DNA of 35,664 nucleotides from Clostridiales bacterium (lineage in GTDB: Bacteria; Bacillota; Clostridia; Oscillospirales; Acutalibacteraceae), in contig JAAYKB010000003.1 of NCBI GenBank assembly GCA_012522615.1, positions 1-35,664 of the forward strand, given 5' to 3'. The position numbers were made by a program, and so were the translations under genes. Positions 1 to 35,664 of this stretch are shown here, piece after piece. The stretch's first letter is position 1; every line of letters begins with the position of its first letter. The notes under the pieces are model-generated. The model was given only the letters and a program-made list of their open reading frames with translations, ran no database searches and had not been told where the DNA came from.

Positions 1-58
1 GGATAATACCGGCTGCGGCAAGACATACGGCTTTTTTTATTTGAAGCATGACGTTCAT
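1..58 (-). CDS. 5' end of a minus-strand gene running off the window (N-terminus MNVMLQIKKAVCLAAAGII, signal-peptide-like)
   Basis: ATG at 58 (minus) with AAAGGCGG upstream; positively charged then hydrophobic N-terminus; truncated by window edge. Confidence 0.35.
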   Translation of the reverse strand, partial: MNVMLQIKKAVCLAAAGII

Positions 59-185
59 TGAAAAATTCCGCCTTTCGGTTGCTTTTTGTATAGGGTTGCA
101 TATATTTTACCATAATTAAAATTTAAAGGCAAATTATTGCCGAAACACTTTTATTTTTTATATTGACAAAATTCATCAAATAATA

Positions 186-214
186 TTGACAACGCGGCTC
201 TTGGATAGTATACT
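186..214 (+). promoter_or_regulatory. Sigma-A-type promoter for the speD leader/ncRNA
   Basis: TTGACA (186-191), 17-nt spacer, TATACT (209-214). Confidence 0.7.
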
Positions 215-219
215 CCTAA

Positions 220-640
220 CTGATGCCCCAAGAGGAGCAGAGTTTTGGATTGTGTATGCGGCTTTTGCGTATGCAATCAGGCTGTTTTAAAATTTTGGAT
301 TAAAACAGCAGCAAGAAATTGACCATTCCTTTTTAAGGATTTAAGGCCATACGGACAGCCGGGTCAACTGCCGATCGCAGCTTTAAGGCTGCATTATTGA
401 TTGAGTTAAACTCAAATTTTATAAGTTGGTTACTTCATAACCATGTGTATTCGGTACACAACACTTGTGAAACGGTCAATAAGAGTGGTAAAAGTAAGTT
501 CTTGCTATATAGACTCTGACAACTCTGCATTGTGGATAATAACGTGAGCCTTTGCTCATTACTAAATAAAACACGTTTTGTAGATTACGTACTCAAGTGA
601 TTTGTGGTTAGAATACCATTATATCACTTGGGTTTCCTTA
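220..640 (+). ncRNA. Long, highly structured leader RNA or independent ncRNA upstream of speD (family not identified)
   Basis: Serial hairpins: 248-278, 281-309, 327-339, TTGACC/GGTCAA closing 319-367, 377-392, 401-415, 428-442, 444-460, and a long terminator-like stem 591-633 followed by a U-rich tract; strong promoter upstream; no convincing ORF. Confidence 0.5.
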
Positions 641-670
641 TTTTAATCAGATATGAGAGGATACGGCGCC

Positions 671-1456
671 ATGGAAAATAAGCTGAAGCTTTATGGATTC
701 AACAACCTTACAAAATCATTGAGCTTTAATATTTACGATATTTGCTACGCAAAAAGCGAACGCGAGCAAAAGGATTATATAGCTTATATTGATGAGCAGT
801 ATAATTCGGAAAGACTTACTAATATTATGTTTAACCTGACTGAAATGATCGGGGCGCATGTCCTTAACATTTCAAAGCAGGATTATGAGCCGCAGGGTGC
901 GAGCGTTACCTTTTTGATTGCCGAGGAGAAGATGCTCGGGGCGATTGACGGTAAGCCGGAGATACTCAAGCCAGAAACGGTGGTTGCCCATCTTGATAAA
1001 AGCCATGTCACGGTACACACATATCCCGAATTTCATCCCGATACCAGTATCGCGACCTTTCGCGTGGATATTGACGTTGCGACATGTGGCGAGATTACGC
1101 CTTTGAGCACCCTGGATTATTTGATCGGCAGCTTTGATTCGGATATAATTACAATGGATTACCGCGTCAGGGGCTTTACCCGCGATGTGGAGGGTAAAAA
1201 GCTGTTTATGGACCACCCCATGACCTCGATTCAGGAATATATAGACAGCTCAATCCTGAGTAAATATGACGCTATTGATATTAATGTGTATCAGAGCAAC
1301 CTGTTTCACACAAAGATGATGATTAAGGAAGTCGATTTGAAGAACTACCTGTTCAACACCGATGTATATGAGTTGCCGCCCAAGACAAGGCTGCAGATTA
1401 CAAACAGCCTGAGGCAGGAAATGATTGAGATTTTCAGCGGTGCTAATGTATATTGA
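671..1456 (+). CDS. speD: S-adenosylmethionine decarboxylase proenzyme
   Basis: SpeD-like sequence with the processing-site region KSHVTVHTYPE; ATG at 671 with GAGAGG upstream (ORF track opens at 653). Confidence 0.93.
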   Translation: MENKLKLYGFNNLTKSLSFNIYDICYAKSEREQKDYIAYIDEQYNSERLTNIMFNLTEMIGAHVLNISKQDYEPQGASVTFLIAEEKMLGAIDGKPEILKPETVVAHLDKSHVTVHTYPEFHPDTSIATFRVDIDVATCGEITPLSTLDYLIGSFDSDIITMDYRVRGFTRDVEGKKLFMDHPMTSIQEYIDSSILSKYDAIDINVYQSNLFHTKMMIKEVDLKNYLFNTDVYELPPKTRLQITNSLRQEMIEIFSGANVY

Positions 1457-1489
1457 ACTTTTAGGTGTGATGAAAGGGACGGCCGAGTT

Positions 1490-2938
1490 ATGGGTGAGTT
1501 ATCACAAAACCGCGCCCCGATAGCCGAGGCGCTGGAACAATTCAGAAGAATGAGGGTCGTTCCGTTTGACGTTCCGGGTCACAAGCGGGGCAGGGGGAAC
1601 CGCGAGCTTACCGAGTTTCTGGGCGAGCGCTGCATGTCGCTCGACGTGAATTCCATGAAGCCGCTCGATAATCTCACCCATCCCACCACGGTTATACGGG
1701 AGGCCGAGGAGTTGGCAGCGGAGGCGTTCGGCGCAGGATATGCCTTCTTTATGGTCGCCGGAACCACCTCGTGCGTACAGACCATGATTCTGGCCACCTG
1801 TCAAAAGGGCGATAAGATAATACTGCCCCGAAACGTGCATCGAAGCGCCATCAACGCCTTGATACTGTGCGGGGCGGTTCCTATATATGTCAATCCCGCA
1901 ATGAACCATGAGCTTGGAATTTCCCTGGGCATGTCGATTGAGAATGTGGAGCGCGCAATCACGGAAAATCCGGACGCAAAAGCCATATTTGTGAACAATC
2001 CGACTTATTACGGGATTTGCTCCAACCTGAAAGCCATTACCGAGCTTGCGCACAGGTATGGCATGAAGGTGTTGGTCGACGAGGCACACGGAACGCATTT
2101 TTATTTTGGTAATCAGCTACCGATAAGCGCAATGGCGGCGGGGGCGGATATGGCTTCGGTAAGCATGCACAAATCGGGCGGCTCGCTGACGCAAAGCTCG
2201 TTTTTGCTTACCGGAAAGAATATAAACAAGGACGCGGTGCGTCAGATTATCAACCTCACCCAGACGACAAGCGGTTCGTATCTTCTCCTTGCAAGCCTTG
2301 ACCTGTCGAGAAAAAGGCTGGCTCTGGACGGCGAGCGGATTTTTGACAAGGTGAACGAGATGGCGCAGTATGCCCGCAACGAGATAAACGATATCGGCCG
2401 ATACTATGCCTACAGCAGGGAGCTTATTAACAACGACACCATCTTTGATTATGACAAGACAAAGCTGTCGATAAACACGCTTAATATCGGGCTTGCCGGT
2501 ATTGAAGTATATGATATCCTGCGCGACGAATATGATATTCAGATTGAATTCGGCGATATCGGCAACATACTTGCATATATCTCCGTGGGTGACAGCTACA
2601 AGGACATCGAGCGGCTGGTGGGAGCTCTTTCAGAGATTGCGCGCCGTTACGGCAGGGACAAGGCCGGAATGATGCGGCATGAATATATCAGTCCGCGCGT
2701 CGCGGTAACCCCGCAGAAGGCTTTTTACGCCGACAAGCAGCCCCTGCCGATTGCCGAGAGCAGCGGCAGGATAAGCGGGGAGTTCGTGATGAGCTATCCG
2801 CCCGGAATCCCGATTCTTGCACCCGGTGAGGAAATCACGCCCGAGATTATCGAATATATTAATTATGCGAAGGAAAAGGGGTGCTTTTTGACTGGCACCC
2901 AAGACCTGAAGGTGGAAACAATCAGGGTTTTGAAGTGA
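1490..2938 (+). CDS. speA: Orn/Lys/Arg decarboxylase, probably arginine decarboxylase (PLP, fold I)
   Basis: PLP-binding region ASVSMHKSGGSLTQSS, VDEAHGTHFYF; context between speD and speE/speB. Confidence 0.88.
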   Translation: MGELSQNRAPIAEALEQFRRMRVVPFDVPGHKRGRGNRELTEFLGERCMSLDVNSMKPLDNLTHPTTVIREAEELAAEAFGAGYAFFMVAGTTSCVQTMILATCQKGDKIILPRNVHRSAINALILCGAVPIYVNPAMNHELGISLGMSIENVERAITENPDAKAIFVNNPTYYGICSNLKAITELAHRYGMKVLVDEAHGTHFYFGNQLPISAMAAGADMASVSMHKSGGSLTQSSFLLTGKNINKDAVRQIINLTQTTSGSYLLLASLDLSRKRLALDGERIFDKVNEMAQYARNEINDIGRYYAYSRELINNDTIFDYDKTKLSINTLNIGLAGIEVYDILRDEYDIQIEFGDIGNILAYISVGDSYKDIERLVGALSEIARRYGRDKAGMMRHEYISPRVAVTPQKAFYADKQPLPIAESSGRISGEFVMSYPPGIPILAPGEEITPEIIEYINYAKEKGCFLTGTQDLKVETIRVLK

Positions 2939-2978
2939 CCCATAAGACGGCTGCCCGCTTGGGAAAGGAGTGAATCTC

Positions 2979-3839
2979 TTGGAATTATGGTATTCGGAAA
3001 GGCATACGCCGAACGTAAAGCTGTCCATCAAGGTTGATCGTCAGATTTTCAGCGGAAAAAGCGATTTTCAGTCCATAGAAGTAATGGAATCGCCCGAGTT
3101 CGGACGTTTTCTGACCATTGACGGATATATGATGCTGACCGAAAAGGATGAATTCATCTACCATGAGATGATTGTACATCCGGCCATGGCGGTCCACCCG
3201 GAGGCAAAGAGAATTTTGGTGATTGGGGCGGGCGACGGCGGTGTTGTCCGCGAGCTTGTCAACTATCCGTTTGTCGAGCATATCGATCTGGTGGACATTG
3301 ACGAGATGGTGATTGAGGTATGCAAGAAATACCTTCCCCAGACGGCCTGCTGTCTTGATGACGAAAGGGTCAGCATCCATATCCAGGACGGTTTGAAATT
3401 CATCCGCAGATGCAAGGACGAATATGACGTCATTATTGTGGATTCTACAGACCCGTTCGGGCCCGGCGAGGGCTTGTTTACAAAGGAATTCTACGGAAAC
3501 TGCTTTAAAGCGCTCAAAGAAGACGGCATAATGGTCAACCAGCACGAAAGCCCCTTTTATCCCGAGGACGCTATTGCCATGCAGAGGGCGCACAAGCGGA
3601 TTGTGGAATCCTTTCCGATAAGCAGGGTTTATCAGGCGCATATACCGACCTACCCGTCGGGGCACTGGCTTTTCGGCTTTGCGTCGAAGAAGTATCATCC
3701 GATATTCGATTTCGACGCCGGACGCTGGCGCGGCTTGGGTATAAAGACGCGGTATTACAATACCCAGCTACATGTCGGAAGCTTTGCCCTGCCGAATTAT
3801 GTTGAAGAGCTGCTGGAGGATGTGGAAGAGGTTGAATGA
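2979..3839 (+). CDS. speE: Spermidine synthase (polyamine aminopropyltransferase)
   Basis: IGAGDGGVVREL, VDSTDPFGPGEGLF, YPSGHWLFGFASK motifs; TTG start at 2979 after GAAAGGAG. Confidence 0.93.
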   Translation: MELWYSERHTPNVKLSIKVDRQIFSGKSDFQSIEVMESPEFGRFLTIDGYMMLTEKDEFIYHEMIVHPAMAVHPEAKRILVIGAGDGGVVRELVNYPFVEHIDLVDIDEMVIEVCKKYLPQTACCLDDERVSIHIQDGLKFIRRCKDEYDVIIVDSTDPFGPGEGLFTKEFYGNCFKALKEDGIMVNQHESPFYPEDAIAMQRAHKRIVESFPISRVYQAHIPTYPSGHWLFGFASKKYHPIFDFDAGRWRGLGIKTRYYNTQLHVGSFALPNYVEELLEDVEEVE

Positions 3840-4695
3840 TTTAAGAAGAAATGCAGAAACTTTTATCGGATGCGAAGCCGGGTACGCCGAAGCGGATATC
3901 GTCATTTTCGGCGCGCCTTTTGATTCTACCACCTCATACCGCCCCGGTACGCGGTTTGCTACAAAGGCAATCCGCGGCGAATCATTTGGTATTGAAACCT
4001 ACAGTCCGTATCAGGACGCGGATTTGTCGGACGCAAGGATATTTGACGCGGGTGATCTGGAGCTGAGCTTCGGCGACCCGAAGCCGGTTTTGGAGGCCAT
4101 TGAAAGGTTTGCTGCGGGGATACTCGACGACGGAAAGCTTCCGGTTATGATTGGCGGGGAGCATCTTGTGACGTTGGGGGCGGTTGCTGCCGCCGCAAAG
4201 AGGCTAGATAATCTTCACATCCTGCATTTTGACGCCCATGCCGACCTGAGGGATGATTATCTCGGCACAAGGCTTTCACATGCGGCAGTCATGCGTCGCG
4301 TATGGGAGCTTGTGGGCGATAACCGTATATTTCAGTTCGGTATACGCTCGGGGGACAAAACCGAGTTTATCTGGGCAAAAGACCATGTGAGGATGAACAG
4401 GTTCAACTTCAACGGTCTTGAGGACACGGTAAAAGCCCTTGAGGGCAAGCCGGTCTATCTGACGATTGACCTTGATGTGCTTGACCCGTCGGAGTTTCCC
4501 GGTACGGGTACTCCCGAGGCGGGCGGCGTTGGCTTTAGCCAGCTGCTGGACGCTGTTATGAAGGCCGGCAGTCTTAATATTGTCGGCTGCGATATAAACG
4601 AGCTATGTCCTGTATATGACCAGAGCGGGGCGTCAACCGCTCTGGCGTGCAAGCTGCTGCGGGAGTTGCTTTTGGTGTTGGGCATAAAGCGCTAA
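3832..4695 (+). CDS. speB: Agmatinase / ureohydrolase family
   Basis: GGEHLVTLG, HFDAHADLRD, LTIDLDVLDPSEFPGTGTPEAGG metal-binding motifs; probable TTG start at 3832 overlapping the speE stop. Confidence 0.9.
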   Translation: MNDLRRNAETFIGCEAGYAEADIVIFGAPFDSTTSYRPGTRFATKAIRGESFGIETYSPYQDADLSDARIFDAGDLELSFGDPKPVLEAIERFAAGILDDGKLPVMIGGEHLVTLGAVAAAAKRLDNLHILHFDAHADLRDDYLGTRLSHAAVMRRVWELVGDNRIFQFGIRSGDKTEFIWAKDHVRMNRFNFNGLEDTVKALEGKPVYLTIDLDVLDPSEFPGTGTPEAGGVGFSQLLDAVMKAGSLNIVGCDINELCPVYDQSGASTALACKLLRELLLVLGIKR

Positions 4696-4731
4696 CCGCG
4701 CCCGCAAAAATATGTTTTGGAGGTTTATATC

Positions 4732-5931
4732 ATGGGAAAAGCTTTGATAATCGGATGCGGCGGGGTTGCGAGCGTTGCAATTCATAAATGCTGCCAGAAC
4801 AGCGAGGTTTTTGAGGAAATAATGATTGCGAGCCGCACAAAAAGCAAGTGCGACGCATTGAAAGAAAAGCTGGACGGTGGCAAGACAAAAATCTATACCG
4901 CGCGGGTTGACGCCGATAATGTGGACGAGCTTATCGCTCTTATAGACGGCTTTAAGCCGGACGTGGTGCTGAACCTTGCCCTGCCTTATCAGGATTTAAC
5001 CATTATGGACGCCTGCCTTGCGACAGGGACGAATTATCTTGACACTGCGAATTACGAGCCGCCCGACACCGCAAAATTCGAATATAAATGGCAGTGGGCG
5101 TATCGCGACAGGTTCAAGAAGGCGGGTATAACCGCGCTCCTGGGGAGCGGGTTTGATCCGGGGGTGACCGGTGTGTTTTCCGCCTATGCCCAGAAGCACC
5201 TGTTTGATGAAATCCATGAAATTGATATTCTCGACGCAAATGCCGGAGATCACGGTTATCCTTTCGCTACAAACTTTAATCCGGAGATAAATATACGCGA
5301 GGTTACTGCCAAGGGAAGCTACTGGGAGAACGGAAAATGGATCGAAACCGAGCCGATGGAGATAAAGCGGGTTTATAATTTCCCCGAAATCGGCGAAAAG
5401 GATATCTACCTTTTGCATCACGAGGAGTTGGAGTCGCTTGCACTCAACATCAAGGGAGTCAGGCGAATACGCTTCTTTATGACTTTTGGACAGAGTTATC
5501 TGACCCATCTTAAATGCCTTGAAAATGTCGGTATGACCTCGATTGAACCGATTATGTTTGAGGGCAGACCCGTTGTGCCGCTGCAGTTCCTCAAGGCGGT
5601 GCTTCCCGACCCGGCGACCCTCGGACCCCGTACGCGCGGCAAGACAAACATCGGATGTATTTTCAAGGGGATTAAAGACGGCAAGCCCCGCACGCATTAT
5701 ATCTATAACGTGTGCGACCATCAGGAATGTTATCGCGAGGTAGGCTCGCAGGCTATTTCCTATACGACCGGAGTTCCCGCAATGATCGGGGCGATGATGC
5801 TGATGACAAAAACATGGGACAAGCCGGGGGTATATAATATAGAAGAGTTTGATCCCGATCCCTTTATGGACGCCCTCAATAAATGGGGGCTTCCGTGGCA
5901 GCAGATTGAGAATCCGGAGCTTGTGGACTGA
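4732..5931 (+). CDS. Carboxynorspermidine synthase/dehydrogenase (saccharopine dehydrogenase family)
   Basis: N-terminal Rossmann GKALIIGCGGVASVAIHKC; directly upstream of nspC-like gene; ATG 4732. Confidence 0.88.
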   Translation: MGKALIIGCGGVASVAIHKCCQNSEVFEEIMIASRTKSKCDALKEKLDGGKTKIYTARVDADNVDELIALIDGFKPDVVLNLALPYQDLTIMDACLATGTNYLDTANYEPPDTAKFEYKWQWAYRDRFKKAGITALLGSGFDPGVTGVFSAYAQKHLFDEIHEIDILDANAGDHGYPFATNFNPEINIREVTAKGSYWENGKWIETEPMEIKRVYNFPEIGEKDIYLLHHEELESLALNIKGVRRIRFFMTFGQSYLTHLKCLENVGMTSIEPIMFEGRPVVPLQFLKAVLPDPATLGPRTRGKTNIGCIFKGIKDGKPRTHYIYNVCDHQECYREVGSQAISYTTGVPAMIGAMMLMTKTWDKPGVYNIEEFDPDPFMDALNKWGLPWQQIENPELVD

Positions 5932-5956
5932 TTATACTGAAGATTAACGGAGCAAA

Positions 5957-6013
5957 GGACTCCCTCGTTTTGCTGCCGACCCGTAAAAAGGGGCCGGTAT
6001 GCCGGAGGGAGTC
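5957..6013 (+). other. Intercistronic hairpin
   Basis: GACTCCCTC (5958-5966) / GAGGGAGTC (6005-6013) with an inner GC-rich helix; no U-run follows. Confidence 0.5.
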
Positions 6014-6060
6014 TTACTTAATATTTTGAAGGCACGAAGTTTGCGGACTGCCCGAAAGGA

Positions 6061-7209
6061 ATGGCCATAACCATGGAGATTAATTTTGATATATATAAGC
6101 TTGAAACGCCGTATATAATCGTGGATGAGGCAAGGCTTATCCGCAATCTTGAAATACTCAAGGGCGTGATTGACCGTACCGGATGCAAAATCCTGCTGGC
6201 CCAAAAGGCCTTTTCGATGTTTTCGCTCTATCCGAAAATCCGTCAGTATCTGCACGGGACGACGGCGAGCGGGCTTTATGAGGCAAAGCTGGGATTTGAG
6301 GAAATGGGGGGCGAAACGCACATATACTCGCCCGCATTTGACGAAAGGGAATTCACCGAAATTGCGGTCATATGCAATCATATTGTGTTCAACTCGTTTG
6401 CGCAATGGGAGAAATTCGGGAAGATTGCCTTGGATGCGGGGTGCCGCTGCGGAATACGTATAAATCCTGAATATTCCACACAGCAGCATGAGATATATGA
6501 CCCATGTGCTCCCGCCTCCCGTCTCGGGGTTCCGATAAGCGGGTTCGGCGGGGAACTGCCGGACGGGATAAGCGGTCTGCATTTTCATACCCTGTGCGAG
6601 CAGAACGCGGACGCTCTTATTAAGACCCTTGCCGCTGTCGAAGAGAAATTTGGCAGATATCTTCCAGGGCTTCAATGGCTCAACTTCGGAGGGGGGCATC
6701 ATATTACACGGGAGGATTATGATGTCGAGGCGCTGGTCGCGGAGATAAACAGGGTTCAGGAGAAATATGATCTGACCGTATATCTCGAGCCGGGGGAGGC
6801 GGTTGTGCTGAATGCGGGTTATCTAGTGGCTTCGGTACGGGAGATCATCGATTACGGCACGCCGATTGCCATACTCGACACGTCTGCTGCCTGCCATATG
6901 CCGGATGTTCTTGAAATGCCGTACCGCCCGCCGCTTCTTGACAGCGGGATGCCGGGCGAAAAGGAATACACCTATAAGCTCGGCGGAACTACCTGTCTGG
7001 CGGGCGATATAATCGGTGCCTATTCCTTTGATAAGCCGCTTTCCGAGGGTGACAGGCTGGTGTTCGGGGATATGGCGCACTATACCATGGTGAAAACCAA
7101 TACGTTTAACGGCATGAAGCTGCCGTCGATTGCTATTGCCGGAGCGGACGGCGAGATAAGGCTTGTTAAATCGTTCGGATATGAGAATTTTAAAGCAAGG
7201 CTGTCATAA
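6061..7209 (+). CDS. nspC: Carboxynorspermidine decarboxylase
   Basis: ETPYIIVDEARLIRNLEIL, GLHFHTLCEQ, LNFGGGHHITREDYD, LEPGEA motifs of the alanine-racemase-fold decarboxylase family; start could be slightly downstream (6073). Confidence 0.9.
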   Translation: MAITMEINFDIYKLETPYIIVDEARLIRNLEILKGVIDRTGCKILLAQKAFSMFSLYPKIRQYLHGTTASGLYEAKLGFEEMGGETHIYSPAFDEREFTEIAVICNHIVFNSFAQWEKFGKIALDAGCRCGIRINPEYSTQQHEIYDPCAPASRLGVPISGFGGELPDGISGLHFHTLCEQNADALIKTLAAVEEKFGRYLPGLQWLNFGGGHHITREDYDVEALVAEINRVQEKYDLTVYLEPGEAVVLNAGYLVASVREIIDYGTPIAILDTSAACHMPDVLEMPYRPPLLDSGMPGEKEYTYKLGGTTCLAGDIIGAYSFDKPLSEGDRLVFGDMAHYTMVKTNTFNGMKLPSIAIAGADGEIRLVKSFGYENFKARLS

Positions 7210-7233
7210 AAAAGAAGAGAAAGGGGCAAGGAA

Positions 7234-8964
7234 ATGAAGGTACTGGTTGTCGGCGGCGTCGCGGGAGGGGCGTCGGCGGCCGCACGCCTGAGAAGGCTTG
7301 ATGAAGCCGCCGAGATTGTGATGTTTGAGCGGGGGGAGTACATTTCGTTTGCAAACTGCGGTCTTCCGTACTATATCGGCGGGGAGATTGCCGATAAAGA
7401 GGACCTGACCCTGCAAACCCCCGAAAGCTTTAGCACCCGCTTTAATGTGGATGTCCGAATAATGAGCGAGGTCATATCGATTGACCGCGCGGCAAAGACG
7501 GTCACGGTCAGAAAGACCGATACCGGAGAAATATACAAGGAAGGTTATGACCGTCTGATTCTTTCGATGGGGGCATACCCTATCCTGCCCGGTATTGAGG
7601 GGGTGGGGTCGGATAAGGTGTTTACCCTCCGTAGTATCCCCAACGCCGTGAGAATCAAGAGCTATATTGACTCCTTGCAGTCGGCAGGCGGCGCGGAATC
7701 AGGGCATAAGAAATACAGTGCGGTTGTTGTCGGAGGTGGATATATCGGGGTCGAGATGTCCGAAAATCTGCATAAAGCCGGACTTTCGGTAACAATAGTC
7801 GAGATGGCGAACCAGGTGATTGCCCCGATTGACTACGATATGGCGTGTGAGGTGCACCGCCATATCGAGAGCAAGGGCGTCCGCCTTATGCTGGGCAATG
7901 CCATGCGGGCTATCAGCGATGACGGCGGCAATCTCCGTGTAAAGCTTGACAGCGGGGAGATTGAGGCGGATATGCTGATTATGGCGGTGGGGGTTTTGCC
8001 CGAAACCGCCATTGCGAGGGAGGCCGGTCTGGAGGTCAATTCCCGCGGCTCAATTGTGGTCAATTCAAAGATGCAGACCTCGGATCCGTCTATCTACGCC
8101 GTGGGGGACGCGGTTGAGGTGGTGGACTTTGTCACCGGGCAAAAAACCTTTGTCCCTCTTGCCGGCCCGGCAAACAAGCAGGGGAGGATTGCTGCCGACA
8201 ACATTTGCAATATCGAAAGCGAGTATACGGGCACCCAGGGCAGTGCTATACTGAAGGTGTTCGACCTCACCGTCGCCGCGACCGGAATAAACGAAAAAAC
8301 CGCTAAAAGGCTCGGGCTTGATTATGACAAATCCTTTACATACTCGCCCTCCCACGCCGGCTATTACCCCGGCGCCTCAAATATGACCATCAAGGTGTTG
8401 TTTGAAAGGCAGAGCGGCAAAATCCTGGGCGCCCAGATTGTGGGTTATGACGGGGTTGACAAGCGCTGCGACGTCATCGCGACCGCCATCAGGTTTGGGG
8501 CGACCGCATATGATTTGACAAGGCTGGAATTGTGCTATGCCCCGCCTTATTCCAGCGCAAAAGACCCGGTAAACATGGCGGGCTATGTTATCGAAAACCT
8601 GCTTGCCGGCAGAGTGCAGAATTTCCACTGGCACGATGTCGCCGGGCTGCCCCGCGACGGCAGCGTAACCCTGATTGATACCCGCAGCAGGAGTGAATAT
8701 AAAAAAGAGCATATTGACGGGTTTGTCAATATGCCTCTGGACGAGCTGCGCGGACGGATTGGTGAGCTTGATAAATCCAAGCCGGTTTATGTGACATGTC
8801 AGGTTGGCTTGCGCGGTTATATAGCCTGCCGGATTCTTTCCCAGAACGGCTTTGAGTGCTATAACCTAAGCGGGGGATACAGCCTGTATCGGTCAATTTT
8901 CGGCGAAAGCACCGCTTTGGATGAATCGGATGTGAATCCCGAAACACAGCTGCCTGAAAAATAA
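7234..8964 (+). CDS. CoA-disulfide reductase-like pyridine nucleotide-disulfide oxidoreductase with C-terminal rhodanese domain
   Basis: FAD-binding GGVAGGASAAARLRRL, SFANCGLPYYIGG single-Cys motif; C-terminal rhodanese YVTCQVGLRGYIA. Confidence 0.88.
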   Translation: MKVLVVGGVAGGASAAARLRRLDEAAEIVMFERGEYISFANCGLPYYIGGEIADKEDLTLQTPESFSTRFNVDVRIMSEVISIDRAAKTVTVRKTDTGEIYKEGYDRLILSMGAYPILPGIEGVGSDKVFTLRSIPNAVRIKSYIDSLQSAGGAESGHKKYSAVVVGGGYIGVEMSENLHKAGLSVTIVEMANQVIAPIDYDMACEVHRHIESKGVRLMLGNAMRAISDDGGNLRVKLDSGEIEADMLIMAVGVLPETAIAREAGLEVNSRGSIVVNSKMQTSDPSIYAVGDAVEVVDFVTGQKTFVPLAGPANKQGRIAADNICNIESEYTGTQGSAILKVFDLTVAATGINEKTAKRLGLDYDKSFTYSPSHAGYYPGASNMTIKVLFERQSGKILGAQIVGYDGVDKRCDVIATAIRFGATAYDLTRLELCYAPPYSSAKDPVNMAGYVIENLLAGRVQNFHWHDVAGLPRDGSVTLIDTRSRSEYKKEHIDGFVNMPLDELRGRIGELDKSKPVYVTCQVGLRGYIACRILSQNGFECYNLSGGYSLYRSIFGESTALDESDVNPETQLPEK

Positions 8965-8990
8965 ATATCTATATCAAAAACATAAGTAAA

Positions 8991-9022
8991 GAGGTGGCAA
9001 CATATGGCCGCCTCGTTTTTTT
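8991..9022 (+). terminator. Rho-independent terminator
   Basis: GAGGTGGC-loop-GCCGCCTC followed by G and T7. Confidence 0.85.
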
Positions 9023-9091
9023 GTCTGCCCGTTCACCCCTGCCGCGCCGGAGCATACTATGGTATTAAAGTATATGAAAGGAAGGATTGTA

Positions 9092-9571
9092 ATGGGTTAT
9101 CGTCGAGGAGATTATTATGATGATACGGCAGGGAATATGGATTATACAAGACCGATGCCAAGATCGAGCGATTACGGTCCCAACCCCTTTGTGGTGAACA
9201 TCCGGGGCGCCGCCTTGAAAAACAACTATTTCAGGACCGCCCTGTGGACAGGCGACCACCTGCAGTTGACCTTAATGAGTATCCGGCCGGGGGAGGATAT
9301 CGGTCTGGAAATCCATCCCGAGCTTGACCAGTTTTTGCGGGTTGAACAGGGTCAGGGGGTTGTATTTATGGGGGATGACAGGGATAGACTGACGTATCGG
9401 CAAAGGGTTTATGATGATTATGTAATATTAATACCCGCCGGAACGTGGCACAACCTTGTCAATACCGGACGCCAGCCGTTGAAATTGTATTCGATTTATG
9501 CTCCGCCCGCCCACCCGTTTGGTACGGTTCATGTCACCAAGCGGGACGCCGAAGAGGCTCACGGCTATTAA
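9092..9571 (+). CDS. Cupin-domain protein
   Basis: Cupin motifs EIHPELDQFLRVEQGQG and PAGTWHNLVNTG. Confidence 0.85.
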   Translation: MGYRRGDYYDDTAGNMDYTRPMPRSSDYGPNPFVVNIRGAALKNNYFRTALWTGDHLQLTLMSIRPGEDIGLEIHPELDQFLRVEQGQGVVFMGDDRDRLTYRQRVYDDYVILIPAGTWHNLVNTGRQPLKLYSIYAPPAHPFGTVHVTKRDAEEAHGY

Positions 9572-9667
9572 AGGCGTGATTTTTAGTTTTTTATAAACAT
9601 ATTTGTTTCCTGCGGTAAATTTATTGACATTTTTCTTTTTCGGTTGTAAAATCTAACTGATTTCCAG

Positions 9668-9840
9668 AGTCATGAGTACAGGTGCCCGGAAACCGGGAGA
9701 ATAGGGAAGCGGGTGAAAATCCCGCGCGGTCCCGCCGCTGTAAAAAGCTGAAACGGTCTTCATAATGTCACTGGAGGAATCCGGGAAGACGAAAGACCGT
9801 AGCTTTGAGCCAGAAGACCTGCCTGTACCGGAATGTCCCC
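9668..9840 (+). promoter_or_regulatory. Cobalamin (AdoCbl) riboswitch aptamer
   Basis: ACAGGTGCCCG..., GGGAAGCGGGTGAAAATCCCGCGCGGTCCCGCCGCTGTAA, CACTGG, GAGCCAGAAGACCTGCCTGTA: canonical B12-box architecture. Confidence 0.95.
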
Positions 9841-9927
9841 CTCTACGGAAGATAGAGTCGGCGTGAGGACAACAGATGTGTGTTGCATATCGATTTTTGC
9901 ATAACATCTGCGGTAAAATGTCACCGT

Positions 9928-9965
9928 GCTGTCTGCTCTTTCGAGTGGGCAGCTTTTCTTTTTCT
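9928..9965 (+). terminator. Riboswitch expression-platform terminator
   Basis: GCTGTCTGCTC-TTTC-GAGTGGGCAGC followed by TTTTCTTTTT. Confidence 0.75.
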
Positions 9966-10030
9966 AAGGGGAATGGAAATCAAGTATTATGGGAGCTTCA
10001 CTCCCCATAAAAGGAAAGGATGGATTTACC

Positions 10031-10453
10031 ATGGGAAAAACACGTAATCACAACACAAAAATCATCATCATCTCAATCGTCGCACTTGTCGTACTGGCTA
10101 CTGCATTCTTTGCCGTGTATCAGTTACTGCGCCCGAAGGGCGTCGAAGGCACGAAGACATTTCATTTGAATGTCATTGTCAACAATGAAACCATAAAATC
10201 GGGATATTTCCGTACCGATGCCGAGTATCTGAGGCAGGCGCTGGAGGAAGAGGATTTAATCAAAGGCAATGAAGGAACATATGGATTGTGGATTACGACT
10301 GTGGCAGGTCGGACGGCGGACAGTGACAAAGAGGAATGGTGGAGTCTTTATAAAAACGGCGAAATGTCTATGACCGGCGTTGACGACACGCCGATTGAGG
10401 ATGGCGACCGTATCGAGTTCAGGTTGATGGTCGGGTATAATGATGCCGAGTGA
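10031..10453 (+). CDS. Membrane-anchored DUF4430 (transcobalamin-like C-terminal domain) protein
   Basis: N-terminal TM helix; WWSLYKNGEMSMTGVDDTPIEDGDRIEFRL matches the DUF4430 pattern; downstream of cobalamin riboswitch. Confidence 0.8.
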   Translation: MGKTRNHNTKIIIISIVALVVLATAFFAVYQLLRPKGVEGTKTFHLNVIVNNETIKSGYFRTDAEYLRQALEEEDLIKGNEGTYGLWITTVAGRTADSDKEEWWSLYKNGEMSMTGVDDTPIEDGDRIEFRLMVGYNDAE

Positions 10454-10967
10454 TAATAATACGGATGGTTTAAGGCGTTTTAGAAACGCAGGGAACAATG
10501 TTGCCGTACTTGCCGTCTGCGCCGCCATTATGTTTGTCCAACAAGTTGCACTGGCAGGTTTGCCTAACATTGAACTGGTGTCACTGCTGGTCATTGTATA
10601 TGCTTATACTTTCCGATTTAAATCGCTGAGCATAATATATGTTTTTGTCTTGATGGAGGGCGTGTACTATGGATTCCATATATGGTGGGTCTCCTACCTG
10701 TATGTCTGGACGATTCTGGCTCTTATAGTCATAGCCTTGCGCGCGGTTAAATCTTCACTCGTTTTGGCGGCAATCTCCGGAATGTTCGGATTGTGCTTTG
10801 GCGCACTATGCTCCATTCCATACCTTGTTACCGGCGGACCGGCCATGGCCATAGCCTACTGGGTAAGCGGCATTCCGTTTGACCTTATTCATTGCGCCAG
10901 CAACTTTATCTTATGTCTGTTGTTGTGGAAACCGCTGATAAAGCTGATTAACAAAATATTAGTATAA
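10440..10967 (+). CDS. ECF transporter S-component-like integral membrane protein (putative cobalamin/corrinoid substrate subunit)
   Basis: Multiple hydrophobic helices, overlaps the DUF4430 gene, shared riboswitch; no ATPase or T component in the window. Confidence 0.65.
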   Translation: MMPSDNNTDGLRRFRNAGNNVAVLAVCAAIMFVQQVALAGLPNIELVSLLVIVYAYTFRFKSLSIIYVFVLMEGVYYGFHIWWVSYLYVWTILALIVIALRAVKSSLVLAAISGMFGLCFGALCSIPYLVTGGPAMAIAYWVSGIPFDLIHCASNFILCLLLWKPLIKLINKILV

Positions 10968-11022
10968 TCAGCTCCGCGGAGGTTTTGTAGGTGGGATTAT
11001 TATATTAATGAATAACCGGAGT

Positions 11023-11083
11023 ATCTAATACCAATCTCAAGCAAGAAAGTAGTCTGATTGTCTAATTGAGATTGGTATTAGAT
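11023..11083. repeat. Perfect 18-bp inverted repeat with 25-nt loop
   Basis: ATCTAATACCAATCTCAA (11023-11040) and TTGAGATTGGTATTAGAT (11066-11083). Confidence 0.9.
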
Positions 11084-11108
11084 TTTCGGTTTTGAGGCTT
11101 TGGTTTGT

Positions 11109-11146
11109 CTGCCAGAAAAATTTGACCCTGCCAGAAAAATTTGACC
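11109..11146. repeat. Two exact tandem copies of a 19-bp unit
   Basis: CTGCCAGAAAAATTTGACC at 11109-11127 and 11128-11146. Confidence 0.95.
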
Positions 11147-11203
11147 CTCGGCACTTGATTTTTCGACGCTTATATTGTATACTTTTCATCGGCTCGAAAT
11201 TAT

Positions 11204-11290
11204 GCCGGTGTGATGGAATTGGCAGACGTGCTGGACTCAAAATCCAGTGGTGGCGACACCGTGCCGGTTCGACCCCGGCCACCGGCACCA
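11204..11290 (+). tRNA. tRNA-Leu (anticodon CAA), CCA encoded
   Basis: GCCGGTG/CACCGGC acceptor stem, CTGGA-CTCAAAA-TCCAG anticodon stem-loop, long variable arm, GGTTCGACCCC T arm, CCA end. Confidence 0.96.
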
Positions 11291-11331
11291 AACCCGCTGG
11301 CCCTTGATATATCAAGGGCCAGCGGGTTTTT
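11291..11331 (+). terminator. Terminator of tRNA-Leu
   Basis: AACCCGCTGGCCCTTGAT / ATCAAGGGCCAGCGGGTT perfect stem followed by T-run. Confidence 0.9.
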
Positions 11332-11444
11332 GGTTGGGGCCCCCCGACTGTGTCGGGGGTTCGGGTAGAGCTTTGGCATTCCATAAGAAAACTCCTTTTA
11401 TTTAGAGATGTTATAACAAAATTTAAAAAGTAATGTTTTTGGTA

Positions 11445-11473
11445 TTGACAAAAATGAAAATCGGGTGTATAAT
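11445..11473 (+). promoter_or_regulatory. Sigma-A promoter for ylxM-ffh operon
   Basis: TTGACA, 17-nt spacer, TATAAT. Confidence 0.85.
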
Positions 11474-11578
11474 TTGCTGTAAAGTGAAAGTCTTTACAGT
11501 TCTGCAACGCAATGTGCGTTGCGTATTGCAGATTGTTTAAGTACTAAATAATACTCGGCGGGAAAGGATGGTTATGGC

Positions 11579-11944
11579 ATGGCAAAGAATATGGAGATTT
11601 CGCTGCTTTTTGATTTTTACGGTGATATGCTGACAGAAAAACAGCGGGACATGATTGAATACTATTATAACGATGACCTTTCCCTTGCAGAGATTGCAGA
11701 AAATGTGGGTATTACCCGTCAGGGTGTCCGGGATTCGATAAAACGCGCCGAAATCCAGCTTCTTGAGATGGAGGAGCGGCTCGGGCTTGTTCGTCGGTTC
11801 AACGAAATGAAAAACGGCTTTGAATCCATCAGGGTTGCTGCCAGCGACATACGGGAGTTGAACCAACGCGCCGGATATTCCCGTGATATTGAAGAAAGGG
11901 CTTCGCGGATACTTGAGGTATCACGCCGCCTGTGCGAGATATAG
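11579..11944 (+). CDS. ylxM: YlxM-type (UPF0122) helix-turn-helix protein associated with ffh
   Basis: LLFDFYGDMLTEKQRDMIEYYYNDDLSLAEIAENVGITRQGVRDSIKRAE; precedes ffh. Confidence 0.9.
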   Translation: MAKNMEISLLFDFYGDMLTEKQRDMIEYYYNDDLSLAEIAENVGITRQGVRDSIKRAEIQLLEMEERLGLVRRFNEMKNGFESIRVAASDIRELNQRAGYSRDIEERASRILEVSRRLCEI

Positions 11945-12008
11945 CAGTACTGATTTCTATTGCTTATAAACTGTTTCTATATATTTATAAAGCCTAAGGA
12001 GGGTAACC

Positions 12009-13367
12009 GTGGCATTTGAAGGTCTTTCCGAAAAACTTACCGCCGCCTTTAAACGGCTGCGCTCCAAAGGAAAGTTAAGTGAATCAGACGTCAAGGAGGC
12101 CATGCGGGAGGTTCGTCTTGCCCTTCTGGAGGCTGATGTAAACTATAAGGTAGCCAAGGATTTTACCTCCGCCGTGACGGAGCGTGCCGTCGGTTCCCAG
12201 GTGATGGAGAGTCTTACTCCGGCTCAGATGGTTGTCAAGATTGTCAATGAAGAGCTTTGTGCTTTAATGGGCGGACAGGCCTCAAGGCTTGCTTCTGCCA
12301 ACCGTCCGCCCTGTATTATTATGATGTGCGGGCTTCAGGGTTCCGGTAAAACCACCCACTCCGGCAAGCTTGGCAAGATGCTGAAATCTCAGGGCCACAG
12401 GCCGTTGCTGGTCGCCTGTGACGTATATCGCCCCGCTGCCATCAAACAGCTTGAGGTTGTGGGGGAAAAGGCCGGCGTGCCGGTTTTTCAAATGGGCAAT
12501 GCCAATCCGATTGATATTGCGCACAAAGCCGTTGCACATGCACGCGATTACGGAAATGACTATGTTATCCTTGATACTGCGGGTCGGCTCCATATTGACG
12601 AACAGCTTATGGAGGAACTTAAAAACATTAAATCGGCTGTAAAGCCGCATGAGATACTATTTGTTGTGGATGCCATGACGGGTCAGGACGCGGTTAACGC
12701 GGCCTCGGCATTTAACGACGCGCTTGGAATAGACGGGGTTATACTGACCAAGCTGGACGGCGATACCCGCGGAGGCGCGGCACTCTCGGTACGGGCGGTC
12801 ACCGGCAAGCCGATAAAGTTTGCGGGAATCGGTGAAAAGCTGGACGACCTTGAAGTGTTTCATCCCGAACGTATGGCATCCCGTATCCTCGGTATGGGCG
12901 ATGTCCTCTCGCTGATTGAGAAAGCCGAACAGCAGATAGACGCCAACCAGGCGGAAGAACTCGCCCGTAAAATGAGGGAAAACAAGTTTGACTTTAATGA
13001 TATGCTGGATCAGTTCCGCCAGATTAGCAAGATGGGCGACCTCAAGGGTATGCTTTCCATGATACCCGGAATCGGAAATCAGCTCAAAAATGTGGACATT
13101 GACGAGCGGCAGATGGCACGGGTTGAAGCGATAATACTCTCGATGACGCCGCAAGAAAGATCAAAGCCCGATCTTATCAATCCGTCCAGAAAAAGGCGGA
13201 TTGCCGCGGGTTGCGGCATGAAGGTCGAGGACGTCAACCGACTGATTAAACAGTATGAGTCCATGCGTCAGATGATGAAGCAGATGAAGAATATGGGGAG
13301 AAAAGGCATGCGCGGAATACCGCGTATCCCTCAGATGCCCCCAATGGGCGGAAGACGCGGATTTTAG
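12009..13367 (+). CDS. ffh: Signal recognition particle protein
   Basis: GLQGSGKTT, DTAGR, TKLDGDTRGGAALS, Met-rich C-terminal M domain; GTG start. Confidence 0.98.
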   Translation: MAFEGLSEKLTAAFKRLRSKGKLSESDVKEAMREVRLALLEADVNYKVAKDFTSAVTERAVGSQVMESLTPAQMVVKIVNEELCALMGGQASRLASANRPPCIIMMCGLQGSGKTTHSGKLGKMLKSQGHRPLLVACDVYRPAAIKQLEVVGEKAGVPVFQMGNANPIDIAHKAVAHARDYGNDYVILDTAGRLHIDEQLMEELKNIKSAVKPHEILFVVDAMTGQDAVNAASAFNDALGIDGVILTKLDGDTRGGAALSVRAVTGKPIKFAGIGEKLDDLEVFHPERMASRILGMGDVLSLIEKAEQQIDANQAEELARKMRENKFDFNDMLDQFRQISKMGDLKGMLSMIPGIGNQLKNVDIDERQMARVEAIILSMTPQERSKPDLINPSRKRRIAAGCGMKVEDVNRLIKQYESMRQMMKQMKNMGRKGMRGIPRIPQMPPMGGRRGF

Positions 13368-13445
13368 TTTTTAATATTGTATTCTGCCAATGAGGTATGT
13401 CCTTGCTGGTTGAAGATAAAGTTGAGAAATTTTGGAGGTAAGCAA

Positions 13446-13691
13446 ATGGCAGTCAAGATTAGGCTTCGCAGAATGGGTGCGAAGAAAAGCCCTTTTTATC
13501 GAATTGTTGTAGCGGATTCACGTTATCCCAGAGATGGCCGTTTTATAGAGGAAATCGGTTTTTATAATCCTCTGTCAGAACCGGTTGAGATAAAGGTTGA
13601 TTCCGAAAAAGCAAAGAAATGGATTTCAAACGGTGCGCAGCCTACAGATACCGTTAGAGCACTTCTAAAAAGGGCGGGAATTGAGTATTAG
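13446..13691 (+). CDS. rpsP: 30S ribosomal protein S16
   Basis: [42 protein letters not shown]. Confidence 0.98.
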
Positions 13692-13796
13692 ACAAGGCGC
13701 GCCCGGGTTTCCGGACGCTTTGAGGAGTATGTGTGAGAGTCTGAGCGGCAAGGATTATTCCGCATACTTCTTCTGCAAAGAAGGGGGTTATTGGTT

Positions 13797-14030
13797 ATGA
13801 ACGAACTATTGGCATCAATCGCAAAAGGTCTTGTTGAGGATCCCGACGCAGTAGTCGTGAAACAAGACGAGCCGGCCGAAGACGGTACCATTGTGTTCCA
13901 CCTTCATGTTGCGCCCGATGACATGGGACGTGTAATCGGAAAACAGGGTCGCATTGCCAAAGCGATTCGTACTGTTATGCGTGCTGCCGCTACCCGCCGG
14001 GAAACCCGGGTATCCGTGGAAATCGACTGA
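13797..14030 (+). CDS. khpA: KH-domain RNA-binding protein (KhpA/YlqC family)
   Basis: PDDMGRVIGKQGRIAKAIRTVMRAAA KH motif; follows rpsP. Confidence 0.92.
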   Translation: MNELLASIAKGLVEDPDAVVVKQDEPAEDGTIVFHLHVAPDDMGRVIGKQGRIAKAIRTVMRAAATRRETRVSVEID

Positions 14031-14051
14031 ATTACTTATGACCCGCGGAAA

Positions 14052-14095
14052 AACTAAAAAAGCTGTCGCAATACAAGCGGCAGTTTTTTTAGTTA
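14052..14095 (+). terminator. Rho-independent terminator
   Basis: AAAAAAGCTGTCGC-loop-GCGGCAGTTTTTTT. Confidence 0.85.
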
Positions 14096-14202
14096 GCGGT
14101 ATATTATTGTTGGTGCGCGGCAAACGCGATAATCTAATAAAATAATGTTTATTTTGTAATGCTGATGGTCTATAGGGATAACAGAAAAGGTGGGGATATT
14201 CT

Positions 14203-14682
14203 TTGGAAAGAAATGAATCAAAGTTTGTTTCGGATTCGCGTACCCAGCAGGTTCAAATTGTACTTCCGCAGCATGCCAATGCCTATAAACGCCTATTCGG
14301 CGGTGTGCTGATGCAATGGATTGACATTACGGCGGCGGTTACGGCCAGACGTCATTCCTGCACAGAGGTTACCACTGTCCGGATTGATACGCTTGATTTT
14401 GTGGCTCCGGCCTATGTCGGGAGCACCGTTTTGCTTGAGGGATGCATTACGCATGTCGGCAACACATCAATGGAGGTACGGGTTGACACCTATGTGGAAT
14501 CGCTTGACGGAAACCGTGAACATGTCAACCGCGCCTATGTTGTGATGGTGGCGCTGGACGATCAGGGTAAGCCTGTCAAGGTCCCCGGCCTCATTCCGGT
14601 AAGCGACGAGGAAAAGGCCGAATGGGAGGCCGGCGAAAAAAGACGCATGCTTCGTAAACAGCGGCGGGAGGAAAAATATTAA
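14203..14682 (+). CDS. Hotdog-fold acyl-CoA thioesterase (YkhA-like)
   Basis: ANAYKRLFGGVLMQWIDITAAVTARRHS thioesterase motif; TTG start after AAAAGGTGGGG. Confidence 0.85.
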   Translation: MERNESKFVSDSRTQQVQIVLPQHANAYKRLFGGVLMQWIDITAAVTARRHSCTEVTTVRIDTLDFVAPAYVGSTVLLEGCITHVGNTSMEVRVDTYVESLDGNREHVNRAYVVMVALDDQGKPVKVPGLIPVSDEEKAEWEAGEKRRMLRKQRREEKY

Positions 14683-14712
14683 GCCCATCGGCTCAGCCGA
14701 TGGGCTTTGACT
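14682..14712. terminator. Rho-independent terminator between convergent genes
   Basis: AAGCCCATCGGC-TCA-GCCGATGGGCTTT. Confidence 0.8.
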
Positions 14713-15872
14713 TATTGGTTGGCTGTCCTTTTTTGCTTACTGACAAACAATGCTACCGAAAAAATTGCAATCGCAAAACCAAGCTGAATCAATACTGCAG
14801 TCAGAACGTCATTGCGCCCTTTATCAAAACCTATTTCACTGATTATATTATTTGCCTTTACAAACCAGTAAGCCGGAAGGAAGCTGGCAACCCGCAACAC
14901 CCCGCTTCCGAGCAAGGACTGCGGTACGAATACCCCGCATAAAAAGCTCATGCCCATTGAAAGAACATTGGATACGGCTGCTTGTACGTTATGGCTTTTG
15001 ATAAGGATTCCCACCAGAAATCCGATGGCGGTACAAACGGTTGTAAATACAAGCGAGTTCAAAGCGAGAATGGGCAGTGATTCTGACAAGACGAGCGATT
15101 CCCCATATATTATAATTCCGAAGAGAACAATGACGGCCCAGCAGAAAAGGGAATAGATTATGCTGCCGAGGCCAATCTGGATATTCATACTGCGCTGCTT
15201 GATTGGAGAGCACAGGTTTCTCCGCTTTAAGTCAGGCTGGTTAAATACCATCATAATGGTGCTTATGCCCAATGTGGCAAGCGCCAGCATAACATAGGGG
15301 AAAAAGTTGAAATAGTAGGTGTATCCTTCCGAATTATTGCTTTCGACCCTGGATTTCATAACAATATCCGTCTTCACGGCAAGATTTTTTGAAACAAGCT
15401 CTGCTTGTTTTTCTGCCGTAAAATTGCTGTAATCGCCGACAAGGCGCAAGGTCTGCAGGTATCTGTTTACAATCAAATCCAGATATATGGCGGATGTGGA
15501 ATTGGGAACAACAACCGTTTCAATCCTGCTGTTTTCGCTTTTATTAAAACTGTCAGAGAATCCCTTTGGGATGATGGCTATATACTCAACCTTGCGAAAA
15601 AACAGCGCGTCTTGAAGCTTTTCGGTATCATCCGGCATATCAACAATTGTGCTGGTTTTTGAAAGATATTCGGTCAGTCCCTTTGCAATGTTGTTTTCTC
15701 CGTCCCGGTTGATAACCGCGATTCTGATTTTTGAATCCGTAAAGCCTGTGTCTTCAGGAGAGGTGTAAAATTGCGAGGTCATATACGTGACGCCGAGGAA
15801 TATCAGGAGGTAGATGATTAGCGGTGTCCTTGCGGCGTTGATGATTCGAAAAAAGGTTTTAAATACTGGCAT
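14712..15872 (-). CDS. ABC-2 type exporter permease
   Basis: N-terminal TM, large extracytoplasmic domain, C-terminal TM bundle; adjacent paralogous permease and ATPase. Confidence 0.8.
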   Translation of the reverse strand: MPVFKTFFRIINAARTPLIIYLLIFLGVTYMTSQFYTSPEDTGFTDSKIRIAVINRDGENNIAKGLTEYLSKTSTIVDMPDDTEKLQDALFFRKVEYIAIIPKGFSDSFNKSENSRIETVVVPNSTSAIYLDLIVNRYLQTLRLVGDYSNFTAEKQAELVSKNLAVKTDIVMKSRVESNNSEGYTYYFNFFPYVMLALATLGISTIMMVFNQPDLKRRNLCSPIKQRSMNIQIGLGSIIYSLFCWAVIVLFGIIIYGESLVLSESLPILALNSLVFTTVCTAIGFLVGILIKSHNVQAAVSNVLSMGMSFLCGVFVPQSLLGSGVLRVASFLPAYWFVKANNIISEIGFDKGRNDVLTAVLIQLGFAIAIFSVALFVSKQKRTANQ

Positions 15873-17001
15873 AACGTTCCCTCCTCAAAAACAGATAGCT
15901 GCCGATGGTAAAGAGGATTGAAATTACGCATAGCAGTCCGATATTTATAAAGTAGCGCGTGAGCGGCTCATAGATATAAAGACTGTAGAATGCGTCGGTA
16001 ATCAGCGCTGCCGGATTGACCATGTTGAGTATGGGAACATTCTGGTCAATAATTATTTTCATGTTGCCGAACATCAATCCGGAAAGGAAGCTCATGGTCA
16101 TTGAGAAGCCTAACAGAATGGATGTTTTGAAGTTTTCGCTCTTTCTGAAGGCGGAACCGATAAAGGTTCCGAACGAAACGCCGGTGAAGCAGCCGACCAG
16201 ACAGGTCAAAACGACATAACCCCAGCGTTCGCCGAAATCAACACCCAGAACAAACGCGATATAACCGACTGTGATAAGGATTTCGCTGAAATGAATAACA
16301 AGAGCCGCCAAAATGTCGCTTGAAACAGCTTTTAGTTTGTGGGTGGGGGCAATACTTCGGCGGGCGCCTAATGCCGAGAGGTCAGCCTGAATTTCGGTTG
16401 TGTTGCGCATTCCCCAAAAGGAGCCGTAAAGGCATGACATGGCGATTAGGGCATAGAAATAGTTGAGCATGGTGTCGGGCTTCGCCCCGCTGAAGGTAAT
16501 CTCTTTGGTGTAGATATTCTGATCCGAAAGAGCGTCGAGCAGTCCCTCGCCGATGGCATTGGGATTGCTTTCAATAACAGCTTGAACAGTCTTTTCGGTC
16601 TGGAGATACTGATCCAGCAAAGTCTTGAGTATGCTTTGGTTCAGCCCTGATTTTTTTACCTTCAAAGAGATTGTATCCGAGACAATTATGACACCCGAGA
16701 CCTGGCCGTTCTCCAGTTTTTCATCGGCCTCCTTTTCGTCCAGTACAGACAGTTTCAGACGAGGATTATCGCCGCTTGAAACGCTCTTGAGAAACTCCGA
16801 AAAGTAGGTGTTGGATTTGTATGAGTCGTTATTGACGACTGCGGTGGGAATTGGGGAAAACTCCTCGGATTTATTCATAACGCTGCTGAATGCAATGTAA
16901 AAAAATGTAGCAAGAAGTATCGGAAATAACAGTGTCCAGAAGACGCTGTCCTTGTCCCGTAGCAGCGTTTTTACTCGTGAGGAAAACAAAAAGAAAAACA
17001 C
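15859..17001 (-). CDS. ABC-2 type exporter permease
   Basis: As above; 14-nt overlap with downstream permease. Confidence 0.8.
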   Translation of the reverse strand: MFFFLFSSRVKTLLRDKDSVFWTLLFPILLATFFYIAFSSVMNKSEEFSPIPTAVVNNDSYKSNTYFSEFLKSVSSGDNPRLKLSVLDEKEADEKLENGQVSGVIIVSDTISLKVKKSGLNQSILKTLLDQYLQTEKTVQAVIESNPNAIGEGLLDALSDQNIYTKEITFSGAKPDTMLNYFYALIAMSCLYGSFWGMRNTTEIQADLSALGARRSIAPTHKLKAVSSDILAALVIHFSEILITVGYIAFVLGVDFGERWGYVVLTCLVGCFTGVSFGTFIGSAFRKSENFKTSILLGFSMTMSFLSGLMFGNMKIIIDQNVPILNMVNPAALITDAFYSLYIYEPLTRYFINIGLLCVISILFTIGSYLFLRRERYASI

Positions 17002-17015
17002 TACGGCGACCTCCT

Positions 17016-17948
17016 TTAATCACGAAGTTCTTTTCCGGTGATTTCGAGAAAGACATCGTTCAATGTGGGCAGTTCGGAATACACGCGCCCAAAGGACAAA
17101 TCGCGAACCTTAAGTGTGTCGAGAACGCGGATAAGGTTATGCTTTCCGCCCGAACAGTGCACGATAAGCCGATTATCCGAATAAGCTGCATCTGTTATAT
17201 GAGGCAGGCTTTTGATTGATTCGAGATCATCGTCGGACAGCTTATACATTTCAATGGTAAGGGTTTCACCGGTCTTTATCATCTTTTTTAACTCTTCCTT
17301 GGTACCGATTGCGAGGGTTCTGCCCTTGTCGATTATAGCTATTCTGCTGCAGATTCGCTCAACCTCTTCCATATAATGCGATGTGTAGACAATGGTCGCA
17401 CCTTCTCGGTTGAGCCGTAAAATTCCCTCAAGAATATTGTTGCGGCTTTGGGGGTCGACTGCCACGGTCGGTTCGTCAAGAAAGATAAGCTTCGGCTTAT
17501 GCGCGATTCCGCAGGCGATATTGAGTCGGCGGAGCAGCCCGCCCGACAGCTTTTTGGGCTTGAATTTTCGATAATCCTGCAGACCGACAAACTCGATTGC
17601 TTCATCGACATATTTGTTGCATTTTTCTTTATCGGAGATATATAAGCTGCAGAAATAATGGATGTTTTCAAATACCGTCAGTTCGTTGAAAACGGCGACA
17701 TTCTGCATTACCACTCCGATATTGCGTTTTGTATCATAGGCGTCCGGGGTCATGGGCTTGCCGAAGATTTCAATCGTTCCTTTATCGTATTTAAGCAGGG
17801 ACAGCATACAATTAATTGCCGTGGTTTTTCCCGAGCCGTTCGGACCCAGAAGTCCGAACACCTCGCCCTCTTTAATCTCCAGCCCGAAATGATCAAGAGC
17901 CAGCAGATCGCCGTACCGTTTTACAAGATTTTGCACTTTAATAACCAT
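17016..17948 (-). CDS. ABC transporter ATP-binding protein
   Basis: Walker A GPNGSGKTT, signature LSGGLLRR, Walker B LIFLDEPT; start chosen at MVIKVQNLVKRYG with GGAGG upstream. Confidence 0.93.
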   Translation of the reverse strand: MVIKVQNLVKRYGDLLALDHFGLEIKEGEVFGLLGPNGSGKTTAINCMLSLLKYDKGTIEIFGKPMTPDAYDTKRNIGVVMQNVAVFNELTVFENIHYFCSLYISDKEKCNKYVDEAIEFVGLQDYRKFKPKKLSGGLLRRLNIACGIAHKPKLIFLDEPTVAVDPQSRNNILEGILRLNREGATIVYTSHYMEEVERICSRIAIIDKGRTLAIGTKEELKKMIKTGETLTIEMYKLSDDDLESIKSLPHITDAAYSDNRLIVHCSGGKHNLIRVLDTLKVRDLSFGRVYSELPTLNDVFLEITGKELRD

Positions 17949-18090
17949 GGTATATTTCCTCCCTGGGTTTGATGACCTTATTTTAACAAATCCGTAGCGA
18001 ATGCGGTAGTGAATACAGTCATAAATTGAAGTGACAAATGTCATTTGGAAGTAGAACCACAGACAATAAATCGGGGGGGAGCCACAGAGG

Positions 18091-18122
18091 TAAAAAATGA
18101 GGCGGCTAAATTGCCGCCTCAT
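18091..18122 (-). terminator. Terminator downstream of dnaJ
   Basis: Minus strand ATGAGGCGGC-loop-GCCGCCTCATTTTTT. Confidence 0.8.
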
Positions 18123-18168
18123 CCTTCAGTTTTATTATATAGGTTTACCCTAACTATCGGCAAAAAGC

Positions 18169-19308
18169 CTATGAATTAAACGCGTCCTTTACCTTCTGGA
18201 AAAAGGTTCGCCGTTTTGGATAGTTTCCCTCTCCGCATGCTTCCTCTAATTCCTTGAGCAGCTTTTTCTGGGTGGCGTTGAGCTTTTGCGGTACTTCTAT
18301 CGTGACCTTAAGGATTTGATCCCCGTGGCCGCGTCCATTGACGAAGGGGATTCCCTTGCCCTTGAGTCTAAACATATCGCCGGGTTGCGTGCCCTCCTTT
18401 ATCACATGCTTTATGTTTCCGTCAAGCGTGGGTACGTCAACCTCAGCGCCCAGAGCAGCCTGAACAAAGGTCAGCGGAAGCTCATACCAGACGTCATAGC
18501 CTTCGCGCTCGAATATAGGATGGGGACGAACCGCAACCGATACCTGAAGGTCGCCTGCCGGTCCTCCGTTTGTGCCGGAATTGCCCTTGCCGCGTATAGT
18601 GATAATCTGACCGTCGTCAATACCCGCGGGGATATTGATTCCGATTGATGACGGGCGGCGCACATGACCAGTTCCGTCGCAAGCATGGCAGGGCGTTTCA
18701 ATAATTCTGCCGCGTCCCCGACAACGCGAACAAATCGTCTGTGTCTGTATAACGCCGAAAGGAGTGCGTTGCTGACGGCGTTCTTGGCCGCTTCCGTGAC
18801 AGGTCGGACAGGTTTTCGGCGAGGTACCTTTTGCCGCTCCGCTGCCGTTGCATTCGTCGCAAGCAGTGATTACCCGGACATCAACCTGCTTTTTACATCC
18901 TCTTGCCGCCTCTTCAAACGATATGACAATCGATGCTGAAATATCACTGCCGCGACGAGGTGCATTGGGGTTTTGGCGGCGTCCCGAACCCCCGAAAAAC
19001 GAGGAAAACAGGTCTCCAAAATCAAAATCCATGCCGTCAAAGCCGTAGCCCTGATAACCGCCCGCTCCGAAGTTAGGATCAACGCCCGCATGACCGTACT
19101 GGTCATACCGCGCTCTTTTCTGGCTGTCCGAAAGAACCTCGTAGGCTTCGTTGACCTCTTTAAAGTTGGCTTCAGCCTGTTTGTCACCCGGATTAAGGTC
19201 TGGATGATATTTTTTCGCCAGCCGGCGATAGGCTTTTTTGATTTCATCCTCCGAAGCGCCTTTTCCGAGTCCAAGCACCTCGTAGTAATCGCGTTTGTTT
19301 TCGGCCAT
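18169..19308 (-). CDS. dnaJ: Chaperone DnaJ
   Basis: J domain with HPD, G/F region, four CxxCxGxG zinc motifs. Confidence 0.98.
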
Positions 19309-19430
19309 TAAAGAACCATGCCTTTCTATGCCTAATCTTCTGTCGATAAATTATTATATGAAATCATTACATAATGGGATAAATCCACCGCTTGGTACCC
19401 CGCACGGTGGATTATCCAATATTGATTAAG

Positions 19431-21239
19431 CTATTTTACTTCACCGTCGTAATAACCGTCATCCGACGGGGCGGCGTCGGGGGTGGTTCCGGACGCGTCC
19501 TGAGGAGCGGCACTGCTGTATACCTTTGCGGAGACTTCATGGAATTTATTGGTCAACTCTTCCTGCTTTGCCTTAATTTCCTCAATGTTATCACCCTTGA
19601 GGGCTTCCTTGAGCGCATCCAGCTTGGAATTCAACTCGGACTTGTCGGCTTGCTCTATCTTATCGCCCAGTTCATTGATTGTCTTCTCACACTGATAGAC
19701 CATCTGGTCGGCAGCGTTGCGTGTTTCAACCTCCTCGCGGCGCTTCTTGTCCTCCTCCGCATACTGCTGGGCTTCCTGTACAGCCTTTTCGATATCCTCT
19801 TTGGACATGTTGGTGTTGGAGGTGATGGTAATCTTCTGCTCGCGTCCGGTTCCCAAATCCTTGGCGCTAACGTTTACAATGCCGTTGGCGTCAATATCAA
19901 AGGTAACCTCAATTTGCGGTACTCCGCGGGGGGCGGGAGCGATTCCGTCGAGATGGAACATGCCGAGGGTCTTGTTATCCTTGGCAAAATCACGCTCGCC
20001 CTGCAGGACATGAATCTCAACGGAGGGCTGGTTGTCGGCTGCGGTCGAGAAAATCTGACTCTTTTTGGTCGGAATTGTAGTGTTTCTTTCGATTATTCTT
20101 GTCATAACCCCGCCCATTGTCTCAACTCCGAGCGACAATGGGGTAACATCGAGAAGCAGCAATCCCTTTACGTCGCCGCCCAAAACGCCGGCCTGCAGAG
20201 CGGCGCCCATGGCAACGCATTCGTCGGGGTTGATGCCCTTGAAGGGCTCCTGCTCCATAAAGTTTTTAATTGCTTCCTGAACGGCGGGAATACGGGTGGA
20301 ACCTCCTACCAGAAGCACCTTGTTGATATCCTTTTTGCTAAGCCCCGAATCACTAAGTGCCTGGCGGACAGGTCCCATGGTCGCCTCCACCAAAGACGCG
20401 GTCATTTCATTGAATTTAGCACGGGTCAGAGTAAGGTCTAGATGCTTGGGTCCGTTTGCGTCGGCAGTGATAAACGGCAGGTTTATAGAGCTTGTGGTCG
20501 AGCCGGAAAGCTCAACCTTTGCTTTCTCCGCCGCCTCACGAAGCCGCTGAAGCGCCATTTTATCCTTAGACAGGTCGATACCGTTTTCCCTTTTGAATTC
20601 TGCAACCATCCAGTCAATAATCTTCTGGTCAAAATCATCGCCGCCCAGACGGTTATTGCCCGCCGTGGCGAGAACCTCCTGAACGCCATCGCCCATTTCG
20701 ATTATAGAAACGTCAAAGGTGCCTCCGCCGAGGTCATAAACCATAACCTTTTGGTCGTTTTCCTTGTCGATTCCGTATGCAAGGGCAGCGGCAGTCGGCT
20801 CGTTTATGATTCGCTTGACTTCCAGACCGGCAATCTTGCCGGCGTCTTTTGTGGCCTGACGCTGGGAGTCGGTGAAGTATGCGGGGACTGTGATAACCGC
20901 CTCTGTTACCTTGTCGCCTAGATAGGCTTCCGCATCGGCCTTTAGCTTTGACAGAATCATTGCCGAGATTTCCTGAGGAGTATATGATTTATTGTCAATC
21001 TTCACGGTATATCCCGTACCCATTTCACGTTTAATGGATGAAATGGTGCGTTCGGGGTTTGAAACAGCCTGCTGCTTTGCAACACGTCCGACGATACGCT
21101 CGCCGTCTTTTTTAAATGCCACAACCGAAGGGGTTGTACGCGCTCCTTCGACGTTCGGTATCACGACAGGCTCTCCGCCTTCGATAACCGCAACGCAGGA
21201 ATTTGTTGTACCAAGGTCGATACCGATAATTTTTGCCAT
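19431..21239 (-). CDS. dnaK: Chaperone DnaK (Hsp70)
   Basis: [41 protein letters not shown]. Confidence 0.99.
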
Positions 21240-21290
21240 ACTGATTTCTCCAATCTTGAATTCATTATTAAGATATAAACAATTATTAAA

Positions 21291-21881
21291 TTAATTTGCA
21301 ACCTTAACCATTGCGGGGCGAAGAATACGCCCGCCAAGTCTGTATCCCTTTTGATATACTTCGGTAACGGTGTCGGGCTCGACGCCCTCGGCGTCCTCGC
21401 GTGTGACCGCGTGATGTATTTCAGGATTGAAAGGTTGGCCGGTAGGATCAATGGCTTCCAGTCCCAAAGACTTCAAAAGCTCGTCGAGCTGGCGTATCGT
21501 CATAACGACTCCTTCCTTATACTCGTCGCCGGGCGGAGCTTCGGCCGCGCGGCCGAGATTATCAAGAGCGGGCAGAAGCGCCTTAATGGTTTCGGCCTTT
21601 ACAAAGCCGCTCAACTGTTCCTTTTCCTGTTCCGTTCTGCGTTTATAGTTGGCATATTCGGCGAGCATTCGCTGGTATAAATCGTTTAGTTCATCCAGCT
21701 TCTTTTTTAGCTCCTCAATCTCCTCAAGAAGCTTTTTTGTCTGTTGGTCGTCCTTCTTGTTTGACTTTGCACCCTTGACCGAAGCGCCGGACTTTTTCTG
21801 CTCGGGCTTTTCCGCGATTTGTTCCTCTGTGACTACCTCTTCGGTTTCGGGTGTGGTTGTTTTACTCACAGCTATGACCAT
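21291..21881 (-). CDS. grpE: Nucleotide exchange factor GrpE (start uncertain; GTG at 21869 also possible)
   Basis: YANYKRRTEQEKEQ, LLPALDNLGRA, FNPEIHHAV; operon context. Confidence 0.95.
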   Translation of the reverse strand: MVIAVSKTTTPETEEVVTEEQIAEKPEQKKSGASVKGAKSNKKDDQQTKKLLEEIEELKKKLDELNDLYQRMLAEYANYKRRTEQEKEQLSGFVKAETIKALLPALDNLGRAAEAPPGDEYKEGVVMTIRQLDELLKSLGLEAIDPTGQPFNPEIHHAVTREDAEGVEPDTVTEVYQKGYRLGGRILRPAMVKVAN

Positions 21882-21960
21882 TCCTTTCTCAATCCGGACG
21901 CGGTCTCGCCGCAAAATTATATACCGGATTTATGCTCAAAAAAGCAATAAAATCGACGTC

Positions 21961-23016
21961 TTATTCCTCATCGTCAGGATTATTTTTGTCTAAACCAATT
22001 ATTTCATCCATTATCCTGCCGATTGACCGTGCAAAATATTCAATACGCGGTATTTCAAAGGCATAATCCATCCGCAGCGGTCCGATTATCCCAATCGACC
22101 CGTCGGGCCGACCGCCCAGCTTGTATCTGGTAACAATTATACTCGAACCGTCAAGCTCGGGTCTTTTGCTTTCACTGCCGATTACAACACGAAGTCCTTT
22201 GGGAACGGCGGTCAGCAATCTTGTCAGCATATCTCTTTGCGCCAAAAAGGTAAGTAAATCCCTTGCCCTGACAGGGTCATAATCGGGATGATGAAGCAGG
22301 TTGAGTTGGCCTTTCAAAGAGATTTCCAATTCCGCCGATTCCTGAACCAACTGATAAAAGGTGGTCAGTGCCGGGGCGCAAACCAAGCCGTATGCTCCGA
22401 GTGCGGTCACCAAGCTCTGCACCTGCGGAAGTCCTATATCCGACAGCAGACTGCCGCAAAAATACTCGTTCAAGGCACGGGACAGGGTTTCAAGCGCCTC
22501 GTTCTCAATATCACTGTCAAACCTGCATACGCGTGTGCGAAGCATACCTGATCCCGTCATAAGCAGCAGCGCCGCCGAGTACCGGGATACACGAAGAACC
22601 TCGATTCGCCTGATATCGGCCGCGTAACTGCTCGGAGTGGTCGTCACTGCGGCGCAGCCGGTCGTTTCCGCCAAAACATTTGATGCTTCTTCAACCAGCT
22701 TTTCAGGATCGCCGGCAGCGCGCTTTAGCTGAGTGTCAATTTCCCTGCGGTCGTCCTCGGAAAGAGCGCGGCGGTCCATAAGACTGTCGATATACAGACG
22801 AAAGGCGGCGGCAGTCGGGATGCGTCCGGCGGATGTGTGGGGTTGTTCAAGATATCCCATGGCTGCGAGTTCTGCCATTTCATTGCGGATGGTAGCGGAT
22901 GAAACGGCGTTGTCCAGCATATCAACCAACACTTTTGAACCAACAGGCTCGCCGGTTCGGACATAGACGTCGATTAAGGCGGTCAATATCCTCTGCTTTC
23001 GCTCACCAAGCTCCAT
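21961..23016 (-). CDS. hrcA: Heat-inducible transcription repressor HrcA
   Basis: N-terminal winged helix SSATIRNEMAELAAMGYLEQPHTSAGRIPT; CIRCE upstream. Confidence 0.97.
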   Translation of the reverse strand: MELGERKQRILTALIDVYVRTGEPVGSKVLVDMLDNAVSSATIRNEMAELAAMGYLEQPHTSAGRIPTAAAFRLYIDSLMDRRALSEDDRREIDTQLKRAAGDPEKLVEEASNVLAETTGCAAVTTTPSSYAADIRRIEVLRVSRYSAALLLMTGSGMLRTRVCRFDSDIENEALETLSRALNEYFCGSLLSDIGLPQVQSLVTALGAYGLVCAPALTTFYQLVQESAELEISLKGQLNLLHHPDYDPVRARDLLTFLAQRDMLTRLLTAVPKGLRVVIGSESKRPELDGSSIIVTRYKLGGRPDGSIGIIGPLRMDYAFEIPRIEYFARSIGRIMDEIIGLDKNNPDDEE

Positions 23017-23046
23017 GCTACCCATCCTTTCATTAATATCGGGGCG

Positions 23047-23073
23047 TTAGCACTCTGGCACCTCGAGTGCTAA
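23047..23073. promoter_or_regulatory. CIRCE operator
   Basis: TTAGCACTC-N9-GAGTGCTAA exact. Confidence 0.98.
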
Positions 23074-23353
23074 CATTATATAATTTACCATTCCCCCACA
23101 CCCATGTCAATATGTAATTGTGAACCTTTTGTAAAAGAAATGGAAGGACGCCCCGTTATTAGAAACACAAAAAATAGTATTCAAAACCCACTCATAAATC
23201 ATATATTGTATATTGTGCTGTTCATACCTCGTTATAACAAAATATATTCGGCATATTTTTGAATTGCACGATTCATAATTTTCCATTATAATGTTTATAA
23301 CAACAAGGGTTGTTAAATGCCGCATTCCCTAAAGCTGAAAGGAGCGAAAAACC

Positions 23354-23605
23354 ATGGCCGGATTTAAAATCCACAACTTTGATCTGAGCAAACTCATTGA
23401 ATTCGCATCAACTGCGAAAGGCGAAGTTTATCTTAAGACTGCCGACGGTGACAGCCTTAATCTTAAAAGCAGGTTAACCCAGCTTCTCGCCCTGTCGAGT
23501 GCAGTTGACTGGGGAAATGTCGGCGAAGCGACTGTTGTCTGCAGCGATCCCGATGACGAAAGCAGACTGTTCCGTATTAATCTTTATGGCACCGACTCCA
23601 AATAG
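23354..23605 (+). CDS. Small conserved-looking protein of unknown function (83 aa)
   Basis: ORF with GAAAGGAGCG upstream and terminator downstream; codon usage like neighbours. Confidence 0.7.
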   Translation: MAGFKIHNFDLSKLIEFASTAKGEVYLKTADGDSLNLKSRLTQLLALSSAVDWGNVGEATVVCSDPDDESRLFRINLYGTDSK

Positions 23606-23616
23606 GTTTAAAAGCT

Positions 23617-23658
23617 AAAAAATCCCGCTCGCAAAAAATGCGAGCGGGATTTTTTGTT
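23617..23658. terminator. Bidirectional terminator
   Basis: AAAAAATCCCGCTCGCA-loop-TGCGAGCGGGATTTTTT. Confidence 0.9.
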
Positions 23659-23666
23659 GTATGGTC

Positions 23667-23894
23667 TTAGACTAACGCATCCTCGATTATGTCCCTAAAA
23701 TGGATATCGGCCACATCTCCCTTCGTAATCTTCTCCGCAAGATTACATACAAAATCATAGTCACATGAAATATCCTCGACCACAGCTAATACTTTTTGCA
23801 TACTCTTATAGGCTATTCCATATGTAACCGCCCAACCATAGTCCTCGATGTACTGCTCGCAGGTAATAAGTTCACATTTTTTATTAACAGTCAC
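23667..23894 (-). CDS. Small protein, possibly DUF6514-like (75 aa)
   Basis: YGIAYKSM..VVEDISCDYDFVCNLAEKI..DIHFRDIIEDALV; GGGAGAG upstream of GTG start. Confidence 0.5.
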   Translation of the reverse strand: MTVNKKCELITCEQYIEDYGWAVTYGIAYKSMQKVLAVVEDISCDYDFVCNLAEKITKGDVADIHFRDIIEDALV

Positions 23895-24048
23895 TAGTTA
23901 TCTCTCCCTTTCATTTTTTTGTAATTTGACTGAAGAATGTGCACTTTCTTCCCGTTTTATATGAGATAATAACAATTTAATGGTTTACGTTGTAAAAATA
24001 AATTGGTTATTATACAATTATTCATTAGATTTTGTTGGTTATTGTTGT

Positions 24049-24077
24049 CCATATTAGGTTTTCATGGTATAATTTGT
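24049..24077 (+). promoter_or_regulatory. Putative promoter of the response regulator gene (coordinates approximate)
   Basis: TTGTCC-17 nt-TATAAT. Confidence 0.6.
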
Positions 24078-24116
24078 ATAGCTGTTTCCAATTTGCTTAC
24101 ATACGAGGGGAATGTC

Positions 24117-24899
24117 ATGGAGAAAAAGCTGTCCGTTCTGTTGGTTGAAGACGACGAAAAGGAATGCAATCTAATTGCTCAGTATATCGACGAGCTTGAC
24201 GACGTTAGCCTGGTTGGCACAACCGACAATTCAGAACAGGGAATCGAATATGTTAAGGATTTTCTGCCCGAAGCTATTATTCTCGACTTGGAGCTTCATC
24301 AGGGCGGGGGAGACGGCTTGACATTTTTAAAGGAGCTAAGATACCTCAATTTGCGTGTCAAGCCTTATGTATTGGTGACTACCAACAATTCCAGCATGGT
24401 TACATATCAATGTGCGCGCCGGCTGGGGGCCGACTTCATCATGGCAAAGCAGCAGGCCGACTATTCGGCAAAGAATGTGGTTGAATTTCTCCGGATGATG
24501 AAAGAAACCATACAAGCAAAGGCAGCCCGGGAATCCCCTCACGGCACGACGGAATCGCCCGAGCAAAAGACCAAACGAATCATCCGCAGGATTTCCTTGG
24601 AACTTGACCATGTCGGAATCAGTCCCAAGGCCGTCGGTTATCAATACCTGATTGACGCCATACAACTGGTTATCAAAAAGCCCTCTACAAACCTCTGCTC
24701 AATCATCGGGGCAAAATACGGAAAAACCGATTCCAGCGTTGAGCGCGCCATGCAGAACGCCATAAACAGAGCCTGGCACACCGCCGACATAAACGATTTG
24801 CTGCAATACTACACGGCAAGGGTCAACTCCGAAAAAGGGGTGCCCACAATAACCGAATTTATTTTTTACTATGCCAACAAGATTAAAAATGAATATTAA
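24117..24899 (+). CDS. Response regulator: receiver domain plus Spo0A C-terminal-type DNA-binding domain
   Basis: Receiver: LLVEDDEKECNLIAQYI, AIILDLELHQGGGDG. C-terminal: ISLELDHVGISPKAVGYQYLIDAIQLVIKKP...SVERAMQNAINRAW, as in Spo0A-C. Confidence 0.88.
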   Translation: MEKKLSVLLVEDDEKECNLIAQYIDELDDVSLVGTTDNSEQGIEYVKDFLPEAIILDLELHQGGGDGLTFLKELRYLNLRVKPYVLVTTNNSSMVTYQCARRLGADFIMAKQQADYSAKNVVEFLRMMKETIQAKAARESPHGTTESPEQKTKRIIRRISLELDHVGISPKAVGYQYLIDAIQLVIKKPSTNLCSIIGAKYGKTDSSVERAMQNAINRAWHTADINDLLQYYTARVNSEKGVPTITEFIFYYANKIKNEY

Positions 24900-24942
24900 A
24901 AAATCGAGAGCCGCACAAAATGTGCGGCCCCTTCTCGATTCG
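24899..24942 (-). terminator. Terminator with its U-tract on the minus strand
   Basis: Minus strand AATCGAGAAGGGGCCGCACATTTTGTGCGGCTCTCGATTTTTT; plus-strand side lacks a T-run. Confidence 0.8.
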
Positions 24943-24948
24943 TCTAAT

Positions 24949-24993
24949 TTATATTACCAGTAGTCCACGAAGCCATACCCAAAACTTCCACAT
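24949..24993 (-). CDS. Tiny 14-codon ORF: MWKFWVWLRGLLVI (candidate signalling/leader peptide)
   Basis: ATG at 24993 preceded by AAAGGAGG with 7-nt spacing; stop TAA 24949-24951; TATAAT on the minus strand (25042-25047); minus-strand terminator directly downstream; in-frame stop upstream precludes a longer ORF from the intergenic region. Confidence 0.6.
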   Translation of the reverse strand: MWKFWVWLRGLLVI

Positions 24994-25120
24994 AACTAAG
25001 CCTCCTTTTATGTATTTTATTGATATAAGTTTACCCCATTTATTATATATTTTGTATTAGTTGACGATATGTGGTTGATGTAGATTTTTGTTGCATCTCG
25101 TCTAAAAAGGAAGGTTTTAA

Positions 25121-26587
25121 ATGATAGAGTTACTTATAAGACATTTTGCTATCATTCTTTCTAGCCTGTATACCTATGCAAGGCTTCTAAATCTGAAAAG
25201 AAGCCCCCGTCAAATTCTGATTTCATCTTTGTTTTCATTATGTTTGTCAGTAGCAACCTGTCTGATAAAGCTACATTTCTCATATATTAGTTTTCTTTCT
25301 ATGATTGTTTTTACTTTTGTTTTCACAACATGGAAAACAAAAACAAGGATAGAACTATCTGTGACAACCACTGTTCTATCCTTCGCAATCTGCTATGTAA
25401 TCTATTTTTTTTCGTCGGTACTCACATCAGGTGTTTTTTGGCTTTTTGATGTGGAATTGTCTGTTTCTCTGATTTATCTAACGGCGTGCTCATCCCTGCT
25501 GCTGCTTTTGATGATACGGCTGCCCTTTTTATCAAGGCGGCTGAAAAACGGCATGCCCTTTCTTATAAAAAAGGGGGGCGGCAATGCCGGCGTTATTATC
25601 AGCGTCATACTTTTGTGTTGTGGTATCTTGCTAAGTAACAATAAAGATATGCGACTGATCTATGTAGTTCCGTTATTTATGATAATATTCGGCGCCGTGT
25701 TCATGCTAATCTGGTGGCGGAGCAGGTTGACCAGAGAATATATAGAAACCCTGCGGAGCAACGAGATTAAAGACCTGCGGGAAATGCTTCTTAAAAAGGA
25801 GGACCAGATAGACTGCCTTGAACAGAATAACCAAGCCTTGGCGAAAATCATACATAGGGATAACAAGCTGATTCCCGCCATGGAGCTTGCCGTCAGGGAT
25901 TTTCTCAAGTCTGCCGAACAGATGGAGCAGACGGAATTGAAGCGGCACGGTCAGGAGCTTCTCCGGCAGCTCAAAGAATTGTCGGGCGAGCGTTCGGGTA
26001 TTATTGAGGAATACCAGTTCCAATGCAAAACTCTGCCGAAAACCAAGGTGTGTTCCGTAGACACGCTGATTTCATATATGTTCAATAAGTCCAAGGAATA
26101 TCGGGTAAAATTTGATCTGGCAATCCTCGGGAGCATAAAATACATGGTCGAAAAGGTTATCCCCGAATCGGATTTAAATACGGTGTTGGCGGATTTATGC
26201 GAAAACGCCATTCTGGCGGCCAAAGACAGTGAGAGAAAGAGCGTTTTGCTGGTTATCGGTATTTCCGACGGCTGTTATTCAATCGACGTGTTTGACAGCG
26301 GCCTGCCTTTTGAGATTGACACCCTCGCTAATCTGGGGCTCAAAAAAATTACCACCCGCGCCGAATCGGGTGGAAGCGGTATCGGGCTTGCAACGACTTT
26401 TGAGATAAAAGAGGCTCATAACGCCAGCTTTATTATTGAGGAGTATAATAACGACGGGCAGCTTTTCACCAAAAAGGTGTCGCTTAAATTTGATAATCTG
26501 AACCAATATCTTGTGATAACAAAAAGGGATGACGCTGTAAAAGCATCATCCCAAAGAGCCGATTTAACAGTAAGAAAACCGGATTAG
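25121..26587 (+). CDS. AgrC-like sensor histidine kinase (multi-TM N-terminus, GHKL ATPase)
   Basis: About 6-7 hydrophobic helices, coiled coil, IIHRDNK phosphoacceptor-like motif, N-box LNTVLADLCENAILAA, G-box SGGSGIGLATT; AAGGAAGG RBS. Confidence 0.85.
   Translation: MIELLIRHFAIILSSLYTYARLLNLKRSPRQILISSLFSLCLSVATCLIKLHFSYISFLSMIVFTFVFTTWKTKTRIELSVTTTVLSFAICYVIYFFSSVLTSGVFWLFDVELSVSLIYLTACSSLLLLLMIRLPFLSRRLKNGMPFLIKKGGGNAGVIISVILLCCGILLSNNKDMRLIYVVPLFMIIFGAVFMLIWWRSRLTREYIETLRSNEIKDLREMLLKKEDQIDCLEQNNQALAKIIHRDNKLIPAMELAVRDFLKSAEQMEQTELKRHGQELLRQLKELSGERSGIIEEYQFQCKTLPKTKVCSVDTLISYMFNKSKEYRVKFDLAILGSIKYMVEKVIPESDLNTVLADLCENAILAAKDSERKSVLLVIGISDGCYSIDVFDSGLPFEIDTLANLGLKKITTRAESGGSGIGLATTFEIKEAHNASFIIEEYNNDGQLFTKKVSLKFDNLNQYLVITKRDDAVKASSQRADLTVRKPD
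26521..26552 (-). terminator. Terminator of hppA embedded in the 3' end of the kinase gene
   Basis: Minus strand GGGATGATGC-TTTTACA-GCGTCATCCC-TTTTTGTT. Confidence 0.75.
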
Positions 26588-26603
26588 AACCTGTAAAATT
26601 GTT

Positions 26604-28682
26604 TTAACCGAAAATAGAGAGGGTCAAGAACAGGGTCGACATCAGCGAGGATACAAGGGATACCACGGTTATCTGGGTGTTGATGGACGGCCCTGCAGTA
26701 TCCTTGAACGGGTCGCCTACCGTGTCGCCCACAACCGCGGCTTTGTGCGATTCCGAACCCTTTCCTCCGTTGGCTCCCGATTCAATATACTTTTTAGAGT
26801 TGTCCCACAAGCCGCCCGAATTTGACATAAACAGTGCCAGCAGAAGTCCGCTTACAATATTTCCCGTCAAAAATCCGCCGATTGCCTGCACTCCGCCGAT
26901 AAAGCCTACACAGATGGTTGCGATTATTGCGGTAAGCCCCGCGGGAATCAGCTCGCGCAGTGCCCCGTGCGTCGCTATTTCAATACATTTGTCATAATCG
27001 GGCTGGGCTTCGGGTTCGCCCTCTTTCAGCCCCACAATTTCTTTGAATTGCCGGTGGATTTCGGATACCATACGCTGGGCGTTCCTGTCAACACCGAGCA
27101 TCAGCATTGCTGAAAATACGGCGGGTATTGCGGCGCCGACCAGCATGCCGAAAAACACGACAGGGTTCATAATATCAAAGCCTGTAATAAGACCCAGCCC
27201 GTGCTCCAATGCGGCTTGGTTAACCTCGCTGATAAAAGCGCCGAGCAGAGCGATAACTGTCAGACCGGCCGCCCCGATTGCAAAGCCTTTTGTTATGGCT
27301 TTTACGGTGTTTCCGGCGCTGTCAAGCGAATCGGTAATCTCCAACACTTCATCCCCGAGATCACCCATTTCCGCAAGACCGCGGGCATTATCGACTATCG
27401 GACCGTATGCGTCGTTTGAAATAATCATACCCACAATGGAGAGCATTCCGACCGCCGCCATTGCGATGCCGAACATGGGATATTCCCCTCCGAGCGGCTC
27501 GCATATTTTGTATGCCCCGAGGGCAGAGACTCCGATACCAATCATTGCTGGCAGAGTGCTCAAAAAGCCGTAAGATATGCCGGACAGGATTGTAAATGCC
27601 GGACCCGATTCCGACGCCTTGGCAACCCTGCGAACCGGATTTTTTCTGTCGTCGGTGAAATAGTCGGTCGTGATTCCTATGATAACACCGACCACAAGTC
27701 CAAGTATACTGGCGCCCCATATCCTCCACTCAAAGCCGAAAGCCCATGTCGCGAGGGCGGTGAGGACACCGAATATCGCTGTTGTAACATAAGTGCTGCT
27801 GTTAAGCGCAAAGGTCGGATTTCCGTTTTTGCCGATACGCGCCGTGGCAACCCCGATAATCGAGGCAAGCAGACCGATGGCGGCATAACAGAACACCATA
27901 TTGATATTTATTTGTTTGCCGAGACTGGCGGCAATCACAAGGGCGGCCGACATCGACGCAACGTTGGAATCGAACAAATCCGCCCCCATTCCGGCCACGT
28001 CGCCCACGTTATCACCGACATTATCGGCGATAACCGCGGGATTGCGCGGGTCGTCTTCGGGAATGCCGAGTTCAACCTTGCCGCAGAGGTCGGCGCTTAT
28101 ATCGGCGGTTTTGGTAAAAATGCCGCCGCCCGCCTTTGCAAACAGGGCAAGCGAGCTTGCGCCAAAGCTGAATCCGAGAAGGGCGGTCATGTTGTCTGTA
28201 ATCAGGTAAACAAGTGTTACACCGAGCAGGCTGGCGCCCACAACCGCCATTCCCATGACCGCGCCGCCGCGGAACCCTGACATGAAAGCGGGGCGGATAC
28301 CCTTTTTCGCCGACTCTGCCGTTCTCATATTTGCAATCGTGGCTACCTGAATGCCGATTTTACCGGCTATTGACGAAAACACCGCGCCGGTGATGTACGC
28401 GATTGCCATGGTGAGGTTTTGGATAAAATCGTTTTTCCATATCGGACTCGGGAGAAACAGGAATATCAAAAGGGAGGCGACGCCGACAAACTTGGCGAGA
28501 ACCATATATTCCTTTGCAAGGAAGGTGTTCGCTCCTCTTCGTATCAAACCGCCGACATGTATAATACGCTCGTTTGACACCGGCTGCTTCTTGACCCATC
28601 CGTACAGCCATGCCGCAAAGGCAAATGACAGTAAAGCGATTAGGATTGACACCGCGGGAAAAAATGCTTGGCTGAATGGCAT
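26604..28682 (-). CDS. hppA: Membrane-bound H+/Na+-translocating pyrophosphatase
   Basis: DNVGDNVGDVAGMGADLFDS, GGLWDNSKKYIE, HKAAVVGDTVGDPFKDTAGPSIN. Confidence 0.97.
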   Translation of the reverse strand: MPFSQAFFPAVSILIALLSFAFAAWLYGWVKKQPVSNERIIHVGGLIRRGANTFLAKEYMVLAKFVGVASLLIFLFLPSPIWKNDFIQNLTMAIAYITGAVFSSIAGKIGIQVATIANMRTAESAKKGIRPAFMSGFRGGAVMGMAVVGASLLGVTLVYLITDNMTALLGFSFGASSLALFAKAGGGIFTKTADISADLCGKVELGIPEDDPRNPAVIADNVGDNVGDVAGMGADLFDSNVASMSAALVIAASLGKQININMVFCYAAIGLLASIIGVATARIGKNGNPTFALNSSTYVTTAIFGVLTALATWAFGFEWRIWGASILGLVVGVIIGITTDYFTDDRKNPVRRVAKASESGPAFTILSGISYGFLSTLPAMIGIGVSALGAYKICEPLGGEYPMFGIAMAAVGMLSIVGMIISNDAYGPIVDNARGLAEMGDLGDEVLEITDSLDSAGNTVKAITKGFAIGAAGLTVIALLGAFISEVNQAALEHGLGLITGFDIMNPVVFFGMLVGAAIPAVFSAMLMLGVDRNAQRMVSEIHRQFKEIVGLKEGEPEAQPDYDKCIEIATHGALRELIPAGLTAIIATICVGFIGGVQAIGGFLTGNIVSGLLLALFMSNSGGLWDNSKKYIESGANGGKGSESHKAAVVGDTVGDPFKDTAGPSINTQITVVSLVSSLMSTLFLTLSIFG

Positions 28683-28979
28683 ATTTTACTCCTCCATTGT
28701 TGTCATTATATACTGGCATTCGGTTAAATTTTTCCATACCCCTTCAATTATATAGTCGGATAATATTAATAAAATGTGAATTAGTACAAATTTTAGTACT
28801 ATTATTCTATATTACTGCAACATCATATTATATGTCGTTAAGGCGTTTCGGGGAACCGAATCCTACCCGCTGACAGCCGCAAAGCCCCTGCCGCGGCGGT
28901 AAATCACGAAATTCCCCTGTACCGATTTTCCGATATTATTCCCTGATTTTATAGTTTTAGAAAAAATTATAGAAATGCA

Positions 28980-29008
28980 TTGACATTTATTAACGACAGA
29001 GCTATACT
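28980..29008 (+). promoter_or_regulatory. Promoter of the GntR-ABC operon
   Basis: TTGACA-17 nt-TATACT. Confidence 0.85.
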
Positions 29009-29042
29009 AACTGTATTATATCAAATAGTACGGTTAGTATAG
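29002..29042. promoter_or_regulatory. Inverted-repeat operator overlapping the -10, probable site for the downstream GntR regulator
   Basis: CTATACTAACTGTA-N13-TACGGTTAGTATAG, 14-bp arms with one mismatch. Confidence 0.7.
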
Positions 29043-29066
29043 TAAAACTAGGAAAGGGGAGCGGTT

Positions 29067-29480
29067 ATGTTTTCAATTGACATCATGTCGCGGCAGCCGA
29101 TATACGAGCAGATAATCGAGCAGCTCGAACGGTATATCCTCTCAGACCTGCTTAAGCCGGGCGACCAGCTGCCGTCCGTCAGGGAAATGTCGGTACGGCT
29201 TTCAATCAACCCCAACACCATACAAAAGGCTTATTCCGAGCTCGACCACCGCGGAATCCTCTGCTCGGTACCCGGGAGAGGATGCTTTATATCGGAAAAC
29301 GCCGTCCCCATTTTAAGCGAGATGCGGAGAAAGGATATCGAAAAACTGGAGGACTTGGTTTACAATTTGGCGCTGGCCGGTGTCGAAAAGGAAAAGACGA
29401 TTAGCATTGTAGAAAAAGCTTACGAAAACATTCGCGGGCAAAGTACAAACGGGAAGGATGGTAACCATGATAAAGGCTGA
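29067..29480 (+). CDS. GntR-family transcriptional regulator, YtrA type
   Basis: PIYEQIIEQLERYILSDLLKPGDQLPSVREMSVRLSINPNTIQKAYSELDHRGI; short effector region; next to ABC transporter. Confidence 0.93.
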   Translation: MFSIDIMSRQPIYEQIIEQLERYILSDLLKPGDQLPSVREMSVRLSINPNTIQKAYSELDHRGILCSVPGRGCFISENAVPILSEMRRKDIEKLEDLVYNLALAGVEKEKTISIVEKAYENIRGQSTNGKDGNHDKG

Positions 29481-30387
29481 AAAGCTTACCAAACGGTTTG
29501 ATGATATCACGGCGCTTGACGGCATCACCTGTACCATACCCAAAGGCTGTGTTTACGGTATGGTTGGCTCGAATGGGGCGGGAAAGTCGACATTCCTGCG
29601 TCTGGCTGCCGGGGTATACAAGCCCGACGGAGGTCTTGTCACGGTTGACGGTATGCCGATTTACGAAAACCCCGAACATAAGGCGCGGATCGCCTATATT
29701 GCGGATGAAACATATTTCCTGCCGGGCGCCAACCTTAAAAAAATGGCGGGTTTTTACGCCGCCGGCTATCCTTCGTTTTGTATGAAGCGTTTTACCGTCC
29801 TGACCGACCGGTTCGGGCTGGACATAAAAAAGCCGCTCGGAAGCTTTTCAAAGGGGATGAGAAGGCAGGCCGCCGTAATACTAGCTCTTTCCCGCCGCGC
29901 GGATTATTACCTGTTTGATGAAACCTTTGACGGGCTTGACCCGATTGTTCGAAAGCTGGTAAGAAGCCTTATCTGCGACGAGGTGATTGAAAATAATTCG
30001 ACCGTTGTGGTTACCTCCCACTCACTTCGCGAGCTCGAGGATACCTGCGACCAGCTTGCCCTGCTTCACCGCGGAGGGGTTGTCCTCGAAAGCGATGTCG
30101 GCAACCTCAAGACCTCGCTGTTTAAAATACAGGTAGCATTCCCGCAGGAGTATGACCATTCGTTATTCGACGGGCTTGAGCTTGTCCACTTTACCAAACG
30201 CGGCTCTGTCTCCAACCTTATCGTACGCGGCGACCGGAAGGAAACGGTTGAACGGCTGCGGGTCTTGCAGCCGACCGTGCTTGACGCCTTGCCGCTGACA
30301 TTAGAGGAAGTGTTTACCTACGAAATGGAAGCCCTGGGTTATGCGTTTTCCGAAACAGGGATTCAGGGCACAGAGCAAGCCATCTAA
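29467..30387 (+). CDS. ABC transporter ATP-binding protein
   Basis: Walker A GSNGAGKST, signature FSKGMRRQ, Walker B YYLFDETFDGLDP; overlaps GntR gene by 14 nt. Confidence 0.93.
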   Translation: MIKAEKLTKRFDDITALDGITCTIPKGCVYGMVGSNGAGKSTFLRLAAGVYKPDGGLVTVDGMPIYENPEHKARIAYIADETYFLPGANLKKMAGFYAAGYPSFCMKRFTVLTDRFGLDIKKPLGSFSKGMRRQAAVILALSRRADYYLFDETFDGLDPIVRKLVRSLICDEVIENNSTVVVTSHSLRELEDTCDQLALLHRGGVVLESDVGNLKTSLFKIQVAFPQEYDHSLFDGLELVHFTKRGSVSNLIVRGDRKETVERLRVLQPTVLDALPLTLEEVFTYEMEALGYAFSETGIQGTEQAI

Positions 30388-30424
30388 AATTATACTATGA
30401 TGGGTGAAAGGGTGACATTTTATA

Positions 30425-32482
30425 ATGAGACGTTTTTTCAGCAGCAATCTTTATCTGGACGGGCTGCGCCAGCTGCGCGTAGTGGGCGTTACCTATCTAG
30501 TAATCCTGATGATAAGCTCAATCTTTTTCAGCGTATTTGCAGGTATCAACTATTCAAGCTATTATGAATTTACCATGTATCAGACAAACCGGTTCCTGCC
30601 GATTATAGTTATCATCTTTGCCGCCATTTTTACCATCTTCATTTTCAGCTTTATGAACAAGCGTAATGCCAGCGACGTCTTTTTCGCGCTGCCCGCAAGA
30701 CGCGCCGCCCTGTTTTTTAGCTATTTTGCGGCAGTCCTGTCATGGATGATATTCGGTATTATTGTATCGTCTTTGTTATCAATTCTGGGATTTGCTGTTT
30801 ACATGCCGGACACAGTTACCCTCGTCGTTTCCACCATACCGTGCACGGTGCTCTATTACATACTGACGGGATTTTTTATATCGTCGATTGCCGCAATCGC
30901 GATGAGTCTGACCGGCACTCTTTTTTCCAACCTCGCCGTATTCCTGCTGATTGCTTTTGCTCCCCGGCTTTTCGGGTTGGTGTTTAAATATTCCCTGCAA
31001 GACATGCTCCCGATTATGCCGGATGAAGCCCTTCCATACTGGCTGATTGAGAAGAATAATCCCATTTTCTATTTTTTTGGCCAGTTGGTTTCAGGACTTT
31101 CCCAGATAACCATGTATCAGATTATATATCTGCTTGTTTTAAGCACCGCCTACACCGCGGTCGCGGCAGTCCTTTTTACCTGCCGCAAAAGCGAAACCGC
31201 CGACAAATCCGCCCCAAATCGGCTTGTCCAGGCCGTCTTTCGCCTGACCTTTTCCATGCTTGTCTGTCTCATACCCTGCAAGAATATACTGGACTCGTAC
31301 AGAACCTCGGATCATATTCATATTTTTTACTATGTTGTTTTCTATACCATTGCATTGGTCGTTTACTTCCTGTATGAGCTTATTACCACACATAAAGTAA
31401 AAAATCTTTTGCGCATTGTGCCCACCCTCGGCGTCCTCGTATTAATGAATCTGGGATTTATCGGCGGAATCCATATAATTCGCGGGATAGCGCTTGCCGA
31501 TTCTCCCTCTGCCAAGGACATTGCCAGCGTCCGCATCCTCGATATGTACTCGTCATTCTTCGGTTACAAATCAAACAATGAAATAAAGAACATCAGGTTT
31601 GACAATATGGAAGTCAGGGAAATTATCGCGGCAAACCTTGAAGAATCCATACAGAAAATCAAGCAAAACAAACATGATTACGATGATAATCTAATAAAGG
31701 TTTTGATTGATCTCAAGGGCAGAACAATGGCGCGCGAATTCTATATTTCCAATGAAGAATGTGAAAACCTGATGTTTCACCTTTTAAAAAACCCCGATTT
31801 CAAAAACACATATAAAACCCTGCACGATACCGATTCCGCCAATTATTATATGAGTAATAATCCATATGGATTCACGGAGAGGGAAATCGCCGATATCTGC
31901 GACACCTTTCGCCGCGAGGTAAACGACATGGAGTTTGACGAATGGATGAAATTCATCAGCACCAGTTCATACCATACCGACTACGTGGTATACGGCGAGT
32001 TTTTATATCTGCCCCAGGCAATTCAAATCATCAGCAAAAATTCTGAAAATTGGTATTTCCGCGAGTATTCCATCTCATCCGCAACGCCAAAAACGGCGAA
32101 CAAATATATGAAACTGGTAAACCGCTATTCGGATAAAAGCATAATTTCATCACTGTCGAATATCGGCGCGCAGGAGCATTTATCGGTAAGGGGATACAGC
32201 TTTATGGATAGGAACGGGAAACGGGTGGATTGTGAGTCCTATGTCTTATCTCCATCAGGCCAAAAGGATTTGGAATTTTCCGTTTATCTCGCCTCGCTTT
32301 ACAACAAGCAAAAAAATCTCGATATTGACATAACAAAGCCGCTATGGGTGGTCAACGACGGCCAGACCGGAAAAACATTGTATATTAACCAACCGGACGG
32401 GGTATTGCCAGACTGTGCTCCGGAAGGGATTCAACCTATTGCCCCAAACACCATAAACATATATACATCTATACTAAACTAA
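30425..32482 (+). CDS. ABC-2 type membrane permease with large C-terminal extracytoplasmic region
   Basis: N-terminal TM bundle followed by hydrophilic C-terminal about 300 aa; operon context. Confidence 0.8.
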   Translation: MRRFFSSNLYLDGLRQLRVVGVTYLVILMISSIFFSVFAGINYSSYYEFTMYQTNRFLPIIVIIFAAIFTIFIFSFMNKRNASDVFFALPARRAALFFSYFAAVLSWMIFGIIVSSLLSILGFAVYMPDTVTLVVSTIPCTVLYYILTGFFISSIAAIAMSLTGTLFSNLAVFLLIAFAPRLFGLVFKYSLQDMLPIMPDEALPYWLIEKNNPIFYFFGQLVSGLSQITMYQIIYLLVLSTAYTAVAAVLFTCRKSETADKSAPNRLVQAVFRLTFSMLVCLIPCKNILDSYRTSDHIHIFYYVVFYTIALVVYFLYELITTHKVKNLLRIVPTLGVLVLMNLGFIGGIHIIRGIALADSPSAKDIASVRILDMYSSFFGYKSNNEIKNIRFDNMEVREIIAANLEESIQKIKQNKHDYDDNLIKVLIDLKGRTMAREFYISNEECENLMFHLLKNPDFKNTYKTLHDTDSANYYMSNNPYGFTEREIADICDTFRREVNDMEFDEWMKFISTSSYHTDYVVYGEFLYLPQAIQIISKNSENWYFREYSISSATPKTANKYMKLVNRYSDKSIISSLSNIGAQEHLSVRGYSFMDRNGKRVDCESYVLSPSGQKDLEFSVYLASLYNKQKNLDIDITKPLWVVNDGQTGKTLYINQPDGVLPDCAPEGIQPIAPNTINIYTSILN

Positions 32483-32500
32483 ACTAGAAACAATATAAAA

Positions 32501-32541
32501 GCCACGCATATTCGGTAATTTGCCGGGTATGCGTGGCCTGT
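32501..32541. terminator. Intergenic terminator-like hairpin between convergent genes
   Basis: GCCACGCATA-loop-TATGCGTGGC. Confidence 0.6.
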
Positions 32542-32549
32542 TATGTTGT

Positions 32550-33623
32550 CTATCGGCTTATATCCAGTTCCTTTAGCCTTTTTACCGACGAATTATAGCC
32601 CGTTTCAGCCGCCTTTTTATAACAGACCTTAGCCTGTTCGACATTGCCCGTCACCTCATAAAAAACCCCGAGATTATGAAGCGCCAGAAAGCTGCCCGCT
32701 CCGACAATCCCCTGATATTTGGGGTTCTCGCCTATTTCAATGCACCTGTTGTATGCTCGCTTGATTTTATCAAAGTACTGTATATACTCCTTTGGATTGC
32801 TGATTACAAGATCAAGATAGAACCCGCCGCACGTAAAATGGAATTCGGGAAAATCGTAAAAACGCTCTCCCTCATTATCAATCAATTCAAGGGCGTCCTT
32901 AAATCTCTTGAGCGATTTGAGGGTCTGTAGGTATTCGACAACAATATTCGGGAAAAACGGCCGGCCCGGTTCTGTCTGCCGGTATGCCTGTTCAAACAGC
33001 CCGCACGCCTTATCAAGCTCGCCCATCCCTTTATACTCCTGCGCCAGCTTGTATAAAAAATACGGGTCATTTTTATCCGCCAATTCCCTTTCCAGTATGG
33101 ATATGTTTCTGATAAATTTCTCCCTGCTTCTGTTGTCATATCCGTCATGAAATATCGTAATCGGCAGCTTGACTCTCGGAAAATCCGAGCTGATTTGTTC
33201 ATGGATTGCCGACACATACCTTGCCTCTTTTGGGAAAAGTATACCCGAGAGGGATGTGCGGACGGTCATTTCCCCGTTCTCGTAATAATGGTTCTTAATC
33301 TCGGCAAGACCGCACATCTTTTTGTCCTTTATAAAATCAAGGATATAATCCCTGGGGAAGCTTTCAACAACATAATCCGCATCCAGCATTAGTATGAGAT
33401 CCCCGGTGGCATGTTCAATACAAAAATTTCTCGCTTTTGAAAAGTCATTGCACCATTCAAAATCATAAATCTTTGCCCCGTATGCGGCGGCAATCTCCTT
33501 GGTCCTGTCGGTAGAGCCTGTGTCGGTGATTACAATCTCGTCCACATACTGCCTGACGCTGTCCAGACATCGGGCAAGCTTTTCTTCCTCGTTTTTGACT
33601 ATCATTGCAAGACTGAGCTTCAT
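32550..33623 (-). CDS. Family 2 glycosyltransferase with TPR repeats
   Basis: MKLSLAMIVKNEEEKLARCLDSV...DTGSTDRT...LMLDADY; C-terminal TPR-like repeats. Confidence 0.9.
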   Translation of the reverse strand: MKLSLAMIVKNEEEKLARCLDSVRQYVDEIVITDTGSTDRTKEIAAAYGAKIYDFEWCNDFSKARNFCIEHATGDLILMLDADYVVESFPRDYILDFIKDKKMCGLAEIKNHYYENGEMTVRTSLSGILFPKEARYVSAIHEQISSDFPRVKLPITIFHDGYDNRSREKFIRNISILERELADKNDPYFLYKLAQEYKGMGELDKACGLFEQAYRQTEPGRPFFPNIVVEYLQTLKSLKRFKDALELIDNEGERFYDFPEFHFTCGGFYLDLVISNPKEYIQYFDKIKRAYNRCIEIGENPKYQGIVGAGSFLALHNLGVFYEVTGNVEQAKVCYKKAAETGYNSSVKRLKELDISR

Positions 33624-33743
33624 ACACTGTTCCTTTCCGTCATTTTAATATTCGCGTTATTTACGGACTCCGATTTTGCATTAACGGAACAAGATCGCCG
33701 ATTATGCTACCATTATATAGCAGTCAGGTGCAAATATCAAATT

Positions 33744-34457
33744 CTATTCCATCGCGTCAAAACCCAACGCAAGATAATCGTCATATGTAATCGTGTATTT
33801 AACCTTTAAATTATTGTCCTTTTGAAAGCTGTACAATGCTTGCTTGAGGTCATCCTCATATATTCCGTTATCCTCGCCTTTAAAATAACCCAGTTCTTTC
33901 AGCCTTTGCTGGATTGCCCGCACATCAGCCCCTCTGTCTCCCGGAACCAGCTCACGAAATCCGGTCCCGAACGGCCCGAAGGGACCGTTGATAATAATTA
34001 CCGGTGTACCTATCTCAACAACATCGTAAAGTTCCTTTATATCTTTATTAAACATGCGGATACATCCGTTGCTTACTGCACGACCAATGCTGTTTTCGCG
34101 TGTGGTGCCATGAATTCCGTATTTGCCCCAAACAACATTCAGCCCAAGCCAATATCCTCCGAAGCCTTCGCCCCATTCATACTTCTCGACAATTTCCCAC
34201 CGGCCTATAGGGGACGGGCTTTCATCTTTACCGGATGCAATCGCAAACTCCTTGATACACCTGTCATCCTCAAACAAATACAATTTCTTTTCCTCTATGT
34301 ATATCATTATAAGCAGCTTGTTTTCGCTTTTGGAGGTGTATTTCAATTTCGACAAAATCGGCTTGACAAACGCGCAATAGACCGCTGCAGCAAACAAAAG
34401 AGTCATAACGGCGGAAATTATAATAAGGGTATCCCTCTTTTTTAACACAAAAAACAT
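33744..34457 (-). CDS. L,D-transpeptidase (YkuD) with C-terminal peptidoglycan-binding domain
   Basis: HGTTRENSIGRAVSNGCIRM catalytic motif; GADVRAIQQRLKELGYFKGEDNGIYEDDLKQAL PG-binding motif; N-terminal TM. Confidence 0.92.
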   Translation of the reverse strand: MFFVLKKRDTLIIISAVMTLLFAAAVYCAFVKPILSKLKYTSKSENKLLIMIYIEEKKLYLFEDDRCIKEFAIASGKDESPSPIGRWEIVEKYEWGEGFGGYWLGLNVVWGKYGIHGTTRENSIGRAVSNGCIRMFNKDIKELYDVVEIGTPVIIINGPFGPFGTGFRELVPGDRGADVRAIQQRLKELGYFKGEDNGIYEDDLKQALYSFQKDNNLKVKYTITYDDYLALGFDAME

Positions 34458-34518
34458 AAGCCACCCCCTTTGAAATCTATATGACCGGCATTTTCACAGA
34501 ATCACCGGTAGACATTAC

Positions 34519-34570
34519 AAAAGCGAGAAATCTGCAAACAGAATACCGCTTGCAGATTTCTCGCTTTTTG
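34519..34570. terminator. Bidirectional terminator
   Basis: AAAGCGAGAAATCTGCAA-loop-TTGCAGATTTCTCGCTTT perfect 18-bp stem. Confidence 0.85.
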
Positions 34571-34579
34571 TTCCTGTTA

Positions 34580-35092
34580 TTATGCTATACTGATTCCGAA
34601 CACCTCGGTATACTTGAGTGTGCCATTGACTCGTTCGGATTTCATCAAGCTGAGCCGTCTTGCCTTCATGGAAAAGGCTTCAAACGAAAGGCTATCGCCG
34701 CTCAAGGCGACCTCCCGCCCGAGCGTGACATGCGGACAGAATCGGTTGTTGCAGTTGACCTTATAGCCCGCCTGCTCCAAATCGACGCAAATGCCCTGAT
34801 GAAGCTTTTCAAGGTCGGGATTTTGCTCGACCCCCACCCAGAAAATATTATTTTTAAAGCTGCCGATCTTGGCGAAGGAGAGGGTTACGGGAGAGGTGAA
34901 ATGTCTCGCCATACTTTCGCGGGCGGGCGAATAATCGGTGACCTCGCCCAGAAACAATACTGTCAGATGCAGGTTTTCGGGCCTTGTGAAATTTCCGGTG
35001 GTACTGTTTTTGAGCTTTTGCTGAATATCAAGCAGCCTTTTCTTTGTCGCTTCATCAAACTTAAATGCAATAAACAATCTCATTTTATTCAC
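34580..35092 (-). CDS. thpR: RNA 2',3'-cyclic phosphodiesterase (2H superfamily)
   Basis: HLTVLFLGE and HVTLGRE HxTx motifs. Confidence 0.92.
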
Positions 35093-35501
35093 CGATTATC
35101 TTTACAAGAACCCTTTTCATTCGTTTGCCGTCAAACTCACCGTAAAAAATCTGCTCCCATGTGCCGAAATCCAGCCGCCCGTTTGTCACGGCTATTACGG
35201 CTTCACGCCCCATAACGGTGCGCTTCAGATGGGCGTCGGCGTTATCCTCGTAGCCGTTATGGGCATACTGGTCATACGGCTTTTCGGGGGCGAGCTTTTC
35301 AAGCCACCTCTCAAAATCCGCGTGCAGGCCGCTTTCGTCGTCGTTGATAAAGACACTTGCGGTAATATTCATGGCGTTGACCAGCAAAAGCCCCTCTTTA
35401 ATACCGCTCTCACTGAGCGCCGCCTCCACCTGCGGCGTTATGTTTATAAACGCCCTGCGAGAATCGGTATGAAATTTCAGCTCTTTTCTAAAAGATTTCA
35501 T
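35085..35501 (-). CDS. yjbQ: YjbQ/UPF0047 family protein (secondary thiamine-phosphate synthase family)
   Basis: [39 protein letters not shown]...[28 protein letters not shown]; overlaps thpR by 8 nt. Confidence 0.92.
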
Positions 35502-35579
35502 GTCGTCACCGTATCCTTTCCGTATGCTGGGTTATGCTTCCCGCACAACCCATACATTTTCAACCATTATCCCATTGTG

Positions 35580-35608
35580 ATTATATGATTCGTCCCGAAC
35601 TATGTCAA
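35580..35608 (-). promoter_or_regulatory. Sigma-A promoter for yjbQ-thpR
   Basis: Minus strand TTGACA-17 nt-TATAAT. Confidence 0.8.
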
Positions 35609-35664
35609 TATTCTGCCGCTTCACGGCAGAATCGCGGACGGCAAATTCATATATCCCTGTCCCA

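Follow-up and report, generated by a model that had tools for sequence, protein, structure and literature searches.

Unannotated Trp-rich micropeptide genes paired with membrane histidine kinases in Clostridia, a family with a probable role in signalling

Introduction

Between a response regulator gene and the gene for a multi-transmembrane (multi-TM) histidine kinase, a Clostridiales genome carries an unannotated open reading frame (ORF) of only 14 codons. This locus lies within a 35,664-nucleotide stretch of DNA, which we call the window, and it raises the question of whether so short an ORF is a gene at all and, if it is, whether its product could be the ligand of the adjacent kinase, with the regulator as output, as the original prediction from the sequence had proposed.

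Results

A 14-codon gene with its own expression signals. By direct reading of the sequence, we found the ORF, its Shine-Dalgarno (SD) sequence, a TATAAT hexamer, and a terminator at the predicted positions (Table 1). The ORF runs on the minus strand from an ATG at 24993-24991 to a TAA at 24951-24949 (ATG TGG AAG TTT TGG GTA TGG CTT CGT GGA CTA CTG GTA ATA TAA) and has no N- or C-terminal extension, so that a leader and tail of the AgrD type are absent. The gene arrangement was also as described, with the ORF convergent with the regulator gene and divergent from the kinase gene. No good -35 hexamer is seen ahead of the TATAAT, a weak -35 being expected for an activated promoter. The predicted peptide transcript of 146 nt has a folding z score of -3.3 compared to its shuffles.

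Table 1 Features of the peptide locus, in window coordinates
Feature	Position	Strand	Basis or remark
DUF6514-family gene, 75 aa, unlisted	23670-23894	minus	between hrcA and the regulator gene
Tandem 0A-box-like repeat ATTAGATTTTGTTGGTTATTGTTG, regulator promoter	24025..24048	plus	motif search
Candidate regulator promoter, TTGTCC-17-TATAAT, TG before -10	24045..24073	plus	sequence reading
Response regulator, receiver + Spo0A_C, Spo0A paralogue	24117..24899	plus	domain match
Intrinsic terminator of the peptide transcript	24907..24931	minus	G+C-rich stem and T run directly after the ORF
14-aa peptide gene MWKFWVWLRGLLVI	24949..24993	minus	direct sequence reading and homologous ORFs in relatives
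Shine-Dalgarno AAAGGAGG	25001..25008	minus	7 nt from the peptide ATG
TATAAT, candidate -10 of the peptide gene	25042..25047	minus	by eye, consensus only
Tandem 0A-box-like repeat GTAGATTTTTGTTGCATCTCGTCT, ahead of both the kinase gene and the peptide promoter	25080..25103		motif search
Multi-TM histidine kinase (HATPase_c), the peptide gene's partner	25121..26587	plus	domain match, predicted structure, relatives

The flanking regulator and kinase. The regulator scored 118.6 bits against the Spo0A model TIGR02875, below the cutoff of 200, and the only other Spo0A_C protein of the genome (C94), which is encoded elsewhere, had the better match to PF08769 (156.8 bits, compared to 84.4 bits for the window regulator). 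These scores rule out the window regulator as Spo0A itself and make it likely that C94 is the genome's true Spo0A. The family search with the kinase returned a general HATPase_c match alone, and no GHKL/AgrC-specific family model matched it; in sequence, sporulation kinase B and ZraS come closest to its catalytic part, and a fold search placed the AgrC cytoplasmic domain at rank 39, among many kinases. In an AlphaFold model of the kinase (mean pLDDT, 84), about 6 to 7 N-terminal helices form a bundle that is followed by a long signalling helix and the kinase core, which predicts a multi-helix membrane sensor. Thus, the earlier description of an AgrC-like GHKL kinase holds loosely, for the multi-TM architecture, and is not supported for the family. 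The lack of AgrB noted earlier for the window extends to the whole genome (94% complete), which contains no member of PF04647, and no exporter or protease was found to recur beside the peptide/kinase loci.

Many of the related loci have a small divergent XRE-type regulator (105 to 120 aa) upstream of the response regulator gene (seen among L045, L046, L048, L054, L056, L061, L069, L080, L084, L086, L091, L092, L210-L213, and L215); the window has the DUF6514 protein in its place. Elsewhere in the window, we found a match to the Rfam SpF59/ldcC RNA at 320-374 (68.8 bits), here outside Streptococcus and ahead of apparent polyamine-synthesis genes, and a cobalamin riboswitch at 9663-9840 (120.6 bits) upstream of a gene at 9989 for a small protein that looks exported.

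The ORF recurs in related loci. A kinase-profile scan of GTDB genomes yielded 52 useful loci, the majority of which encode a similar ORF behind a strong SD in the gap between the regulator and kinase genes. An SD-led ORF of 11 to 20 aa with at least two Trp residues was found in 29 of 40 homologous gaps between regulator and kinase genes, compared to a mean of 0.04 (maximum, 1) in 200 dinucleotide-preserving shuffles of these gaps, and in 0 of 138 other intergenic regions (40.1 kb) from the same loci. The conservation of ORF, SD, and Trp pattern that had been proposed as a check on the prediction was therefore observed. One relative found earlier (L033) encodes MWDWWKFILDLLNQ behind a strong SD; further SD-led peptides between regulator and kinase are MRDFWHWFLYLFGI, MLEYWIWFISLFGI, MDFWKYLMSWFAI, MWKSFWNWLRNLWYCV, MSFWEWVKYWMGL, and MSFWDWVRYWFGL, and peptides with a GTG start, such as MSWWEWLWWLLNGGGR, are also present.

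A class-wide search provided an independent second sample, the distant genus g232, which belongs to a different family and has the kinase in about half of its species. The ORF was present in 69 of the 70 g232 loci with enough upstream sequence (typical peptides are MLDWFDAMWKWLSFWL, MSWEDFWNWLRYWLGM, and MDWYEAFWQWVKRWLP), and the one exception, L180, lacks both the peptide and the regulator. Together with the 38 loci from the first sample and single loci from two more genera (L098 and L105), the g232 set makes about 109 loci. Since two pairs of loci have identical peptides (MSLYEAFLRWLNKWI in one pair and MFDLLLAWIRKWAG in the other), they encode about 107 to 108 distinct peptides, nearly all of them 12 to 18 aa long. 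Loci normally have a single copy, and a tandem duplication is seen at L065:3735-3869, where MWDWLIRMIGGGL and MWDWLIRMIGGGGY each have their own SD. A strict finder detected terminators in 19 of 38 cases, compared to 4 to 8 after shuffling, a count that is a lower bound given that the window's own terminator was missed. Taken across loci, these comparisons indicate that the 14-aa gene, missed by annotation, is a member of a large conserved family and not a chance ORF.

An inverted repeat ends at the peptide SD in L056, L058, L071, L091, and L035 (e.g., CTTTGTATTG...CAATACAAAGGAGG) and is perhaps a stabilizing or gating hairpin at the 5' end.

The peptide was absent from a clade of nine kinases (L053, L064, L072, L073, L074, L079, L081, L082, and L085) and from L047, L055, L180, and L204. 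The remaining 11 genomes of the genus to which the window belongs lack the kinase, and there were no relatives in viral contigs. In several loci of the peptide-less clade, in which kinases are often in tandem, we observed a short transcription-unit-like element in the regulator-kinase gap (L036, L037, L039, L053, L064, L073, L074, L079, and L085), with boxes like those of a promoter, an inverted repeat (GTGATAT..ATATCAC), a strong terminator, and a conserved run, TTTCATATCACC, similar to an anti-Shine-Dalgarno seed. This element is possibly a small RNA that replaces the peptide.

Selection and physical character of the peptides. Across 32 disjoint pairs of g232 peptide genes, dN/dS was 0.48 and substitutions at the first, second, and third codon positions numbered 116, 102, and 156, a third-position excess, while pN/pS was 0.89 and 0.96 when these genes were read in the two remaining frames. 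This pattern points to in-frame purifying selection on the g232 peptides and to a real coding gene. The helical hydrophobic moment, scored against residue shuffles, had a z score over 1 in 68 of 69 g232 peptides, with a mean of 2.6, and the mean was 1.6 for the other 38 peptides; no beta signal was seen in the hydrophobic moments. By this measure, the peptides are amphipathic helices, strongly so in g232. They are rich in Trp (about 20% of residues), Leu, and Phe, their Trp codons are spaced mostly i, i+3/4 and seldom lie next to each other, and their net charge is mostly 0 to -2, which makes them near-neutral or slightly acidic. Their sequence changes rapidly between close species while the physical pattern is kept.

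The peptide gene is coupled to the kinase. ORF orientation follows the kinase tree, with the minus strand used in one deep clade and the plus strand in the other, and a single long-branch row (L089) out of place. Three loci (L035, L083, and L098/L214) have the peptide and the kinase with no adjoining regulator, which argues that the peptide gene has the kinase as its partner. After catalytic and regulator distances were removed, peptide distance correlated with kinase-sensor distance (partial correlation, 0.265; 0/400 permutations), with corresponding values of 0.19 for the catalytic part of the kinase and -0.07 for the regulator; all of these distances share a phylogeny, and the positive value for the catalytic part means that the sensor-specific signal is modest. 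Read in this way, the values indicate that peptide divergence follows the kinase more closely than it follows the regulator. Within one genus, a signature of SD, ATG, and Trp was found in 33 of 73 kinase-bearing genomes compared to 2 of 75 kinase-lacking genomes (P = 2e-10). The signature in one of the two kinase-lacking exceptions (G694) is at a contig edge, and in the other (G776) the peptide gene is intact and the approximately 400 nt that remain of its contig show no kinase. In the nine-kinase clade, several members of which have tandem kinases, the ORF has been lost as a unit. The coupling of peptide and kinase that had been predicted is thus borne out by orientation, by the regulator-less loci, by co-divergence, by co-occurrence, and by the clade-wide loss of the ORF.

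0A-box-like repeats lie upstream of the regulator and peptide genes. The core of the repeat in the regulator promoter (TTTGTTGGTTATTGTTG, at 24031-24047) matches its pattern perfectly, as no other site in the genome does, and tandem repeats such as GTTGCTTTTTGTTGCTTTTTGTTG are common to the regulator promoters of the related loci. A motif trained on regulator promoters alone scored 7.0 bits upstream of peptide genes, compared to 0.5 bits for shuffled sequence, and the plain 0A-box core was found upstream of the peptide gene in 18 of 69 g232 loci when 1.7 were expected. These boxes fit feedback by the Spo0A paralogue. The earlier idea that this regulator is the output of the system is plausible. 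A regulon search of the window genome with the regulator box pattern gave 31 matches, compared to 46 for a reversed control, so we claim no wider regulon.

Discussion

We think it somewhat probable that the window peptide belongs to a family of leaderless micropeptides, is translated in finished form from a short transcript of its own, and serves the neighboring multi-TM kinase as its dedicated signal. In such a circuit, the Spo0A-paralogue regulator would bind the tandem 0A-like boxes and drive both its own gene and the peptide gene. Translation of the short transcript would yield the finished, leaderless peptide, which would need neither leader nor dedicated protease to reach the medium or the membrane. 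There, the Trp-rich face of the peptide may engage the transmembrane sensor of the kinase, and this engagement would alter phosphorylation of the regulator, whatever the sign of the effect and the output genes may be, and close the feedback loop. The broader proposal, that widespread unannotated, leaderless, amphipathic micropeptides directly control membrane kinases of Clostridia, as quorum sensing with no precursor, protease, or dedicated exporter, seems to us evenly balanced.

Alternatively, the kinase may respond to another stimulus, and the peptide may be a modulator, a toxin, or an immunity element. MgrB and SafA are small proteins that directly tune kinases, and the peptide might likewise stay unexported at the inner membrane surface and tune the kinase of the same cell. 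An amphipathic, Trp-rich helix suits the membrane interface, no dedicated exporter or protease is nearby, and the coupling to the kinase is tight, but peptides that change quickly between close species and yet keep their physical pattern resemble a specificity code more closely. This diversification and the established leaderless signals of Firmicutes, tiny peptides whose export is known (PMC10518010), lead us to favor a secreted signal and to view a resident modulator as a serious but rather unlikely reading, although the sequence evidence fits both.

We consider it improbable that the peptide is a membrane-active toxin or antimicrobial, such as a mini phenol-soluble modulin (PSM) or a type I toxin, with the kinase and regulator sensing membrane stress or giving immunity. 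PSM genes are leaderless too, and the composition and amphipathicity of the peptides are like those of short membrane-active peptides, but the net charge of the peptides is mostly not cationic, there is usually one copy per locus, no transporter recurs, and the regulator boxes ahead of the peptide gene fit a circuit. A small regulatory RNA with an incidental ORF would agree with the short transcript, the strong terminator, and the small RNA-like unit that a sister clade seems to carry at the same place; we reject this reading as very improbable on the basis of the in-frame purifying selection, the conserved SD, and the helical periodicity. The least credible reading, which we also reject, is a Trp-codon leader peptide of a trpL-type transcription attenuator. 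A Trp-rich tiny ORF is indeed followed by a terminator, like that of trpL, and in one orientation precedes the kinase gene, but the minus orientation of the window and its clade has only the convergent regulator downstream and no co-oriented target, several plus-strand loci have a separate TATAAT-like box between terminator and kinase, non-Trp residues and helical phase are conserved, and the Trp codons are mostly at i, i+3/4 instead of adjacent.

The literature searched, mostly without preprints and subscription papers, contained nothing on this peptide family, and a description elsewhere is possible. As far as that literature shows, the family is previously undescribed; it is carried by many gut and rumen Clostridia and is probably used in signalling. 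Because gene callers do not reach genes this short, current annotation may hide a whole layer of signalling in Clostridia from gut, rumen, and termites. If it is the peptide that the kinase binds, as we favor, this would be the simplest two-component quorum-sensing design known, with about 108 peptide/kinase pairs ready for specificity tests, and ultrasmall ORFs beside orphan kinases would offer a route to decoding those kinases.

Several known systems share parts of this design. As in Agr (AgrBDCA), a multi-TM kinase, a regulator, and a peptide gene are found in one locus, and feedback is probable. In contrast to Agr, AgrB and an AgrD precursor are absent, the regulator has Spo0A_C and not LytTR, and the kinase matches no AgrC-type family, and by all of these features the window system is not Agr. 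SHP/Rgg and XIP/ComRS, the analogy drawn in the original prediction, also have short, hydrophobic, Trp-containing peptides beside a regulator. Since SHP and XIP are cut from longer precursors and are sensed in the cytosol by Rgg proteins, the leaderless LCP/SIP signals are the closer comparison. Phenol-soluble modulins and delta-toxin resemble the peptides described here as leaderless amphipathic helices tied to a two-component system. PSMs are 20 or more aa long, act as effectors rather than cognate ligands, and are exported by Pmt, whereas the peptides of this family, nearly all of 12 to 18 aa, are shorter.

LCPs, such as SIP of Streptococcus pyogenes and LCPss (MWLILLFL) of S. salivarius, are leaderless tiny signals, mostly of 8 to 10 aa, that bind cytosolic RopB-clan receptors and are known only with these; histidine kinases are unmentioned in that account (PMC10518010). 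Unlike LCPs, the peptides of this family are nearly all 12 to 18 aa, amphipathic, and charged, in Clostridia they accompany a Spo0A-type regulator and a histidine kinase of the membrane, and they have no adjacent RopB-clan (Rgg) receptor, the upstream XRE proteins of many loci being only about 105 to 120 aa. Like LCPs, they are encoded by an ultrasmall intergenic ORF with its own ribosome binding site and no leader or processing sites, have an aromatic and aliphatic composition, adjoin a (here putative) receptor gene, and occur as species-specific variants. The LCP/SIP signals are the closest working analogue of the window system, which stands outside that group in both receptor and peptide length.
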